Assembly: GCF_023195915.1 (NCBI RefSeq)
Contig: NZ_JALPRP010000001.1
Coordinates: 1,612,001 to 1,676,000 of the forward strand
Reading direction: 5' to 3'
Length of the DNA stretch: 64,000 nucleotides
Source of the DNA: Methanoculleus sp. 7T
GTDB taxonomy: Archaea; Halobacteriota; Methanomicrobia; Methanomicrobiales; Methanoculleaceae
The first letter of the stretch is position 1, and the number at the start of each line of letters is the position of its first letter. The position numbers and the translations under genes were made by a program. Below, in pieces: positions 1 through 64,000 of this stretch. The notes under the pieces were generated by a model. The model saw nothing but the letters and a program-made list of their open reading frames with translations. It made no database searches and had not been told where the DNA came from.

Positions 1-901
1 CCCGCTCGACGAGCGCCTTTAAGTCGCCCATCCCGAGCAGCCGAGAGATGAACCCGTCCGGGTCGAACCGTTCGAGGTCCTCGATCGTCTCGCCGCTCCC
101 GATGAAGACGATCCCGCTCTGCGTCTCCGAGACCGCCGAGAGTGCGCCGCCGCCCCTCGCGGTGCCGTCCATCTTCGTGACGAGCACGCCGTCGATCCCG
201 ATCGCCTCGTGGAACCGGCGGGCCTGTTCGCTCGCCTGCTGGCCGAGCGCCGCGTCGATCACCAGCCAGCGGTGGTCGGCGTGCGAGATCTCGTTGATAT
301 TGACGATCTCCTCGATCAGGTTCTCTTCGAGAGCGTGCCGCCCCTGGGTGTCGATGATGATCACTTCGTACTGCTTGCGGAACCGGGGCAGCCCCTCGCG
401 GACAATCGCGAGTGCGTCGGGCTCCTTCGGGTCGCCGAAGCAGGGGACGCCGATCCGGTCGCAGAGGGTCTTCAGTTGGTCGTACGCACCCGGCCGGAAG
501 GTGTCGGCGCAGATCACCCCGACCCGCAACCCTTTCCGCTGGAAGTAGCGGGCGAGTTTCGCGGTCGTCGTGGTCTTCCCGCTCCCCTGCAGGCCCGCCA
601 TCAGGATCGTCTGGGGTCCGAGCGTCACCTCTCCCGGCTTCCCCATCAACTTGACGAGTTCCTGGTAGACGATCCGCAGGACGTGCTCTCTGACGCCCAT
701 CCCTTTCGGGGGCTCCTCGTCGAGGGCACGCTGCTTGATCGCCTGGGAGAGTTGCATCACGAGTTTGACGTTGACGTCGGCCTGCAGAAGCGCCCGCTGA
801 AGGTCGCGGACCAACTCGTCGACCGCCGCCCGGTCGATCACCGTCTTGCCGGCGAGTTTCTTGACGGCGTCCTTCAGAGACGTGCCGAGGTTATCGAGCA
901 T
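1..901 (-). CDS. srp54: Signal recognition particle 54 kDa protein (SRP54), 3' end outside window
   Basis: GTPase of the signal recognition particle; it binds signal sequences on the ribosome and docks with FtsY at the membrane. About 300 residues are visible: the N-terminal helical bundle and the G domain with [12 protein letters not shown] (P-loop), [17 protein letters not shown] and [10 protein letters not shown]. The methionine-rich M domain that binds 7S RNA and signal peptides lies beyond position 1, so the gene is partial only because of the window edge. Its ATG (901-899) shares one base with the TGA of ftsY upstream, so the two are translationally coupled. It is the last visible gene of the minus-strand superoperon. 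Identification is firm. Confidence 0.96.
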
Positions 902-2028
902 CAGGCCTCATCCCCCAAGAGTTCGTCGACCACGACGCGAGGACTGAACGGCACGATGTCGTCGTATCCTTGGCCGGTCCCGAGGAAGAGGATCGGTTTT
1001 CCGACGGTATGCGCAACCGATATGGCGGCGCCGCCCTTGGGATCCATATCCGCCTTCGTCAGGACGACTGCGTCGGTCCCGACCGCCCGGTTGAACTCGT
1101 CGGCCCGGATGACCGCGTCGTTCCCGGCCACCGCCTCGTCGACGTAGACGACAAGGTCCGGCTTCATGACCCGCCGGATCTTCTCGAGCTGGTTCATGAG
1201 GTTCGCACGGTTATGGAACCTGCCGGCCGTATCGGCGAGGACGACATCGATCTCGTGCGCTTTCGCGTACTGGACCGCATCAAAGAGGACCGCGGAGGGG
1301 TCGGCGCCGGCCTGGTGCTGGATCACCTTGATCCCGAGACGGTCGGCGTGAGTCTTGATCTGCTCGATCGCTCCCGCACGGAAGGTATCCCCTGCGCCGA
1401 TCACGACCGAGAAGCCGTTCTTCTGGAGGTAATGGCCGACCTTCGCCACGGTCGTCGTCTTCCCTGTCCCGTTCACGCCGGTGAAGAGGATCTTCACTGG
1501 GCGCTCATGCTCCCTGATGTAGCGCGAGAGGTCGAGGCCTTCGCCCAGCACGCCGCAGAGCGCGGACCGGAGCGTCGCGACGACCAGCTCGTCTACCGAA
1601 GAACCGAGTTTCCGGTGCCGGCCCACCAGGTCCCCCCGCATCCGGGCGATGATCTCGTCCGTGACCGGGAGTGCGACATCGTTTTCGAGGAGGACCATCT
1701 CAAGCTCGAACAGGGGCTCTTCGACATCCTTCTCCTGGATGAGAACCTCGCGGTCCCGGACAAGGACCTTCAACTTATTGAAAAACGTCGGTTTCTCCCG
1801 ATCCGCCTCCGGCACTTCCTCCGGCAGGGGAGCCGGAACGGGAGCCGGGAGAGGAGGTTCGGGGGTCGCCGGCTGCGCTTCCTCCGGGAGTTCCTCCGGG
1901 AGTTCCTCCGGGAGTTCCTCCGGGAGTTCCGCAACCGGGACCGCCGGTTCGGCCTCGGCAGCCTCCTCGATATTCGAGGTAAATTTTGTCCTGATATTCT
2001 GAAGTTTTTTCTTTAAGGAATCAAACAT
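901..2028 (-). CDS. ftsY: SRP receptor FtsY
   Basis: Membrane-associated GTPase that receives the SRP-ribosome complex. The G domain (about residues 170-375) shows [29 protein letters not shown] and [11 protein letters not shown], as expected of the SRP GTPase family. Before it lies an NX-type helical region and an acidic N-terminal linker, about residues 20-80, with the unit PEEL repeated in tandem; such acidic A regions mediate membrane contact in many FtsY proteins. 375 residues is normal. It follows prefoldin alpha by 2 bases and overlaps srp54 by one base, so receptor and particle are co-translated. Confidence 0.96.
1879..1926. repeat. Four tandem 12-bp units inside ftsY
   Basis: The plus-strand unit ttcctccgggag is repeated exactly four times. 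Read on the minus strand it encodes the PEEL repeats of the FtsY acidic linker. Exact nucleotide identity points to recent slippage, so copy number may vary between strains. Confidence 0.9.
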
Positions 2029-2030
2029 TA

Positions 2031-2486
2031 TCAGCTTCCGCCCTGACCCGCCTGAGCCTGCTGCGCTCCCCGGTAGGCCGCCTCAAGGCGCCGGGAGATC
2101 CCCGCTGCCTGCCCCTGCAACTGCTCGATCGAACCTGCGACCTTCTTTCCCAGCGCCTCAAGTTCGGTTATCCGATCCCCTAGATACTCCACCGCATCCG
2201 CGCTGGCCCGTTCGACGGAGACGTCCGCCCCGATGTTCACGAGGACATGACCTGCATCAAGCACCTTTACCCGGAGAAGAGCGCCGCCTCCGATAGGGAG
2301 AAGGACGACACCGTCTCCGTTCTCCTGAATCGCTTGGAGGGTTTCGATGGCGGCAGAGGATTCAAGGCGCTGCTGCTCGATCATCCCGAGTTGTTGCGTC
2401 AGGATCTCTATCTGGCGCCCGTACTCGTTCAAGTACATCTGGAGGGTCTGTATCTCGCGAGGATCTACCTGGTCCACGTTATTCAC
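2031..2486 (-). CDS. pfdA: Prefoldin subunit alpha
   Basis: Subunit of the hexameric prefoldin chaperone that hands unfolded proteins to the thermosome. The 151 residues have the family shape: an N-terminal coiled coil (about 10-55), a central beta-hairpin region rich in Gly and Val (about 60-100, VLLPIGGGALLRVKV) and a C-terminal coiled coil (about 105-145). The start is a GTG at 2486 that overlaps the end of the L20a gene by 8 bases, implying coupled translation. Its place between L20a and ftsY is the usual euryarchaeal order. Confidence 0.93.
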   Translation of the reverse strand: MNNVDQVDPREIQTLQMYLNEYGRQIEILTQQLGMIEQQRLESSAAIETLQAIQENGDGVVLLPIGGGALLRVKVLDAGHVLVNIGADVSVERASADAVEYLGDRITELEALGKKVAGSIEQLQGQAAGISRRLEAAYRGAQQAQAGQGGS

Positions 2487-2670
2487 CAGCTACTACGTTA
2501 ACAGCCTCGATAGTGATATAACTTCTCTTCAGGCGGTGTTTGCTTCCGATATCCGCGAAAACCCTCTCTTTTGCCTGGTTCTCGTTCGGGGCCTCGATGA
2601 CCTTTCGGTACGGCTTCCACTCGTTCTTGATCTTACACGCGCCCACAACTTCAAACGTCTGGTTCTCCAT
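2479..2670 (-). CDS. rpl18a: Large-subunit ribosomal protein L20a (L18a/LX)
   Basis: Small archaeal ribosomal protein of 63 residues starting MENQTFEVVGACKI, matching the LX/L18a/L20a family of the 50S subunit. A longer in-frame start at 2694 would run into the end of eIF6; the ATG at 2670 lies just after the eIF6 stop and gives the family's usual length, so it is preferred. The 3' end overlaps prefoldin alpha by 8 bases. Confidence 0.92.
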   Translation of the reverse strand: MENQTFEVVGACKIKNEWKPYRKVIEAPNENQAKERVFADIGSKHRLKRSYITIEAVNVVAGE

Positions 2671-2677
2671 GACAGTA

Positions 2678-3340
2678 TCACTCCAAAAACCCAAAGACTT
2701 CCTCTATTCGTCCCAGTTCAAACCCGCTCGTAAAGGATCCTGCGATGTACCCCTTGCTGTTTGCAAGGAGTCCGGTACCCACGAGGCCGCTCCCCATGTT
2801 GACCGAACCAAGGCCGATCGGGAGGTCGACCACCCGCTCAAGGGCGGCGATCTCCGTCTCGTTGGCCCGAGAGTGGACGAGAATACCTTTGTTCGTGGCG
2901 TACCCGGCCATGCCGACGGTTTTGATGCCTCCGAGCGAGAGCCGAATCACCGGCACGCCTAGGAACGACCCGATCTCTTCGGCGACGTCGATCTCCATAT
3001 CGGGGTGAACGGCGGCAACGTAGTCGTTCGCGAGGATCACGTTGCCGGCCGCATTCATAGACCCCTCAAGCAGGAGGATCTCCCGGTACTCCGTAAGGGC
3101 AGCCAGTTCGTCGTCGGCGGCAAGGCCGCTGACGACCAGCCCCCGGCTGTTCCCCGCAACGAGCGAGCCGATGATGCTGCTCCCTTGAATCGAGGTGGTC
3201 ACAACGTCGACGTCGAGTTCTCGTGCGAGAGCGTCGGTGAACTCCTTTGGCGCCCCCGGGTACACGACCGCTATATCCTCAAAGACGCGGGCGTAGACAC
3301 CGATGTTCGGGTCGCCGGTGAGATCGATCGTTCCTGTCAT
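2678..3340 (-). CDS. eif6: Translation initiation factor 6 (aIF6)
   Basis: Anti-association factor that binds the large ribosomal subunit near L14 and keeps 50S and 30S apart. The 220 residues cover the full pentein-fold repeat protein, with the repeated NxGVYARV-like opening, [13 protein letters not shown] near the C terminus and [15 protein letters not shown] turns. It sits one base after the L31e gene and 7 bases before L20a, within a ribosome-biogenesis run conserved across archaea. Confidence 0.96.
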
Positions 3341-3341
3341 C

Positions 3342-3605
3342 TCACTCCTCGGCGAGCTCGGCCTGGACCTGCCCGTCCTCGAACTTCATCGCGCGGACGC
3401 GAATCTTTCGCGGGGGCTTTCCACTGCCGTTCTCCCAGACCTTCTCGTTGATGCTCCGATCCAGCTTGACGTCCTCGCTCTTCATGTGACGTTCGAGGAA
3501 CGCCCTGATGTCCTTGATGGCGGTGTTGCCCCTCTTCCACCGGGGTGAACGCTTCACCTCGCGGAGAGGAATAACATAGATATGTTCTTTTAATGCCTCT
3601 GCCAT
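3342..3605 (-). CDS. rpl31e: Large-subunit ribosomal protein L31e
   Basis: An 87-residue 50S protein that lies near the peptide exit tunnel. Family signatures are [16 protein letters not shown] near the N terminus and [16 protein letters not shown] in the second half. It follows L39e by only four bases; L39e-L31e-eIF6 is a classical archaeal gene string. Identification is secure. Confidence 0.96.
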
Positions 3606-3609
3606 AGCC

Positions 3610-3762
3610 TTACACCTTTAAGGTACTCCGTCTCCAGTTGCGCCGCTTCGGATGCGACGCGACCGCACGGTTTGTCCTGATCATCACCCATGCCGGCACG
3701 CGGCGGTTCTGCTCGCATGCCTTCGCCAGCCGGATCTTCCGGCCCTTCGTTAACTTGCTCAT
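3610..3762 (-). CDS. rpl39e: Large-subunit ribosomal protein L39e
   Basis: A 50-residue basic protein too short for many gene finders. Translation from the ATG at 3762 begins [19 protein letters not shown] and ends [11 protein letters not shown], with the [10 protein letters not shown] and [12 protein letters not shown] blocks typical of L39e, which lines the exit tunnel. Length (about 50-51 residues) and position next to L31e both fit the family exactly. Confidence 0.95.
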
Positions 3763-3783
3763 AACTCTCACTCTCGTAATCGT

Positions 3784-4374
3784 TTAGGTCTCCCTCTTGC
3801 CGACCACAAGCGACTGCAGGTGGCGAGACGGAAAGAGCGACGCCGGATCGATGCCGCGAGCGCGAACCGCGCTCCGGATCTCCTGCTCATAATCACCGTT
3901 TCCGATGCTGCCCGTCTCCCCATACTGCACCACAAGCAGCCTGCCGGCAAGGCGTTCTACTTCGGGTTTCCCGTAGCCGAGGAGCGGCCGGACGTAGGAG
4001 CAGCCGGTGGTCGTCTCCAGGTGCTGCACTGCGGACCGTTCGAGCCGGGGAACCCGGTCTTCACGGCGTGTGCCGTCGCCGACCACTCCATACTCACGGG
4101 AGAGGGCCTCGACCGCAGCCAGGTGGACCATATTGATTGCGTCGTTCGGATAACCGCATGAGAGAAGCAGGTCGACAGCCTCCTCGAGGAGGTCGTTCCC
4201 GAGCACCCTTCTCTGAAAGGGGAGGTCCAGGGCGGCTGCTGCAGCCCGCACCGCCGGGACGTCGCGGTTGGAGTCGAATACACAGGTATTCAACTCCACC
4301 TCGTAATCGCGCGCAAGCAGGATCGCCGCCAGCGCGCTGTCTTTCCCTCCCGAGAAGAGCACACCCGCTTCCAT
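3784..4374 (-). CDS. PP-loop ATP pyrophosphatase-like protein
   Basis: The 196 residues start with the PP-loop motif LFSGGKDSALAA, the ATP-pyrophosphate binding signature of N-type ATP pyrophosphatases such as tRNA-thiolating enzymes, asparagine synthetase and diphthamide synthetase. A second conserved block, RPLLGYGKPEVERLA near residue 135, also fits the superfamily. No cysteine pair typical of thiolation enzymes is obvious. In many archaea such a gene sits between PDCD5 and L39e; that position suggests a translation or tRNA role, but the substrate is unknown. Its ATG overlaps the PDCD5 stop by one base. Confidence 0.8.
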   Translation of the reverse strand: MEAGVLFSGGKDSALAAILLARDYEVELNTCVFDSNRDVPAVRAAAAALDLPFQRRVLGNDLLEEAVDLLLSCGYPNDAINMVHLAAVEALSREYGVVGDGTRREDRVPRLERSAVQHLETTTGCSYVRPLLGYGKPEVERLAGRLLVVQYGETGSIGNGDYEQEIRSAVRARGIDPASLFPSRHLQSLVVGKRET

Positions 4375-4712
4375 TATTTCCGCGTAATCCTGAACTCTCT
4401 CTTTGACGGCGTCAACTGCGCAAGCAGGCTCTTTAACTGATCGTCGGTGATCCGTTGCCGGACCCTGCCGCTCTGTGCCAGCATCACCAGTTGCTGCTCG
4501 ACCGCTTTCGCAAACTCCGGCCGGGTCAACTTGATGGTATTGAGCCGTTCTCTCGCTTCAGGCTCGAGGATCTCCATGAGCGCGATGCGGATCTGCGAAT
4601 CGATCTGCTGCTGGCGCAGGGCCTCCTCTTCCATAGCCTGCTGGTCCATCGCCTGCCGTTGCATCTGTTCCATTCTTCGGCGGCGGAGTTCCGCGAGTTC
4701 GTCATCTACCAT
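4374..4712 (-). CDS. PDCD5-family DNA-binding protein
   Basis: Archaeal homologue of human PDCD5, a small nucleic-acid-binding three-helix protein. The 112 residues have a long charged N-terminal helix (ELAELRRRRMEQMQRQ), a Gln-rich stretch and the core ending in ITDDQLKSLLAQLTPSKREF, which is diagnostic. It lies 19 bases after S19e, the usual archaeal pairing. The exact cellular role in archaea is not known. Confidence 0.92.
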   Translation of the reverse strand: MVDDELAELRRRRMEQMQRQAMDQQAMEEEALRQQQIDSQIRIALMEILEPEARERLNTIKLTRPEFAKAVEQQLVMLAQSGRVRQRITDDQLKSLLAQLTPSKREFRITRK

Positions 4713-4731
4713 CAGTCATACCTCCTACTGA

Positions 4732-5181
4732 TTAGTATTTCGCAATTCCCGGTGCAATCCCGGTAGTTTCAGCCTTCAGGCCGCTTGCGACGTTATCAAG
4801 GAACGACCTGCCGGCCGCGGTGACCGTGCGCCCCTCGCTCGTGTGGGCGACGTATCCGGCCGCTTCGAGCTGCTGAAAGACCTTCCTGATGATCGAGCCG
4901 CTTCCTCGCCTGAACTGTCCGGGAGCCGAGCCCCGGTTACGCTTGCCGCCGTAGATAGAGCGCATTCTCTGGGTCCCGACCGGCCCGTCGGTGTAGACAC
5001 GCCGGAAGACCGCCGCCGCACGCACGTACCACCAGTCGTCATTCTCGGGGGGCATCTCTCTGTGTATCCCCGTCTTCGCAAAAGCGGCCCAGTCAGGGGG
5101 CTGAATCTGCGGGTTTTTCTTGAGTTCTTCTGCCGCCTGCCGGATGAACATATCGGCAGGGATGTCATATACCGTCGTCAT
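4732..5181 (-). CDS. rps19e: Small-subunit ribosomal protein S19e
   Basis: A 149-residue 30S protein used in small-subunit maturation. It starts MTTVYDIPADMFI and contains WWYVRAAAVFRRVY, GPVGTQRMRSIYGGKRNRG and the winged-helix region SGSIIRKVFQQLEAAGYV, all characteristic of S19e. A clear TATA box lies about 50 bases upstream, so this gene probably begins its own transcript running down to srp54. Confidence 0.96.
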   Translation of the reverse strand: MTTVYDIPADMFIRQAAEELKKNPQIQPPDWAAFAKTGIHREMPPENDDWWYVRAAAVFRRVYTDGPVGTQRMRSIYGGKRNRGSAPGQFRRGSGSIIRKVFQQLEAAGYVAHTSEGRTVTAAGRSFLDNVASGLKAETTGIAPGIAKY

Positions 5182-5228
5182 AGATGAACCTCACTATCGC
5201 TAACAGTCTTTACATATTCGTCCAGTGA

Positions 5229-5245
5229 TGTTTTATATATTTCGA
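5229..5245 (-). promoter_or_regulatory. TATA promoter of the S19e superoperon
   Basis: The minus strand reads tcgaaatatataaaaca, a near-ideal archaeal TATA box with an A-rich upstream flank. Transcription would start about 25 bases downstream, near 5206, leaving a short leader before the S19e ATG at 5181. The box overlaps the TAA of the CRM-protein gene. Confidence 0.7.
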
Positions 5246-5493
5246 GAATCGCGTCCGAGCGATCGGCCCCGCCGCTCCGCGAGGACGAGAGTCCGCCCTC
5301 GGACCTCAAGGAGAACCGCGCCGGCCGACGCCGCTATCTCTTCGGGGTCGATCTCGGTATTCCGGAGCCACCGGACTTTCACGATCTTCCGATCTTTTAG
5401 CTGCCGCCGGATCTCATCGATCATGACGTTCGTAATGCCTCGCTTCCCGACCCATATGGTGGGTTTGAGGTCTTGGAATGACTCTCTGCTCAT
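5233..5493 (-). CDS. YhbY/CRM-domain RNA-binding protein
   Basis: An 86-residue single CRM-domain protein, MSRESFQDLKPTIWVGKRG followed by ITNVMIDEIRRQLKDRKIVKVR, equivalent to bacterial YhbY, which associates with pre-50S particles. The GKRGIT turn replaces the GxxG RNA-binding loop seen in the family. The ATG at 5493 overlaps the stop of the RNase P protein gene by four bases (ATGA), so the two are coupled; much longer in-frame extensions upstream are out of keeping with the family. Confidence 0.88.
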   Translation of the reverse strand: MSRESFQDLKPTIWVGKRGITNVMIDEIRRQLKDRKIVKVRWLRNTEIDPEEIAASAGAVLLEVRGRTLVLAERRGRSLGRDSRNI

Positions 5494-5810
5494 GGTTGTT
5501 GAGGCCTCCCGACCGGATACCGCGACCGGTGCCCGCAGGTAAGGCAGGTGACGATCACGCACCCCCGGTGGATCCTGACCCGTGCGTTCGACCCCGAGAC
5601 CAGGTAAGCACTGCACCGGCGGCAGAACCGGCGTTTCAGCGGCCGGTCTATCCGTATTCGGTGACGCATGCCGATCTTTCGCGCCAGTTTCACACAACGG
5701 TTGCTCCACTCGGGGTTTTCCGGGTAGAACTCCGCGGCCCGCACAAAGAGAAGAGCAATCCTCTCGCGGGCAAGCCTTCGGGATCCAGATTTTCGTGTAG
5801 TATCTGCCAT
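5490..5810 (-). CDS. rnp4: Ribonuclease P protein component 4 (Rpp21/Rpr2)
   Basis: Protein subunit of archaeal RNase P, which matures the 5' end of tRNAs. The 106 residues show the basic helical N-terminal half with NPEWSNRCVKLARKIGMRHR and a zinc ribbon made by FCRRC and CLTCGH near the C terminus (four cysteines). The length fits Rpp21. It is the first gene of the minus-strand run and is coupled to the CRM-domain gene. Confidence 0.93.
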   Translation of the reverse strand: MADTTRKSGSRRLARERIALLFVRAAEFYPENPEWSNRCVKLARKIGMRHRIRIDRPLKRRFCRRCSAYLVSGSNARVRIHRGCVIVTCLTCGHRSRYPVGRPQQP

Positions 5811-5857
5811 GGTGCGATCCGTTCCATCACATGGTGGGTCTTGAGATTGGAGGCGGG

Positions 5858-5872
5858 AGAATATAAGAGTTT
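5858..5872 (-). promoter_or_regulatory. Probable TATA box for rnp4
   Basis: The minus strand reads actcttatattctcc about 50 bases before the rnp4 ATG. Spacing suits a start near 5835. Confidence 0.45.
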
Positions 5873-5883
5873 GATGCCTGACG

Positions 5884-6516
5884 TCAGCGGACCTGCACGC
5901 GCCGGTCGACGACCTCCAGGCGGTCTTCGCAGAAGAGTTTCACGGCATACGGGAGAGCCTTGTGCTCCTCGACGAGGATTCGGTCGGCAAGCGTCGATTC
6001 GTCGTCGTCAGGGAGGACCGGCACGCACCGCTGGACGACGATGGGGCCGGTATCCATTCCTTCGTCCACGAGGTGGACGGTGCAGCCCGCGACCTTCACT
6101 CCGTACTCGACCGCCTGCCTTTGCGCATGCAGTCCGGCGAACGCCGGGAGCAGGGCGGGGTGGATGTTCATCATCCGGCCCGAGAACTCGTGCACGATCC
6201 CAGCCCCGAGGATCCGCATGTAGCCTGCGAGGACGAAGAGGTCGGCCCGGCAGTTCCGCATCGCGGCAAGCAGCGCCTCTTCATAGGCGGCCTTCGAGGG
6301 GAACCGTGCATAGTCGACGACCGTCACCGGGATACCGGCGCTTCTCGCCCGCTCTATCGCGTATGCTTTGGGGTTGTCGGTGACGAGGCCGACGCAGATC
6401 GCCGGGATATCCCCGGCTGCGACGGCATCGATCACTGCCTGAAAGTTCGATCCTCTCCCTGAGGCGAGCATCGCTATTCGTTTTTTACCAACTGGTCTCT
6501 TTCTCTCCATAGGCAT
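5884..6516 (-). CDS. purN: Phosphoribosylglycinamide formyltransferase
   Basis: Third step of purine synthesis: transfers the formyl group of 10-formyltetrahydrofolate to GAR. The 210 residues show LASGRGSNFQAVIDA at the N terminus, the catalytic stretch NIHPALLPAF, and the HLVDEGMDTGPIV block with the catalytic Asp. A folate-dependent PurN is common in Methanomicrobiales, although many archaea use the formate-dependent PurT. It follows the CNNM gene by 4 bases, so the two probably share a transcript. Confidence 0.93.
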   Translation of the reverse strand: MPMERKRPVGKKRIAMLASGRGSNFQAVIDAVAAGDIPAICVGLVTDNPKAYAIERARSAGIPVTVVDYARFPSKAAYEEALLAAMRNCRADLFVLAGYMRILGAGIVHEFSGRMMNIHPALLPAFAGLHAQRQAVEYGVKVAGCTVHLVDEGMDTGPIVVQRCVPVLPDDDESTLADRILVEEHKALPYAVKLFCEDRLEVVDRRVQVR

Positions 6517-6520
6517 CTCC

Positions 6521-7801
6521 TTATCGGGACTCCTCCGGCAAGACCGGAGGGGCGAGGAGCAGTTTCACTTTGACGATCCGCCGGCCCCGCATCTGCATCA
6601 CCACCAGCGTGATGTTGCTCTCCTCGATCTTGACCACCTCGCCGCGGCGAGGGATATGCCCCAAGCGGTCGATAACGAGGCCGCCGATGCTCTCATACGA
6701 GTCCATGAGCGGGAGGTTGAGGTCAAGGTCTTCGTTGAGGTGCTCCACCCACGCCCGTGCGTCGACAAGGTAGACCCCCTCCTCGATCTTCTGCACCTCG
6801 GGTTCCTCCTCGTCGAACTCATCCATAATCTCGCCCACGAGCTCCTCAAGCATATCTTCGACCGTCACGATGCCGGCAAACGACCCGTACTCGTCGAGGA
6901 CGACCGCCATATGCTGTTTCTTCACCTGGAGCTCTTTTAAGAGCTCGTCGATCTTCTTGCTCTCGGGGATGAAGTAGGGCTCGTACATCAGGTCCTTGAT
7001 CGTCGCGCTCATCTGCTGGCGGAAGACCGCCGCAAAGATGTCTTTGACGTTCAAGAGCCCGACGACGTTATCAATCTGCTCATGGTAGACCGGGATACGA
7101 GAGAATCCGGTCTCGTTGAAGATGGAGAGCGCATTCTCAAGCGTGCTCGCATCTTCGATCATAACGACGTCGATACGGGGCGTCATCACCTCGCGGACCG
7201 TCGTATCCCCGAAGCGCAGCACGGAGTAGAGCATATCCCGCTCCTCCTCCTCGATGGTGCCCTCCTCCTCGCCGACATCGATCCACTCCTTGATCTCTTC
7301 CTCGGTGACGACCGGCTCGGTCACGCCGGGCCTGAAGGCGAACTGCTGCTTGATGCGGTCCGAGACCCAGAGCACAGGGTAGATCGCCTTCGAGAGGTAG
7401 AGGATGGGCAGGGCGACACGGAGCGCCAGTTCCTCGGTGTTCCGGGAGGCGTACATCTTCGGCCCGATCTCGCCGAAGATCAGCATCAGGACGACCGTGA
7501 CACCGGTCGCTATTCCGATACCGACGTCGCCGTAGATGCCGATGGCGATCGCGGTCGCAAGCGACGCGGCGGCCACGTTGACGATGTTGTTCCCGATCAG
7601 AATGGTGATCAGGATGTTATCGGTCGACCGTTTTAGAATATCGAGCGCTTTCGCTCCTTTTCGACCCTGGTTGAGGAGTGCGTGGACTTTCGCCCGGGTT
7701 ATCGATATAAGGGCGACTTCGGAACTTGAGAAGAAGCCCGAAAGGAGCAAACAGATAAGAAATAATATGATCTCTATGGTTACAAGGTCTACGGTTACCA
7801 T
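6521..7801 (-). CDS. CNNM/CorC-type membrane transporter with CBS domains
   Basis: A 426-residue membrane protein of the HlyC/CorC/CNNM family, linked in other organisms to magnesium or cobalt efflux. Order: DUF21 transmembrane domain (about 1-180, opening with LFLICLLLSGFFSSSEVALI), a Bateman pair of CBS domains (about 200-325, VMTPRIDVVMIEDA and MAVVLDEYGSFAGIVT), then the small C-terminal CorC_HlyC domain (about 340-420). The DEYG motif is typical of the second CBS. Transport substrate cannot be read from sequence. Confidence 0.9.
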   Translation of the reverse strand: MVTVDLVTIEIILFLICLLLSGFFSSSEVALISITRAKVHALLNQGRKGAKALDILKRSTDNILITILIGNNIVNVAAASLATAIAIGIYGDVGIGIATGVTVVLMLIFGEIGPKMYASRNTEELALRVALPILYLSKAIYPVLWVSDRIKQQFAFRPGVTEPVVTEEEIKEWIDVGEEEGTIEEEERDMLYSVLRFGDTTVREVMTPRIDVVMIEDASTLENALSIFNETGFSRIPVYHEQIDNVVGLLNVKDIFAAVFRQQMSATIKDLMYEPYFIPESKKIDELLKELQVKKQHMAVVLDEYGSFAGIVTVEDMLEELVGEIMDEFDEEEPEVQKIEEGVYLVDARAWVEHLNEDLDLNLPLMDSYESIGGLVIDRLGHIPRRGEVVKIEESNITLVVMQMRGRRIVKVKLLLAPPVLPEESR

Positions 7802-7879
7802 TTACTCCACGCCGCATTGAACGGCTGCATCTAATATCCGATTAATTGTTGAGGTTATATGAATTATGTTGCGGGCAGA

Positions 7880-7891
7880 GATTATAAAACC
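7880..7891 (-). promoter_or_regulatory. Probable TATA box for the CNNM-purN transcript
   Basis: The minus strand reads gttttataat about 80 bases before the CNNM start. It lies in an AT-richer gap of 96 bases. A second AT-rich candidate sits near 7855. Confidence 0.4.
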
Positions 7892-7897
7892 AGCGCT

Positions 7898-8719
7898 TCA
7901 GGAGAATATCCTCTCTAACGCCTCTAATTCCCGCATCAGGAGCACAATCTTCTCTTCGGATGAGAGGGTCTTGGGAAATACCATATCTTCGAGTTCCAAG
8001 GTGAGGCAGCCGTCGTAGCCCCGGTCGGCAAGTTCCGTAAGTACCCGGGTTGCGGACGAGTCGTTATGGATGGGATGGTGAGGGCGGCCGTCTCCGAGTG
8101 CGCTGACGTGGATATTTACCATCCGGTCTATGCAGAGGTCGATAAACCTGATCACCTCATCGCAGGATGTCATCATAGCGTGTCCCATATCGAGCGTGAA
8201 CCAGAGCCAGGGTTCCCGTTCGAGCACCTCGGCCGCATCTTCGGCCGTGTAGAGCAGGGCGTTGACCCGAGGTTCGAGGTTCTCGATCGCCACCTTCACC
8301 TGCGCCTCCCCCGCCGCCTCCCGGAGCCTCGCGATGTAGTCTTCGAACCGCTGGTAGTCGTAGGCGCTCGGGTGCCGTTTCGCCGTCCGCCTGCCTGGGT
8401 GGACGGTGACTACGCCCGCGCCCATCCGGTCCGCCATCCGGATCGCCTCGGCGGCGTAGCCGACCGATATCTCGGCGACCTCCGGGTTGATGGAGCAGGG
8501 GTTTAAGTCGAGCGAAGGCGCGTGAACGTTGATCGGCGAGAGTTCCGGGTGGTCGGCGATACACCGTGCAAGTTCGTCCTCGGGACGTCCGCGGAGCCAG
8601 AAGTGCGGCGTCTCGACCCAGAACTCGATGCCGTCGAGCCCGGATTCGGAGACGTAATCGAAGATATAGTCGCACGGGTACTCGTGGAAGAACATTGTCG
8701 AGACGGCGAATCGACCCAT
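7898..8719 (-). CDS. Sugar phosphate isomerase/epimerase-like TIM barrel
   Basis: A 273-residue protein of the xylose isomerase-like/AP endonuclease 2 superfamily. Metal-site residues appear in order: INVHAPSLD, VVTVHPGRR, VAIENLEP, FTLDMGHA, NIHVSALGDG and the final LTLELED. This fits a metal-dependent TIM barrel acting on sugars or abasic DNA. It lacks close resemblance to classic endonuclease IV, so an isomerase/epimerase role is more likely. It is transcribed divergently from xseA with a gap of about 36 bases. Confidence 0.8.
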   Translation of the reverse strand: MGRFAVSTMFFHEYPCDYIFDYVSESGLDGIEFWVETPHFWLRGRPEDELARCIADHPELSPINVHAPSLDLNPCSINPEVAEISVGYAAEAIRMADRMGAGVVTVHPGRRTAKRHPSAYDYQRFEDYIARLREAAGEAQVKVAIENLEPRVNALLYTAEDAAEVLEREPWLWFTLDMGHAMMTSCDEVIRFIDLCIDRMVNIHVSALGDGRPHHPIHNDSSATRVLTELADRGYDGCLTLELEDMVFPKTLSSEEKIVLLMRELEALERIFS

Positions 8720-8755
8720 AACACTACTTGATATAAACCATGGGTCTAATAGATT

Positions 8756-10006
8756 GTGATGATGTCAAGCGGCCCTTCCGGCCGTCCGGACCGGTTCGGG
8801 ACTCCGATTCTCGGGGTTTCAGAGGTCTCGAGGCTCATCTGCGACCTCCTCGACGACAATCGCCTGCACGAGATATGGGTGCGGGGGGAGGTGACCAACT
8901 ACAAGGATCATGCCTCCGGCCACCGCTACTTCTCGCTCTCGGAGCAGAACGGGAGGAGTTCTGCGCTGATTAACTGCGTCATGTGGCGCACCTACGCGTC
9001 CGGCCTCGCCTTCGAGCCGAGAAACGGCATGGACGTTCTTGCTTGGGGTTCCGTCGAGGTCTACGAGCCTCACGGCAGGTACCAGTTGATCATTCGGGAG
9101 ATGCTCCCGGCGGGCCTCGGCGAGCGCCACCTCATGGTCGAGCGCTGGAAGCGGGAACTCGAGGCCGAGGGCCTCTTCTCCCCCGAGCGGAGACGGGCCC
9201 TGCCCGCCTTTCCGCACCGGATCGGCGTGGTCACCTCTCCGACCGGCGCGGCGGTGAAGGATATCCTCTCGGTCGTATCGCGCCGGTATCCTGCCGAGGT
9301 GATCCTCTCTCCGACGGCCGTGCAGGGGGATACGGCGCATATCGAGATCGCGGAAGCGATCCGGCGGATCGACGGGCTCGTGGATGTGATCATCGTCGGC
9401 CGCGGCGGCGGGAGTTTCGAAGACCTCTTTCCCTTCAACCACCCCGATGTTGTGCGGGCCGTCGCCGCCTGCACGACGCCGGTGATCAGCGCCGTCGGTC
9501 ACGAGGTCGATACCGCCCTCTGCGACTTTGCCGCCGACCTCCGGGCGCCGACGCCGTCCGCGGCGGCGGAGCGGGCCGTGCCCGACCGCCGGGAGGTGCT
9601 TCTGGAGCTCTCCGGATACGAGAAGAGGATGGGAGCGCTCCTCCTTCACCGACTCGATGCCGCCGGGCGTGAGGTCGAGGACCTGCGGGCACGGATGCAT
9701 CCCCGGCGGCTTGCACGCCGGGTCCACGAGCGGATGCAGCGGCTTGCCGAGCACGAGGACCTGCTCAGGCGGGCGGCGCTCGCCCGGGTGCAACGGGAGC
9801 GGTCCGCCCTTGCGGAGGTCCGCGCGAGCCTAGCGGGGAAGGACCCGCTCGCCGTCCTCGACCGGGGCTACTGCATCGTCGAGTCGGACGGGAGGGTCAT
9901 ACGGAGCGCCCGAGACCTCCGCCCCGGGGAGCGCGTGGTGCTGCGGATGAAGGACGGGCGGTGCAAGGCCGTTGTGGAGGAGATAACCTATGACGAAGAC
10001 CTTTGA
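8756..10006 (+). CDS. xseA: Exodeoxyribonuclease VII large subunit
   Basis: Large subunit of exonuclease VII, which degrades single-stranded DNA from both ends. About 416 residues: N-terminal OB fold (about 10-110; WVRGEVTNYKDHASGHRYF), catalytic domain (about 130-300; RIGVVTSPTGAAVKDIL, VGRGGGSFEDLFPFN, VISAVGHEVDTALCDFAADLRAPTPSAAAE) and a C-terminal coiled coil. GTG (8756) and two following ATG codons are all possible starts. The enzyme is bacterial in origin and sporadic in archaea. It overlaps xseB by 17 bases. Confidence 0.94.
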   Translation: MMMSSGPSGRPDRFGTPILGVSEVSRLICDLLDDNRLHEIWVRGEVTNYKDHASGHRYFSLSEQNGRSSALINCVMWRTYASGLAFEPRNGMDVLAWGSVEVYEPHGRYQLIIREMLPAGLGERHLMVERWKRELEAEGLFSPERRRALPAFPHRIGVVTSPTGAAVKDILSVVSRRYPAEVILSPTAVQGDTAHIEIAEAIRRIDGLVDVIIVGRGGGSFEDLFPFNHPDVVRAVAACTTPVISAVGHEVDTALCDFAADLRAPTPSAAAERAVPDRREVLLELSGYEKRMGALLLHRLDAAGREVEDLRARMHPRRLARRVHERMQRLAEHEDLLRRAALARVQRERSALAEVRASLAGKDPLAVLDRGYCIVESDGRVIRSARDLRPGERVVLRMKDGRCKAVVEEITYDEDL

Positions 10007-10175
10007 AGAGATGCTTGAAGAACTGCGGGGGATTGTCCGGAGACTGGAAGACGGCGATGCGAGCCTTGAAGAGAGCATCGCCATGTATGAGCGCGGTGCG
10101 CTCCTCGTGAAGCAATGCGAAGACCTCCTCGGCACGGCCGAGATGAAACTCACGGAACTCGGCCGGGACCAGTAA
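9990..10175 (+). CDS. xseB: Exodeoxyribonuclease VII small subunit
   Basis: A 61-residue helical-hairpin protein, MTKTFEEMLEELRGIVRRLE with DASLEESIAMYERG, the signature of XseB. Several copies coat the XseA coiled coil in the bacterial enzyme. The start lies inside the 3' end of xseA, so the subunits are translationally coupled. Confidence 0.93.
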   Translation: MTKTFEEMLEELRGIVRRLEDGDASLEESIAMYERGALLVKQCEDLLGTAEMKLTELGRDQ

Positions 10176-10233
10176 AGCCGGTAGATCCCCGGCCCGATGC
10201 CGGTCTCGAACCGCCGCACCCCCCGGAGCGTAT

Positions 10234-10449
10234 ATGGCGCCGGACGGTGCATCCTCCTTCATGGTGGATGAGAACGCAGGGGCGATAATAACCGTCTTCG
10301 TCTTAGGCGTCGTTACGGTCCTGCATCTCCTCGGAGCGGTTCCGGCAAGGCTGGTCCTGATCTTCGGGCTCTTCGCGGTCGTGCTCCTTCTTGCAATCGG
10401 GTTGCTGGTGCTCGGCGAGATCCGGGACGGGATGCGGGACGCTCGGTGA
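10234..10449 (+). CDS. Small two-helix membrane protein, unknown function
   Basis: 71 residues with two hydrophobic segments, about 17-37 (AIITVFVLGVVTVLHLLG) and 39-60 (RLVLIFGLFAVVLLLAIG), and a charged C terminus. A GGAG seven bases before the ATG at 10234 supports this start; an ATG at 10261 is a shorter alternative. No family is recognised. It may be read through from xseAB. Confidence 0.55.
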   Translation: MAPDGASSFMVDENAGAIITVFVLGVVTVLHLLGAVPARLVLIFGLFAVVLLLAIGLLVLGEIRDGMRDAR

Positions 10450-10470
10450 GGCGCGGGTCCTCTGTGTGGG

Positions 10471-10905
10471 TCAGAGGATCTCCGGGATCTCGGCCTCGAA
10501 CTCGACCACCAGTTCTTCTCCCCGCCGGAGCGCCTCGATGAACTCACGGGGGAGGGCGGCCGCGACGTGATCGGAGCGGATGCCCACGGTCCGGTCCGAG
10601 ACGAAGTCGCTCCGCCGCCAGACAAGGTCGGCGGGGTGGTCGAGGGTGAGCGCCGCGCTTCCTTGCGATCTGACCTCGACGGTCAGGCCGCCGGCAACGA
10701 GCCGGGTCGTGAGCACCGCTCGGTCGTCGCGGAGCACCGCTTTCAGGTCCGGGTCGAGGTCTGCGGCGCCTTTGTCGGCGGCGATGCCGATGATGCAGTC
10801 GCCGGAGAGCGTCAGCGTCTTGTCTTTCGTAACCTCAAACGTCGTCGGATGGGTGCCTTGGATCAGCGGGTGCCCCCGTGCCCGCACGATATCCCTTGCC
10901 TTCAT
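10471..10905 (-). CDS. DUF371 family protein
   Basis: A 144-residue archaeal protein matching DUF371, with GHPLIQGTHPTTFEVTKD near the start and LSGDCIIGIAADKGA after it, the two conserved blocks of the family. No membrane segment. Function unknown. It is divergent from the next gene with only 32 bases between the start codons, so one of the two must be leaderless or have its promoter inside its neighbour. Confidence 0.85.
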   Translation of the reverse strand: MKARDIVRARGHPLIQGTHPTTFEVTKDKTLTLSGDCIIGIAADKGAADLDPDLKAVLRDDRAVLTTRLVAGGLTVEVRSQGSAALTLDHPADLVWRRSDFVSDRTVGIRSDHVAAALPREFIEALRRGEELVVEFEAEIPEIL

Positions 10906-10937
10906 GCTTAATTAGGAAGGGATTCTATTGCTAATGA

Positions 10938-11528
10938 ATGATTACTATCGTCTGCCCCGTCTGTAAAGAGGAGTGCGAGCACCAGATTCTCCGGGAAGCC
11001 GCCGAACTGGTGGTGCAGTGCAGCGAGTGCGGTCAGGTCCGCCGGATACCGAAGCCTCCCGAACCCCGTATCCTCGCCGTCAAGGCGATCGTGAGCCGGG
11101 AGACGGAATCGCAGGTCTGCAGTGTGGAGATGCTCGAAGATGAGGTCGTGACCCTCGGAGACCATATCGCCGCAGAATGTGGGGATGAAGTCTTCGGGGT
11201 TGAGGTCACCGGCATCGAGGTCGGAGAGAAGAGAGTCCGCCAGGCCAAGGCCGCGGAGGTGGCGACCCTCTGGACGCGGGGGATCGAGCAGGTCGTGGTG
11301 AGGGCGTCCATCCATACCGGGCGCACAACCATCCCGCTCTACCAGACTGCTGAGGGAGAAGACGAGTACGTCGTAGGGGAGACCTACACCTTCGGCGGAC
11401 GGCAGATCAGGATATCGCACATCAAACTCCGCGACGGCCCGGTCATGCGGAAAGAAGGTTGGAAGACGGTGGCTCGCCGGGTAAAGAGGATCTACGGCTA
11501 CCTTGAGGGACGATCCCGCAGGTATTGA
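10938..11528 (+). CDS. HVO_0476-family zinc finger protein
   Basis: A 196-residue archaeal protein that opens with a zinc ribbon, CPVCKEEC and CSECGQVRR (residues about 6-35), followed by a beta-rich domain with two similar halves (AVKAIVSRETESQ and VVRASIHTGRTT). This layout matches the HVO_0476 family, whose function is not known; nucleic-acid binding is plausible from the zinc ribbon and basic C terminus (VARRVKRIYG). Confidence 0.8.
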   Translation: MITIVCPVCKEECEHQILREAAELVVQCSECGQVRRIPKPPEPRILAVKAIVSRETESQVCSVEMLEDEVVTLGDHIAAECGDEVFGVEVTGIEVGEKRVRQAKAAEVATLWTRGIEQVVVRASIHTGRTTIPLYQTAEGEDEYVVGETYTFGGRQIRISHIKLRDGPVMRKEGWKTVARRVKRIYGYLEGRSRRY

Positions 11529-11619
11529 TCCCGGCGGCCACCTCTGCTTCGATAGAAAAAACCCCGGCACCGTGAAAGACCCACGATCAGGTCCGGCGGC
11601 ACCTCGCCCGAAGCGGGGG

Positions 11620-11883
11620 TCAGGGCAGGTGCCGCCTGATCGCAGCCTCGAGGTCGTCGCGGTGGACGAGCCCCTCCATCCGCTCCCTGACCGTGTCGTC
11701 CTCGACGACGAGGGTCGTGGGGGTCACCCGGAGGTTATACTTTTTGATATACTGCGGATTCTTCACGGCATCGATCTCCTCGATCTCGATCCCGAGGTCC
11801 TTCTTCACTTCCAGAAGAATCGGGGCCTGCTCTTCGCACCCCATGCAACCCTCCTGAAAGAAATTTATCACCTTCACCGTCAT
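11620..11883 (-). CDS. Thioredoxin-family protein
   Basis: An 87-residue thioredoxin fold with the active-site motif CMGC (residues about 13-16) in place of the classical CGPC, and the cis-proline loop VTPTT near residue 55. The size resembles archaeal glutaredoxin-like thioredoxins. It probably acts as a disulfide reductant in the cytoplasm; partners are not indicated by the neighbours. Confidence 0.85.
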   Translation of the reverse strand: MTVKVINFFQEGCMGCEEQAPILLEVKKDLGIEIEEIDAVKNPQYIKKYNLRVTPTTLVVEDDTVRERMEGLVHRDDLEAAIRRHLP

Positions 11884-12247
11884 AGTATCACAGCGCCGAG
11901 ACCGGATTCGACCAGGGGAGGATGCGCGTCCTCCGTTGCACTCGCCGATCCTGCGTCCCGCTAGAAATACCCCTCTTCATCCCCTGATATTTAAAGATCC
12001 CGTTCTCGTCCCCGCCGGCAGCTCACTGCGCTCACGTTCGAGATCGGTGCCTTGCAGGCGGACCCGCCGGGACGATCGGTGCCGGAGCAGGGCATGAGGC
12101 CGGCGTCGCGGGGAGCAGGACACCCTGCCGATCCGGCGAGCAACGGAGGCGCCGGCGCCCCAAAATGCCTTTTTTTCGGAAGGGAGCCCCCTCGAACCAA
12201 GCGCAGAAAGACAATCTACTTATGGTTTTAACGACACGCAAATATGA
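11884..12247. other. Intergenic region upstream of the partner-switching operon
   Basis: 364 bases without a credible gene. It is GC-rich with several short inverted repeats around 12015-12160 and then turns AT-richer. A weak TATA-like stretch, aatctacttatgg (about 12213-12225), lies 23-35 bases before the ATG at 12248, so the operon mRNA may be leaderless. Nothing else was recognised. Confidence 0.5.
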
Positions 12248-12604
12248 ATGACGAATGCCTGTGGCATATCTGCGCATACGGGCGAATCTGGTGCTGTTAT
12301 ATCGGTAACAGGGAGGATTGACGCCTCTTCGGCCGGCCTCCTGGATGCCGAGCTTTCCCGACTCATCGGCGGCGGCGAGCGCGCGATCGTCGTCGAGATG
12401 GGAGGGCTTGAGTATATCAGCAGTTCCTGCCTTCGTGTGCTCCTTGCGGCAAAGAAGAACCTCAAGAGATCTGGTGGGGATCTCACGATAGCCGCCCTGA
12501 CGCCCTTCGTACGGGAAGTCTTCGAAATATCCGGGTTCCTGAGGATATTTTCTGTCTATGAGAGTGTCGAGGAGGCTACCGAGAGAATGGGACAGACCGG
12601 ATGA
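12248..12604 (+). CDS. STAS-domain anti-anti-sigma factor homologue (SpoIIAA/RsbV-like)
   Basis: A 118-residue single STAS domain. The block GGLEYISSSCLRVLLAAKKN places serines where SpoIIAA/RsbV are phosphorylated. In bacteria such proteins bind and sequester the RsbW/SpoIIAB kinase when unphosphorylated. Here it is the first gene of a four-gene operon with a phosphatase and a kinase of the same type, overlapping the phosphatase by four bases (ATGA). Archaea have no sigma factor, so the final target must differ. Confidence 0.88.
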   Translation: MTNACGISAHTGESGAVISVTGRIDASSAGLLDAELSRLIGGGERAIVVEMGGLEYISSSCLRVLLAAKKNLKRSGGDLTIAALTPFVREVFEISGFLRIFSVYESVEEATERMGQTG

Positions 12605-13962
12605 GCGCCGAGATACCGGAGTTGCTCGTTCTCCTGCAGATGATCTGCGTCATCATCGTCGCAGCCTACTTCATCACCAGGACCGAGATCTTCACCGAAG
12701 CGCTTGAACGGCGGCTTTCGTTCAGGAGCGGGGCGTATCTCATCCTGTTTTTCGGCATCCTATCGATATACGGGACCCTGAGCGGCGTCGAGGTGCTCGG
12801 CGCACCGATCAATGTGCGGGACCTCGGTCCCATGGTCGCCGGCATCTTCTGCGGACCGGTGGTCGGTATCGGCGCAGGGCTCATCGGCGGCGCCTTCAGA
12901 ATGGGACTTGGAGGGTTCAGCGCCGTCTCCTGCTCGCTCTCAACGGTCCTTGCCGGCGCTCTCGGCGGGGCGATCTATTACGCCCACAGAGGGCGCCCGG
13001 TCACCGTCGGAACCGCGGTCGGGTTTGCCGTAGGCATGGAGGTGCTGCACATGGGGATCGTGCTGCTCATATCCCGCCCCTTTGAGGCGGCCCTGGACCT
13101 CGTCAGTCAGGTGAGCCTGCCGATGATCCTCGCAAACGCCATCGGAATGTTCATTTTTGCAAAACTGAACACCAACCTCCTTACCGAGAGACGGACAAAG
13201 GCCGAGCGCGACGCCTACCACGAAGAACTCCAGCGCAAAAAAGCCGAGCTCCAGATTGCAGCTGATATCCAGCAGACTTTTCTTCCGAAGTCCATCCCCA
13301 CACCGAAGGGATTCGACCTCCTCGCCGTCAGTTGTCCGGCACGGGAGGTCGGCGGCGATTTTTACGACGCCATTCCTCTTGGGCAGGGCAAAACCGGGCT
13401 CGTTATCGCAGACGTCTCGGGCAAGAGCGTCTCCGCGGCGCTGTACATGGCGCTCTCCCGCACGATCATCAGGGCGACGGCAACGTGGCATCCCGATGTC
13501 TCTCTCGCTCTTGCCGATGCGAACACGATAATCGAAGAGCAGTCGGATTCGGGCATGTTCGTCACCCTCTTCTACGGCGTGCTCGACGAGAAGACCCGGA
13601 CGCTCACCTACGCGAACGCCGGTCACAACCCGCCCCTCCTTCTCAGAGCAGGCGCCACGGATTTCGGCCGCCTGATGCCGACGGGTGTGGCGCTCGGTGC
13701 CGCCGGCGATCAGGAATACGGCGCGGAACAGGTCACCCTGCTTCCTGGCGACCTGCTCGTCCTCTACACCGACGGTGTGACCGAGGCGATCAACGGGAGC
13801 AACGAGGAATTCAGTGAGGCCAGACTGATGGAGACGATACGCAGCGTGCGCGAACACTCGTCACGGGAGATCATCCGCGAGATCAGGGACGTGATCGACG
13901 GGCATGCGGGAGGCGAGCCCCAGTTCGACGACATCACCCTGATGGTGCTCAAAGGGGTGTAA
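12601..13962 (+). CDS. Membrane-bound SpoIIE-type PP2C phosphatase
   Basis: A 453-residue protein. N-terminal half (about 1-190): membrane domain resembling the 5TM LytS sensor module, with NVRDLGPMVAGIFCGPVVG. A short coiled linker (about 195-225) leads into a SpoIIE/RsbU PP2C domain (about 230-453) with all metal-site motifs: EVGGDFYDA, VIADVSGK, NAGHNPP, YTDGVTEA and FDDITLMVL. It should dephosphorylate the STAS proteins encoded on either side in response to a membrane or extracellular signal. Catalytically it looks intact. Confidence 0.92.
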   Translation: MSAEIPELLVLLQMICVIIVAAYFITRTEIFTEALERRLSFRSGAYLILFFGILSIYGTLSGVEVLGAPINVRDLGPMVAGIFCGPVVGIGAGLIGGAFRMGLGGFSAVSCSLSTVLAGALGGAIYYAHRGRPVTVGTAVGFAVGMEVLHMGIVLLISRPFEAALDLVSQVSLPMILANAIGMFIFAKLNTNLLTERRTKAERDAYHEELQRKKAELQIAADIQQTFLPKSIPTPKGFDLLAVSCPAREVGGDFYDAIPLGQGKTGLVIADVSGKSVSAALYMALSRTIIRATATWHPDVSLALADANTIIEEQSDSGMFVTLFYGVLDEKTRTLTYANAGHNPPLLLRAGATDFGRLMPTGVALGAAGDQEYGAEQVTLLPGDLLVLYTDGVTEAINGSNEEFSEARLMETIRSVREHSSREIIREIRDVIDGHAGGEPQFDDITLMVLKGV

Positions 13963-13964
13963 CG

Positions 13965-14384
13965 ATGGAGGAGGTCACGATCGATGCCGCCATATCGTCC
14001 CTGCCGGGTGCGCTCGCCTCGGTGACCGAGATCCTCGGACGTCTCGGCGTGCCGGAGAAGACCGTCCGGGAACTTGAACTTGCGGTGGACGAGGCCGTGA
14101 CCAACATCATGCTGCATGGGTATGCCTCTTCGGAAGGCCGGATTCGGCTCTCCTGCCGGCGTGATGGGGACATGGTCCGGATACGGATTGAGGACGAGGC
14201 GCCGCCCTTCGATCCCACGGAGGTTCCCGAACCCGATCTCGGAGGAGACGCCGATGACCGGCCCATAGGAGGCCTTGGCATCCACTTTATCCGAAACATG
14301 ACCGACGAAATCGGATACGAGCGTACTGAGGGACGGAACATCCTGATCCTTGGAAAACGTATCAAGACGACCGATGGGAGGTAG
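13965..14384 (+). CDS. RsbW/SpoIIAB-like serine kinase (anti-sigma factor homologue)
   Basis: A 139-residue GHKL ATPase. The N box ELAVDEAVTNIMLHGY, the G1 region IRIEDEAPPFDP and the G2 region PIGGLGIHFIR are intact, so it should bind ATP and phosphorylate STAS partners. It starts two bases after the phosphatase gene. In bacteria the same protein would hold a sigma factor; here the output is unknown, with the long STAS fusion downstream an obvious candidate partner. Confidence 0.92.
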   Translation: MEEVTIDAAISSLPGALASVTEILGRLGVPEKTVRELELAVDEAVTNIMLHGYASSEGRIRLSCRRDGDMVRIRIEDEAPPFDPTEVPEPDLGGDADDRPIGGLGIHFIRNMTDEIGYERTEGRNILILGKRIKTTDGR

Positions 14385-14388
14385 AAAG

Positions 14389-15651
14389 ATGGAGATCGTT
14401 ACGGAAAGAAAAGATGATGTGCTGATATTCGGAGTGAATGGGCGACTGGACGGCTACGCCGCGTCCCAAGTCGCGGTTGAGATCGAGCGCAGCCTGAGGG
14501 ACGACGACCGGTCGGTCGTCGTGGATCTGGATGGGCTGACCTACATGAGCAGCGCCGGAATCAGGGTCCTTCTGGCGCTCCAGAAGAAGGTGAGAGCGAG
14601 AGGCGGGGGGATTGCCCTCTGCAATATCGGAGAGTACCCGAAGAACGTGCTCTCCATGGCGGGCTTCGACAAGGTCTTCCCGATATTCCCGTCCCGTGAC
14701 GAGGCCTTCAGGGAAATGCGGAAGCGTGAGGACAGTCTCTCCCTGATCGCAGACCTGAAGAACCCCATGACGGAACGGGGAAGCGCACGGTTCGGGTTCG
14801 AGACTGTATCCCGGACTCCCGCATCGCTGAGGGTGAAGGGAGACCGTTCCGCTCTTGCCCGGAACCGCATCGGCGAGGAAGATATCGGCGCAGAGCGTCT
14901 CTCCGAGATCGAGTACTCGCTGGGCCTTGGCGCCCTCGGGAGCACGGTTGAGGACACGATGCCGTTCCTCGGCGAGATGATGACACTCCGCGGCTCCATG
15001 ATCTGGCTTCCGGACGACGGCCACGATACGCCCGATTTCTTTGTCCCCGCCGGAGATATTGGTGAGGTCAGGGCATACACGGCATTCAACCTCTCCCTTG
15101 AGGGGTCGTTCAACGAGATCGCTGCCATCGAGGCGACCGACGAGGACGGGATCGCCCTCGACGCCCTGTACCGGGCCGTCTTCGCGCTCGCAAAAGAGAG
15201 GAAGAGGGATTGCCGCGGGATTCTGGCGACGGCGATCTGGGGCGTTGCCGCGGATTTCAAAGGCATGGGCACGAAGCGGCCGCCTGCCCCGATAGACGGC
15301 GACTCAACCCCGGCGGAAAACCGCACGGCAGCGAACTATGAAGGCTACAGCATCGTCGCCTTCGGCATCGGCATCGACCGCTCCGCCGACCTCTCGGGAT
15401 ACGACCGATCTGCGCTTGACGCCATTCTCGCCCCTCAACCGGAAGGAGGGGATACGAACGGTCTTTACCTCCACAATCACGGCGCCGTCTTCAGAAACGC
15501 ACCCTGGGACCCCGAAGCGGACCTGATCAAGGGGATCGAGCGGTGCCTTGCGGACGGGGAGTTCGTCGATATGCGCCACCTGCTCGATACGACGAAGATC
15601 CGCCGTGCAAAAGTCGGGATCGCCTATATCTCCGCGATCAAAAGGAGATAA
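14389..15651 (+). CDS. STAS domain fused to an unknown C-terminal domain
   Basis: 420 residues from the ATG at 14389, which has GGGAGGT a few bases upstream. Residues about 1-110 form a second STAS domain with DLDGLTYMSSAGIRVLLALQ, the SpoIIAA phosphoserine site. The remaining 300 or so residues carry no motif I recognise; they are mixed alpha/beta, with a repeated style (ALGSTVEDTMPFLGEMM; AYTAFNLSLEGSFNEI; IVAFGIGIDRSADLSGY) and a His-containing NGLYLHNHGAVF. The fusion suggests the C-terminal domain is the output switched by phosphorylation. Confidence 0.82.
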   Translation: MEIVTERKDDVLIFGVNGRLDGYAASQVAVEIERSLRDDDRSVVVDLDGLTYMSSAGIRVLLALQKKVRARGGGIALCNIGEYPKNVLSMAGFDKVFPIFPSRDEAFREMRKREDSLSLIADLKNPMTERGSARFGFETVSRTPASLRVKGDRSALARNRIGEEDIGAERLSEIEYSLGLGALGSTVEDTMPFLGEMMTLRGSMIWLPDDGHDTPDFFVPAGDIGEVRAYTAFNLSLEGSFNEIAAIEATDEDGIALDALYRAVFALAKERKRDCRGILATAIWGVAADFKGMGTKRPPAPIDGDSTPAENRTAANYEGYSIVAFGIGIDRSADLSGYDRSALDAILAPQPEGGDTNGLYLHNHGAVFRNAPWDPEADLIKGIERCLADGEFVDMRHLLDTTKIRRAKVGIAYISAIKRR

Positions 15652-15656
15652 TACTC

Positions 15657-15662
15657 TTTTTT
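15657..15662 (+). terminator. T-tract terminator after the partner-switching operon
   Basis: A run of six T begins five bases after the operon's last stop. Such runs end archaeal transcripts. The converging gene ends at 15703. Confidence 0.5.
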
Positions 15663-15702
15663 GGAACTTTCACCCCTCACGGGGGAGTTCCCGACCGATT
15701 CC

Positions 15703-17439
15703 TCAGGTCGGCCGCGGCGCAGGTCCGCTCATGCCCGGAGCATCCTCACCTGCAAAACAGACCTCGACCCGGGCGGTGCCGTCCCGGGTCTCGACGGCGC
15801 ATCGGCCCCCGCACCGTGCGAAGCGCCGCTCGTAGACCCCGGCATACGGCCAGTCCGGATGCAGGGCATCGGATGCGATCGCGATCGTCGCGCCGTCCGG
15901 CGTTCCGGCCACCGTGATGGCGACATTCTTTGCCCCGGCTGCAGCGAGGTCTTCGATGAGGCCGGTGATGCCGTCGCAGAGCCGATCGGGATCGGTCATA
16001 ACCGGGAGGGGGCGGGTGCGGACCTCCACGCTGACCGCGGTCTCCTCAAAAATGACGGGGTTTGCGATCCGTGCGGCGAGCGCCGTAAGAAATGCCGCTT
16101 CGTCCTCGGCTGCGGCGATCATCGCATCGTCGAGGTACGAGGGGTCTTTGAGCCTCGCGACAAACGTTTCAAGGCATTCGGCAAGGTCTACGTTCCGGTC
16201 GTTCAGCCTCTCGTTGAGGCCGTAGACCGTAGAGAGGCAGTCCGTAAGGAGGTACCGCACCCTCCGTATGAGGGAGGCGTCGAGCACCGGGTCGTTCGGG
16301 CCGGAACCGAGGGCCCTCTCGATCTTCCCTACGATCTGGACGGCCTTGAGCACAAACTGGATCTCGATCTTTCTTCCTTCCCCGAGTTCGCCGGCAAAGG
16401 TCGAGAAGTTGGTGAGGAATTCATCGATTGCATCGTTCTGGAGAAGGTCGCGGTATCTTTCCGCCTCCTCCGTCTCCCCAAGTTCCTCCAGGTAATACGA
16501 GAGATAATAGAGCCTGCCGCCGATGACGGAGAAGAGTTTTCCTGCTTCTATGAGCATATCCCGTGCGTAGGAGACCGAGGCGCGGAGGCGATCGGGATCG
16601 AAGGTTGAGATGCCCTTGAGTTTTTTCGCCTCCGTCTCAAGGGATCCGAGCGCCTTGAGGGTATCGGAGACGGACAGCCCGCGGCCGTGGCCGTTCCAGC
16701 AGAAAGCGATCTCCCCGGACTCAAGGATCAGGCGGGCCGCCCGGATCGAGGCACAGAGGTGATCGCAGTTCCAGCGGTGCAGACCGGCAATCCCCGGGCT
16801 GGCCGCAAAGAGGATGTCCCCGATGAAGAGGTGCTCCCCGATTCTGATGAAGATGGAATCGGGGCTATGGCCCGGCATATAATACACGGTGCATGTCGTC
16901 CCCGACTGATAGGTGACGTGCTGCCGGTACAGCACCGTCCCGTCATCGACCTGCATCTGATCGGTGGAGAGGCGCACCGTGCGGCCGCATGCCTCCACCG
17001 TCCGTTCGCCTCCGCAAGCCCGGTCCTCCCTGGTCAGGAGATGGACGTCCACCGGCACCGGCTCGATCTCCCGACCGTACATCTCCGCAACCGTCTGGTG
17101 CGGGTCGCCGGCCTCAAGCGCCAGCGCCCCCTCTTCTTGGGCGAAGACCGCAACCCTCGAGGATGCTATCCGCTCCCGGTGCCTGATGACGCCGTGTGCA
17201 TGGTCGAGATGGCAATGCGTAAGCAGCACGGAGACGCCGCGGGGGCGTTCTCCGTTTGCCGCCCGTATCGCCGCGACGAGCGATGCGATATGGGCCTCAT
17301 CGGCGCCCGTATCGATGACGATGATCTCTCCGGGTGTGCTGACCAGATAAGCGTTCGAACAGCAGACGTCCGGGTACCGCGTGAAGGGAAGTAGAGTTGC
17401 GCCGCCGCTTCCGGGGATCTCAATCCAGTCTCCTTCCAT
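15703..17439 (-). CDS. Metallo-beta-lactamase domain fused to a histidine-kinase-like module
   Basis: 578 residues from an ATG at 17439 preceded by GAGGAG. Residues 1 to about 270 are a metallo-beta-lactamase fold with an intact site: HCHLDH (75-80), YMPGHSPDS, FIGDILF and the late NGHGRG. A helical middle part (about 280-470) resembles a dimerisation/HisKA_2-like region, and the C-terminal 110 residues (DPDRLCDGITGLIEDLAAA, then VAITVAGTPDG) look like a degenerate GHKL ATPase. The GHKL G boxes are not convincing, so it may be a pseudokinase. It converges on the partner-switching operon, suggesting a related sensory role. Confidence 0.7.
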   Translation of the reverse strand: MEGDWIEIPGSGGATLLPFTRYPDVCCSNAYLVSTPGEIIVIDTGADEAHIASLVAAIRAANGERPRGVSVLLTHCHLDHAHGVIRHRERIASSRVAVFAQEEGALALEAGDPHQTVAEMYGREIEPVPVDVHLLTREDRACGGERTVEACGRTVRLSTDQMQVDDGTVLYRQHVTYQSGTTCTVYYMPGHSPDSIFIRIGEHLFIGDILFAASPGIAGLHRWNCDHLCASIRAARLILESGEIAFCWNGHGRGLSVSDTLKALGSLETEAKKLKGISTFDPDRLRASVSYARDMLIEAGKLFSVIGGRLYYLSYYLEELGETEEAERYRDLLQNDAIDEFLTNFSTFAGELGEGRKIEIQFVLKAVQIVGKIERALGSGPNDPVLDASLIRRVRYLLTDCLSTVYGLNERLNDRNVDLAECLETFVARLKDPSYLDDAMIAAAEDEAAFLTALAARIANPVIFEETAVSVEVRTRPLPVMTDPDRLCDGITGLIEDLAAAGAKNVAITVAGTPDGATIAIASDALHPDWPYAGVYERRFARCGGRCAVETRDGTARVEVCFAGEDAPGMSGPAPRPT

Positions 17440-17695
17440 CCGTCTCCTCGTGCAGGGAGAAATCAACGTGCGCGGCAATATGCGCATCGGAAGGTCTGCC
17501 GCACCCTATCACGACCGGAACGGTATCATCAAAAAATCCAAAAAAACGCAAGGGTTGAGAGGGAGAGGATTCTCCCCTATGTTCGCACTCTCGAACCCGC
17601 CCGAAGAGCGTATGCATCCGGCGATGTCGGAGTGACCGGGAGGGCGCCGTTACGCCCCTTCACCTGACGAACGTCCGGCGGTCCCAAAACCGGTA

Positions 17696-18394
17696 TCACC
17701 CGGTTATGCCGTTGAGCGTGACCTCGGCGCTGCCGTAACGGTGCGCGATGACCATCGAGTCGGAGGTCATGGCGGTGACCTTCCCAAACCGCAGTGCCGG
17801 GGTCTGGCCGGTCTCGTTACCGAGGGGGATATCCGGCGATGTCGTGAACCCGAGCGGGACCAAGTCGCCCACCTTCGTCTCCGTGAAGTTGAGGCCGATG
17901 CCGTTTGCGTCCTCTTCACTCAGGTTCATCGCGAGGTCGTTCGTTCCGTAGGAGAAACTGACGACCTTCGTCTCTCCGGGGCGCATCCCGACAAGTCCCG
18001 CGGATATGGCGTCGACCTCGAAACCGAGAAGGCCGAAGCCCGAGAATCCGGTGATCTTGGGGTACACGACCGGGATAACGGCGACGTTCTCACCCGAGAC
18101 CCGGGCGCCGACAGGGATCTCCATGCCGCTCGTGAGGAGGATGACGTTTCCCTTCTGGTATTCGCTCTCCATGAGTTTCTGGTCGGTTGTGATGAGGGGG
18201 CGCCCGTCCTCGCCACGGATGGTATAGCCGATCACCGCCGTGTTCCCTACCTGAGCGGTCTGCTTGTTGCCGAACATCGGGGCAAAATAGGAACCCACCA
18301 TGGCCACCGCAACCAGCAGGGCGATTCCCACGTAGGCCCATTTCATCCAGGCCTTATCGTCGTTCTTCGAGCCTTTCTGCTGTGTCTGTTTCAT
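17696..18394 (-). CDS. Membrane-anchored FKBP-type peptidyl-prolyl isomerase
   Basis: 232 residues: a short charged start, one transmembrane anchor (about 17-35, WAYVGIALLVAVAMVGSYF), then an exported FKBP-like region with VIGYTIRGEDGRPL, the SGMEIPVGARVSGENVAVI stretch, GMRPGETKVVSFSYGTND and an insert-in-flap arrangement as in SlyD-like archaeal FKBPs. It should fold proteins outside the membrane. It is divergent from an Hsp20 gene across 157 bases. Confidence 0.78.
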   Translation of the reverse strand: MKQTQQKGSKNDDKAWMKWAYVGIALLVAVAMVGSYFAPMFGNKQTAQVGNTAVIGYTIRGEDGRPLITTDQKLMESEYQKGNVILLTSGMEIPVGARVSGENVAVIPVVYPKITGFSGFGLLGFEVDAISAGLVGMRPGETKVVSFSYGTNDLAMNLSEEDANGIGLNFTETKVGDLVPLGFTTSPDIPLGNETGQTPALRFGKVTAMTSDSMVIAHRYGSAEVTLNGITG

Positions 18395-18463
18395 TAAGAG
18401 TACAATCGCCTTTCGTTAAAATAAAATAGTAGTGTTCTGTTAGGGGGGAGTATCTCAAACAAA

Positions 18464-18475
18464 GATTATATATAT
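18464..18475 (+). promoter_or_regulatory. TATA box for hsp20
   Basis: attatatata preceded by an A-rich BRE-like stretch (caaacaaag), about 78 bases before the ATG. It is the strongest promoter-like sequence in the FKBP-Hsp20 gap. Confidence 0.6.
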
Positions 18476-18551
18476 CAAAAACACTATCCTTAGGTTAGCC
18501 CCCGAGACCCAATCGCCCCGGGGCCTTTTCATAAGATAAGGAGTGAATAAG

Positions 18552-19022
18552 ATGGCAAGAATTGAACGAGGACCATATAGAACAATATGGCAGGACTTTG
18601 ACGATCTCATGGCCGAGATGGAGAGCAGGTTTCAGTCGATGCTCGGCGGGATCGGCGCACGAGGAGAAGAACTTAGGGGCCGCGTCGTCCCGGCGGTCCG
18701 CGATTTCCGTGTGGACGTCAGGGACCACGAAGACGAGGTGATCATCGTCGCCGACCTCCCCGGCGTTGAGAAAGAGAACGTCGCCGTCCGGCTCCTTGAT
18801 CCCCAGCACCTGGAGATCTCAAGCAGGCGGACGGGCGAGACCGAGGAGGAGGCCATGGACTTCTTCATGCGGGAGCGCGTCTACGGCCAGATGAGCCGCA
18901 CGGTGCTGCTCCCCGCCGAGGTGATCGAGGAGGGCTCTACCGCGTCGTTCAAGAACGGCGTCCTTGAGGTCCGGCTGAAGAAAGCCCCGACCGAGACCGG
19001 GACGACAATCCCCATCGAATAA
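18552..19022 (+). CDS. hsp20: Hsp20/alpha-crystallin small heat shock protein
   Basis: 156 residues. A short N-terminal arm (GPYRTIWQDFDDLMAEME) precedes the alpha-crystallin domain (about 50-140; VDVRDHEDEVIIVADLPGVE and KNGVLEVRLKK) and the C-terminal IxI motif IPIE that links dimers into oligomers. AAGGAG lies eight bases before the ATG at 18552, which is preferred to a GTG at 18543. It is paralogous to the Hsp20 at 55934, with similar length and the same IPIE ending. Confidence 0.93.
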   Translation: MARIERGPYRTIWQDFDDLMAEMESRFQSMLGGIGARGEELRGRVVPAVRDFRVDVRDHEDEVIIVADLPGVEKENVAVRLLDPQHLEISSRRTGETEEEAMDFFMRERVYGQMSRTVLLPAEVIEEGSTASFKNGVLEVRLKKAPTETGTTIPIE

Positions 19023-19063
19023 CCTTTTTCTCATTTCCTCTACTATTTTCAACCGAACAATTC

Positions 19064-19879
19064 ATGTCGAGCCAGCGTGACACTATCATGATGGATAAAA
19101 AGCGGGTCAAGGACTACATGACCTACGACGTCGTCACCGTCAACGCCCATGGGACTGTCAGGGATGTCATCGAAGCCATAAAAAAGACACACCACGACGG
19201 GTTCCCGGTCGTGGAGAACTCAAAAGAGGTGGTAGGTTACATCTCGGCGCGGGACCTCCTCTTTGCCCATCCGTCAACACCGATAGAGCAGGTGATGTCC
19301 CGCCACCTCATCGTCGCCGACCCCGATATGAGCGTGAACGATGCGGCCCGTGTCATCTTCCGCTCGGGTATTCAGAAACTCCCGGTCGTCGACGAGAACA
19401 ACGAACTCATCGGGATCATATCGAATGCCGACGTTATCAGGTCCCAGATCGAACACGTCTCGCCGGAGAAGGTCTTCAAGTTCATCGAGACCTTGAAGAA
19501 ACTCTACGGGGTCGAGCCGACCCTGCGGAGGGGCTCGGTCCCGATCAACGACCTTCTGCCCACCCAGTCGAAGATCTACGAGGACGAACTGGAAGGGCGG
19601 ATGTACGAGATCAAGAAGGGGCTTGCCGAACCCCTGATCGTGGTCAGGCGGCCGGGCCGCTGGATCCTGGTCGACGGACACCACCGAGCGATCGCGGCGA
19701 AACGGCTCGGGATCACGAACCTCGACGCCTACATCATCGAGGTCAGGGAGAACATCGAACTCGGGATGGAGCGGACGGCCCGGACGCTCGACCTCCACAC
19801 GCTCGACGACATCAAGGTGCTCGATTACGCCCGCCATCCCCTTGTCGCGCTGACCCACCGGCTCGTGCGGCACGGGTGA
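19064..19879 (+). CDS. CBS-pair protein with ParB/Srx-like domain
   Basis: 271 residues. Two CBS domains (about 12-65 and 75-130; VKDYMTYDVVTVNAHG and GIQKLPVVDENNELIGII) form a Bateman module that would sense an adenine nucleotide. A ParB/Srx-fold domain follows (about 160-250; PINDLLPTQ, PLIVVRRPGRWILVDGHHR). In archaea this fold includes SerK, an ADP-dependent kinase of free serine, so a small-molecule kinase is more likely than chromosome partitioning. MSSQ at 19064 or an ATG at 19088/19091 could be the start. Confidence 0.75.
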   Translation: MSSQRDTIMMDKKRVKDYMTYDVVTVNAHGTVRDVIEAIKKTHHDGFPVVENSKEVVGYISARDLLFAHPSTPIEQVMSRHLIVADPDMSVNDAARVIFRSGIQKLPVVDENNELIGIISNADVIRSQIEHVSPEKVFKFIETLKKLYGVEPTLRRGSVPINDLLPTQSKIYEDELEGRMYEIKKGLAEPLIVVRRPGRWILVDGHHRAIAAKRLGITNLDAYIIEVRENIELGMERTARTLDLHTLDDIKVLDYARHPLVALTHRLVRHG

Positions 19880-20610
19880 CGCGCTCCTCCGCCGTGGAGG
19901 GGCATCCTTCTTTTTCAGCCCGAAAACCGGAGACCAGGGCGCATCCAGCACAGTACTTATAGTTTTCGAGCGGCGCCCACCGTCCTTCTCGTCCTAGTCG
20001 ACAACGTTCAGGTCTCTCACGAGGGACGAAGTAAATCTTCCCGTCAACCCGGATCATCCGACGGCGAGGAACGGATCGGCACCGATCCGGTACTTCACGA
20101 AGACCGGCAGGCTGCCGTCAAAGATCTCGTAGCCGTCGATGACCCCCATTCCCGGCCCGGTCCCCGGACCACTGCGCACAGTCGGCGTCGGCATTGAGGG
20201 GGATCAAACTCGATCTCTTGACGGAAGGCGGCCGGAAGAACACGTAATATCATTGCTCGTTCTGTTTAACCCATTTGATTTTATCGGAACGTTTATGAGA
20301 CATCGAAATACAACTCAAGCAGTTAGAGAACTTGCCCCCCATCCGGAGGAACGGTGAACTCCCCGTCGTTCCAAGGCACGATGAGGTGACGGTTCTGTCA
20401 CCGAAATTGAAGAATGCGGAGGCACCGAGAGGTGAAACGAAGGCCTACGGAGATCATTTGGGAATCAGAGTGGGCTGACCGAACTCTGGCAGCAAAACTG
20501 TGTGATCCTCCACGATGGATGGGAGCATGAAGATCGTTACCCGACGTATAACTGTTGGGGATGGAGTACCTGGCTTTGTACGGTGAGAGAAGTCTGACCG
20601 GAACTATGAC
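19880..20610. other. 731-base gap, probably decayed accessory DNA
   Basis: No convincing gene. A terminator sits at the left end. On the minus strand around 20055-20150 a short reading frame VIDGYEIFDGSLPVFVKY ends in a stop and looks like a gene remnant. From about 20230 to 20600 the base composition is more AT-rich than in the flanking genes. A small hairpin (ggtgac/gtcacc) lies near 20384-20401. TATA-like gacgtataactg near 20540 may serve the next gene. Confidence 0.45.
19884..19915 (+). terminator. Hairpin plus T-tract terminator
   Basis: cctcc and ggagg arms around a 5-base loop, followed within ten bases by five T, just after the CBS-ParB gene. Confidence 0.5.
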
Positions 20611-22620
20611 ATGAGAGATATAAGAGAGACCATCACCCGCTGGACGGAATACCGCTTGGGGGAACAGCAGCCGCACCCCGCAACGATCGCCGGACTGTAT
20701 CTGCTCTGCATATCGCTCATCTGGTTCCTCCCGGGCCTCCTCGCGCCGGAACTCTTTGACGGGGGCAACATCCATCCGGTCTTCGTCTTCGGATACGGCG
20801 GCGTATACCTCCTCGCGGCCGTCCTCTTCGGGTGCTCCGCGGCACTCCTCTTCATGCTGGTGAAGGTGAAGACCGGGGCGGGCGTGCGGGCACCCGCCCT
20901 GGCCGTCGCGCTCTTCCTGCTGTACCTGATCCCCGCCTCTCTCGGGGGTTCGGTGCAGATGGAACTGCCGTTTTACGTTCCCGGGTGGGAACACTTCGGC
21001 GTATCACCCGCCGTCGACGTCCTGATGAGCGCCGTCATCTTCCTCTCGGGCATCAGTCTCCTCTCTCTCGCAGTGATCGCGCCCATCCTCCTCGTCGAGC
21101 GGTACTTCACGCTGAAGCGACCGTATGCCACCGCGGCTGTGCTCGGCACCCTCCTCTTCCCTTACCTGACGGCGACGATCCTCGCAATCGATTCAGTTCC
21201 GTCCCTCATCCCCTGGCTCTCCCTCTTCCTCTCGACCCTCTACGTCTTCTGCCTCGGTGTTGCCGGGGCGGCAGTGCTCTCTATCCCACTGGTCGTCCGC
21301 CATCTCCAGAAGGGAAGCGGCAATCCGCCGCGGCAGGCCCGGGTCTTCGGGCTGTTTCTCCTCTGTCTGCTCCTCGTCTGGTTCGTCCCGGGGTATCTCG
21401 ACCCGGGGCATTTTCTTTCTGGCTACGATTATTCTAACCCCAACTCCTGGCAGAAGGGGAGCTGGTTCATCCCCCATGGCCCGGGGGATCTCGAATATCC
21501 GTGGTCCACCGTCCCCACGATCGAAGGCAACTATCTCATGGACACGAACGTCTTCCCGGCCGGCCCTCACCCAATCCTCTCTCCCTGCACGATGTATACG
21601 CACGAGCACACAAAAGAGCGGTACGTCGCCAGCCAGCGATGGTACAGGGACGAATGGACGTTCCGAAGCGAGAAGAGGACAGTATTCGAATCGCTGGCCG
21701 GTCTCGGAGAGTTGTCGGAAGTGACGCTCGATCTTAGCGACCACCTCCTTTCTGCCGGGTTCGAACGCTCCGATGCGGAGCGGGGGTACCCCGCCTGGCT
21801 CTTTGCAAACGAGACCACGAGGGGCTACATCCTCACCTACGAGAGGCCGTTTGACGACGGAAGGAGCAACGACTTCTTCATCGTCTACTACGGGACATAC
21901 GGGGAGGTCATGAGCCCCGACCCGGACAGGTCCCTCAAGGCGCTGATCGCACAACGGCTCTCCCCGTCGGCGATCCGGGCTCCCGGAGAGGGGCTCTACG
22001 AGGAGGTACAACTGAGCCGGATGCCGGAGGCGAAGCCGTTCCTCTCCATCTCCCGTATGATCGTGTATGCCGGCACCCTCCTCCTGACGCCCCTCCTCTT
22101 CGGGTGCTCCGCCGCTCTCCTCTTTACGGGTGCGCTGACCGAACTGGAGGCCCAAAGAAGGCGACCCGCGGTTGCGGTGCTGCTTTCTGCCGCCGTCCTC
22201 CTGCTCCTCCCCCTCATCCCCGTCTACCTGACCGGTTCGACGCGGATGACGATCCCGCCGTTTTATGTCCGGGGGTGGGATTACTTCGACGTATCGCCTC
22301 TCGCTGATGCCCTGTTGAGTCTCATGGTATTTCTGCCGTCGCTCACGCTCATCGGTCTCGGGGTGATCGCGCCGTACCTTCTCCTCAGGCGCCGTCTTCC
22401 CCTGAAGCGGCCGGTTCGTGCCGTCCTCGTCTCGGGCGTCCTCATCTTCGGCATCCTCATCTTCCCGCTCCGGATGATGCACTTCGTCTGGGTAGAACCC
22501 TACCCGCCTCTCGCCCCCTGGCTCTCCCTTCTCGGCCAGATGCTCTGGTCATGCTGCCTCGCGGTCGCGGGGGCGGTGGTGATCTACGCGATCCAGGCGG
22601 TGCCAAGCCGGAACGGTTGA
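20611..22620 (+). CDS. Large membrane protein with internal duplication, unknown function
   Basis: 669 residues with about a dozen hydrophobic segments. Two halves are similar: LYLLCISLIWFLPGLLAP (about 28) with LFLLCLLLVWFVPGYLDP (about 247), FGCSAALLFMLVK (about 74) with FGCSAALLFTGAL (about 500), and YVPGWEHFGVSPAVD with YVRGWDYFDVSPLAD. Between the two halves of the second copy a hydrophilic domain of roughly 200 residues (about 270-480) is inserted, probably outside the cell. No family is recognised. The ATG at 20611 is preferred because an upstream frame is closed. Confidence 0.75.
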   Translation: MRDIRETITRWTEYRLGEQQPHPATIAGLYLLCISLIWFLPGLLAPELFDGGNIHPVFVFGYGGVYLLAAVLFGCSAALLFMLVKVKTGAGVRAPALAVALFLLYLIPASLGGSVQMELPFYVPGWEHFGVSPAVDVLMSAVIFLSGISLLSLAVIAPILLVERYFTLKRPYATAAVLGTLLFPYLTATILAIDSVPSLIPWLSLFLSTLYVFCLGVAGAAVLSIPLVVRHLQKGSGNPPRQARVFGLFLLCLLLVWFVPGYLDPGHFLSGYDYSNPNSWQKGSWFIPHGPGDLEYPWSTVPTIEGNYLMDTNVFPAGPHPILSPCTMYTHEHTKERYVASQRWYRDEWTFRSEKRTVFESLAGLGELSEVTLDLSDHLLSAGFERSDAERGYPAWLFANETTRGYILTYERPFDDGRSNDFFIVYYGTYGEVMSPDPDRSLKALIAQRLSPSAIRAPGEGLYEEVQLSRMPEAKPFLSISRMIVYAGTLLLTPLLFGCSAALLFTGALTELEAQRRRPAVAVLLSAAVLLLLPLIPVYLTGSTRMTIPPFYVRGWDYFDVSPLADALLSLMVFLPSLTLIGLGVIAPYLLLRRRLPLKRPVRAVLVSGVLIFGILIFPLRMMHFVWVEPYPPLAPWLSLLGQMLWSCCLAVAGAVVIYAIQAVPSRNG

Positions 22621-22701
22621 ATCGCCGTGAACGGTGTCATCTGCGGGTGAATTCCGGAACGGTAAAGGTACCTGTCGGCAACAGTAGTTCAGTGTGAATT
22701 C

Positions 22702-23670
22702 ATGCCACCCGACCGTCATACGACCCTGCAGAACCTCAAGCACTTCCTCCCCGCCTCGCTCTTCGCCGGCCTCGTCGGTGGCGGACTGCTGGTGGTGCTC
22801 CTGACCTACGTCCACAAATGGTGCTGGGGCGGTATCGCCTGCTACAACCACAGGCTCTTCACCGGCATCGGCACGTTCCAGAGCCTGGTGCTCTGCATCC
22901 TCTCCCTCCTCCTTGCTGGGATGCTCTCGGTCGTCCTGCAGCGAGAGGGCGGGGCGAACAGGAATTCAGCCGTCCTTGCGGGCGGAATCGCCGGGTGCGC
23001 GGCCGTTTTAATCAACTACCTTCATTCTCAGATCACATCGGTCTTCAGGCATGGATACGCTCCCGACGTCTCCGACGTCCTCTCTGCGATCTGCTTTCCC
23101 CTCGCAAACTACGCTCTTCCCCTCCTTGCCATCAGCCTCTCTATGGCGGCCCTCGCCGCACTCGGGGCCTTTGTCGTCTCATTCTTCCGGGAGAGGGCGG
23201 CCGGGCCGAACGACGGTGCCGCGGCATCCCGGCTGTTTCTCTATTCCGCGGCCGCCGTCATCCTCGTCGCCGTGGTTCTCCCCCCGCTCGCCGCCCATGC
23301 GATGCTCGGTGCAGGGATGGTCGACATGAGCCCCTCTATGGCAATGATCATGACAACCGTCTTCGCCGAACGCACCGCGCCCGACACCATCGCCATCACC
23401 GTTCGCGAGGTGCCTCTCGCCTCCGTGCTCGACCACGGGGCGCCGTTCTCGGTCTTCATGAACGGAGTCGACGTCTCCGACGCTTCCGCGTGTGCTGCAA
23501 GCGGTCTCGACGTGACGGTCGATCCGCCCGAGGGGCTTTCTGTCGTCGAAGGGTCGCAGGCCGCCTGGACGGGGACCGGGGTCTTAAACAACGGCACGCC
23601 GGTGGACGTCGCGGTCATGGTCCACGGAGTCGACGGCTCGGACATCATCGTCCTGAACCTTATGATGTAG
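22702..23670 (+). CDS. Membrane protein with C-terminal extracellular domain, unknown
   Basis: 322 residues. About six hydrophobic segments fill residues 15-225, including FAGLVGGGLLVVLLTYV and a run near SAAAVILVAVVLPPLAA. The last 100 residues are hydrophilic and beta-rich (ITVREVPLASVLDHG, VDGSDIIVLNLMM), consistent with a domain on the outer face. It follows the duplicated membrane protein by 81 bases in the same direction and may be co-expressed. I do not recognise the family. Confidence 0.7.
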   Translation: MPPDRHTTLQNLKHFLPASLFAGLVGGGLLVVLLTYVHKWCWGGIACYNHRLFTGIGTFQSLVLCILSLLLAGMLSVVLQREGGANRNSAVLAGGIAGCAAVLINYLHSQITSVFRHGYAPDVSDVLSAICFPLANYALPLLAISLSMAALAALGAFVVSFFRERAAGPNDGAAASRLFLYSAAAVILVAVVLPPLAAHAMLGAGMVDMSPSMAMIMTTVFAERTAPDTIAITVREVPLASVLDHGAPFSVFMNGVDVSDASACAASGLDVTVDPPEGLSVVEGSQAAWTGTGVLNNGTPVDVAVMVHGVDGSDIIVLNLMM

Positions 23671-23774
23671 GCCGGGCAATTGACTCCCCACTTCGCGGGC
23701 ACAGTGCGAGGAGAGTTACGGCAGTCCGCAGGTAAAAAGAGATTCGGAGGGGATCCGATCGGGGATATCCAGCC

Positions 23775-24953
23775 TTACGACCCTTCGGTCCTAGTATCGT
23801 AGTCTTCGTTCAAGACGTGCTCTTTCACGACCGTCCCCTCCGGGACGATGACCTCCGGCCAGAGCCGGGTCCCGGAATGGACGACCACATCGCCCTTCAG
23901 CACGACATGCGGGCCGATGACCGTGTCGTGCTCGATGTTGCACCCGCTGCCGACGAACGTATCGTTGTCGATGATGCTCCCGCTGATGGTGCTGTCCCTC
24001 CCGATCACCACCCGGTTGTAGATCGACGAGGAGAAGATCTTCGCGCTGTTCTTGATGATGCACCCCTCTCCGATGCTGGTGTAGGGCCCGATGACGACGT
24101 TCTCCTCGATGATCGTCCCGGCACCGATCGAGACCGGCCCGATCACCCGGGAGTTCGCCGCAACCGAGACGCAGCTCCCGATCTGCGCCGGCCCCATGAT
24201 GCGGGCGCCCTTGATATAGAGGTCGCCGGAGATGTTGGTGAACTTAATATCCTGCAGTTTCCACCGTTCCGCCTCCCGGAGCGACCGGGGGCTCCCGACG
24301 TCGGACCAGTTGCCGCGGGCGAGCCACGCCTTCAGGGTATAGCCCTCTTCCATCAGTTCCGGGAAGAGGTTTCGGGCGAAGTCGAACTTCTCGCCCGAGG
24401 GGATATGGTCGAATATCTCGGGGTTGCAGACGTACATCCCGGTGCTTGCGAGGTTTGAGAAGATCTCGCCCGGGCTCGGCTTCTCCTTGAACCGCTTGAT
24501 CTGGTAGTTCGCATCGATCTCGGCGATACCGTACTCGGTGGGGTCGTCGATGCTGATCAGCCCGATGGTGGTGATCGAGTCGTTATTGAGGTGCTCGCGG
24601 TAGAACTCGAGCAGGTTCAAGTCCACCACGTGGTCGCCGCCGACGACGAGGAACGGCTGCTCCTCGAGATATTTCTGGGCGTTCTTGACGCTCCCCGCCG
24701 TCCCGAGTTTCGTCTTCTCGTGGACGTAGGTGACCTCGACGCCGAAGAGCGACCCGTCGCCGAGCGCCTCTTCGATCGCGTCGCTCATGTAGCCGAGCGT
24801 GATCACCACGTCGTTGAACCCGAGGTTGGAGAGGTGTGAGACCAGGTGCTGGATCGAGGGTTTGTTGACGATCGGAATACAGGGCTTAGGACGCCCGAAT
24901 GTGAGGGGGCGGAGCCGTGTGCCCTCCCCTCCGCACATTATGCACACCTTCAT
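23775..24953 (-). CDS. Sugar-phosphate nucleotidyltransferase with hexapeptide repeats
   Basis: 392 residues from the ATG at 24953 (MKVCIMCGGEGTRLRPLT). The N-terminal nucleotidyltransferase domain (1-235) has the GGEGTRLRPLTFGRPKP signature, GGDHVVD metal site and FKEKP. The C-terminal left-handed beta helix (about 250-375) is built from hexapeptide repeats such as IGAGTIIEENVVIGP. This fits mannose-1-phosphate guanylyltransferase or glucose/GlcNAc-1-phosphate transferases of archaea; substrate cannot be fixed. It would supply activated sugars for glycans or glycosylation. Confidence 0.85.
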   Translation of the reverse strand: MKVCIMCGGEGTRLRPLTFGRPKPCIPIVNKPSIQHLVSHLSNLGFNDVVITLGYMSDAIEEALGDGSLFGVEVTYVHEKTKLGTAGSVKNAQKYLEEQPFLVVGGDHVVDLNLLEFYREHLNNDSITTIGLISIDDPTEYGIAEIDANYQIKRFKEKPSPGEIFSNLASTGMYVCNPEIFDHIPSGEKFDFARNLFPELMEEGYTLKAWLARGNWSDVGSPRSLREAERWKLQDIKFTNISGDLYIKGARIMGPAQIGSCVSVAANSRVIGPVSIGAGTIIEENVVIGPYTSIGEGCIIKNSAKIFSSSIYNRVVIGRDSTISGSIIDNDTFVGSGCNIEHDTVIGPHVVLKGDVVVHSGTRLWPEVIVPEGTVVKEHVLNEDYDTRTEGS

Positions 24954-25133
24954 GTCACTCCATTGTATGCGTATCGATTTAACCCTATTGGGGGAGATTC
25001 GGCAGAGTTCCTCGCACCGGCCGCAGGTTGGCGCAAGAGTCGAAGATGCGTGCAAACCGGATCGCCCGCCCTCGCGATCTCGGCTGGCGGATGATGCGCA
25101 AGCCCGCTATCGGAGCATCCGCATAAAGTCAAC

Positions 25134-25147
25134 CATTTTAAATAACC
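25134..25147 (+). promoter_or_regulatory. Probable TATA box for the CLC gene
   Basis: cattttaaataacc ends 26 bases before the ATG at 25174, which fits a transcript with almost no leader. Confidence 0.5.
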
Positions 25148-25173
25148 GGTTAAGCTGATACACTTTATATCCC

Positions 25174-27045
25174 ATGCAGATCGAGGAAACCGTCACTCCC
25201 TACAGGAGGATCATACTTATCGCCATCATTGTCGGAATTATCTCCGGCCTCGGCGCTCTGTTCTTTTTCGAAGGGCTGAGATTAGGAACTGCGTTTTTCA
25301 TGGAGGACATCGTCGGGTTCCACCTCCCCGAGGAAGGGCAGACCCCCCAAGAGATCAGTCAATGGGCTCCTCCCGAGCATCTCTGGATGATTCTTCCCGT
25401 CATCTGTTTCGGAGGCCTCCTCTCCGGCCTTCTGGTCTACACCTTTGCTCCGGAGGCGGAGGGCCACGGGACCGATGCGGCGATAAAGGCGTTTCATGGG
25501 GAGGGACGGGTACGCCGGCGCGTCCCCCTCGTCAAAGCGCTCTCTGCCATCCTGACCATCTCGACGGGGGGAAGTGCCGGGTGCGAAGGGCCGACTGCAC
25601 AGATATCAGCCGGTTTCGGTTCGATCACCGCCGATCTCTTAGGCCTCTCCGCCCGTGAGCGGAGGCTTGCCATCGCCACCGGTGTCGGCGCCGGAATCGG
25701 CACGATCTTCATGGCTCCGCTGGGAGGGGCAATCCTCGCTGCGGAGATCCTCTACAAACAGGACTTCGAGACCGAAGTGATCGTTCCTGCGTTTCTGGCT
25801 TCCGTCATCGGATATTCCATCTTCGGTCTGGTTGAAGGCTTCGAACCGGTCTTTGGCCTCTGGGAAGCCTCCTGGAACGTCTCCCAGATCCCTCTCTTCA
25901 TTCTCCTCGGCGTGGTCTCGACGGTGGTCGGCCTGATCTACATAAACACCTTCTATGGGGCAAACAGAGTTTTTAAAGAAGTATTCAGCCATTTCAACTT
26001 TCCAAATCACTTCAGGCCCCTTGTCGGGGCATTTCTCACCGGCATGTTCGTCCTTGCTCTCGCGGCTATCTCTCCCGAGGCGGCACTCGTCGGGCTCGGC
26101 AGCATCGGAACCGGATACGGCTTTACCCAACTCGCACTCTACAACATGCTCCCAATCGGGGTGCTGCTGTTCCTCCCGTTTGCGAAGATCCTGACGACGT
26201 CGCTCACCATCGGCTCCGGGGGGAGCGGGGGGATCTTCGCACCGGGATTGATGATCGGCGGAGTGACGGGGGGCGCCTTCGGATCCCTGCTGCACCTTGC
26301 GCTCCCGGGAGTCGTGCCTGCCGAATCGGTGCCGGTCTTCATCGTCATCGGGATGATCGCTCTCTTCGGTGCGGTCTCCCACGCACCAATCGCGATTATG
26401 ATCATGGTCGTGGAGATGACCGGCGACTTATCCCTGCTCGTGCCGGCGATGGGCGCCGTATCGGTCGCGGTACTTCTCATCGGCCAGTCAACTCTCTTCC
26501 ATGAGCAGGTACAGGACCGATCCCAGTCGGCTGCTCACCGGGACGAATACATGGTTGAGATCCTCCAGGACATTCATGTGGGCGACGTCATGGTGCCCCG
26601 CGACCGGGTCATCGCCGTATCGCCCGATGACGGGGTCGGGCGGGTGTTGCATCTCATCGACAAGACACTGCATACCGGATTTCCCGTACTTGACGGAGAG
26701 GAGAAATTGGTCGGGATCATCGCTCTCGATGATATCAGAGACAGCAATGATGAGTTGCCGGTGAGAAGAGCCATGAGTTCACGGGTATTCACCGTTCATC
26801 ATGCCTGTACGTTGCGCGACGCTCTGAACCTGATGGTCGAGCATGATATTCATCATCTGCCCGTTGTTCCGGCAGATGATCCAAGGATGCTCTCTGGATT
26901 CATCACCCGGACGGATATTATGAAGGCCTATGTCCGGAGAGCGTCACAGTCGGCAGGAAAGCACCACGCCGGATTCGTTACCCTGATCGAACCGGGTAAG
27001 GCAGCGGGAAAGAGCCCTGACGGGAAAGGAATGACCGACAATTAA
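25174..27045 (+). CDS. CLC-family chloride channel/transporter with CBS domains
   Basis: 623 residues. The CLC membrane core (about 15-440) has STGGSAGCEGPTAQI, with the gating glutamate in GCEGP near residue 137, and GSGGSGGIFAPGLMIGG, the second anion-site loop. A cytoplasmic CBS pair follows (about 465-590; VGDVMVPRDRVIAVSPDD and HDIHHLPVVPADDP). The retained gating glutamate allows either channel or proton-coupled exchange. CBS domains suggest control by adenine nucleotides. Confidence 0.92.
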   Translation: MQIEETVTPYRRIILIAIIVGIISGLGALFFFEGLRLGTAFFMEDIVGFHLPEEGQTPQEISQWAPPEHLWMILPVICFGGLLSGLLVYTFAPEAEGHGTDAAIKAFHGEGRVRRRVPLVKALSAILTISTGGSAGCEGPTAQISAGFGSITADLLGLSARERRLAIATGVGAGIGTIFMAPLGGAILAAEILYKQDFETEVIVPAFLASVIGYSIFGLVEGFEPVFGLWEASWNVSQIPLFILLGVVSTVVGLIYINTFYGANRVFKEVFSHFNFPNHFRPLVGAFLTGMFVLALAAISPEAALVGLGSIGTGYGFTQLALYNMLPIGVLLFLPFAKILTTSLTIGSGGSGGIFAPGLMIGGVTGGAFGSLLHLALPGVVPAESVPVFIVIGMIALFGAVSHAPIAIMIMVVEMTGDLSLLVPAMGAVSVAVLLIGQSTLFHEQVQDRSQSAAHRDEYMVEILQDIHVGDVMVPRDRVIAVSPDDGVGRVLHLIDKTLHTGFPVLDGEEKLVGIIALDDIRDSNDELPVRRAMSSRVFTVHHACTLRDALNLMVEHDIHHLPVVPADDPRMLSGFITRTDIMKAYVRRASQSAGKHHAGFVTLIEPGKAAGKSPDGKGMTDN

Positions 27046-27284
27046 CGGTCGGTCTCGGGTCGGCGGGAAGCCTCGGATATCCGGCCGCTTCCTTTTCGCC
27101 TCAAGGCGCTTCCCCTCCGTCGCCTCTTCGACTGGAGCCGGCAATCGGCGACGTCATATGCTCCGGGCGGGGCCGATGAGTTCTCTCAGGTTCGGTCCGG
27201 ATAGCGTGAAGGAAGGCCGGGTTTGAGGTCTCCACGGAGCTGGTTCGCGAACCTTTATTCTGCGTTGCGAGAGAGTCTACAACC

Positions 27285-27782
27285 ATGACGGCATTCGAAT
27301 GTACGCTCTGCGGGAAGTGCTGTATGCACGCAGGCGGAGAACTCATCGAGGTCGAGAAGAGGCTCACCGGGCGGGACTTCCTGTGCCGGCAGAAGATCGT
27401 CGGCGGCACGTTCCGCGCCCGGGTGGAGGAGCGGTTCCTCGATATCTTCAGGGACTCGTCCGAGAACGATGCGCACCCCTCATGGTGCCCGTTCCTGCGG
27501 AGCCTCCCGGGGGAGAAGGAGAAGTATGTCTGCACCGTCCACAACAGCCGTCCTCTGGTCTGCCGGTCTTACACCTGCTGTGCCATGCGGATATTTGCCG
27601 GCGACGGCCGGGAAGCCGGGAAGGTGAAGGGGAGGAGGAGCCTCGTCACTGAGGATGCCGCTCTCCGCCGGTGCTGGGAAGAGGGAGTAGCACCGCTCAA
27701 GACCGACAACGACGTCGCCTGGCGGAGTGAGGTCGCCGCGGTCCTCGGCCGTGCAGGCTATCGGGTCGAGGCCTATGAGTGA
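27285..27782 (+). CDS. YkgJ-type cysteine-cluster protein
   Basis: 165 residues with CTLCGKCC close to the N terminus (residues 5-12) and later cysteines in CPFL, VCTVHNSRPLVCRSY and CC, the pattern of the YkgJ/CxxCxxCC family, which probably binds zinc or an iron-sulfur cluster. The biochemical role is unknown. It overlaps the next small cysteine-rich gene by eight bases, so the two are coupled. Confidence 0.85.
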   Translation: MTAFECTLCGKCCMHAGGELIEVEKRLTGRDFLCRQKIVGGTFRARVEERFLDIFRDSSENDAHPSWCPFLRSLPGEKEKYVCTVHNSRPLVCRSYTCCAMRIFAGDGREAGKVKGRRSLVTEDAALRRCWEEGVAPLKTDNDVAWRSEVAAVLGRAGYRVEAYE

Positions 27783-28041
27783 CCGCGGCTTCCGGCGGCT
27801 TCCCGTCGTCAGGGGCCGGGTGCAGTGCACGCCAAAAGAGGCCGTGCCGGTCGACCGGTGTAGGCTCTGCGTTCACTCCGCCCGTGTCGTCGTCGGAGGA
27901 AGAGAACTGCCGTCGCCGGCACGGGCCTACTGCAGCCGGTGCCGGGACACCCCCGACGTCGACATGGCGAAGGTCGAGGCGGTCATCTGCGACGATATCG
28001 GGGGCGAGGGGTTCCGGAGCATCGCGAATATCATCAGCTGA
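27775..28041 (+). CDS. Small four-cysteine (zinc-ribbon-like) protein
   Basis: 88 residues from the ATG at 27775, inside the end of the YkgJ-type gene. Cysteines in CRLC and CSRC, about 25 residues apart, could form one zinc site, followed by an acidic helical C terminus (VEAVICDDIGGEGF). No family is recognised; eight bases of overlap argue that it works with the upstream protein. Confidence 0.65.
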   Translation: MSDRGFRRLPVVRGRVQCTPKEAVPVDRCRLCVHSARVVVGGRELPSPARAYCSRCRDTPDVDMAKVEAVICDDIGGEGFRSIANIIS

Positions 28042-28046
28042 GGGAA

Positions 28047-28385
28047 CTACTTCCGCCAGAACTCCCAGGGGTGCTTCGTCTGGAACGGAACGCCCTTCGC
28101 TTCTTTGTTCCAGTCGGTCTCGATCGTGTGGTGGACCAGCCGGACCTCGTTGCGGAGTTCGGTAAGAACCTCTTTGACGTCCTCAAGTTCACGCTGGAGG
28201 TGGTTCAACTCTTCAAACGAGCGCTGCTGCCGCACCGGTGCCGTCCCGCCGTCCTTTCGGCAGGCAAGGCCGGCCTCGATCAGTTCAAGGATCGCTTCGT
28301 TCCGGTCGAACGCGTGATCCCGGGCAAACTGGTCAATCTGCTCCATCAGGTCGGGATCGAGCGCAAACGAACATCTCATCGCCAT
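28047..28385 (-). CDS. Ribbon-helix-helix-like protein with coiled coil
   Basis: 112 residues. The first 45 (MRCSFALDPDLMEQIDQFAR then NEAILELIEAGL) resemble a ribbon-helix-helix DNA-binding domain. A coiled coil follows (about 52-90; ELNHLQRELEDVKEVLTEL), then a tail ending HPWEFWRK. It may be a small dimeric transcription factor; no operator was found. Confidence 0.55.
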   Translation of the reverse strand: MAMRCSFALDPDLMEQIDQFARDHAFDRNEAILELIEAGLACRKDGGTAPVRQQRSFEELNHLQRELEDVKEVLTELRNEVRLVHHTIETDWNKEAKGVPFQTKHPWEFWRK

Positions 28386-28565
28386 AGATCATCCACTTCT
28401 CTAGAGTTCTTGTTTTGGTCTCTCTCTTGATTATAATGTCTGACGCGACCCCTCTCCACAAATACGTGCTGGGCGTTCGCCTCCGGGGGTGCGACCGTCT
28501 TCTGAGATTGTGCCCTCGACGATATCATACCTACCGCTCCCTGAACAATCGTCGCTTTTATCGGC

Positions 28566-28606
28566 AAAAAAAGGTATGTCCGGGCTCTCTCGGGAGCACA
28601 GCCCGG
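28566..28606 (-). terminator. Hairpin and T7 terminator of the SUI1 gene
   Basis: Reading the minus strand from the SUI1 stop, arms ccgggct (28606-28600) and agcccgg (28586-28580) form a 7-bp stem, followed by seven T (28572-28566). Confidence 0.65.
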
Positions 28607-28608
28607 GT

Positions 28609-28914
28609 TCAACTGATATTTTCCATACTGTATCCTTTCTGAGCGAGCAGCGCCTTCACCCGCTCGCGATGGTTGCCCTGCAGCTCGATCGAGGAGTCTT
28701 TGACCGTGCCGCCGCAGGCCAGCTTCGCTTTCAGGAACTTTGAGAGATCTTCGAGGTCGATATCGTACGGGTCGAGGCCCTCGATGACCGTGACTTCCTT
28801 GCCGTACCGCCGTTTATTTATCTTTACGCTGATTCTCTGCTGTTCCTTGGCAACTTCTTCACAGATACATAGTTCCTTTGGCAGTCCGCATGTCGGACAT
28901 ATCCCACCGTTCAT
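28609..28914 (-). CDS. Translation initiation factor aIF1 (SUI1)
   Basis: 101 residues. An N-terminal zinc-binding stretch ([13 protein letters not shown]) precedes the SUI1 domain (about 25-101; [20 protein letters not shown] and [16 protein letters not shown]). This is archaeal aIF1, which helps start-codon selection on the 30S subunit. The cysteine extension is normal for part of the archaeal family. Confidence 0.93.
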
Positions 28915-28956
28915 TGCATGTACCTTTCAGCTCTCGTTATATATTATTTGGCATGG

Positions 28957-30603
28957 TCATCCGTCAATGAGACAGACGTCGCACCCTCGCGAGAGTATCT
29001 GGTCCGGGCGGCTCCGGTAGCGGTAGACGGTGACGCCCTTACACCCGAGGTCGTGGGCGAGTGAGAAGACGCGAGCGATGTCGTCCGGAGTCGCGGTCTC
29101 GGGGAGGTTTACCGTCTTTGAGACGGCGTTGTCCACATGCTTCTGGAATGCGGCCTGCATCCGCACGTGGTGTTCAGGTGCAATCTCGATGGCGGTCTTA
29201 AAGAGGTCTCTGGTGTGAGCCGGAAGGGAGAGGCCTTCGACCGTTCCGTAGCGCCGCACGTGCTCCGCTACGTCCCGCCCGCCGGCGGTCTCCGGCAGGA
29301 ACTCACCGACAAGGCCGCTTATGATATTGACCGGTTGCCCGTCGATCGTCCGGGTGTAGGCAAACGAGAAGACCGGCTCGATGCCGCTCGTCGTAGCGGC
29401 GATGAGGTGGAGCGATCCCGTAGGGGCGATGGTGGTGACGGTGGCGTTTCGCATATCCCCGGCGTAGACGGACCCTTCGATCGCCGGGAACGACCCCTTC
29501 TCTTCCCCGAGTTCCTCCGACCGCTCCCGGGCCGCCGCTTGGACCCGCTCCATCAGACTCCCGGCGAACCGGAGCGCCTCCCGTGATTCGTAGGGTATCC
29601 CGAGACGGATGAGCGCCTCGCTAAATCCCATGACCCCGAGGCCGATCTTTCTGGTGGCGAGGGTCCGCTCACGAATCTCGGGGAGCGGGAACCGGTTGAC
29701 GTCGATGACCGCGTCGAGGAAGTCGATCCCGCACCTGACGACGGTGGTAAGCAGGTCTTCGTCGAGGTCGTGCTTTTTGATGCACCGGGCGAGGTTGACG
29801 CTCCCGAGGTTGCAGCTCTCGTAGGGATAGAGCGGCTGCTCGCCGCAGGGGTTGGTCGCCTCGATGAGCCCGAGGTTCGGCGTGGTGTTTCGCCGGTTGA
29901 TCTCGTCGAGGAAGAGCATCCCCGGTTCGCCGGACGCCCAAGCCGAGATGGCGATCAGCCGCAGGAGCGAACCCGGGTCGATACTCTTCCAGACGCCGCC
30001 GTCGCGGGGGTTGATGAGGTCGTAGTCTTCCCCCGTCTCCAGGCACCGGAGGAACCGGGCGTCGACGCCGACCGAGATGTTGAAGTTCTCAAAGCCGCCC
30101 GCCTGTTTGCAGGTGATGAACTCCTCGATGTCAGGGTGCGAAGCCGCGAGCACCCCCATGTTCGCCCCCCTCCTCCGGCCGCCCTGCTTGACCGCTTCGG
30201 TCGCCGTATCGAAGACCCGCATGAACGAGACCGGCCCGCTTGCGGCGCCCATGGTCCCGTCGACGACGTCGCCGCGGGGGCGGAGGCGGGAGAACGAGAA
30301 CCCGGTCCCTCCTCCCGACTTGTGGATGAGCGCCATGTGGGCGAGGCTTGAGAAGATTCCTTCGAGGGTATCCTCCACCGGGAGGACGAAACAGGCCGAG
30401 AGCTGCCCGATGGAGGTGCCTGCGTTCATCAGGGTCGGTGAGTTCGGGAGGAAGAGGAGACGGGAGAGGAGCGAGAAGAACTCGCGGGACCGTGCCGTCC
30501 CGCCCACGGCGTCGGCGACCCGGGAGAAGAGGCCGTGCGGCGTCTCGCCGGGGAGGAGGTAGCGGCGTTGCAGGAGGAAGCGGCCTTGCGGGGAGAGTTC
30601 CAT
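28957..30603 (-). CDS. nrdJ: Adenosylcobalamin-dependent ribonucleotide reductase (class II)
   Basis: 548 residues from the ATG at 30603; earlier in-frame codons would run into the divergent cobQ. Key features: [10 protein letters not shown] (first redox cysteine), [18 protein letters not shown] (thiyl-radical cysteine), [19 protein letters not shown] and a C-terminal CDVC tail for re-reduction. There is no N-terminal ATP cone, so activity control at that site is absent. The enzyme makes deoxyribonucleotides without oxygen, using coenzyme B12. Confidence 0.93.
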
Positions 30604-30661
30604 AAGCACCCCATGGAACCCCGCCCTTAATAATCCGTCGTGCCCAACTCTTCTGCCGGTA

Positions 30662-32122
30662 ATGTCTCTTATCGTGCTCGGAACTGCATCCCACGTGGGC
30701 AAGAGCGTGACGGTGGCGGCGCTCTGCCGTGCGCTCTACCGGCGGGGGGTCCCGGTTGCGCCGTTCAAGTCCCAGAACATGAGCCTCAACTCCTACGTCA
30801 CGGCAGACGGGAGCGAGATCGGTATCGCCCAGGCCGTGCAGGCCTTCGCCGCCGGCGTCGAGCCGACGGCCGATATGAACCCGGTCCTCCTCAAGCCGAA
30901 GGGGGACCATATCTCGCAGGTGGTCCTGCTCGGACGGCCGTACAAGGATGTGCAGATCCGGGACTACTACACCGAGACCGATACGCTCCTCGAAGAAGCC
31001 GTCGCGGCGTTTGAGCGGTTACAGCAACGCTTTGGGCACGTGGTGGTGGAGGGGGCCGGGGGAGCGGCGGAGGTGAACCTCTACGACCGCGACATCGCAA
31101 ACATTAGGCTCGCTCGAGCCCTCCGCCTCCCTATCGTCCTCGTCGCCGACATCGAGCGGGGCGGGGTCTTCGCTCAGGTCTACGGGACGCTCGCTCTCCT
31201 CCCCGAGGATATCAGGCCGCTCGTCGTCGGGGTCGTCATCAACAAGTTCCGGGGCGATGTCGAGCTCTTTGCATCGGGGGTAGCGAAACTTGAGGAACTC
31301 ACGGGCGTCCGGGTGCTCGGGGTGGTGCCGTACGCGGATATCCCCCTGCCGAGCGAGGACTCGCTCTCGCTCGGGGATAAGCGAGAGCAGGCAGCAGGCC
31401 GGCCGATACGGATCGCCGTCGTCCGTCTCCCCCGGATCGCGAACTTCACCGACTTCGAGGTCCTCGAACAGCACGCCTCGGTGGACTACGTTCCGCCCGG
31501 GACGCCGCTCGCCGGCTACGACTGCATCATCCTCCCCGGGACGAAGAACACCGTGGAGGACCTCGGCGTGCTGCAGCGGCACGGGACGGGGGAGGAGCTC
31601 CGGCTTGCACGGGAACGGGGCGTCCCGATCATCGGGATCTGCGGGGGCTACCAGATGCTCGGCCGCCGGATCGTCGACTCCGGCATCGAGTCGGGGACCC
31701 CTGCCGAGTACGAGGGGTTCGGGCTCCTCGATGTCGCCACAGCCTTTACCGGCTACCGGAAGACGACGGTGCAGGTCAGGCGCCGGGCGGCCGGGCCCGG
31801 CCCCATCCTCTCCCGGATGGGGGAGGTGGCCGGCTACGAGATCCACATGGGCGAGACGGAGCGGGGGGTTCTGCCCGAAGCGTTCGCCGGGGAGGGAGCC
31901 GCGACGCCCGACGGTCTGGTCTTCGGGACCTACATGCACGGCCTCTTCCAGAACCCCGGCGCCGCAAACGCCCTCCTCGCCTACCTCTCGGAGCGGCGGG
32001 GCATCCCGTTCGAGCCGGTGACGGCGTCCGGCGACGCCGCCTACGACGACCTCGCTCGGCACTTCGAGGAGCATGTGGATATGGATGCGATTATGCCCTA
32101 TTTTCAGGACGGCGAGCGGTGA
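30662..32122 (+). CDS. cobQ: Cobyric acid synthase
   Basis: 486 residues. Amidates four side chains of adenosylcobyrinic a,c-diamide in B12 synthesis. The N-terminal synthetase domain starts [17 protein letters not shown] and has [14 protein letters not shown]; the C-terminal glutaminase domain has the nucleophile in [10 protein letters not shown] and the catalytic His in [11 protein letters not shown]. It is divergent from the B12-dependent nrdJ with 58 bases between them. Confidence 0.95.
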
Positions 32123-32418
32123 CCGCGTAAGGTGAGGGACGGGGTCCTGGGACACGTGGGAGGTCATAACCCCCTGCGAAAGGTAAAGGGGTATGCCTCT
32201 TCGATAACGGCGGCGCCAGCGCTGAAGGGCATTACGCCAGATACAGATCACTGCACGTATAAGGGATTTGTCAACGACACCCTGCCGGATGGGGAGTAGT
32301 TGATCGGGGTTGACAGGATTACTCCTCTAGTTCCGGATAGAGAGGAGATAAAAAGATCGCAGTGCAGATCGTACCCGCTCCGGAGACCTTTTTAACCCGT
32401 GCGATGCTATATGCGATC

Positions 32419-32937
32419 ATGAAGATGCAGGCAATCATCACCGGTAAAAAGGTACATGATATAGGATACCGGGTGTTCCTGCTCCAGAGATCTCTTGAAC
32501 TGGGATTTCAGAGATTCAATGCAAGAAACCAGGTGCGCAACGGCGACCAGCAGGTAATCGTGCAGTATGAAGGCGAGCCTGAGATGGTGGATGCATTCAG
32601 TTCCGTCATCCGGGAGGAACGTCCTCGGGATGCGGATGTTTCCGATATCTCCTTTGAACCGTATGAGGGGTATGTCGTCTCCATAACCGATTATATGCAT
32701 ATGATCCAGATCGAGCAGCTTTCCAAAGGTATTCCTGCGGTCATCAGCATTGACAAAAATCAGGACAAACTACTTCTCAAGCAAGACTTGGTGCTCCAGA
32801 AAATGGACCGGATGGATACATCGATCACGAGCGAAATCCACGACCTGCGTATCGATCTGCGTTCTCACCTCGATCAAAAACTTTCTGCAATGGAACAGGA
32901 TATCCAGCAGATCAAGACAAAGATCGGCTTGATCTGA
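32419..32937 (+). CDS. Acylphosphatase-like domain with C-terminal coiled coil
   Basis: 172 residues from the ATG at 32419 (MKMQAIITGKKVHDIGYRVF). The GYR loop and an Asn in NQVRNGDQQ match the catalytic Arg and Asn of acylphosphatase, but the glycine-rich KVQGVGYR motif is altered to KVHDIGYR. After residue 90 a helical segment leads to a coiled coil (about 125-170; QKMDRMDTSITSEIHDLR, SHLDQKLSAMEQD). The coiled coil is not part of ordinary acylphosphatases, so this is a variant with an unknown partner. TATA-like cctttttaac lies just upstream. Confidence 0.7.
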   Translation: MKMQAIITGKKVHDIGYRVFLLQRSLELGFQRFNARNQVRNGDQQVIVQYEGEPEMVDAFSSVIREERPRDADVSDISFEPYEGYVVSITDYMHMIQIEQLSKGIPAVISIDKNQDKLLLKQDLVLQKMDRMDTSITSEIHDLRIDLRSHLDQKLSAMEQDIQQIKTKIGLI

Positions 32938-33210
32938 GGGTTCCAGAGTAGGCAGATTATCAGGGAATTTTTCCGGAACGGAGGAAATCCCGTCCGGATT
33001 TGGGGAAACCTCCAGGAAGCTGTGGGCATCGCCACAGGGGCCGGGATCCGGGGGTGCGATAAAACCGGGCGCCGGGAGATTTTGATTGCCAGAACCAGGC
33101 ACGAGCCCTATAGGCTCCAGGCATGCAGGGTGCAGGGACGGACTGGATAGTTCTCCGGGGCCTGTCCCGGACAGCGGACCGTGGTGGGAATCGCCTAGGA
33201 GTGGGGGCCG

Positions 33211-33260
33211 GGGAGTGCGATGCTCCGGAGGAGCGGAACTCGAGCGCCGAAGGTGCGAGG
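33211..33260 (+). repeat. Two-hairpin intergenic element, copy A
   Basis: Two small hairpins in tandem: gctcc-gga-ggagc and gcgcc-gaa-ggtgc, joined by ggaactcga. A related copy on the opposite strand at 44936-44985 has gttcc-tcc-ggaac and gcacc-gaa-ggtgc with linker gaacctcga. Stem changes are paired, which points to a conserved structure. Confidence 0.55.
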
Positions 33261-33483
33261 GGGAGACCCCCTCCCCGCACAAGGCGCTATCCGGAACTCC
33301 TCACCCCACCTGGCCTCCTCCGTCCCGGGGCAATGCGTGGCGATATGCGGGGGTCCGGAGCATTGCAGGTCTTCTCCTGGCGATACTCCGACAGGATGGA
33401 GCACGAACGCCGGGGGACGACGTTCATTCGCACTCCGGTGCCGGGGCTCCCGCCCCTCGGTCAGCCATACTGTACAACGTCGC

Positions 33484-33489
33484 AAAAAA
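33484..33489 (-). terminator. T6 terminator of the pilus-assembly operon
   Basis: Six A on the plus strand (T on the transcript), 23 bases after the last stop of the minus-strand operon. Confidence 0.5.
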
Positions 33490-33511
33490 GAAAGGAACCT
33501 TTCCGATCCCT

Positions 33512-34567
33512 TTAGATAAAGAACCGGAACGCAACCCAGGCGATCAGCACCATGAGGGCCGAGTACTTCAGCCCCCCGACCACCCGGCCTTCGCCCATGA
33601 TGCCCGCCGCAAGCCCGGAGAAGAACCCCTGGATCAGGGCGGAGTGGGAGAAGAGCCGGTTGTAGAGGAAGAGGTCCACGGTGCCCATGAACGTCTGGCT
33701 CGACCCCGACGCCGCGACCGCCTCGCCGGCCTCGGCCATGGTGGTGAGGAAGGTGCTCGAGAGCACCCCGATGACGAAGAGGAAGACGAAGAACGACATC
33801 AGGATGATGATCATGTAGATCATCATGCCGTTCTTCCGCTCCGACTTCAGGTTGAAGAACTCATACGCATCGTGAGCCGCGGCCCGCAGCACCTCGCTCA
33901 CGTCGCCGCCGGCGGAACTCGCGTGCGCAATCAGGTCGACGCTCCGCTCGGCGAGCGGGGTGTTCACGGTCTTCCCGAACCGGCGGATGGCCTCCACGAA
34001 CGGGACGCCCCACGACATCTCGGTATCGAGCTTGCGGATGTGCGGCGTCAGCGCCCCGTACTCCCCTTCCGAGACGATATGGATGGCGTGCGGGAGCGTC
34101 ATACCCGAGTCGTTCATCCCGGCCACGTCCCGGAAGAAGTTCGGGAGGGACGCCTCGATGCTCGAGACCCGCATCGCCTCCTTGAGGTCGAGAAGCGCGA
34201 GCGGCACGATGGCGATGAGGAGCGAGAAGACAAAGATGTCGTCGATCATCGTCGTCGTGAAGAGGACGCCGACACCGTAGGACATCACCAGACTCGCGAA
34301 CCCCCCGATGAGGAGGAGCAGTGCGGCCGGGACGGAGATGAAGAGGACGGTGACGGGCTCTTCTATCATCACCTGAAGCGGGTGCTTGAGGAACCGGTAG
34401 AACCCCTCGCTATACTTCCGCCGGTTCTCGATCTTGCCGAAGATCTCCCGTTCCCGCTCCCCGAATGCGTCGGGCGCCGGGGCGTCTACCGCCTCGCCTT
34501 GGCCCATATTCCGATCCGGAGACCGGTTCAAAAAGTCGTTGATGATCTCTTTAAATCCCATATTCAC
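33512..34567 (-). CDS. Type II/IV secretion membrane protein (TadC/GspF-like)
   Basis: 351 residues. A soluble start is followed by paired hydrophobic helices around 75-125 and further helices near the C terminus (MMIYMIIILMSFFVFLFVIG). The middle carries the T2SS F domain (FFRDVAGMNDSGMTLPHAI, LDTEMSWGVPFVEAIRRFG, and SSAGGDVSEVLRAAA). It would form the membrane platform of a pilus or secretion machine with its partner encoded just upstream, with which it overlaps by four bases. Confidence 0.85.
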   Translation of the reverse strand: MNMGFKEIINDFLNRSPDRNMGQGEAVDAPAPDAFGEREREIFGKIENRRKYSEGFYRFLKHPLQVMIEEPVTVLFISVPAALLLLIGGFASLVMSYGVGVLFTTTMIDDIFVFSLLIAIVPLALLDLKEAMRVSSIEASLPNFFRDVAGMNDSGMTLPHAIHIVSEGEYGALTPHIRKLDTEMSWGVPFVEAIRRFGKTVNTPLAERSVDLIAHASSAGGDVSEVLRAAAHDAYEFFNLKSERKNGMMIYMIIILMSFFVFLFVIGVLSSTFLTTMAEAGEAVAASGSSQTFMGTVDLFLYNRLFSHSALIQGFFSGLAAGIMGEGRVVGGLKYSALMVLIAWVAFRFFI

Positions 34568-35487
34568 ACCTCCGGAGTCATGGAACTGATCAGAATGACG
34601 AACATCATGCTCCCGAACGGCACGATCAGGTAGATGATGATGTAGAGGAAGAACGGGTTCGCATCGCCCGAGAGGATCGTCATCACCGACTGCAGGATGA
34701 TCAAAAAGAGCATACCGGCAACCATCGCGGTGACGTAAGCCTCAGCGATCAGCCCGAGCGTCTCAAGGAACGTCTTCTGCTGTTGGTTGTTCTCAAGCGC
34801 ATACTGGTGAGCCTTGGTGCGGAAGTACTCGGTGAGGTTGCTCCCGCTGGAGATGCTCGCAACGGATCCCTGCAGGAACTCCCGCATCCGTTCGCTCGGC
34901 GTCGCCTGCGAGACCGTCCGCAGGGCTTCGAGGAGGTCCTTCCCGAAGAAGTCGGTCTCACGGGAGACGTAGCGCGCCTCGACGGCGCTCTCGCCGTAGA
35001 TCTTGCTCTGGCCGAGCAGCCGGAAAACCTCGTCGGGGGTGATCCCGGCCGAGGACATCGCGGTGACGTAGTTGATGGCGTAGGGCAGGGTGGCGTCGAT
35101 GTTCCGGCGTCGCTCTCCTGCCCGTATGCCGGGGTAGAGAAGGAAGATCAGGTAGGATATGCCCCCGAAGATCAGGAGCGAGAGGACCGTGATGATGATG
35201 GTGCCGAGCAGGAGTTTGTAGTCGTTTAGCGCGTAGAAGAACTCCGGGACCGCTCCTCGGTAGGTGATCATCTCGGGAATCCGCAGGAGGTAGGTGAAGA
35301 GCCCGATGAGCATGGCGGCGACCAGCCCCACGCCGACCGAAGAGACGTAGGCCGTCGCAAGGTAGGCCTCAAACGGCGTGTTCATCCGCGCCCCCACGAG
35401 GTCGTTTCTAAGGCTGACGTAGTCTCCCCGTTTCTCCTTCAGGCCGCGGCCGATCAGGTTGAAACAGAACCGTTCGTAACTGTTCAT
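34564..35487 (-). CDS. Type II/IV secretion membrane protein (TadB/FlaJ-like)
   Basis: 307 residues with hydrophobic helices near 45-65, 95-120, 250-270 and 275-300 around a T2SS F domain (LPYAINYVTAMSSAGITPDEVF and a FLQGSVASISSGSNLTEYF stretch). Two such platform proteins in tandem is typical of Tad-like systems. It overlaps the ATPase gene upstream by four bases and the second platform gene downstream by four. Confidence 0.85.
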   Translation of the reverse strand: MNSYERFCFNLIGRGLKEKRGDYVSLRNDLVGARMNTPFEAYLATAYVSSVGVGLVAAMLIGLFTYLLRIPEMITYRGAVPEFFYALNDYKLLLGTIIITVLSLLIFGGISYLIFLLYPGIRAGERRRNIDATLPYAINYVTAMSSAGITPDEVFRLLGQSKIYGESAVEARYVSRETDFFGKDLLEALRTVSQATPSERMREFLQGSVASISSGSNLTEYFRTKAHQYALENNQQQKTFLETLGLIAEAYVTAMVAGMLFLIILQSVMTILSGDANPFFLYIIIYLIVPFGSMMFVILISSMTPEV

Positions 35488-37898
35488 GCGGAACCACCTT
35501 CCCCGTAGAGATCGGCACGCACACGCTGGACGACCGTCTCCGGGTCCCGGAAGTAAGAGACCAGGATCTTGCTCACGTCACGGAAGTAGCGGATCTTCTT
35601 GATGCGCATCCACTCAAGCACTTCCTGGCGCCGTTTCAGTTCTTCCTGCATCCGCTCCTCGCTCCATCCCCGGTCCTCCATGATCTGCTCAAGGATGTAG
35701 GACTTCCCGGAGTAACGGATCTCGTCGGTTGCAGGGTGCCACCGGAAGACCTCGTTCGTGATCAACTCGTTTGTCCGGGGGTCGATATCCAAGATCTCGA
35801 TGAGCTGCTTGTTCCGCCGGATCCGCTGGCCGCCCACCCGGGCCTGCACCTGGATGGACATCAGGGAGAGCGCCGAGAGCATGTTCCTCGGCACGTTGAT
35901 CGGCGGGTTCTCCAGACGGTGAACGGCGCTCGCCACCGAGTCGGCGTGCATCGTCGCGTACGTGACGTGCCCGGTGCTCATCGCCTGGAAGAGGGTCAGG
36001 GCCTCGCGGCCACGGACCTCGCCGACCAGGATGTACTCGGGACGCTGCCGGAGAGCGGCACGCAGGAGTTCGTACATATCGATCTCGCCCCGCCCGTCCT
36101 GCGAGAACGAGTCTCGGGTGATGCTCGGGATCCAGTTCGGGTGAGGGAGTTTCAACTCACGGGTATCTTCAAGCGTCACGATCTTAGCGAGCGGCGGGAT
36201 GAAGAGCGATATGGCGTTCAAGGTCGTCGTCTTCCCCGACGCCGTTCCGCCGGCGAATATGCAGGACTTGGCGTTCTCGACCGCAAGCCAGAGGAAGGCG
36301 ATCCCGAGCGGCGAGAAGGTGTGCCACTCGATGAGGTCCGTCGGCGTGATCGGCTCCTCGCGGAACTTCCGGATCGTGAACGTCGAGCCGTGAGCGGTCA
36401 CCTCCGACCCGAGCGTCATCTGGATACGCGACCCGTCGCTCATCGTGGCGTCCAGCATCGGTTCTGCGATGGAGATGTATTTTCCGGCCCGCTGCGCGAG
36501 TTTCGTGACGAACGAGTCAAGCTCCACGTGGTTCTGGTAGACGAGGCTCGTCTTCATCGACTCGTAGGTCGTGTGGTAGACGAAGATCGCGCTTCCTACG
36601 CCGTCGCAGGAGATATCCTCGATGTATTTGTCGTGCATCACCGGGTCGATCAGCCCGTCGCCGAGGAACTCCTTCTCCACATGGTAGAGGATCTTCTCCC
36701 GCCCGACCGGCTCGATGCGGATCCCGTAATCGGCGATGATGGTGTTCGCCGAGTCGCGGAGCGCCTTCCTTGCTTCGTCGCGGTTGAGGTCCCGCGTGGT
36801 GATGTTGAGCGTCTCAAAGAGGCGCTCCTTGATCTCTCCGAAGAGTTCCTGCTCGCCGGGGGTGAGCACGGGTTCGAGGACGTGGTAGACGTACTCGTGC
36901 GTCGTGCCGTCGTAGGTCACCCGGACGTAGGCATACGGCTCGTTCACCGGGTAGAGTTCGATCTCCTCAAGTCCCGGCGAAGGCCGCCTCGAGAGGTCGA
37001 CGAGCGGCCCGTGGATGGCGGGGTTGTACTCCTCGATAACCTCCCCGACCTTCGGGAGTTGGAACTTCTTCAGGAACCCGAACCGAGGCTCGGGGACCTC
37101 TTCGGCCGGGACCGCCGCGCTCGCCGCGGCTGCGGCAAGCGAGGCGGAGGAGAAGGCCTTGGAGAAGAGGTCGTCGAACTCGGATACGACCCGGGCGTTA
37201 TCGACGAAATCAAAATGGTGTTCGTTACGGTTGATATTCAGTTCCTCGACTGTGAACGTCGCGCTCTTCGGGAGGATCAGGTCGGCCAGATTCCCGAGGT
37301 CCTCGACGGATACCACTCCGGAAGAGAGGTCCTCGGAGGGTTCGGGTTCGTCGACCGCCGCGACCACGGACCCCTCGGAGGTTTTCGGCGGGTGAGTCTC
37401 CGCCTCCCGCCACCCCTTCATCCGGTTGAGGAGACCGAAGGTATCGTGGTGCGCCGGCGGGGAGGCCGCCGGTGCGGCCATACTCCTCTCCTCCCCCGCG
37501 TCCGCCTCGCTCTTCTCGATCCGGTCGAGGAGCGCCCTGACGGGGTCCTCATCTTCGGATGCGCGCCGGCTCCCGGCGTTCCCGGACCGGATCACCGAGT
37601 CGATGAGCGAACGGATACCCGCTCTCTTCTGCGGCGCCGGTTCGGAGGACGACTCGGGTTTTATCTCATCCATCCCGCCGAACCCGGGTTCATCGGTCTC
37701 CGGAGCCTCTATTTGGACCTCTTCTGCAGCCCCTATTTGGACCTCTCCCGCATCGGGCAGGTCCTCCGGCGGTATCGGTTCGAGGCCTGCAGGCGTCGTC
37801 ACGGCATCCCCGTAGCCGCCCTCCGGTTTCCCGGATTGTGCGAGAAGATTTCTGACCGTTGCTATCAATTCACGTTCTTCATCTTCATCTGTTCTCAT
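35484..37898 (-). CDS. Type II/IV secretion system ATPase with long acidic N-terminal region
   Basis: About 804 residues from the ATG at 37898; a TTG at 37919 is a less likely start. The C-terminal half is a GspE/TadA/VirB11-type ATPase with Walker A GGTASGKTTTLNA (about residue 550), the LEDTREL Asp box, Walker B YILVGEVRGREAL and HADSVASAVHRLEN. Before it is an N1 domain. The first 250 residues are acidic, low-complexity and rich in Pro, Ser and Glu, far longer than in most relatives. It would power pilus assembly. Confidence 0.9.
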   Translation of the reverse strand: MRTDEDEERELIATVRNLLAQSGKPEGGYGDAVTTPAGLEPIPPEDLPDAGEVQIGAAEEVQIEAPETDEPGFGGMDEIKPESSSEPAPQKRAGIRSLIDSVIRSGNAGSRRASEDEDPVRALLDRIEKSEADAGEERSMAAPAASPPAHHDTFGLLNRMKGWREAETHPPKTSEGSVVAAVDEPEPSEDLSSGVVSVEDLGNLADLILPKSATFTVEELNINRNEHHFDFVDNARVVSEFDDLFSKAFSSASLAAAAASAAVPAEEVPEPRFGFLKKFQLPKVGEVIEEYNPAIHGPLVDLSRRPSPGLEEIELYPVNEPYAYVRVTYDGTTHEYVYHVLEPVLTPGEQELFGEIKERLFETLNITTRDLNRDEARKALRDSANTIIADYGIRIEPVGREKILYHVEKEFLGDGLIDPVMHDKYIEDISCDGVGSAIFVYHTTYESMKTSLVYQNHVELDSFVTKLAQRAGKYISIAEPMLDATMSDGSRIQMTLGSEVTAHGSTFTIRKFREEPITPTDLIEWHTFSPLGIAFLWLAVENAKSCIFAGGTASGKTTTLNAISLFIPPLAKIVTLEDTRELKLPHPNWIPSITRDSFSQDGRGEIDMYELLRAALRQRPEYILVGEVRGREALTLFQAMSTGHVTYATMHADSVASAVHRLENPPINVPRNMLSALSLMSIQVQARVGGQRIRRNKQLIEILDIDPRTNELITNEVFRWHPATDEIRYSGKSYILEQIMEDRGWSEERMQEELKRRQEVLEWMRIKKIRYFRDVSKILVSYFRDPETVVQRVRADLYGEGGSA
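37709..37746. repeat. 24-base direct repeat in the ATPase N-terminal region
   Basis: ctatttggacctct occurs at 37709 and again at 37733. It encodes the protein repeat EVQI in the acidic region, suggesting local expansion. Confidence 0.7.
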
Positions 37899-38523
37899 CC
37901 TCTGTGCCCCCAATATCAACGCACGTTTCTACCTGAGGTTCATGGAATTCGACGATGCATCGTGTTCGCTCTCCGTTCCGATCCGAGACCACGCACATGT
38001 AGCGCCCGTTCAGCAGCCGGAAACAGACCCTCCCTGCGGAATCCGTCACGTCGCTCGTGATGACGAGTTTTCCTTTCCGGATCGAGACGTGGGCTCCGGC
38101 AAGAGGGGCCCGGCCGTCGCGGACGGTCAGACAGAGCACCCCCACCCGCTGGCGGGTCGGGGCGCCGATGGTCGGGATATCGAGAGAACCGTTCTTCTTG
38201 AGATGGCATTTCTCGAAGACCCGGCACCGTGCCGTCAGCGCGTCGACGATCGGCTGTGCCACAAGGAAGAACTCGAACTCTTCACTCCCGGTCAGGTGCA
38301 GGACCGCTGAATCTCCAAAGAGCGTCCCTTTCTCATCGACAAATATGGCGCCGTCCGGTTCGCCTCCGGAGAGAACCAGGAAAAACGTATGCGTCTTTTC
38401 TTTTGAGACCCCTATTCCGGTCAAGGAACGGACACTGCTGTAGTGCAGCAGCTCGCCGAGAGTGAAGCACCCCTCGTGCGTCGACTGGCGAAGGATCTCA
38501 GCCATAAGGTCGTTTATGTCCAT
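37885..38523 (-). CDS. Unknown protein with C-terminal carboxypeptidase-regulatory-like domain
   Basis: 212 residues from an ATG at 38523 (MDINDLMAEILRQ). The first 110 residues (EGCFTLGELLHYSSVRSL; GGEPDGAIFVDEKGTLFG) resemble a small sensory or roadblock-like fold but no family is firm. Residues about 130-205 form a beta-sandwich repeat (LTVRDGRAPLAGAHVSIRKG, TDSAGRVCFRLLNGRY), typical of carboxypeptidase regulatory-like domains. No signal peptide is visible, so it may stay in the cytoplasm. It overlaps the secretion ATPase by 14 bases and heads the operon. Confidence 0.65.
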   Translation of the reverse strand: MDINDLMAEILRQSTHEGCFTLGELLHYSSVRSLTGIGVSKEKTHTFFLVLSGGEPDGAIFVDEKGTLFGDSAVLHLTGSEEFEFFLVAQPIVDALTARCRVFEKCHLKKNGSLDIPTIGAPTRQRVGVLCLTVRDGRAPLAGAHVSIRKGKLVITSDVTDSAGRVCFRLLNGRYMCVVSDRNGERTRCIVEFHEPQVETCVDIGGTEDENR

Positions 38524-38836
38524 GGATATCTTCAGGTATGGTATTTTCGTGGTTTCTGTGCCAGAACAGGGGATATCTACCCCTACCACAATATACCACA
38601 TCAGTATGCTATTATTAATAGATTGTGATAATCAAACTCGATTCTGAAGGACTTTCCAATGAAAGTGCCGGATTCGGGAACCGGAAGAAGATCGTCCACA
38701 ACAGCGATCGCCGACAAGCCGCCGAAGGGGCCGGAGGCGGTTTCCCCTGCCCGGAGGGCGCGTCGGAGCGAGAAGAACTTTATGCGAAGAGAGATCGCCA
38801 GAAATAAAATATAAAAGATGGATAAACTACTGTCCC
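38524..38836. other. Divergent promoter region of the pilus operon and prepilin peptidase
   Basis: 313 bases, AT-richer than the surroundings, with no gene. The right end carries a strong TATA box for the peptidase. For the minus-strand operon a candidate TATA, ggtatattgtgg on the minus strand, lies near 38588-38599. Confidence 0.5.
38806..38818 (+). promoter_or_regulatory. TATA box for the prepilin peptidase gene
   Basis: aaaatataaaag preceded by an A-rich stretch, 19-31 bases before the ATG, so the mRNA is probably leaderless. Confidence 0.6.
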
Positions 38837-39640
38837 ATGATTCTTCCGCCCGTGATCGCCGTCCCGCTCATGCTTGCAGCGGTTGCGATAGGAGTCACGC
38901 TCGTCTACGCCTCAATCCTTGACGCAAGGGAGCGCCGGGTACCTCACAGGACCTGGCGTCCCGCGCTCGCACTCGCGGTTCCGGCGGCCGTCTGGGTATA
39001 CGGGCTGACCCTTCTCGCGGATTGGCGGATGACGGCAGGATACCTCATTCTGGTCGCTGTCTTCTGCGGATTTTTTTACTTCTTCCAGGCCGCAAACCTC
39101 TTTGGGGGAGCGGATGCGTATGCTCTCATCATCATCACCGCATGCATCCCGTTCTTCCCCATCGAACCATACTTCGGTACCCCGCCTCTCGGGTTCTTCC
39201 CCTTCACCGTGCTCACGAACGCCGTACTCATCAACATCATAGCACCGGTCGCAATACTCGCGAAGAACCTGCTCCAGGGAAACCGGGCTCCGCTACCCTG
39301 CCTTTTCCTCGGCTTCCCCGTTGACGGAAACAAGATCCAGAACGAATTCGGTTTTGTCATGGAAGATATCGAAGAGCAGGACGGCCGGCTCGTCAGGCAG
39401 TTCGTCGGCTTTACCGAGTCGCTTCGGCGCATGGTGCGGGGAGAGAGAAGGGTATACACAAAGAACCTCAGACTGCACCCCGAAGACTACCAAAGCGAAC
39501 TTGCACTCTATCGGAAGGCCGGCAGGGTCTGGATATCCTACGGCATTCCGTTCATCATACCGATCACGGCGGGATTCCTGACTGCACTGTTCATGGGTGA
39601 CATACTCTTTGTAATCATGAAGACTCTCGCAGGAATGTGA
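38837..39640 (+). CDS. A24-family prepilin/preflagellin peptidase
   Basis: 267 residues with hydrophobic segments at about 5-27, 42-63, 70-90, 95-120, 130-150 and 235-260. The two catalytic aspartates of this GxGD aspartyl protease family are placed as expected: LDARERRVPHR after the first helix and FGGADAYALI in the fourth. The long cytoplasmic segment before the last helix is as in archaeal FlaK/EppA-like enzymes. It cleaves class III signal peptides of pilins. No pilin gene lies in this window. Confidence 0.85.
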   Translation: MILPPVIAVPLMLAAVAIGVTLVYASILDARERRVPHRTWRPALALAVPAAVWVYGLTLLADWRMTAGYLILVAVFCGFFYFFQAANLFGGADAYALIIITACIPFFPIEPYFGTPPLGFFPFTVLTNAVLINIIAPVAILAKNLLQGNRAPLPCLFLGFPVDGNKIQNEFGFVMEDIEEQDGRLVRQFVGFTESLRRMVRGERRVYTKNLRLHPEDYQSELALYRKAGRVWISYGIPFIIPITAGFLTALFMGDILFVIMKTLAGM

Positions 39641-39646
39641 ACCGAT

Positions 39647-40012
39647 ATGGAGATACAATTCAAGAACGGATTGGTGCCTGTCATCGTGCAGGATAAGCGA
39701 ACGCGTGAGGTGCTGATGCTTGCCTACGCAAACGCTGAGGCGCTGGACCTCACCAAGAGCACCGGATACGCACACTACTACAGCAGGAGCAGACAGAAAC
39801 TCTGGAAGAAGGGAGAGGAGAGCGGGCATGTCCAGCGGGTCTGCCGGATACTCGTCGACTGCGACGCGGATGCGATCCTCTACGAGGTCGAACAGGTCGG
39901 CGCGGCCTGCCACACCGGCCATGCCTCGTGTTTCTACCGAACGGTCGAAGGCGAGGAGATCGCCGGATTGGTCTTTGATCCGGAGAAGGTATACGCTAAT
40001 AAGGGTGAATGA
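39647..40012 (+). CDS. hisI: Phosphoribosyl-AMP cyclohydrolase
   Basis: 121 residues. Third step of histidine synthesis, opening the purine ring of PR-AMP. Diagnostic motifs are [28 protein letters not shown] and the zinc ligands in [11 protein letters not shown] and [11 protein letters not shown]. It is a stand-alone HisI, with the HisE activity elsewhere, which is usual for methanogens. Confidence 0.95.
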
Positions 40013-40035
40013 CCTCAGTAATATGGTGATTTTTT

Positions 40036-41928
40036 ATGAAAATTGTACCCGATACCAGCGTCGTTATAGACGGACGCATAACATCGATGATAAAGGCCGG
40101 GGAATATAAGGGCGCAACAATAATCATACCGGAAGCCGTCGTCGCCGAACTGGAGGCACAGGCGAATCAGGGGCGGGAGATAGGGTTTTCCGGTCTGACC
40201 GAACTCCAGGAACTCTTCCGAATGTCGGAGGAGAATATTATTGAGCTCCAGTTCGCCGGGGACCGCCCGAGCCTCGACCAAGTGAAACTCTCGAGCGGTG
40301 GCGAGATCGACGCCCTGATCAGAAACGTCGCCCTTCAGTACGACGCCAGGTTCATCACGAGCGACCTCGTGCAGGCTGAGGTGGCAAAGGCGAAAGGGCT
40401 TGACGTCACCTACTTAAAACCGCAGATAGGCGACTTCTCGCCGCTCTCGATCGACCAGTTCTTCGATGAGGAGACGATCGCGATCACCCTCAAAGAGCGG
40501 GCCCCGCCGATGGCGAAGATCGGAAAACTCCGGGATGTCCGGCTGGTCACCCTCCGCGATGCGCCGATGACCGAGTATGAACTCCGGTCCATGGCGCAGG
40601 AACTCCTCGAACGGGCGAAGCGCGACCCCGACGGTTTCATCGAACTCGAACGGCGCGGGATCACGGTCGTCCAGATCGGGTCGCTCCGGATATCGATCGC
40701 ACGCCGGCCGTTCTCGGACGGGATGGAGATCACGGTGGTGCGGCCGCTCGTGGACCTTGCGCTCGACGACTACGGCATGGCGCCTGAGATCAAGAAGCGG
40801 ATCCTCGGGAACCGCCGCGGCGTCCTGATCGCAGGGCCTCCGGGGGCGGGGAAGACCACGCTCGCCCAGAGCCTCGCGACGTTCCTTGCCGACCACGATT
40901 TCATCGTGAAGACGATGGAGGCACCGCGGGACCTGCAGGTGCCCGACCACATCACCCAGTACACGGCGCTTGAGGGCAGCATGGCGAACACCGCCGAGGC
41001 CCTCCTGCTCGTCCGGCCCGACTACGTCATCTTCGACGAACTCCGGAAGAACGAGGACTTCGGCGTCTATGCCGATATGCGCCTCGCCGGAATGGGCATG
41101 GTCGGGGTGGTGCACGCTATGGAGGTGCACGACTGCCTCCAGCGCTTCTGCGACCGTGTGGACTACAGCGTCCTGCCGCAGATCATCAACACCATCATCT
41201 ACGTTGTTCAGGGCGAGATCGCAAAGATCTACGACCTTGAGCTGACCGTCAAGGCGCCGGAGGGTATGCCCGGCGATGCGCATGTCCGCCCGGTGATTGT
41301 CGTCCGCGAACACACCCGGCGGGAGCCCGAGATCGAGATCTTCCGCTACGAGGGGGAGACCCTGGTGATGCCGCTCCGGAAGAGCATCGAGGAGCCGGAG
41401 CAGCCGGTCGCCGCTCCTGCGGCGCAGGCCGTCGCACCAGCACCGGAACCTGAGGAGAACGTCTCGTGGAAGGTTGCCGAGAAGGAGGTCCAGCGGGAGA
41501 TCGGGCGGTACACGAGCGGTCCGGTCGAGGTCCGCATCATCAACGACAACAAGGCCGTCGTCTACATCGAGGACAAGGACGTCCCGGCGGCGATCGGGAA
41601 GGGCGGCAAGAACGTCTCTGCGATCGTGAACAAACTCGGTATCGGGATCGACATCAGACCGAGGAGCGAGCTTGAGGCGCGCAAACCCGTCGAGGAGGAG
41701 ATGCAGCTTGCCGGCGGCATCAGGATCCGCCTCGACCGGAAGCAACTGACCATCATCTCTCCGGAGAACAAGGGCAAGATCGTCGACGTCTTCGCCGGCA
41801 AGGAGTACCTCTTCACGGCTACGGTGAACGAGGAGGGCGATATCCTTCTCGCCAAGAACAGCACGATCGCCCAGGAGATGATCAAGCGCTACAACGAGGG
41901 TGAGACGATCCGGCTGCGTCCGGTGTGA
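40036..41928 (+). CDS. PIN domain-ATPase-KH protein
   Basis: 630 residues of a protein family nearly universal in archaea. Order: PIN ribonuclease-like domain (1-130, KIVPDTSVVIDGRITSM and the acid residues in FITSDLVQAEVAK), secretion-type ATPase domain (about 255-420, GPPGAGKTTLAQSLA and YVIFDELRKNEDF), a linker with Ala and Pro, and a KH RNA-binding domain (about 500-565, AVVYIEDKDVPAAIGKGG). It is likely to act on RNA, possibly in rRNA or mRNA turnover; the mechanism is unknown. Confidence 0.92.
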   Translation: MKIVPDTSVVIDGRITSMIKAGEYKGATIIIPEAVVAELEAQANQGREIGFSGLTELQELFRMSEENIIELQFAGDRPSLDQVKLSSGGEIDALIRNVALQYDARFITSDLVQAEVAKAKGLDVTYLKPQIGDFSPLSIDQFFDEETIAITLKERAPPMAKIGKLRDVRLVTLRDAPMTEYELRSMAQELLERAKRDPDGFIELERRGITVVQIGSLRISIARRPFSDGMEITVVRPLVDLALDDYGMAPEIKKRILGNRRGVLIAGPPGAGKTTLAQSLATFLADHDFIVKTMEAPRDLQVPDHITQYTALEGSMANTAEALLLVRPDYVIFDELRKNEDFGVYADMRLAGMGMVGVVHAMEVHDCLQRFCDRVDYSVLPQIINTIIYVVQGEIAKIYDLELTVKAPEGMPGDAHVRPVIVVREHTRREPEIEIFRYEGETLVMPLRKSIEEPEQPVAAPAAQAVAPAPEPEENVSWKVAEKEVQREIGRYTSGPVEVRIINDNKAVVYIEDKDVPAAIGKGGKNVSAIVNKLGIGIDIRPRSELEARKPVEEEMQLAGGIRIRLDRKQLTIISPENKGKIVDVFAGKEYLFTATVNEEGDILLAKNSTIAQEMIKRYNEGETIRLRPV

Positions 41929-41971
41929 GGTCGGCAGGCAATATGAGGGTACCAGTATTTGGAGGCGTAGA

Positions 41972-44749
41972 GTGAGCGGAATTGATATGCGAAGTAATGA
42001 ACGAGAATGTATCGCCAGATGGGAGCATGCGTTCGAGGCGGACCCGGCGGAGAAGGAGAAGTACTACCTGACCGTGGCATATCCGTATCCGAGCGGTGCG
42101 ATGCACGTCGGACACGGGCGGACCTACATCGTCCCCGACGTCCTCGCCCGCTACCAGCGGATGAGGGGGAGACAGGTCCTCTTCCCGATGGCGTTCCACG
42201 TCACCGGCACCCCGGTCATCGGGATATCGAAGCGGATAGCAAACGGGGATAGGCAGACGATCGGGCTGTATCGCGACCTCTACAGGGTGCCGCAGGACAT
42301 CCTCGACCGGTTCATCAACCCGATGGAGATCGTCCGCTACTTCTCGGAGGAGTACAAGCGGGTGATGCAGAAATCCGGGCTCTCCATCGACTGGCGGCGC
42401 CGGTTCATCACCGTCGACCCCCAGTACAGCAAGTTCATCGAGTGGCAGTACGGGCATCTGCACGAGGACGAGCATGTCGTCAAGGGGGCTCACCCGGTCA
42501 AGTACTGTCCCCAGTGCGAGAACCCTGTCGGCGACCACGACCTCCTCGAAGGCGACAAGGCCGAGATCATCAAGTTCACCCTCGTAGTCTTCCGGTGGGG
42601 CGATGCCAAGATATCGTGCGCAACGCTCCGGCCCGAGACGGTCTACGGCGTGACGAACCTCTGGGTGAACCCGACCGTCACCTACGTGCGGGCAACTATC
42701 GACGGTGAGGAGTGGATCGTAAGCTCGGAGGCGGCGGCGAAACTCAACCTCCAGGACCACGAGGTTCTGGTGACGGAGAAGATACCGGGAACCGCACTCA
42801 TCGACCAGACGGTCTCCCACCCCTTAAGCGGCGAGATTCCCATCCTTCCGGCGACGTTCGTGGACCCGGACATGGGGACCGGTATCGTCATGAGCGTTCC
42901 CGCTCACGCACCCTTCGATTACATCGCGCTCCGCGACCTCCAGCAGCAGGGGAAGTACACGTCCATCCGGCCGGTCCCGCTCATATCGGTCGAGGGTTAC
43001 GGCGAGATCCCGGCCAAGGACGCGGTCGAGCGGGCGGGCATCCGCGACCAGAACGACCCGGCGATGGAGGCCCTCACCCAGGAGATCTACAGCGCCGAGT
43101 TCTCCCGCGGGAAGGTCTTCGATAAGTACGGCGGAAAGCCGGTTCGAGAGGCTCGGGACGACGTGGCGGCCCTGATGATGGAGCGCTACGGTTCCATCCC
43201 GATGTACGACTTCGACAACCGTCAGGTTATCTGCCGGTGCGGCGGCAGGGTCTTTGTGAAGATTCTCCACGACCAATGGTTCCTGGAGTACAGCGACCCC
43301 TGCTGGAAGGAGCAGGTGAAGACCCAGCTCGAACAGATGGCGCTTGTCCCGCCCGAGGTCAGGGCGGAGTTCGACCGGACGGTCGACTGGCTGAAGGACT
43401 GGGCCTGCACTCGAAGGGTGGGGCTCGGCACGAAACTCCCCTGGGACCCGACGTGGATCATCGAGCCGCTCTCCGACTCGACGATCTACATGGCCTACTA
43501 CACCATCGCTCACCACTTAAAGGCCATTCCGCCGGAGAAGCTCACCCCCGCGGTCTTCGATTACATCTTCTTCGGGGAAGGGTCCCCGGAGACCATCGAT
43601 AAGGAGACCCTTGACCGGATCAGGAACGAGTTCCTCTACTGGTACCCCTACGACTATCGGTTCTCGGCAAAGGACCTCATATCGAACCACCTCACGTTCC
43701 AGCTCTTCCACCACCGGGCCGTATTCCCGCCCGAACTGCAGCCGAAGGGCATGGTGGTCTTCGGCATGGGCCTCCTGAACGGGGCGAAGATGTCGTCGAG
43801 CAAGGGGAACGTCTTCCTGCTTGAGGACGCTCTCGAGGAGTTCGGTGCCGATACCGTCAGGATGTTCCTCGTCGGGAGCGCGGAGCCCTGGCAGGACTTC
43901 GATTGGCGCAACGAACTTGTCGCGTCGACCAAGAAGCAGATCGAGCGGTTCTGGAACACGATCGGGGAGGCGAAGCAGGCGGAAGGGACGACTCCCATCG
44001 ACGCTTGGCTCGCAAGCAGGCTCCAGCACCGGATCGAGAGCACCACTGCGGCGCTCGATTCGTTCCAGACCCGGCAGGCGCTGCAGGAGGCGTTCTTCGG
44101 GATTGAGGCCGACCTGAAGTGGTACCGCCGCCGCCTGCCCGAGGGTCTGAGCGGCGGGGCGGTGCTGCAGGACCTCTGCCGGACGTGGGTGCGGCTGCTC
44201 GCCCCCTTCATCCCCTTCACCTGCGAGGCGCTCTGGAGCGACCTCGGCGAGAGCAATATGGTCTCGTTCGCCCCGTGGCCGGAGGTGGACGAGGCCCGGA
44301 TCAACCCCGAGGTCGAGCTCGCCGAAGAACTCCTCGAGAGGACGGTCGAGGACATCGAGTCGATCTTGAAGCTCATCCCGATGGAGCCCAAATCCATCAG
44401 CCTCTTCGTCGCCCCGGCGTGGAAGCACGAGGCCTTCCGGATCATCGCCGCTTCGGCCGACAAGACGAGAGTGGTGCGGGAGATCATGCAGAACGAGGAG
44501 ATGCGCAAGCGCGGCCGCGAGGCGACGGACGCGGCGAAGCAGATCACCAAACTGGTGCTGAAACTGCCGCCCGAACTCGTGGCCCAGTTGCAGGCGTCGT
44601 CCCTCGACGAGCAGGCGGTCCTCGAGGGCGCTCGGTCGTTCTTGGAGCACGAGTTCGGCGTGCCGGTGACGATCCAGAACGCCGAGGCGAGCAGGCACCC
44701 GAAGGCGTCGGGCGCCCTGCCCTTCAAGCCGGCGATTGTGATCGAGTAA
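41972..44749 (+). CDS. leuS: Leucyl-tRNA synthetase
   Basis: 925 residues from a GTG at 41972, chosen because GGAGG lies six bases upstream; an ATG at 41987 is the alternative. Archaeal-type class I synthetase with the HIGH-like motif YPSGAMHVGHGR, an editing domain, KMSKS-like KMSSSKGNVF, and C-terminal anticodon and tRNA-binding regions. It charges leucine onto tRNA-Leu. It follows the PIN-ATPase-KH gene by 43 bases. Confidence 0.95.
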   Translation: MSGIDMRSNERECIARWEHAFEADPAEKEKYYLTVAYPYPSGAMHVGHGRTYIVPDVLARYQRMRGRQVLFPMAFHVTGTPVIGISKRIANGDRQTIGLYRDLYRVPQDILDRFINPMEIVRYFSEEYKRVMQKSGLSIDWRRRFITVDPQYSKFIEWQYGHLHEDEHVVKGAHPVKYCPQCENPVGDHDLLEGDKAEIIKFTLVVFRWGDAKISCATLRPETVYGVTNLWVNPTVTYVRATIDGEEWIVSSEAAAKLNLQDHEVLVTEKIPGTALIDQTVSHPLSGEIPILPATFVDPDMGTGIVMSVPAHAPFDYIALRDLQQQGKYTSIRPVPLISVEGYGEIPAKDAVERAGIRDQNDPAMEALTQEIYSAEFSRGKVFDKYGGKPVREARDDVAALMMERYGSIPMYDFDNRQVICRCGGRVFVKILHDQWFLEYSDPCWKEQVKTQLEQMALVPPEVRAEFDRTVDWLKDWACTRRVGLGTKLPWDPTWIIEPLSDSTIYMAYYTIAHHLKAIPPEKLTPAVFDYIFFGEGSPETIDKETLDRIRNEFLYWYPYDYRFSAKDLISNHLTFQLFHHRAVFPPELQPKGMVVFGMGLLNGAKMSSSKGNVFLLEDALEEFGADTVRMFLVGSAEPWQDFDWRNELVASTKKQIERFWNTIGEAKQAEGTTPIDAWLASRLQHRIESTTAALDSFQTRQALQEAFFGIEADLKWYRRRLPEGLSGGAVLQDLCRTWVRLLAPFIPFTCEALWSDLGESNMVSFAPWPEVDEARINPEVELAEELLERTVEDIESILKLIPMEPKSISLFVAPAWKHEAFRIIAASADKTRVVREIMQNEEMRKRGREATDAAKQITKLVLKLPPELVAQLQASSLDEQAVLEGARSFLEHEFGVPVTIQNAEASRHPKASGALPFKPAIVIE

Positions 44750-44763
44750 CTCGATCTACCCTC

Positions 44764-44768
44764 TTTTT
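44764..44768 (+). terminator. T5 terminator of leuS
   Basis: Five T follow ctc, 14 bases after the leuS stop. Confidence 0.4.
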
Positions 44769-44935
44769 CAGCGCACGCACCTTTCCGCGTCTTCTTCCCC
44801 ATTCCTTTGCCGGGGCAGGTCCCGGGGTGTGGGGGATGAATGGGCCGGGTTTCCGTCCAATATGGGCAAAACCTTCCTCCGCGTACCTGCCGGAACGGTT
44901 GGGATGAGAAAAGAGCCCGTACGGTGGACCGTGGT

Positions 44936-44985
44936 AGCCGCACCTTCGGTGCTCGAGGTTCGTTCCGGAGGAACGTCGCACCACG
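44936..44985 (-). repeat. Two-hairpin intergenic element, copy B
   Basis: Minus-strand counterpart of the element at 33211-33260: gttcc-tcc-ggaac, linker gaacctcga, gcacc-gaa-ggtgc. Both copies are preceded by tgcga on the element strand. A ggaccgtggt sequence lies next to each copy, in the same plus orientation. Confidence 0.55.
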
Positions 44986-45349
44986 CACCTGACGGTGCGC
45001 GAACGCCCGCTGTGCCACCGGGCGTTAATCGCAACTGGGGGAGGTAGTCGTGGGGAGGGGGGCCCGCCCCCCTCCCCTGTCCCCACCCCCGGGTGCGATA
45101 CCCGGTGGAAAGCCGAGGATGGGGTTGGAACCGACAGAACTCGGGAGCTCTGGAAGCCATCCATCAGTTCCTGCTGTTTGAGCAACAACTGCCAAAACAC
45201 TCGGGAGCACAGCCTCTCTCCACCTGAAACAGGGGCCGCTTCCTATCCCTGCTCTCCGTGCATACGCCCTGCTGCACCAAAAAGTGGGGTAACATCCGGT
45301 TCCCGGGCCCGCGAGAAGAAGAGACGGCGGGGCGGAGAGGACAATCCGG

Positions 45350-45694
45350 TTATTCGCTTGCCTTCGCGGCCTGTTGCGCTTTCTTCGCCCGCTCTTTGGC
45401 CGTATACCCGGTCACCTGCTGGAGGTAGTTCCGGAACCGGCGGTTGGTGTCGATGATTGTCTCGTCGCCGGCGTTCATGTCAGCCTCGGTATCGACGAAC
45501 AGTGTCTTGCCTTTCTCACCGGACCAGACCTCGAGCCGCTGGAGCGCTCCGTACGTGATGGTGTAGTGACCGTCCGCCGACACCACTGGCTCGGTCTCAA
45601 ACAGGTCGCGGAGACCCTGTACCATAGATTCTGCGAGTTGTTTCGTGTATCCGCGCTTGATCTGGTATTCCTGCATAATATTTTTAAGGGACAT
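45350..45694 (-). CDS. DUF5611-like archaeal protein
   Basis: 114 residues, MSLKNIMQEYQIKRGYTKQL, with a compact alpha/beta middle (YTITYGALQRLEVWSGEKGK) and a lysine/alanine-rich C terminus (KKAQQAAKASE). It matches my memory of the small methanogen family DUF5611; function unknown. It is divergent from the PAC2 gene across 41 bases, so the two probably share a control region. Confidence 0.65.
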   Translation of the reverse strand: MSLKNIMQEYQIKRGYTKQLAESMVQGLRDLFETEPVVSADGHYTITYGALQRLEVWSGEKGKTLFVDTEADMNAGDETIIDTNRRFRNYLQQVTGYTAKERAKKAQQAAKASE

Positions 45695-45735
45695 CCAACT
45701 ATGTTAAACTAATCCGAAAGTGAGTGGTTGATCTC

Positions 45736-46449
45736 ATGGACGATATAAAGGTCATATCCAGAGCGCTCGCCGGCGCTGAAAAAACAGTGCTGATCGGGTT
45801 CCCCGGTAGCGGGCTCGTCGGGAGTATTGCCCTGCAGTACCTCGTCGACCAGATGGACTTCGAGCAGGTAGGGGCGATCACGAGCAAGTACTTCCCGCCG
45901 GTCGCCCTCATGACGAGAGGCGTGATCAACGCCCCCGTGCGCATCTACGAGAAAGACCACATCGCCGCGATCATCTCCGACGTCCCCATCCACCCGATGA
46001 TCTGCTACGAGGTAGCGAACGGCATCATGAACTGGCTCACTCAGTTCGATATCCAAGAGATCGTCACAGTTGCAGGAATCATCACCAACGAACCGGAGAA
46101 GAGGGTCTTTGGGGTTGCGACCAGCAGCGGGACCCTCCACCGCATCGAGGACCAGACAATCATCCTTCCCATGGGGAGCATCTCCGGCATCGCGGCAAGC
46201 GTCCTCACGGAGTGCAAGACACGGGGCATCCCGGGGATAGGGCTCCTCGGGGAGACGGTGAACACGCCTGACCCGCGGTCTTCCGCGGCCACGATCGAGG
46301 TCTTAAACAAGATCTACAACCTCAACTTGGACACCAAACCCCTGCTTGAACAGGCAGTGGAGATCGAGGCTGCGATGTCTCAGATCGCCGAGCAGGTGCA
46401 GAAGACCGAGGCTGCGCCGCGGAGAGAGCAGCTTCCGATGTACGGGTGA
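45736..46449 (+). CDS. PAC2-family proteasome assembly chaperone homologue
   Basis: About 237 residues from the ATG at 45736; a GTG at 45724 is a possible upstream start. Family motifs: VLIGFPGSGLVGSIALQYLV at the N terminus, ITSKYFPPVALMTRG and GIPGIGLLGETVN near the C terminus. PAC2-type proteins help build the 20S proteasome in eukaryotes and are widespread in archaea with a less certain role. The next gene begins six bases later. Confidence 0.88.
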   Translation: MDDIKVISRALAGAEKTVLIGFPGSGLVGSIALQYLVDQMDFEQVGAITSKYFPPVALMTRGVINAPVRIYEKDHIAAIISDVPIHPMICYEVANGIMNWLTQFDIQEIVTVAGIITNEPEKRVFGVATSSGTLHRIEDQTIILPMGSISGIAASVLTECKTRGIPGIGLLGETVNTPDPRSSAATIEVLNKIYNLNLDTKPLLEQAVEIEAAMSQIAEQVQKTEAAPRREQLPMYG

Positions 46450-46454
46450 CAGCC

Positions 46455-46844
46455 ATGAAGTATGCAGCGTTAACCGGAATATCGCCATCAGTCATTGCAG
46501 AGCTCAAGAGCGGCAAGGCCCGGACCCTTGAATTGAACAGCGCCCACAACATCATCACGCTGACCGAGACCGCCCCGGGGGAGTGCGTCTTCATGACGTC
46601 GGTCAACGAGGAAGACCTCTCGCCCGGAGACCCGGGGATCATGGTCGACCTCCTTGTGCTCAACATCAGCATGAAACGGATCGAGTCCGCGGGCCCGTTC
46701 TTCTTCGAGGAGCGTGAGCGGATGTCGGCCCGGATCAAAGTCCAATTCCGGGGTACGACCATCGCCCGCGACGTGGAAGGACGGAAGTGGGGAGACCCGA
46801 CCAAAGTTGAGGTCATCAGGTCGGCGTGTTACCGGGCCGGGTGA
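46455..46844 (+). CDS. DUF473 family protein
   Basis: 129 residues from the ATG at 46455 (MKYAALTGISPSVIAELKSG), matching the archaeal DUF473 family. A beta-rich core (NIITLTETAPGECVFMTS) and the ARIKVQFRGTTIARDVEG block are conserved features. No function is known. It directly follows the PAC2 gene and probably shares its transcript. Confidence 0.82.
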   Translation: MKYAALTGISPSVIAELKSGKARTLELNSAHNIITLTETAPGECVFMTSVNEEDLSPGDPGIMVDLLVLNISMKRIESAGPFFFEERERMSARIKVQFRGTTIARDVEGRKWGDPTKVEVIRSACYRAG

Positions 46845-46853
46845 TGCCGTCTC

Positions 46854-46860
46854 TTTTTTT
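46854..46860 (+). terminator. T7 terminator of the PAC2-DUF473 transcript
   Basis: Seven T, nine bases after the DUF473 stop and ahead of the tRNA-Arg promoter. Confidence 0.55.
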
Positions 46861-46888
46861 GGGTGCCCGGGCGCCCCGGACCTCAAAG

Positions 46889-46901
46889 AGTTAATATCCC
46901 G
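46889..46901 (+). promoter_or_regulatory. TATA box for tRNA-Arg
   Basis: gttaatatcccg, about 31-43 bases before the first tRNA base. Spacing suits a transcript with a short 5' leader. Confidence 0.5.
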
Positions 46902-46931
46902 AGACGACCAAAATGTATGGGAATAGTCCAA

Positions 46932-47006
46932 GGGTCTGTGGCTTAGCCAGGACATAGCGCCGGGCTTCTAACCCGGATGCCGGGGGTTCGAATCCCCCCA
47001 GGCCCG
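46932..47006 (+). tRNA. trnR: tRNA-Arg (TCT anticodon)
   Basis: A complete 75-base cloverleaf. Acceptor arms gggtctg and caggccc pair over seven bases with one G-T; the anticodon stem ccggg/cccgg encloses cttctaa, giving anticodon TCT for AGA codons; the T arm is gggggttcgaatccccc. Discriminator G; CCA is not encoded. There is no intron. Confidence 0.96.
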
Positions 47007-47010
47007 TCTG

Positions 47011-47015
47011 TTTTT
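47011..47015 (+). terminator. T5 terminator of tRNA-Arg
   Basis: Five T starting five bases after the discriminator base. Confidence 0.5.
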
Positions 47016-47226
47016 GCAATCCACCATTATTCTCCAACTGCAGGCCTGCTTCATCCGTCTTTGCCAGTTCTGGTGATGCCGTTCTGCAAAGAAACCGTAT
47101 TGACGATAAGGCAGGGGTCTCCTTCGATCATCTTCATCTGTTCGCCTCCCTGCGCCCGCATATCCTTCCAATGTTCAGGATACACAAGGCTTATCTCCCC
47201 CGGGACCTTTCGAGGCCCCGGTTGCT

Positions 47227-47556
47227 ATGGTCGTTGCACGAATGTCTACCTGGAAATTCAAGCCGGGCCAGCGCGACGCCGCGCTTGAAGTCATCTCGAA
47301 GAAAGGCGACGAGGCTGGGAAAATAAAGGGGTTCCGCGGGCACCTCTACCTGGTGCCGTCGGACGATCCGGATGCCGGCGTGTTTATCGCCCTCTGGGAG
47401 GACGAGGAATCGTTACAGGCATCTTTCGAAGGCATCTTCAGGGAGATCTCCGGAGACATAGAGCAGTACGCGGCATCGCCGCCCGAGGTGAAGAAACTGC
47501 ACGTACACTCGGCCGAGATCGCCGAGATCGTTCCTGAACTTGCGAAGCCGGTGTAA
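47227..47556 (+). CDS. ABM-domain monooxygenase-like protein
   Basis: 109 residues forming one antibiotic-biosynthesis-monooxygenase (dimeric alpha+beta barrel) domain: MSTWKFKPGQRDAALEVI, GFRGHLYLVPSDDPDAGVF and ALWEDEESLQASF. Such proteins oxidise quinols or small aromatics, or serve stress roles. No cofactor site is visible, which is normal. It stands alone after the tRNA, and an ATG at 47242 is another possible start. Confidence 0.8.
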   Translation: MVVARMSTWKFKPGQRDAALEVISKKGDEAGKIKGFRGHLYLVPSDDPDAGVFIALWEDEESLQASFEGIFREISGDIEQYAASPPEVKKLHVHSAEIAEIVPELAKPV

Positions 47557-47643
47557 GTGCCGTTCGAACCGATGCGACGCGCCCCCACGGCTCTCCTGCC
47601 CGGCGGGCAACGGCGCATCGCCTTCAATGACAGACTGTTTTAC

Positions 47644-47649
47644 AAAAAA
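47644..47649 (-). terminator. T6 terminator of metG
   Basis: Six A on the plus strand (T on the transcript), 16-21 bases after the metG stop. Confidence 0.5.
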
Positions 47650-47664
47650 CAGGGTTGATTAATC

Positions 47665-49668
47665 TCAGCGCACCTTCGTCCCCGGCTCGACCGGGCGGAC
47701 GGGTACAAGAAGCGAGGCCTCGTCGCCGGCGGCGAGGACCATCCCCTTGCTCTCGACCCCGAAGATCTTCGCCGGAGCGAGGTTTGCTATCAGGGCCACG
47801 TCCTTCCCCACCAGTTCGTCGGGGGTGTAGAACTGTGCGATCCCGCTGACCACCTGGCGTTTCTCATCCCCGAGGTCGACGATAAGTTTGTAGAGTTTCT
47901 TCGAGCCCTTGATCGGCTCGGCCGAGACGACCTTCGCTATCCGGATATCGAGGTTCGCGAACTCCTCGATGGAGACGGTGCTCTCCTTCTCGGCCGCCTT
48001 CCGGGCCGCCTTCTCCGCTTCCTCGACCCGCATATTCAGGGTCGCCTCAAGGTCCTTGACCTGCTCCTTCTCGATCTTCGCAAAGAGGGGAGAGGGCTTT
48101 GCAAGCGCCCGTGCCCCGACCGGCGCCGTGGCCTCGGCGATCGGGTGGGCCGCAATATCGTCTTCGTAGCCGAGCATCGCCCAGGCCCGCTGCATCGACT
48201 CCGGCATCACCGGCTGGAAGATGAGGGCGAGCGCTTTCACGATCTGCAGGCAGTCGGCGATGACCTGCTCTGCCGCGGCCCGGTCCTCCTTGATCAGTTT
48301 CCAGGGGGCGTTCTTCTGGATGTAGGCGTTCCCGAACGACGCGAGCGCCATCATTGAGTCGACGGCGTTCTTGAAGTCGTAGTCCCGTATACCGGCGTCG
48401 ACCGCGGCAAGCGTCCGTTCAATCTCCTCGACGATAGCCTGCCCGACAGGAAGGTCCGGCACGCCGGAGAACTCCTTCTCGGCGAAGTACATCGTCCGGT
48501 AGATGAAGTTCCCGAGCGTCCCGACGATCTCGTTGTTCACCCGGTCGGCGTAGACCTGCCAGGAGAAGTCGAGTTCCTTCGTGTGGTTGGTGTAGGAGAG
48601 GAGGTAGTAGCGGAGGTAGTCCGCCGGGAGTCCCTGGTCCAGGTAATCGTCGTTTGTCCAGACGACGTAGCCCCGGGACTTCGAGAACTTCTTCCCCTCG
48701 ATCGTGACCATCCCGCTTGCGACCACCGCATGCGGAAGCCCGTAGCCCGCCCCCTTGAGGAGAGCCGGCCAGAAGATGCAGTGGTGGTAGACGATGTCCC
48801 CGCCGATGAAGTGGGTGACCCGTGTATCGTCGCCGCACCAGTAGTCCTTCCAGTCGGCCCCCGAAGCCTCCGCCCACTCCTTCGTGAACGATATGTAGCC
48901 GATGGGCGCATCGACCCAGACGTAGACGACGAGGTCGTCGCTCCCCGGGAACGGGACGCCCCAGTCCATCGTCCGGGTGATACACCAGTCGTGCAGGAGT
49001 TCCTTCACCCACCCGAGAGCGTAGTTCCGGGCGGTTGCGGTGCCCTTGAGCGTGGGGAGGTACTCAAGGAGGAAGTCCCTGAACGCCGAGAGCTTGAAGA
49101 AGTAGTGCTCCTGCTCCCGGTTCTCCGCCTTCCCGCCGCAGATCTTGCAGACCGCGTCCTTGATCTCGCCGGGCTCAAGGTGCTGCCCGCACCCCTGGTC
49201 GCACTCGTCGCCCCGGGCGACCGCCCCGCAGTAGGGGCAGATCCCCTCGACGTAGCGGTCAGGGAGGAACCGCTCGCACTCGGGGCAGTAACTCTGGCTG
49301 ATGGTTTTCGCGTAGATGTAGCCGTTATCGATCAACCGCTGCACGACCGAGCGGGTGGTCTCGCGGTTCATGGCGTCGTCGGTCATGCCGAACCGGTCGA
49401 AGACGACGTCCATACGCCGGAACGTCTCGAAGAAGTGCTGATGATAGCGCTCCGAGAGTTCCCGGGGGGTCGAGCCCTCCCGCTCGGCGCTGATCACAAT
49501 CGGGGTTCCGTGGTTGTCGGAACCGCATATGAAGACGACCTCCTCTCCGGACCGGCGCATATACCGCACATAAAAGTCCGCCGGCACGTAGGTCCGCAGG
49601 TGCCCGATATGGCAGGGACCGTTCGTGTACGGGAGCCCGCACGTTACCAGCAACGGCTTACCACTCAT
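47665..49668 (-). CDS. metG: Methionyl-tRNA synthetase
   Basis: 667 residues. Class I synthetase with PYTNGPCHIGHL (HIGH motif), a connective domain with two zinc knuckles (CPECERF, CPYC, CDQGC, CKICGG), KKFSKSRGYVVW (KMSKS motif) and a C-terminal tRNA-binding domain fused after residue about 565 (FANLDIRIAKVVSAEPI, QVVSGIAQFYTPDE). In many archaea that last domain is a separate protein, so the fused form is notable but not rare. Confidence 0.95.
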   Translation of the reverse strand: MSGKPLLVTCGLPYTNGPCHIGHLRTYVPADFYVRYMRRSGEEVVFICGSDNHGTPIVISAEREGSTPRELSERYHQHFFETFRRMDVVFDRFGMTDDAMNRETTRSVVQRLIDNGYIYAKTISQSYCPECERFLPDRYVEGICPYCGAVARGDECDQGCGQHLEPGEIKDAVCKICGGKAENREQEHYFFKLSAFRDFLLEYLPTLKGTATARNYALGWVKELLHDWCITRTMDWGVPFPGSDDLVVYVWVDAPIGYISFTKEWAEASGADWKDYWCGDDTRVTHFIGGDIVYHHCIFWPALLKGAGYGLPHAVVASGMVTIEGKKFSKSRGYVVWTNDDYLDQGLPADYLRYYLLSYTNHTKELDFSWQVYADRVNNEIVGTLGNFIYRTMYFAEKEFSGVPDLPVGQAIVEEIERTLAAVDAGIRDYDFKNAVDSMMALASFGNAYIQKNAPWKLIKEDRAAAEQVIADCLQIVKALALIFQPVMPESMQRAWAMLGYEDDIAAHPIAEATAPVGARALAKPSPLFAKIEKEQVKDLEATLNMRVEEAEKAARKAAEKESTVSIEEFANLDIRIAKVVSAEPIKGSKKLYKLIVDLGDEKRQVVSGIAQFYTPDELVGKDVALIANLAPAKIFGVESKGMVLAAGDEASLLVPVRPVEPGTKVR

Positions 49669-49710
49669 CCTTATCTACTCTGGTTGCGATGCTAATAAAG
49701 ATACCAGCGC

Positions 49711-50496
49711 ATGGCACGACGTATATCGATACCGGTCCGATCCTTCGGCTCCGAGGTTCGGGTGCCCACGGTTCCGGAACTCGCGGGGTGGCTGAACGAG
49801 AAGAGGGGGGAAGAAGCGGACCTCACCACCTACCGGCTCGACCGGTCGCTCGACGCACAAGAGGGCGTGACGGTCCCCGCCGCCGGCGGCGTCTTCTACG
49901 GCGAGCGGTGGCGGGAGGCCTTCACCGGCATGGCGGACGGAGTGCTCGTCAACGAACCTGGGATCGACCCGTCCGCCCTGATCGGGGACGCACGCCGCGT
50001 CCGGGCACGGCGGAAAGAGGCATGGTTCTCCCTCCCCGCCCCCCACATGCTCGGGTTCCGCGACGCCTACATCGGGGACGCAGAGGAGTTCACAGAGACG
50101 ATCGCGACCGGATATGCCCGTCTCGCGCGGGAGATGCGGGATCAGGGCGTGCAGGGGCACGTTCTGATAGCGGATCAGGCAGACGAGATCGAACTTGAGA
50201 GACTTGCCGGCAGAAAAATTGTCTTCTTCCCCCGGAACCCGGGGACCTTCGACCTTGAACTCCTGCTCGAGTATCAGGGCGACCTGGTCCTCCCGGCAGG
50301 AGACCTCGACCGGGCTCCCGACCTGATGGAGCAGTTCCGCGTCCGGCGGCTGATCCTGCTCGAAGCGGAGGCCGAGGACCTTATGGCCGCAGCCGCGTTC
50401 GCCGACCCTGATATGCTTGTTGCGGGCGGCTACTGCGAAGACGGCTGCCCGGACTACTGGAAAAGCCTGGTCGACCGGGCGTTCATCACTCGATAG
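49711..50496 (+). CDS. Conserved-looking protein of unknown function
   Basis: 261 residues, soluble, acidic. It opens MARRISIPVRSFGSEVRVPTV and contains EAWFSLPAPHMLGFRDAYIG, LARLAREMRDQGVQGHVLI-like helices and VAGGYCEDGCPDYW at the C terminus. The strand/helix alternation could be a TIM-barrel or Rossmann-like fold, but no family is recognised. It is divergent from metG across 42 bases and its 3' end overlaps the converging DHH gene by 11 bases. Confidence 0.7.
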   Translation: MARRISIPVRSFGSEVRVPTVPELAGWLNEKRGEEADLTTYRLDRSLDAQEGVTVPAAGGVFYGERWREAFTGMADGVLVNEPGIDPSALIGDARRVRARRKEAWFSLPAPHMLGFRDAYIGDAEEFTETIATGYARLAREMRDQGVQGHVLIADQADEIELERLAGRKIVFFPRNPGTFDLELLLEYQGDLVLPAGDLDRAPDLMEQFRVRRLILLEAEAEDLMAAAAFADPDMLVAGGYCEDGCPDYWKSLVDRAFITR

Positions 50497-51457
50497 ATTC
50501 AGCCGCTTCCGCAAGGCGGCGGTAGTGGCGGTTCCTCTTTATGATCCAGAAGAGTATGCGGTCGAGGAGGCTGAACGGGAACGTGCCTCCCGCCGCGTGG
50601 GGGTGGCCGCCGCCGCCGAACTCCCGGGCGATGAGGTGGCTTATCGGGGGGACGGAGCGGATGGATATACGGCCGTTCCTGGAGACGACGACCTCGATAT
50701 CGGTGCCGAGTTCGTCCCGGATGGCGTGGGCGGTCTCGCTTGGGTAGCCGTAGAGGGGAACGAACGCGATCCGGTAACGGCCGTCCTCGATGATGGTGGT
50801 ATGCCGGAGGCTGTGCCTGATATCGCGCTCCATCTCACGGACGATCTCGGCATACTCGCTCTCGATCTTCGCGTCGGTGATGGTGCCTTGGACGAGGTTG
50901 TCGCGGACGTACTCCCGCCATCCCTTCCGCATCACGACCTGGCCGAGCATCTTTGACCGGGGGTCCTGGTGCTTCCAGAGGTCGTAGTCGCAGACGACCC
51001 GGGCGATCTCTTCCGCCGCCGCATCGCCGGGGGCGAGGTCGCGTGCGACGATCCCGGTGGCGCAGACGGCGACGTCGATATGGAGGAGGCTCGTCCTCTT
51101 CTCGACGGCGCGGACCTCCTCGTCCTTCCAGCGGTGGTGGTCGCGCCACTCGATCCGCCACCCGTTCGACCGGGCCTTAGCAAGCCGCTGCTCGACGCCC
51201 TGCTGGTAGCCGATGTCGGATATGCTGAGGAGGTCGCCCCGCCCCGGAGAGCTGGCCACGGCGTCGAGGAGGGAGAGGAACTTGCCGACCGAGGACCAGA
51301 TGGTGAAGACCTCCCCGTACTTCCTCCGGTGGATGGCGTCGCCTCCGACGGCGTCGAGGTCGTTGTGCGTGAGGTGCACGACGGTCGCCGTCCTCTCGGA
51401 GAGCGCCTGCATCAGGTTTGTGCCTCGGGTATCCGACTTCTGATCGCTCCGGCCCAT
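50486..51457 (-). CDS. DHH-family phosphoesterase
   Basis: 323 residues. DHH superfamily motifs: HNDLDAVGGD (motif I), SISDIGY (II), WRDHHRW (III, the DHH triad) and CDYDLW (IV), then a DHHA1 domain ending GGGGHPHAAGG. Relatives hydrolyse short oligoribonucleotides (nanoRNA), pAp or cyclic dinucleotides. Which substrate applies here cannot be read directly. Starts at 51457 or 51412 are both possible. Confidence 0.88.
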   Translation of the reverse strand: MGRSDQKSDTRGTNLMQALSERTATVVHLTHNDLDAVGGDAIHRRKYGEVFTIWSSVGKFLSLLDAVASSPGRGDLLSISDIGYQQGVEQRLAKARSNGWRIEWRDHHRWKDEEVRAVEKRTSLLHIDVAVCATGIVARDLAPGDAAAEEIARVVCDYDLWKHQDPRSKMLGQVVMRKGWREYVRDNLVQGTITDAKIESEYAEIVREMERDIRHSLRHTTIIEDGRYRIAFVPLYGYPSETAHAIRDELGTDIEVVVSRNGRISIRSVPPISHLIAREFGGGGHPHAAGGTFPFSLLDRILFWIIKRNRHYRRLAEAAESIE

Positions 51458-51551
51458 TGTCCAATAGTATCGGTGCGGGACGTGATAAACAGGCGGTTTG
51501 AGATCCGCCGCCTTCCCTATCGGGTGCGAAGAGTTGCTGCTCCGGGAGCAC

Positions 51552-51564
51552 AGAATTTATTAGG
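51552..51564 (+). promoter_or_regulatory. TATA box for tRNA-Phe
   Basis: agaatttattagg, 28-40 bases before the first base of the tRNA. Confidence 0.5.
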
Positions 51565-51591
51565 GACTACGGACAACATTGTTGGGCAGAA

Positions 51592-51665
51592 GCCCCTGTA
51601 GCTCAGACTGGGAGAGCGCCAGACTGAAGATCTGGTTGTCCCCGGTTCAAATCCGGGCGGGGGCA
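51592..51665 (+). tRNA. trnF: tRNA-Phe (GAA anticodon)
   Basis: A 74-base cloverleaf. Acceptor arms gcccctg and cgggggc pair over seven bases; the anticodon stem caga/tctg encloses ctgaaga, giving anticodon GAA; the T arm is cccggttcaaatccggg. Discriminator A; CCA not encoded; no intron. Confidence 0.96.
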
Positions 51666-51770
51666 CTCTCGAACTGATTTTCTCAATTGTTTCCCTAAAA
51701 GGGCTCTTCACCGACCTTTACCGCGATCGCACCGGCAGGCCGGTTATGCCCGGAAGGTAACTCATTTATG

Positions 51771-51792
51771 CTACCTCCCCTACAAGAGGTAG
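51771..51792 (+). promoter_or_regulatory. Hairpin that would hide a ribosome-binding site
   Basis: Arms ctacctc and gaggtag form a perfect 7-bp stem around an 8-base loop. The right arm contains GAGG just before an ATG (51795) that opens a 34-codon frame. The effect on translation is inferred. Confidence 0.35.
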
Positions 51793-51932
51793 TAATGTAC
51801 GTGTATACGGGGCGGGAGCCGGTAACGCCACACTACCAGAATCTATCCTCTCGACCCTCGTTTCAATCTAAACCGATCATTATTCTTCCTGAGGCGTAAG
51901 CCGAGAACCACATTCGGGAGACCGACCGTGCC

Positions 51933-54305
51933 ATGCATTCGTCAATAACAACAACCCCACCCTTTCCTGATGCCGCTCCCGGCGAACCCGAGAACGGCCT
52001 GCTCCTACTCGACTCCGGTGCGCGGATCATCTTGGCCAACCGATCGTTTTGCCGTCTCATATCGGTCCCGGACGACCGGAACCTCGCCGGGGCCGACGGA
52101 ATAGCCCTCGTGCGCACCCATCTTGCACCGCTCATCACCGACACGGAGGCCGCCGCACGACTGCTCGCATCCCTGCAGGCCAGGGCCGCGCTTCCCTGGT
52201 TCAAGTGCCGCATCGCCGCCGCCGGCGGCGCCCGGGAGGTGGGGTGCTCGGTCCGGGCTCCGGGCGACGGCGCCGTGCTCCTTCTCATCGACGATATCGC
52301 CAAGGGTGAGAAAGGCCACGGGATCGAAGAAGAACAGAAGCGTTACCGGGAACTCTTCGACCTCGCTCCCGACGGCTACTTTGTCTGCGATCCGTCGGGG
52401 CTGATCCTCGACGTGAACCGGGCCGGAACCCTCCTCCTCGGCAGAGGTAAGGAGAGCCTGATCGGGACGTTCTGCCAGTCGCACATCCTCCCGGAGTGCG
52501 GGGAGGCCTACCGAGACCTCGCCACGCGGCTGGAGAGCGGCGTCTCCGAACCCCCGCTGGGGGTCGAGGTGTGGGTGCAACCGGCGACCGGAGAGCCCGT
52601 CCCCGTCTCCCTCTCGGCCGCAGCTGTCCGGAACAACCAGGGGAACTTTGCGGAGATCCGGTGGCTCGCCCGGGATGTCTCACACCGAAAGCGAGCGGAT
52701 GCGGAACGGGAGCGGTTGCTTGCCGAGAACCAGTCACTGGCCGCCGTCCTTGCTGAGGAGCGCGACCTCCTCCGGACGGTCATGGAGCACACCAACATCC
52801 ACCTCGCGTACCTCGACGCCGAGTTCCGGTTCGTCCGCGTAAACACGGCCTACGCCGAGGGCTCCGGCTACACGAAGGAAGAACTCATCGGGCGAAAGCA
52901 CTTCGACCTCTTCCCGAACTCGGAGAACCAAGCGATCTTTGAGCGGGTACGGGACACGGGGGAGGAGTTCAGGATATACGCAAAGCCGTTCGTCTACAAA
53001 AACCAGCCCGAACGCGGGACGACCTACTGGGACTGGAGCCTCATACCCGTGAAAGATGCGAAGGGCGACGTCTTGGGGCTGGTCTTCTCGCTTGCCGACG
53101 TCACGGAACGGGTACGAGCGGCGGAGGAGGTCCGGGTTCAGAACAAGCGTCTCGGCGTGCTCAACGCGGTCATCACGGCGTCTGCCTCCGCATTCTCTCT
53201 GGACGAACTGCTCGACGATACGCTCGAAGCCGTTCTCGACCACCTCAAGTTCGACCTCGGCGGGATATATACGCTGGAGAGGGGGGCTAGGACGCAGGCC
53301 GTCCTCCGCTCCCACCGGAATATCCCCGAATTCTCCGTGATGCAGAACCGGACCCTCAACGTTTACCACCGGCCATACAACCAGGTCTTCATCGCCGGCC
53401 AACCATGGTTCGTCGAGGGTGCGGAGGGGGCCGACGCCCGCACCTTGGACACGCTGGCCGACTTCGGCGTCTCCTCCCTTGCGTTCATACCGCTCATCGT
53501 CGAGTCCTCGGTTGTCGGGGCGCTCGTGCTCGGGAGCACCGCCGGCCGAGAGATACCACCCGGAGCCCGGCGGCTCCTCGAGGCGATCAGCCGCGAACTT
53601 GGGGCCGGGGTGCTCCGAGGGATGCTGTATGACCGCCTCGAAGCCACCAACCGGGAGGCAAACCTCTACCTCGACATCCTTACGCACGACATCCGAAACG
53701 CCGACAACGTCGCAAACATCTACGCCGGTCTGCTCCTTGACACCCTCGAGGGAGAGCCCCGGACCTATGCCGACAGGCTGAAAGGCAGCATCAAAAAGAG
53801 CATCAGCATCCTCGCAAACGTCGCTACTATCCGGAAGATCCATGAGCTGCACACGGAACTCCGGCCCATCTCCCTCCACGCCGTGATCCGGGAGGAGATC
53901 GGCCACTTCCCCGAGGTCAGCATCAACTACGACGGGTTTTCTGAGGAAGTCCTCGCCGACGACCTCCTCCCGGAGGTCTTTGCGAACTTGATCGGGAACG
54001 CCGCAAAACACGGCGGCCCGGAGATCGAGGTCGCCATAACGGTTGAGGATGCAGAAGAAGAGGGGATGGTCCTCGTCACCGTCGCCGATACCGGCCCGGG
54101 GGTCCCGGACGACGCGAAGAAGACGTTCTTCTCCCGCTTCGAGCAGGAGAAGGTTCAAGGCAGGGGTCAGGGCCTCGGCCTCTCGATCTGCCGGATGCTC
54201 GCGGCCCGTTACGGCGGCAGGATCTGGGTCGACGACCGCGTAGCGGGCCGCCCGGAGGAGGGGGCGGCGTTTCGGTTCACCCTCCGGAAGGCCGACGGGG
54301 GCTAG
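51933..54305 (+). CDS. PAS/GAF sensor histidine kinase
   Basis: 790 residues, no transmembrane segment. Order: an N-terminal PAS-like region (about 15-105), a PAS domain (about 130-245; LFDLAPDGYFVCDPSGLILD), a second clear PAS (about 270-400; HTNIHLAYLDAEFRFVRVN), a GAF domain (about 410-560), the phosphoacceptor region with LTHDIRNADN (about 590) and a GHKL ATPase (N box VFANLIGNAAKH; G boxes VADTGPGVP and GRGQGLGLSI). The kinase looks intact. No receiver gene is adjacent, so it may be an orphan, as is common in methanogens. Confidence 0.9.
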   Translation: MHSSITTTPPFPDAAPGEPENGLLLLDSGARIILANRSFCRLISVPDDRNLAGADGIALVRTHLAPLITDTEAAARLLASLQARAALPWFKCRIAAAGGAREVGCSVRAPGDGAVLLLIDDIAKGEKGHGIEEEQKRYRELFDLAPDGYFVCDPSGLILDVNRAGTLLLGRGKESLIGTFCQSHILPECGEAYRDLATRLESGVSEPPLGVEVWVQPATGEPVPVSLSAAAVRNNQGNFAEIRWLARDVSHRKRADAERERLLAENQSLAAVLAEERDLLRTVMEHTNIHLAYLDAEFRFVRVNTAYAEGSGYTKEELIGRKHFDLFPNSENQAIFERVRDTGEEFRIYAKPFVYKNQPERGTTYWDWSLIPVKDAKGDVLGLVFSLADVTERVRAAEEVRVQNKRLGVLNAVITASASAFSLDELLDDTLEAVLDHLKFDLGGIYTLERGARTQAVLRSHRNIPEFSVMQNRTLNVYHRPYNQVFIAGQPWFVEGAEGADARTLDTLADFGVSSLAFIPLIVESSVVGALVLGSTAGREIPPGARRLLEAISRELGAGVLRGMLYDRLEATNREANLYLDILTHDIRNADNVANIYAGLLLDTLEGEPRTYADRLKGSIKKSISILANVATIRKIHELHTELRPISLHAVIREEIGHFPEVSINYDGFSEEVLADDLLPEVFANLIGNAAKHGGPEIEVAITVEDAEEEGMVLVTVADTGPGVPDDAKKTFFSRFEQEKVQGRGQGLGLSICRMLAARYGGRIWVDDRVAGRPEEGAAFRFTLRKADGG

Positions 54306-54329
54306 TTCCCGGCAGTCCGAGTTCCGGGC

Positions 54330-54335
54330 AAAAAA
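54330..54335 (-). terminator. T6 terminator of the ferritin-like gene
   Basis: Six A on the plus strand (T on the transcript), 7 bases after the stop on the minus strand. Confidence 0.45.
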
Positions 54336-54341
54336 GAATAG

Positions 54342-55586
54342 TTACCGGGCCGGCACCGCCGCCATGCCCTTCTCCACCCGGCGGGCCATCTCCTGCTTGA
54401 CCCTCCGGATATTCTCCGCTTGGTCGCGCTGTGCAAGGTCCCGGCCCGCTTTGCCGACGACCTCCTCGCTCGGGACGCCTTTTGCGTTCATGACGCGCTG
54501 GTAGCCGAAACTCGCCCAGTCGCTCGGGAGGTCGCGCATCCGCACAAACTCCATGTTGTGGGGTGCAAGGTCGAGTTGTTCGTCGATGACCCGGTTGACG
54601 TAGTCCTTGTTCGACTCAAAGACGATCAGGGGCTCGATGACGTCGGCGTTCACGACATCTTGGATATCCCGGTCCTCGTACTGCTTGATGAGTCGCGCGC
54701 ACTCGTTGAAGTGGGTGATCTCCATCTTCGCAAACATCTCCCAGATCCCCCGGATCCTCGGGTCGCTCTCGGTCTGTGCACAGGAGAAGTAGTTGTAGGC
54801 CTCGTTGAGTTCCATCATCGCCATCTTCTCAAGCATCGTCTCCCGCGGGTCGCCGAGGAGCCCGTACTGGGTCACGTGCTGCTCCTCGATCTCCGCAATC
54901 TCTGCGTAGAGTTGCCGTGCAATCTCGTCGGGATACATGAACCCGTGCGACCGGTAGAAGAGCATCGTTTGCTGCTCCCCCGAGACGATCGTGTGGTAAT
55001 TCATCTTCGTCTTGATGTCGGCCGAGTCCTTGTCGTAGTGCTTCCGCATCGAGTCAAACGGGTGCCGGTGCTCGATGCTCGTCGGCCGGCCCGGCTTGAC
55101 CTCGGTCTTGCCCTGGACGATCGCCTCCGGGTCGCCGCCCTCGATGTAGTCGTAGAGGCAACTGTAGCGGTAGAGGTGGTCGAAGTCCTCCAGCAGCGCA
55201 AAGTCGAGCGTCTGCTTCACGTAGGGGTCCGGCTCGTTCTTCGCCAGGTTCGCCGTAAGGTCGACCGCCACCTGCTCGTAGCCGAGCGTGGTCTCGATGA
55301 TCGACTGGTCGGCCGGGTTGAGCCAGTTGATCGCCACCTGCTGCTGGGAGTCGATCCGCCGCATCAGGGCCATCGCCCGCTTCACCTCGGGGTCGGGGTG
55401 CATCCGCTCGATCGCGTGCGACATGAGGACGGCGTTGTTCTCAATGCCATTCATGAGGATGATCCTAGTCCGGGTGTAGGCGTCCACCGCCTTCTTGTCG
55501 TACGGAGCCTTGACCATGTCCTTCCAGTTCATCGGCTGCTCTTCGATCGGTATTCCTTCCATCGCAAAGGGTCTGAATTGGGCCAT
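54342..55586 (-). CDS. Ferritin-like helical protein, candidate diiron protein
   Basis: 414 residues from an ATG at 55586; GGAGG seven bases upstream decides this start. Entirely helical with possible metal-ligand pairs spaced as in ferritin-like bundles: YEQVAVDL (about 125), LEDFDHLYRY (about 155), EIEEQHVTQY (about 250) and MEITHFNECAR (about 310). Sequence is low in cysteine and soluble. I do not recognise the exact family. Two inverted repeats in its promoter region suggest regulated expression, possibly by redox or metals; that is inference. Confidence 0.6.
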   Translation of the reverse strand: MAQFRPFAMEGIPIEEQPMNWKDMVKAPYDKKAVDAYTRTRIILMNGIENNAVLMSHAIERMHPDPEVKRAMALMRRIDSQQQVAINWLNPADQSIIETTLGYEQVAVDLTANLAKNEPDPYVKQTLDFALLEDFDHLYRYSCLYDYIEGGDPEAIVQGKTEVKPGRPTSIEHRHPFDSMRKHYDKDSADIKTKMNYHTIVSGEQQTMLFYRSHGFMYPDEIARQLYAEIAEIEEQHVTQYGLLGDPRETMLEKMAMMELNEAYNYFSCAQTESDPRIRGIWEMFAKMEITHFNECARLIKQYEDRDIQDVVNADVIEPLIVFESNKDYVNRVIDEQLDLAPHNMEFVRMRDLPSDWASFGYQRVMNAKGVPSEEVVGKAGRDLAQRDQAENIRRVKQEMARRVEKGMAAVPAR

Positions 55587-55644
55587 CTCGTCTTCCTCCA
55601 TATCCCCGGCGGTAGAGCGGCACGGGCGGCGACCACTCCGGCCA

Positions 55645-55660
55645 CCCCCGTGCACGGGGG
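55645..55660. promoter_or_regulatory. 16-bp perfect palindrome in the ferritin-like gene leader
   Basis: cccccgtgcacggggg reads the same on both strands. It lies near the predicted transcription start of the minus-strand ferritin-like gene, 59 bases before its ATG. It could be an operator or an RNA hairpin. Confidence 0.5.
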
Positions 55661-55677
55661 ACCTCCCCACCATACCG

Positions 55678-55698
55678 GTCAGGCTACAAATACCTGAC
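55678..55698 (-). promoter_or_regulatory. Inverted repeat around the ferritin-like gene TATA box
   Basis: Arms gtcagg and cctgac flank nine bases; on the minus strand the interior and flank read ggtatttgtag, a TATA-like core. A repressor bound here would block TBP. Confidence 0.45.
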
Positions 55699-55852
55699 GG
55701 GCAGCAGGAGGGCCGGCAAAAACCGCATATCTCGGGCCGCAAGGACGGTTCCCCTCAAGCGATCCTGCCCGATTGCCCGGGCGGGAGCACTCCGGGCCGC
55801 CCCAAGACCGCAAGATATACGTCGGCGGAGGTGCGGCTGCCCGGTACGAAGG

Positions 55853-55864
55853 GTTAAGTATACC
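55853..55864 (+). promoter_or_regulatory. TATA box for the second hsp20
   Basis: gttaagtatacc, 70-81 bases before the ATG at 55934; transcription would start near 55887. Confidence 0.5.
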
Positions 55865-55885
55865 GGCTCAAGAGAGATCCCCCCC

Positions 55886-55904
55886 GAATGGCGACCGGCC
55901 ATTC
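55886..55904 (+). promoter_or_regulatory. Perfect 7-bp inverted repeat at the hsp20 start site
   Basis: Arms gaatggc and gccattc around gaccg. Its position about 25 bases after the TATA box fits a repressor site (as for archaeal heat-shock regulators) or a leader hairpin that melts with heat. Confidence 0.45.
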
Positions 55905-55933
55905 GATACCGCTACCAGACTGCAGGAGGAACC

Positions 55934-56419
55934 ATGACAGGAAGAGAAGGCGACCCTTTCGGCCCCGCACGACGGCGCCCTGATGAGACGGCGGATGATC
56001 TGGAGTCTTGGTTCAACGAGATCGTCAGGGACGCGGAGACCGGCAGACTGCCGGCGATCTCCCGTGGGAGCAGCCGCGATTTCCCCGGCCTCTCCGCGGA
56101 CTTCCGGGTCGATATCCTCGACCACGGCGACGAGGTGATCGTGGTTGCGGAATTGCCCGGTGCAGAGGAAGAGACGATCACTATCCGGCTGCTCAACCCG
56201 CAGACCCTGCGGATAACGGCAAGGCAGACCGAACCGGTCGGCGAGGGCTACTACATCCGCGAGCGCGGCAACGGCACCCTGAGCCGGCTGATACGCCTCC
56301 CCGCGAGCGTGACCGAGGGGGGCGCCAAGACCAGTTTCAAGAACGGCGTCCTTGAAGTGCGTTTGAAGAAGATGAAACCCGGGCCCGAGCCCGGGGGAAA
56401 GGAGATACCCATCGAGTGA
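55934..56419 (+). CDS. hsp20: Hsp20/alpha-crystallin small heat shock protein (second copy)
   Basis: 161 residues: a variable N-terminal arm (RRRPDETADDLESWFNEIV), the alpha-crystallin domain (about 55-145; VDILDHGDEVIVVAELPGAE, SFKNGVLEVRLKK) and the IxI tail IPIE. GCAGGAGGAACC before the ATG is a strong ribosome-binding site. It resembles the Hsp20 at 18552 through the core but differs in the N-terminal arm, so the two may protect different clients. Confidence 0.93.
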   Translation: MTGREGDPFGPARRRPDETADDLESWFNEIVRDAETGRLPAISRGSSRDFPGLSADFRVDILDHGDEVIVVAELPGAEEETITIRLLNPQTLRITARQTEPVGEGYYIRERGNGTLSRLIRLPASVTEGGAKTSFKNGVLEVRLKKMKPGPEPGGKEIPIE

Positions 56420-56469
56420 CCGGGGGCCACGCGCCCCCACCGGATGTCCGGCCACGGGGAGGAGGCCTG

Positions 56470-57795
56470 TCAGTACTGCGCCGTGCCCGTGGCCATCCGT
56501 GTCGTCACCACCTGCGGGTGGTAGCAGATGACGCTGTCGCGTGCGGTGATTCTGCCGTTGACCAGTTGGTCGACGACCGTAAGGTGGTCCTGCACGCCTC
56601 GGGGGAGCAGGTAATACTCCCGCACGAACTCCTTGCCCCGCCTTCCCATCTCTTCGGCCTTCTCAGGGTGCCGGAGGAGGTGCAGGATCCGGTCGGCGGT
56701 CTCTTGGACCGTCGAGACCAGATAGCCGTTCCACCCGTCTCGGATCTGGAGCGGTATGCCGCCGACGTTTCCGCCGACGACGGGTTTCCCCTTCCAGAGC
56801 CCTTCGGTGACCGTCAGCCCGAACCCCTCTTTGATGGACTTCTGGACGATCACGTCCGAGGCCCGCTGGAGTGCGTTGATCTCCCGGTGGCTGTCCGGCG
56901 GGAGGTCGAGCACATGGATGTCGGGGTCGTCCTCGGCGGTCTCGCGGACGTCGCGCAGGACGAGGTAGCATTCCGGGTCGTCGCACGCCCGCCCGCCGAC
57001 GAGCACGAGCTGGCAGGGGGTCTTCCGGCGGACCCTCTTGAACGCTTGGATGACCCCGACCGGGTCCTTGAAGACATCGTATCGAGAGACTTGGGTGACG
57101 ATCGGCTTTTCCGGGTCGATGCCGTACTTCTCCAACGTCGCGTCGATCTCGGCCGCGGGGAGGTCGCGGTTCTTCTCCGAGAGGGGGTCGATGAACGGCG
57201 GGATGATGAAACTCGGCACGCTCCAGAGGGGAAGATACTGGAAACTGGAGAATATGCTTGCGTGGTACTTCTCGACCAACCGCCGCATGAGATTCCCGAT
57301 ACTCCCCACGGTCTCGGTGGGCACGGTCTCCAGTTGGACGTGACACCGCCAGATCAGCCTCTTCTCGGCAAGTTCTCTGCTCGTCAGAAACTCGATGAGG
57401 CCGAGCGGCTGGGGGTCGTGAATGGTCACGACGTCGCAATCGTCCTCGATCAGGCCTTCGTTCTGCCGCTGGGCCTCCCAGTAGGTCTCGATCATCGACG
57501 GTGAGAACCCGTCTCGGCCTTGGAGGAAGTTGTGGAGCGTCTTTGTGACGTCGAAGAACTCGGGCCCGGCCTCCATGACGCTCCATACCGTCTCAATCCC
57601 GAGCGCCTTGAGAAAAGGAACGTACGACATCAGGATCTCCGCGACGCCGCCGCCGTAGCGGGTCGAGTTGATCTCCTGAAGCCTTATGCCCGAAAGGCGC
57701 TCGGCAAGTTCCTCGATGGCCGAGAACTGCTCTGCTCCCACAATCTGCCGATACTCCTTGAGGGACGGATAGCCCGGAAGGTCTGTAACGATCAT
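56470..57795 (-). CDS. treT: Trehalose glycosyltransferring synthase (TreT-like)
   Basis: 441 residues, GT-B glycosyltransferase of family GT4. It opens with the TreT-type region LQEINSTRYGGGVAEILMS and SVMEAGPEFFDVTKTLHN, and carries VTIHDPQPLGL, VSRYDVFKDPVGVIQAF and the C-terminal EGFGLTVTEGLWKGKPVVG motif with the conserved Glu pair. TreT makes trehalose from ADP- or UDP-glucose and glucose. In this organism it would provide a compatible solute. It is next to hsp20 but on the other strand. Confidence 0.88.
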   Translation of the reverse strand: MIVTDLPGYPSLKEYRQIVGAEQFSAIEELAERLSGIRLQEINSTRYGGGVAEILMSYVPFLKALGIETVWSVMEAGPEFFDVTKTLHNFLQGRDGFSPSMIETYWEAQRQNEGLIEDDCDVVTIHDPQPLGLIEFLTSRELAEKRLIWRCHVQLETVPTETVGSIGNLMRRLVEKYHASIFSSFQYLPLWSVPSFIIPPFIDPLSEKNRDLPAAEIDATLEKYGIDPEKPIVTQVSRYDVFKDPVGVIQAFKRVRRKTPCQLVLVGGRACDDPECYLVLRDVRETAEDDPDIHVLDLPPDSHREINALQRASDVIVQKSIKEGFGLTVTEGLWKGKPVVGGNVGGIPLQIRDGWNGYLVSTVQETADRILHLLRHPEKAEEMGRRGKEFVREYYLLPRGVQDHLTVVDQLVNGRITARDSVICYHPQVVTTRMATGTAQY

Positions 57796-57974
57796 GAGAG
57801 TTCCACTGCCCCAATACGGCCCCGGCCCATATAATTCCTTTCGGTATGGCTTGGAAACTCTGACGAAGCCCGATCACGATCGCCGCCTACCGTCCCGGGC
57901 GGCGGCACGGCCCTCGCCGCCGGCCTCCTTGCTCGGAGACGGGATTCCGGCGGGAGTGCACTCGGAAGGAGGGG

Positions 57975-58400
57975 TTACCCGGTTCGGATCTGGGGTTTAC
58001 AGTGAGGGTCGTCGTTTGCGGGAGAAGAGGTATCCCGAGGAAGGACCCGCTCAAGTGCGGTCTTGAGTTCCGCAAGCGAGATGGGTTTTTCCAGGACACC
58101 GACGATATCGTCGGCATACCGCGAATACTCCTCGGGCCAGACATGTTTTGCGGTGAAGAGCAGGACCGGGATCTCCTTATACTCATCGTTCCGCTTCAGT
58201 TCCTCTAAGAACTGCCACCCGTCGATGGGAGACATCATCACGTCGAGGATGATGAGGGCGGGCTTCTCTTTCCTGAGCATCCGCAGGGCGTCCCACCCGT
58301 TGTGAACCAGGATCGGTTCGCGGTTGATTTTTCGGAGCAGCAGTTCCATTACTTCTAGCGTCGGCAGATCATCATCGACGACCATGATCTTGTTTCCCAC
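57975..58400 (-). CDS. CheY-like response regulator
   Basis: 141 residues, a single receiver domain: MVVDDDLPTL (acid pocket), the phosphoacceptor Asp in LIILDVMMSP, LLFTAKHVW (switch Thr) and the Lys in VLEKPIS. No output domain, so it must signal by protein contact. It starts three bases after the stop of the PAS kinase upstream, which is its likely phosphodonor. Confidence 0.92.
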   Translation of the reverse strand: MGNKIMVVDDDLPTLEVMELLLRKINREPILVHNGWDALRMLRKEKPALIILDVMMSPIDGWQFLEELKRNDEYKEIPVLLFTAKHVWPEEYSRYADDIVGVLEKPISLAELKTALERVLPRDTSSPANDDPHCKPQIRTG

Positions 58401-58403
58401 TGG

Positions 58404-60203
58404 TCATACCTCCCTTGGTATTCTGATGGTGAAGGTGCTCCCCTCGCCCACCATACTCGTTACGGTTATCTCTCCTCCGTGCAACTGGGCATACTTTCTC
58501 GCGATTGCGAGCCCCAACCCGATTCGCCCGCCTCTTCGGTTCAGTTTTTCGGCGCCCCCGATATAGAACGGCCCGAAGATTGATTCGACGGCGTCCGGAG
58601 GGATACCGATGCCATTATCGCACACCATAATATAATGGTTCTTATTTGATTCCGTGTAACGTATCCATACCTTTTTTGGCGGGTCATTATACTTAACTGC
58701 ATTCGACACCAGGCTCTCCACCACCTGGCTGAGCCGCGCGGGATCTCCCCACACATGGGCATCCTCCGGCACTTTGTTCTCAACCTGGGCCTCTCGGCCG
58801 TAGCCGCCGTCGGCGACGACCGAGTCGATGAGTCGCCGGAGGGGTACATCTTGGATGGTCAGTTCCACGTGGTCCATCGCAAGCAGGCTCAACTCGACCA
58901 TCCTCTCCACCACCGCCTGCTCCTGCCGGGCGCACTCGAGGCAGGTCGCAAGGAACTTCTCCGTCTCCCCTGCAAGACCGTAGTGTCCGGGGTCATCGAC
59001 GACCAACTGGAGGTAGCCGATGAGCGGCTGCAACGGCGTGCGCAGCTCATGGGACATGGTGGTGACGAACTCCTTCCACTGGTCGATCTCCCACGCCATC
59101 TGTTTGCAGGCAAGCCGCTGCCGGCGCATCTCGCTGATATCGCGTGCCGACCCCATGACGCCGATGAGGCCGCCGTCTCCGCCGTGCATCGGGGCGACCG
59201 TGACGGAGAAGGTATGATGGCCGTCCGCCATGCTCACATCGAGGTTGTATCGGACGCTTTTTTCTTCGTCTATCACTTCCCGGACCTGCTCCATGTGTTG
59301 CGCGGCCAGGTCGTCGGGCAGGAGGGCGTCCATCCCCCGTCCGACGATATCGTCGGGGGAGATGCCGTGATCGGGAGCGGACAGCCAGGAGAAGTGAAGA
59401 ATGCGGCCCGCGGCGTCTTGCATGAAGAAGATGTCGTTAGACTGGCGGATGAGATGCCGCAGGCGCCCGTTCGATTGGATGAGGCCTTCTCGCTCGTCCT
59501 GGAGTTTGCCGATATCCACAACCGTGCACTCGTAGAGGTTCTCGGGGATCAGCGCCCGGCAGGAGAGGAGAACCGCATGAACATCGCCGTTCCGAGAGAG
59601 GAAGGTCACCTCCGCGTTTCCGATGTAGCCTTCACGCTTCATCTCTTCGATGAACCTGGCTTTGCCGGTCTCATCAGCCCAGAACTTCTCCGCCGGAATG
59701 CCGATGAGTTCGTGGGGCGCATAACCGAGGATATCGGCGCACCGCTTGCTGACGCAGAGCAGTCGAAGCGTCTTTTGGTCGCAGAGGAACTTTGCGTCGT
59801 GGGCGTTCTCGATGAGCTGCTTGTATCGGGAGACGGCTAGGCGGGAGTCTTGGGCGAAGAGGGTCGTGGCCCCGGAGAGCCAGAAGAACGTCGCCACGTA
59901 AAGCCCCGAGAGTATCGGGTCTACGGCAAAACCGAGGGCCATGTAGTGGAGGTGGATGAGGGCGAACCCGGCGGCCAAGAGTCCGGTCAGGCAGAGCCCT
60001 TGCCTCGGAAACCAGACGGCGACAAGGAGGATCGGGATGCAATAGACCAGCGGGTAAAAGGGATACGCACCCGATTCCAGCGCCTCCGCCGTCATCATGA
60101 GCGATACCGCGGAGAACGATAATAGCACGATCATCTTGACGATATCGGTCTCTGTGAAGAGATTTTCCCGAAAGAAGATGTGTAGCCGTCGATCGAGAGA
60201 CAT
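58404..60203 (-). CDS. Membrane PAS sensor histidine kinase
   Basis: About 599 residues from the ATG at 60203, chosen because a TATA box lies 28-42 bases upstream. The N terminus has about four transmembrane helices (about 22-115). Two PAS domains follow (about 125-240, YKQLIENAHDAKFLCDQKT; and about 255-365, SNDIFFMQDAAGRILHFS). The phosphoacceptor region is TTMSHELRTPLQPLIGYLQ (about 395) and the GHKL ATPase has NAVKYNDP, DNGIGIP and GRIGLGLAIA. It forms a two-component pair with the response regulator downstream. Confidence 0.9.
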   Translation of the reverse strand: MSLDRRLHIFFRENLFTETDIVKMIVLLSFSAVSLMMTAEALESGAYPFYPLVYCIPILLVAVWFPRQGLCLTGLLAAGFALIHLHYMALGFAVDPILSGLYVATFFWLSGATTLFAQDSRLAVSRYKQLIENAHDAKFLCDQKTLRLLCVSKRCADILGYAPHELIGIPAEKFWADETGKARFIEEMKREGYIGNAEVTFLSRNGDVHAVLLSCRALIPENLYECTVVDIGKLQDEREGLIQSNGRLRHLIRQSNDIFFMQDAAGRILHFSWLSAPDHGISPDDIVGRGMDALLPDDLAAQHMEQVREVIDEEKSVRYNLDVSMADGHHTFSVTVAPMHGGDGGLIGVMGSARDISEMRRQRLACKQMAWEIDQWKEFVTTMSHELRTPLQPLIGYLQLVVDDPGHYGLAGETEKFLATCLECARQEQAVVERMVELSLLAMDHVELTIQDVPLRRLIDSVVADGGYGREAQVENKVPEDAHVWGDPARLSQVVESLVSNAVKYNDPPKKVWIRYTESNKNHYIMVCDNGIGIPPDAVESIFGPFYIGGAEKLNRRGGRIGLGLAIARKYAQLHGGEITVTSMVGEGSTFTIRIPREV

Positions 60204-60230
60204 GGATAGACAGTGAGAGTTTTTCAATAC

Positions 60231-60245
60231 CTATTATATATACTG
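60231..60245 (-). promoter_or_regulatory. TATA box for the PAS kinase operon
   Basis: The minus strand reads agtatatataatagg, a very good TATA box; the start would fall a few bases before the ATG at 60203. Confidence 0.65.
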
Positions 60246-60388
60246 TTCGGATCGTTCGAACCTCGAATAAATAATATTTCAAAAATATGGATGATTATAT
60301 CGGTTTTTTGGATGAACTGCACCGAATATTTCTCTTGCGTAGGACGGGGGAGGAAAACCACGGATCGCTTCCTGGCGTTCCCAAGAAG

Positions 60389-60399
60389 AGCCTATATGT
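60389..60399 (+). promoter_or_regulatory. TATA box for the pyrimidine reductase gene
   Basis: agcctatatgt, 24-34 bases before the ATG, fitting a leaderless transcript. Confidence 0.5.
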
Positions 60400-60422
60400 G
60401 GATCGTCGTGCAACCGTAGCAT

Positions 60423-61103
60423 ATGCGCCCGTTTGTCTTCGTTAACATCGCCATGAGTGCTGACGGAAAGATCTCGACGAGAGAGCGGCGACAGGTGAGG
60501 ATCTCGGGGAGTGAAGACTTCGCGCGGGTCGACCGGATCAAGGCGGGGAGCGATGCCGTCATGGTCGGCATCGGCACCGTGCTCGCCGACAACCCCTCGC
60601 TCACCGTAAAATCTCCGGAACTCCGGGCCGAGCGCGTAGCGGCCGGAAAGGACGAGCATCCCATCCGGGTCGTGGTGGACAGTGCGGGAAGGACTCCTCC
60701 CGATGCCGATATCCTCCATAAAGGGGCCGGGAGGCGCATCGTCGCCGTCTCGCGCACGGCGCCTCAAGAGAGGGTGGAGGCCCTCAGGGAGCATGCCGCC
60801 GTCGTCGTCGCCGGCGACGAGGCGGTCGACCTTCGCGCCCTGCTTGCCGAACTGCACCGGCAGGGTGTCCGGCGCCTGATGGTCGAGGGAGGCGGGACCC
60901 TGATCTGGGCGCTCTTTGAGCAGGGGCTCGTCGACGAACTCCAGACGTTCGTCGGCAACATCGTCATCGGCGGGAAGGACGCTCCCACGCCGGCGGACGG
61001 CACCGGCTTTCTCTGGGAGGCGGATTTTGCACGGCTGCGCATCATCGATACCGAACGGCTCGACGACGGCCTGCTGATACGGTGGAGCGTGGAGAGAGGG
61101 TAG
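60423..61103 (+). CDS. 2,5-diamino-6-ribosylamino-pyrimidinone 5'-phosphate reductase
   Basis: 226 residues of the RibD C-terminal (RIB7/ArfC) family. It reduces the ribosyl side chain with NADPH in riboflavin synthesis, the branch that also feeds coenzyme F420. Motifs: PFVFVNIAMSADGKIST, the GSDAVMVGIGTVLADNPSL block, RVVVDSAGRTP and the VEGGGTLIWALFEQGLVDEL region. There is no deaminase domain, as expected of archaea. The ATG is probably the first base or two of the mRNA. Confidence 0.92.
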   Translation: MRPFVFVNIAMSADGKISTRERRQVRISGSEDFARVDRIKAGSDAVMVGIGTVLADNPSLTVKSPELRAERVAAGKDEHPIRVVVDSAGRTPPDADILHKGAGRRIVAVSRTAPQERVEALREHAAVVVAGDEAVDLRALLAELHRQGVRRLMVEGGGTLIWALFEQGLVDELQTFVGNIVIGGKDAPTPADGTGFLWEADFARLRIIDTERLDDGLLIRWSVERG

Positions 61104-61258
61104 AGGCAGGAGAGGTCCTTTCCGGTCCCCTCCTGTTTTCATCGGTCGAGTCTGCGGCGACGCAAACGTCACGGGTTTGGGTACGGCCTTGTTCTTGAGG
61201 CGCTCTGCAGGGGCCTAGGCACCTATTATGAGGCTCCTCCGGCCGGTCGCCTCTTTGC

Positions 61259-61264
61259 AAAAAA
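61259..61264 (-). terminator. T6 terminator of the lipoprotein gene
   Basis: Six A on the plus strand (T on the transcript), 12-17 bases after the stop. Confidence 0.45.
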
Positions 61265-61275
61265 GGAGAGAAGGA

Positions 61276-61740
61276 TTATGGGACCTTTACGATCTCGTCC
61301 TTGATCTTATAAGAGCCTCCCGTGACAAGGGAGACAGTTATCTCAACCCTGTTCTCGCCTTTTGAGTTCTTGATGACGACCTCGTCGCCGATGGTCGGCT
61401 GCATCGCCTTGGTGACGACCTCTCCGGTCGATTTGGTTACCTTGAGGTCGATGCTCGTCACGAAGTCCTGGCCTTTGCCGCCGCGGAACGCGACATAAAG
61501 GTCGTTTGTTGCCCGTGAGGGGTATCCGCCCGTAATCTGGAACTCAATCTCCTTGCCCGGCGGCATCGTCTGCGTCGGGCCGGGCGCAAGCGAGACCTGC
61601 GTCGTGGGCGCGGGCGTTGCCGTGACGGCCGGAGTCTCTGTCGGCGACGGCCCGCCGGTGCTGTCGGCGCCTGTGCAGGCGGCGATGAACGAAAAAGCAA
61701 GCAAGAGTACGATGAGAGCGGAAAGCAACCTGAAGTTCAT
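61276..61740 (-). CDS. Putative exported lipoprotein, unknown function
   Basis: 154 residues. A signal peptide (MNFRLLSALIVLLLAFSFIA) ends in a lipobox-like IAAC at about residue 22, followed by a Thr/Pro/Ser linker (about 25-55) typical of surface proteins of methanogens. The rest is a beta-rich domain (EIEFQITGGYPSRATND; VTKSTGEVVTKAMQP; VEITVSLVTGGSYKI). It would sit on the outer face of the membrane. No family is recognised. Confidence 0.7.
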   Translation of the reverse strand: MNFRLLSALIVLLLAFSFIAACTGADSTGGPSPTETPAVTATPAPTTQVSLAPGPTQTMPPGKEIEFQITGGYPSRATNDLYVAFRGGKGQDFVTSIDLKVTKSTGEVVTKAMQPTIGDEVVIKNSKGENRVEITVSLVTGGSYKIKDEIVKVP

Positions 61741-61872
61741 AAATCATCCATACACATGCAGGTATTTCATCCTTTCGCCACACTCACGGCGTATCCGGAA
61801 TGCGACGATATAAATATCCGCGAGATGGTGCAGGCAGGTTCCGGACGGGCTCCGGTTCGGTACCTCCTTTCG

Positions 61873-61886
61873 TAAACTTTATAACT
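61873..61886 (+). promoter_or_regulatory. TATA box for the GltB-like gene
   Basis: aaactttataactg, about 43-56 bases before the ATG; a GAGGTG ribosome-binding site lies five bases before the start codon. Confidence 0.5.
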
Positions 61887-61928
61887 GTAGGAAGGAAACT
61901 TCTATCCATAACATACAGAGGTGCAACG

Positions 61929-63518
61929 ATGAACCTGCGAAGACCGAACGCTAATGAGGCAACGGGAACGAGCAACCGGTCCCGGGACGTCGTGCCCATG
62001 TCCGGCATCTGCACCCGGTGCGTCGACGGGTGCAAGGGAGCCTGCGAGATCTGGCTCGCCTCCTTCCGCGGCAGAGAGGTGCTCTACCCGGGTCCGTTCG
62101 GCGAGGTCACGGCCGGGGCGGATAAGAACTATCCGGTCGACTACTCGCACCTGAACATCCAGGGCTACGCGACCGGCGCAAAGGGACTGCCCGAAGGCGT
62201 CGAGGCCGGCCCCGACACCGCGGTATTCCACGCCGTCGACACCCGGACCGAGTACGGGTGGGACGTCAAGGTCCCGATGCGGATCCCCATCTTCACCGGG
62301 GCGCTCGGGTCGACCGAGAGCGCTCGGGCGAACTGGGAGCAGTTCGCGGTCGGAGCCGCCATATCGGGCATCACCCTCGTCTGCGGTGAGAACGTCTGCG
62401 GCGTCGACCCTGACCTTGTGCTGGACCACAACGGCAAGGTCGCCAAGTCTCCCGAGATGGACCGCCGCATCGAGACCTATCGAAAGTTCCACGACCGCTA
62501 CGGAGAACTCCTGGTGCAGTTGAACGTGGAGGACACGCGCCTCGGGACCGCCGAGTACGTCTCCGCACGGCACAACCTCGAGACGATCGAACTGAAGTGG
62601 GGCCAGGGCGCAAAGTGCATCGGCGGCGAGATCAAGGTCGACAGCCTTGCCCGGGCGAACCAGCTCAAGGACCGCGGCTACATTGTCCTCCCCGACCCCG
62701 GGGTCCGCGAGGTGCAGAGAGCCTTTGCCGACGGGGCCGTCAAGGAGTTCGAGCGGCACTCCCGCTTGGGCTTCGTCACCCGGGAAGGCTTCCTCGACGA
62801 GGTCGACCGGCTCCGCGAGATAGGATTCAAGCGGGTCACCCTCAAGACCGGCGCCTACTCGGCCGTCGAACTCGCGATGGCGATCCGTTACGGCGCCGAG
62901 GCGAAGATCGACCTCCTCACCATCGACGGCGCACCCGGCGGCACCGGGATGAGCCCTTGGCCGATGATGAACGAGTGGGGGATCCCGACGTTCTACATCG
63001 AGTCCCTCGCCCACCAGTTCTGCGAGCGGCTCCGGGAGCGGGGCATCCGGGTCCCGGACATCGCCATCGCCGGCGGGTTCGCGGACGAGGCGAACGTCTT
63101 CAAGGCGCTCGCCATGGGGAGCCCGTACGTCCGGGCCGTCTGCATGGGCCGCGGCCTCATGATCCCGGGCATGGTCGGGAAGAACATCGCAAAGTGGCTC
63201 GAAGCCGGCGAACTTCCGAAGACCGTCTCGAAGTACGGCCGCACCAGAGAGGAAATCTTCGTCTGCTACGAGGAACTCAAGGAGAAGTACCCAGACCGGA
63301 TCGACGAGATCCCGCTTGGGGCCGTCGGGGTCTACACCTACGCCCAGAAGTTCAGGACCGGGCTTCAGCAGATCATGGCCGGGACGCGGAACTTCAGCCT
63401 CGGGACGGTCGCCCGGAGCGACCTGATGGCGCTGACCGAGGAGGCCGAAGCGGTCTCCGGCATCCCGTACGTGATGCGGGCCTACCGCGACGCCGCCGAG
63501 GCGGTCCTCGACTCGTGA
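61929..63518 (+). CDS. FMN-binding glutamate synthase-family protein (archaeal GltB-like)
   Basis: 529 residues from the ATG at 61929. An N-terminal cysteine cluster (CTRCVDGCKGAC, residues about 28-40) is followed by the FMN-binding TIM barrel of glutamate synthase, with KVPMRIPIFTGALGS, IDGAPGGTGMSPWP (FMN phosphate), DIAIAGGFADEANVF and GSPYVRAVCMGRG. It lacks the glutaminase domain. Archaea often encode GltS as separate domains; this protein may be the synthase core or a related oxidoreductase. No small-subunit gene lies next to it here. Confidence 0.85.
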   Translation: MNLRRPNANEATGTSNRSRDVVPMSGICTRCVDGCKGACEIWLASFRGREVLYPGPFGEVTAGADKNYPVDYSHLNIQGYATGAKGLPEGVEAGPDTAVFHAVDTRTEYGWDVKVPMRIPIFTGALGSTESARANWEQFAVGAAISGITLVCGENVCGVDPDLVLDHNGKVAKSPEMDRRIETYRKFHDRYGELLVQLNVEDTRLGTAEYVSARHNLETIELKWGQGAKCIGGEIKVDSLARANQLKDRGYIVLPDPGVREVQRAFADGAVKEFERHSRLGFVTREGFLDEVDRLREIGFKRVTLKTGAYSAVELAMAIRYGAEAKIDLLTIDGAPGGTGMSPWPMMNEWGIPTFYIESLAHQFCERLRERGIRVPDIAIAGGFADEANVFKALAMGSPYVRAVCMGRGLMIPGMVGKNIAKWLEAGELPKTVSKYGRTREEIFVCYEELKEKYPDRIDEIPLGAVGVYTYAQKFRTGLQQIMAGTRNFSLGTVARSDLMALTEEAEAVSGIPYVMRAYRDAAEAVLDS

Positions 63519-63642
63519 GCCCGGAAGCGGTACGGGCGGGGAGAACCCCCTCGCCGCTCCACCAGTCCTTTCAGGGGCTGTTATGGCCCCCGGACGCCCA
63601 GATACTTAAAACCTATCTTTTTTGATAATATCGATCCTCCGC

Positions 63643-63656
63643 GATAATATTTAATG
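63643..63656 (+). promoter_or_regulatory. TATA box for the epimerase gene
   Basis: gataatatttaatg, 32-45 bases before the ATG at 63688. Confidence 0.55.
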
Positions 63657-63687
63657 CGAAGAGTGCATCAGGTCTGCCCGATACATC

Positions 63688-64000
63688 ATGCATACGGATA
63701 CCAGTCCGACGCTCCTCATCACCGGGGGGGCGGGATTCATCGGGTCGCACCTTGCAGCGGAACTCCTGCAGCACGGCTACCAGGTTCGCATCCTCGATAA
63801 CCTGATGCCGCGGGTGCACGGCCCGGAACGGCAACGGCCCGCCCACCTCGACCGGCGGGCGGAAGTCCTCGTCGGGGACATCCGGGACCCGCACCGCGTG
63901 CAGGAGGCTCTCGAAGGGGTCGACGCCGTCATTCACCTGGCTGCGGTCGTCGGGGGACGGCAGAGCATGTACCAACTTGAGAAGTACGTGAGCGTCAACA
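63688..64000 (+). CDS. NAD-dependent epimerase/dehydratase, 3' end outside window
   Basis: About 104 residues visible. The Rossmann fingerprint TGGAGFIGSHLA near the N terminus, VLVGDIRDPHRV and VIHLAAVVGGRQSMYQ identify the extended short-chain dehydrogenase family acting on nucleotide sugars. The catalytic YxxxK lies beyond the end of the window, so the substrate cannot be judged. Confidence 0.9.
   Translation, partial: MHTDTSPTLLITGGAGFIGSHLAAELLQHGYQVRILDNLMPRVHGPERQRPAHLDRRAEVLVGDIRDPHRVQEALEGVDAVIHLAAVVGGRQSMYQLEKYVSVN

Follow-up and report, generated by a model that had tools for sequence, protein, structure and literature searches.

In the RsbVWU and SpoIIA systems, STAS proteins sequester the kinase as long as they are unphosphorylated and are released from it by phosphorylation, and the bacterial module mostly governs sigma factors. 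The output can also be an enzyme, as in the SiaABCD system of Pseudomonas aeruginosa, which acts on a diguanylate cyclase and not on a sigma factor. Like the locus described here, SiaABCD comprises a membrane PP2C phosphatase, a kinase and a STAS protein (PMC7647112); its diguanylate cyclase stands where the present locus has a STAS-fused domain resembling alpha-acetolactate decarboxylase (ALDC). A three-gene core was published for Methanomicrobiales in 2009, in a passage that lists Memar_2467-2469 and Mlab_1450-1452 as 'sigma factor regulators' and states their target as unknown (Anderson et al., PMC2686161). These are the same three core genes as here, and the core is therefore already known and not new in itself. 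The passage makes no mention of the STAS-ALDC-like protein or the metallo-beta-lactamase (MBL)-fold partner, nor of the lateral transfer and the bacterial copies reported below. The role of anti-sigma-type regulators in archaea that lack sigma factors has been a puzzle since then.

The window, the 64,000-nucleotide stretch of Methanoculleus sp. 7T DNA analysed here, carries four intact open reading frames on the forward strand at 12248-15651, and the arrangement is as tight as the first-pass annotation had described it when it spoke of four genes overlapping or abutting in one direction. The first encodes STAS1 (12248-12604; Pfam STAS, 8e-20), a single-domain STAS protein of the RsbV/SpoIIAA type, whose 3' end overlaps the start of the membrane phosphatase gene (12601-13962) by 4 nt (ATGA). 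A 2-nt gap separates the phosphatase gene from the ATG of an RsbW/SpoIIAB-type serine kinase gene (13965-14384; HATPase_c_2, 1.1e-28), and a further 4 nt separate the kinase gene from that of the STAS fusion protein, STAS2. The longest STAS2 frame opens at a TTG at 14350, but a GGAGG upstream and agreement with the starts of homologues place the start at ATG 14389. STAS2 consists of a STAS domain (residues 1-110, 14389-14718; Pfam, 2e-22) and the ALDC-like domain (residues 113-420, 14725-15651). Directly 3' of its stop codon at 15651, a run of six T residues on the same strand (15657-15662) plausibly marks the end of the operon transcript. The Pfam matches of all four proteins exceed the cut-off, and recurrence across Methanomicrobiales argues against a chance grouping.

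The catalytic motifs, also claimed to be intact, are kept across homologues. STAS1 matches SpoIIAA in the PDB (2.4e-11), and its predicted phospho-acceptor, S59, is present in 63/63 homologues. Two residues past S59, 62 of these 63 sequences carry Gly; the window sequence alone has Cys. The phosphatase joins an N-terminal 5TM-5TMR_LYT sensor (residues 29-189; 1e-44) to a SpoIIE-type PP2C domain (residues 262-451; 2.4e-51), and its metal-binding residues D253, D271, D391 and D444 are found in all 41 homologues. In the PDB the kinase matches RsbW (1.3e-6) and SpoIIAB (3e-5); its N-box residues E43 and N47 occur in 70 of 71 homologues, and D77, R99, G103 and G105 in every one of the 71. S55, the predicted phospho-acceptor of STAS2, is kept in 110/113 homologues (archaea 92/94, bacteria 18/19), two of the three exceptions being alignment gaps. 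The operon thus encodes a STAS protein with a phosphorylatable Ser, a GHKL serine kinase and a PP2C phosphatase, and it resembles the RsbU/RsbV/RsbW-SigB and SpoIIE/SpoIIAA/SpoIIAB-SigF systems of Bacillus in these protein families, in their catalytic residues and in operon layout. Unlike those systems, it has no sigma factor and includes a second STAS protein with an ALDC-like domain, a 5TM-LYT sensor on the phosphatase and an MBL-fold partner.

Residues 113-420 of STAS2 match no Pfam or NCBIfam family. The ALDC family profile (PF03306, AAL_decarboxy) gave nothing at E<=10 against 28 members of the domain, and neither did a PDB profile search with the C-terminal domain. An AlphaFold (AF2) model of STAS2, built from 29 homologues (pLDDT 86, pTM 0.84), was matched by Foldseek to alpha-acetolactate decarboxylases (E 5e-8 to 4e-6, probability 1.00) with TM scores of 0.54-0.68 on ALDC length for this predicted structure; the other matches were PTD012 and, for the N-terminus, SpoIIAA/RsbV. 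Profile alignment with hhalign against archaeal ALDCs gave P=0.002 over a GEM-L-G-W-P-DG motif, compared with 0.19-0.78 for unrelated pairs. The full-length alignment stops short of the His region; the model, the short motif and residue conservation therefore carry the case for homology beyond the fold. These data suggest that the C-terminal domain of STAS2 adopts an ALDC fold, the similarity being mainly structural.

Six residues stand out as conserved in this domain: E196, H362, H364, D394, R396 and H397. Among these, E196, H362, H364 and H397 are present in all 19 bacterial copies and in 81-91 of the 94 archaeal copies (86-97%). In ALDC, the catalytic Glu is that of the LDGE motif and the Zn ligands are the HxH...H set; by motif order, E65, H194, H196 and H207 of the Brevibacillus enzyme presumably correspond to these four residues. 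The domain shares with ALDC (AlsD/BudA, PF03306) a predicted fold and a short GEM-L-G-DG motif, carries the Glu of an LGEM sequence and an H-x-H...H set that look equivalent to those of ALDC, and probably binds metal. It differs in escaping the PF03306 profile, in being STAS-fused and predicted cytosolic, and in having a long insertion before the last His, which lengthens the spacing from the HxH pair. The equivalent of R145, the active-site Arg of the Brevibacillus enzyme, also appears not to be conserved: in a hand alignment the position is Ile/Thr-like in STAS2, and R396 is conserved elsewhere. The ALDC-like domain is previously undescribed and its fusion to STAS is new here; our literature search returned no paper treating acetolactate decarboxylase together with a STAS domain.

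The genome is 99.9% complete, and its component set is small. The SpoIIE profile has a single match, the operon phosphatase. Among the HATPase_c_2 matches the operon kinase scores far above the rest, which are weak and lie within long frames, and no other is a small stand-alone protein. Three frames match the STAS profile: STAS1, STAS2 and one of 607 residues, the last probably a SulP transporter. Sigma70_r2 was not found in the genome by a search that was positive in 10 bacterial controls, which supports the proposal that this partner switch operates without a sigma factor; the genome thus offers none as a switched partner of the Rsb/Spo kind. Nor does it have the makings of a stressosome, with RsbS- and RsbT-type proteins beside a sensor-STAS RsbR, since it encodes only this kinase and the two small STAS proteins. 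With that set, STAS2 is the sole visible alternative partner. The first-pass annotation had left the output open between a kinase, a transcription factor and the fused domain itself. Because STAS1 and STAS2 are the only STAS partners of the kinase, the fused domain is the best supported of these, and the genome-wide count leaves STAS2 with its new domain as one concrete candidate output.

The ALDC-like domain occurs in 102 of the 232 genomes examined in the class, every one of them within Methanomicrobiales. STAS2 was detected in 61/150 genomes of that order, 60 of the 61 being kinase-positive (these counts are phylogenetically correlated), and in many genomes it lies far from the kinase and phosphatase genes. 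Beyond the order, GTDB genomes carrying the domain include Candidatus Methanolliviera and Methanophagales archaea and, among bacteria, Chloroflexota, Bacillota, Verrucomicrobiota, Lentisphaerota and Sumerlaeota, as well as one Dependentiae-labelled contig; some source genomes are metagenome-assembled, and misbinning of some copies is possible. A STAS domain is fused in 111 of 113 distinct copies. One of the two others ends at a contig edge, and the second (L250) has its STAS domain in the frame just upstream. At five bacterial loci the STAS-ALDC-like gene lies near PP2C and kinase genes, and at one of these (L246) it adjoins a PP2C-kinase fusion. The STAS2 tree calls for two crossings of the boundary between bacteria and archaea, and the Chloroflexota copies cluster with Methanolliviera and Methanophagales. 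The operon described as a feature of an archaeon is real and recurrent in its order but not specific to archaea, since bacteria carry the same fusion beside the same genes, and partner switches linked to metabolites may thus form a wider class. In other Methanoculleus genomes, the genes between the kinase and MBL-fold genes (a dicarboxylate transporter, an AMP-binding enzyme, HEAT repeats, DUF3821) were considered and gave no clear output.

From this gene content, these motifs and this linkage, we infer how phosphorylation, competition, metal and ligand binding and the direction of the signal may be arranged. On balance we favour a sigma-free partner switch in which STAS2 is the switched partner or a metabolite gate. 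The kinase would bind and phosphorylate STAS1 and/or STAS2 at the conserved Ser, and the phosphate would be stripped off again by the membrane phosphatase under the control of its 5TM-LYT sensor. Competition between STAS1 and STAS2 is the simplest scheme, given one such kinase and two small STAS partners: dephosphorylated STAS1 would take the kinase and STAS2 would be set free. STAS2 would stand in for the sigma factor, with the ALDC-like domain as output. Alternatively, that domain may read a small metabolite, for which acetolactate or a kindred 2-oxo/2-hydroxy acid is a candidate, and feed back into the switch.

The ALDC-like domain could also be the input: STAS2, like RsbR of the stressosome, would then tune either the kinase or the phosphatase, and the signal would leave the switch through an unlinked archaeal protein, for instance a transcription factor. 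Proteins that join a sensor to a STAS domain are well established (RsbR, YtvA), and the kept ALDC-like residues fit ligand binding as well as catalysis. Moreover, STAS2 was not detected in 25/85 kinase-positive genomes, where the kinase must act through something else. We nevertheless consider this arrangement rather unlikely, as the genome showed no other small STAS partner and the Methanomicrobiales loci compared revealed no conserved regulator gene next to the operon. Descent from a bacterial Rsb operon whose kinase came to control a basal transcription factor (a TFB/TFE paralogue or a sigma-region-4-like protein) would agree with the prevailing bacterial use of the module. Similarity to sigma region 4 was noted for some Methanomicrobiales proteins in the 2009 paper (PMC2686161). 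This genome has no sigma-70 region 2, however, and the checked neighbours at bacterial loci that have the STAS fusion beside the kinase are enzymes and transporters, not sigma factors, which makes control of a basal factor improbable.

Returning to the switch in which STAS2 is the partner or gate, several neighbourhoods bear on its possible ligand. In six Methanocalculus genomes, authentic ALDC genes (PF03306) diverge beside the kinase gene. In Syntrophothermus UBA1445 the order is PP2C-STAS-kinase-ALDC-STAS-GNAT-STAS2, where the ALDC, directly 3' of the kinase, is the end of a 1304-residue protein of secreted type. At a Chloroflexota locus (L236), two frames that jointly resemble the large subunit of acetolactate synthase lie between STAS1 and PP2C. 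The kinase-adjacent authentic ALDCs have N-terminal hydrophobic segments and look exported, which marks them as proteins distinct from STAS2. Their proximity to the kinase hints at a ligand or pathway in common and is not proof of mechanism; that STAS2 has a ligand of the acetolactate type is a tentative guess. The wider idea is just as speculative: a cross-domain class of sigma-free switches, each with a partner made of STAS and a metal-dependent ALDC fold, might sense or turn over acetolactate (pyruvate overflow), metabolic state thereby setting the switch.

The suggested search for a conserved third gene in Methanomicrobiales did yield one, the MBL-fold gene that converges on the operon (15703-17487, reverse strand; Pfam Lactamase_B, 3e-10). 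Its AF2 model (pLDDT 84) matches GloB/MBL proteins in Foldseek, and its metal motifs (HCHLDH) are intact. The C-terminus is helical with a small alpha/beta domain; this part may be a degenerate GHKL-type module, though the support is weak (hhalign P=0.01-0.017 plus model topology). The gene is confined to kinase-bearing genomes (62/62; Fisher p 4e-23, a value that ignores kinship) and also lies beside the operon at four further loci. At two Methanoregula-type loci it shares an operon with a STAS1 homologue, and at three Methanolinea-type loci it is fused to STAS1. By its restriction to kinase-bearing genomes, its fusion to STAS1 and its joint lateral movement with the operon, the MBL-fold gene is a fifth member of the unit, new here, and its product may be a further sensor or modulator acting via STAS1. 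Together with the candidate output, it opens the question to a direct test that needs only a few purified proteins.

Identity patterns point to that lateral movement. The window's XseA shares 82-87% identity with its congeners and 55-59% with Methanofollis-type genomes, and the module genes show the opposite pattern, at about 70-85% to two Methanofollis-type genomes (G003, G009) and about 40-60% to most congeners other than genome G040. The MBL-fold gene, on the opposite strand, follows the module in this, so all five genes were transferred together. As the genome has one copy of each gene, the transferred set appears to have replaced a native one. The methyltransferase, FKBP and MFS neighbours seen in Methanofollis do not recur in the window and were not counted in the unit. 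Decay or silencing of the circuit in this genome, at which the Cys near the phospho-serine of STAS1 might hint, is very improbable given the intact catalytic residues, the tight operon and the identity kept in Methanofollis genomes and in genome G040 (91-95%). In the STAS2 tree, the window and G040 copies are nested within the Methanofollis clade (100/98).

Glycine occupies the position two residues past the predicted phospho-serine in 62 of 63 homologues of the single-domain STAS protein, STAS1; at codon 61 of the window's STAS1 (12428-12430), this otherwise invariant residue is replaced by cysteine.

STAS2, in which a STAS domain is fused to an acetolactate decarboxylase (ALDC)-like domain, has variants in other genomes. 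Longer STAS2-like proteins of about 785 aa are encoded in Methanoregula/Methanolinea-type genomes (loci L052-L057; for example, L053:4445-6793 and L056:5433-7787), and their C-terminal end is the Pfam domain TCAD9, ternary complex associated domain 9, whose name refers to NTP-dependent conflict systems. At four other loci (L058:947-4264; L060; L061:6694-9953; L062), a divergent STAS2 paralogue without the H-x-H motif is partnered by a PP2C phosphatase encoded as its own protein, about 635 aa long and in one case carrying a HAMP domain. This pair is a second, apparently non-metal version of the system.

The RsbW-type kinase also occurs in fusions. Within one genus (f6 g20), it forms the C-terminus of a protein of about 800-1000 aa that includes a Cthe_2159-like carbohydrate-binding stretch (L170:2360-4771; L171; L172), and this kinase is possibly membrane- or surface-linked. 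Genes for a STAS protein and a divergent PP2C adjoin the fusion gene. In a Dethiobacter MAG, a 5TM-type PP2C phosphatase and an RsbW-type kinase are naturally fused as a single 620-aa protein (L246:10924-12786).

Other Methanoculleus genomes hold a conserved cluster flanked by the kinase operon and the metallo-beta-lactamase-fold gene (L162:1985-17657; relatives L163-L169), comprising a second STAS, a HEAT-repeat protein, a dicarboxylate transporter, an AMP-binding enzyme and a DUF3821 protein.

An ALDC with a hydrophobic N-terminus is found in the window's genome (G000:C1:404417-405070; L268:5379-6269) and in numerous other archaeal genomes from its phylum, and these proteins are apparently exported. 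Syntrophothermus encodes a secreted-type protein of 1304 aa (L240:4236-8150), in which a glycoside-hydrolase-3-like part and S-layer-like repeats, the latter read by eye, accompany a C-terminal ALDC domain.
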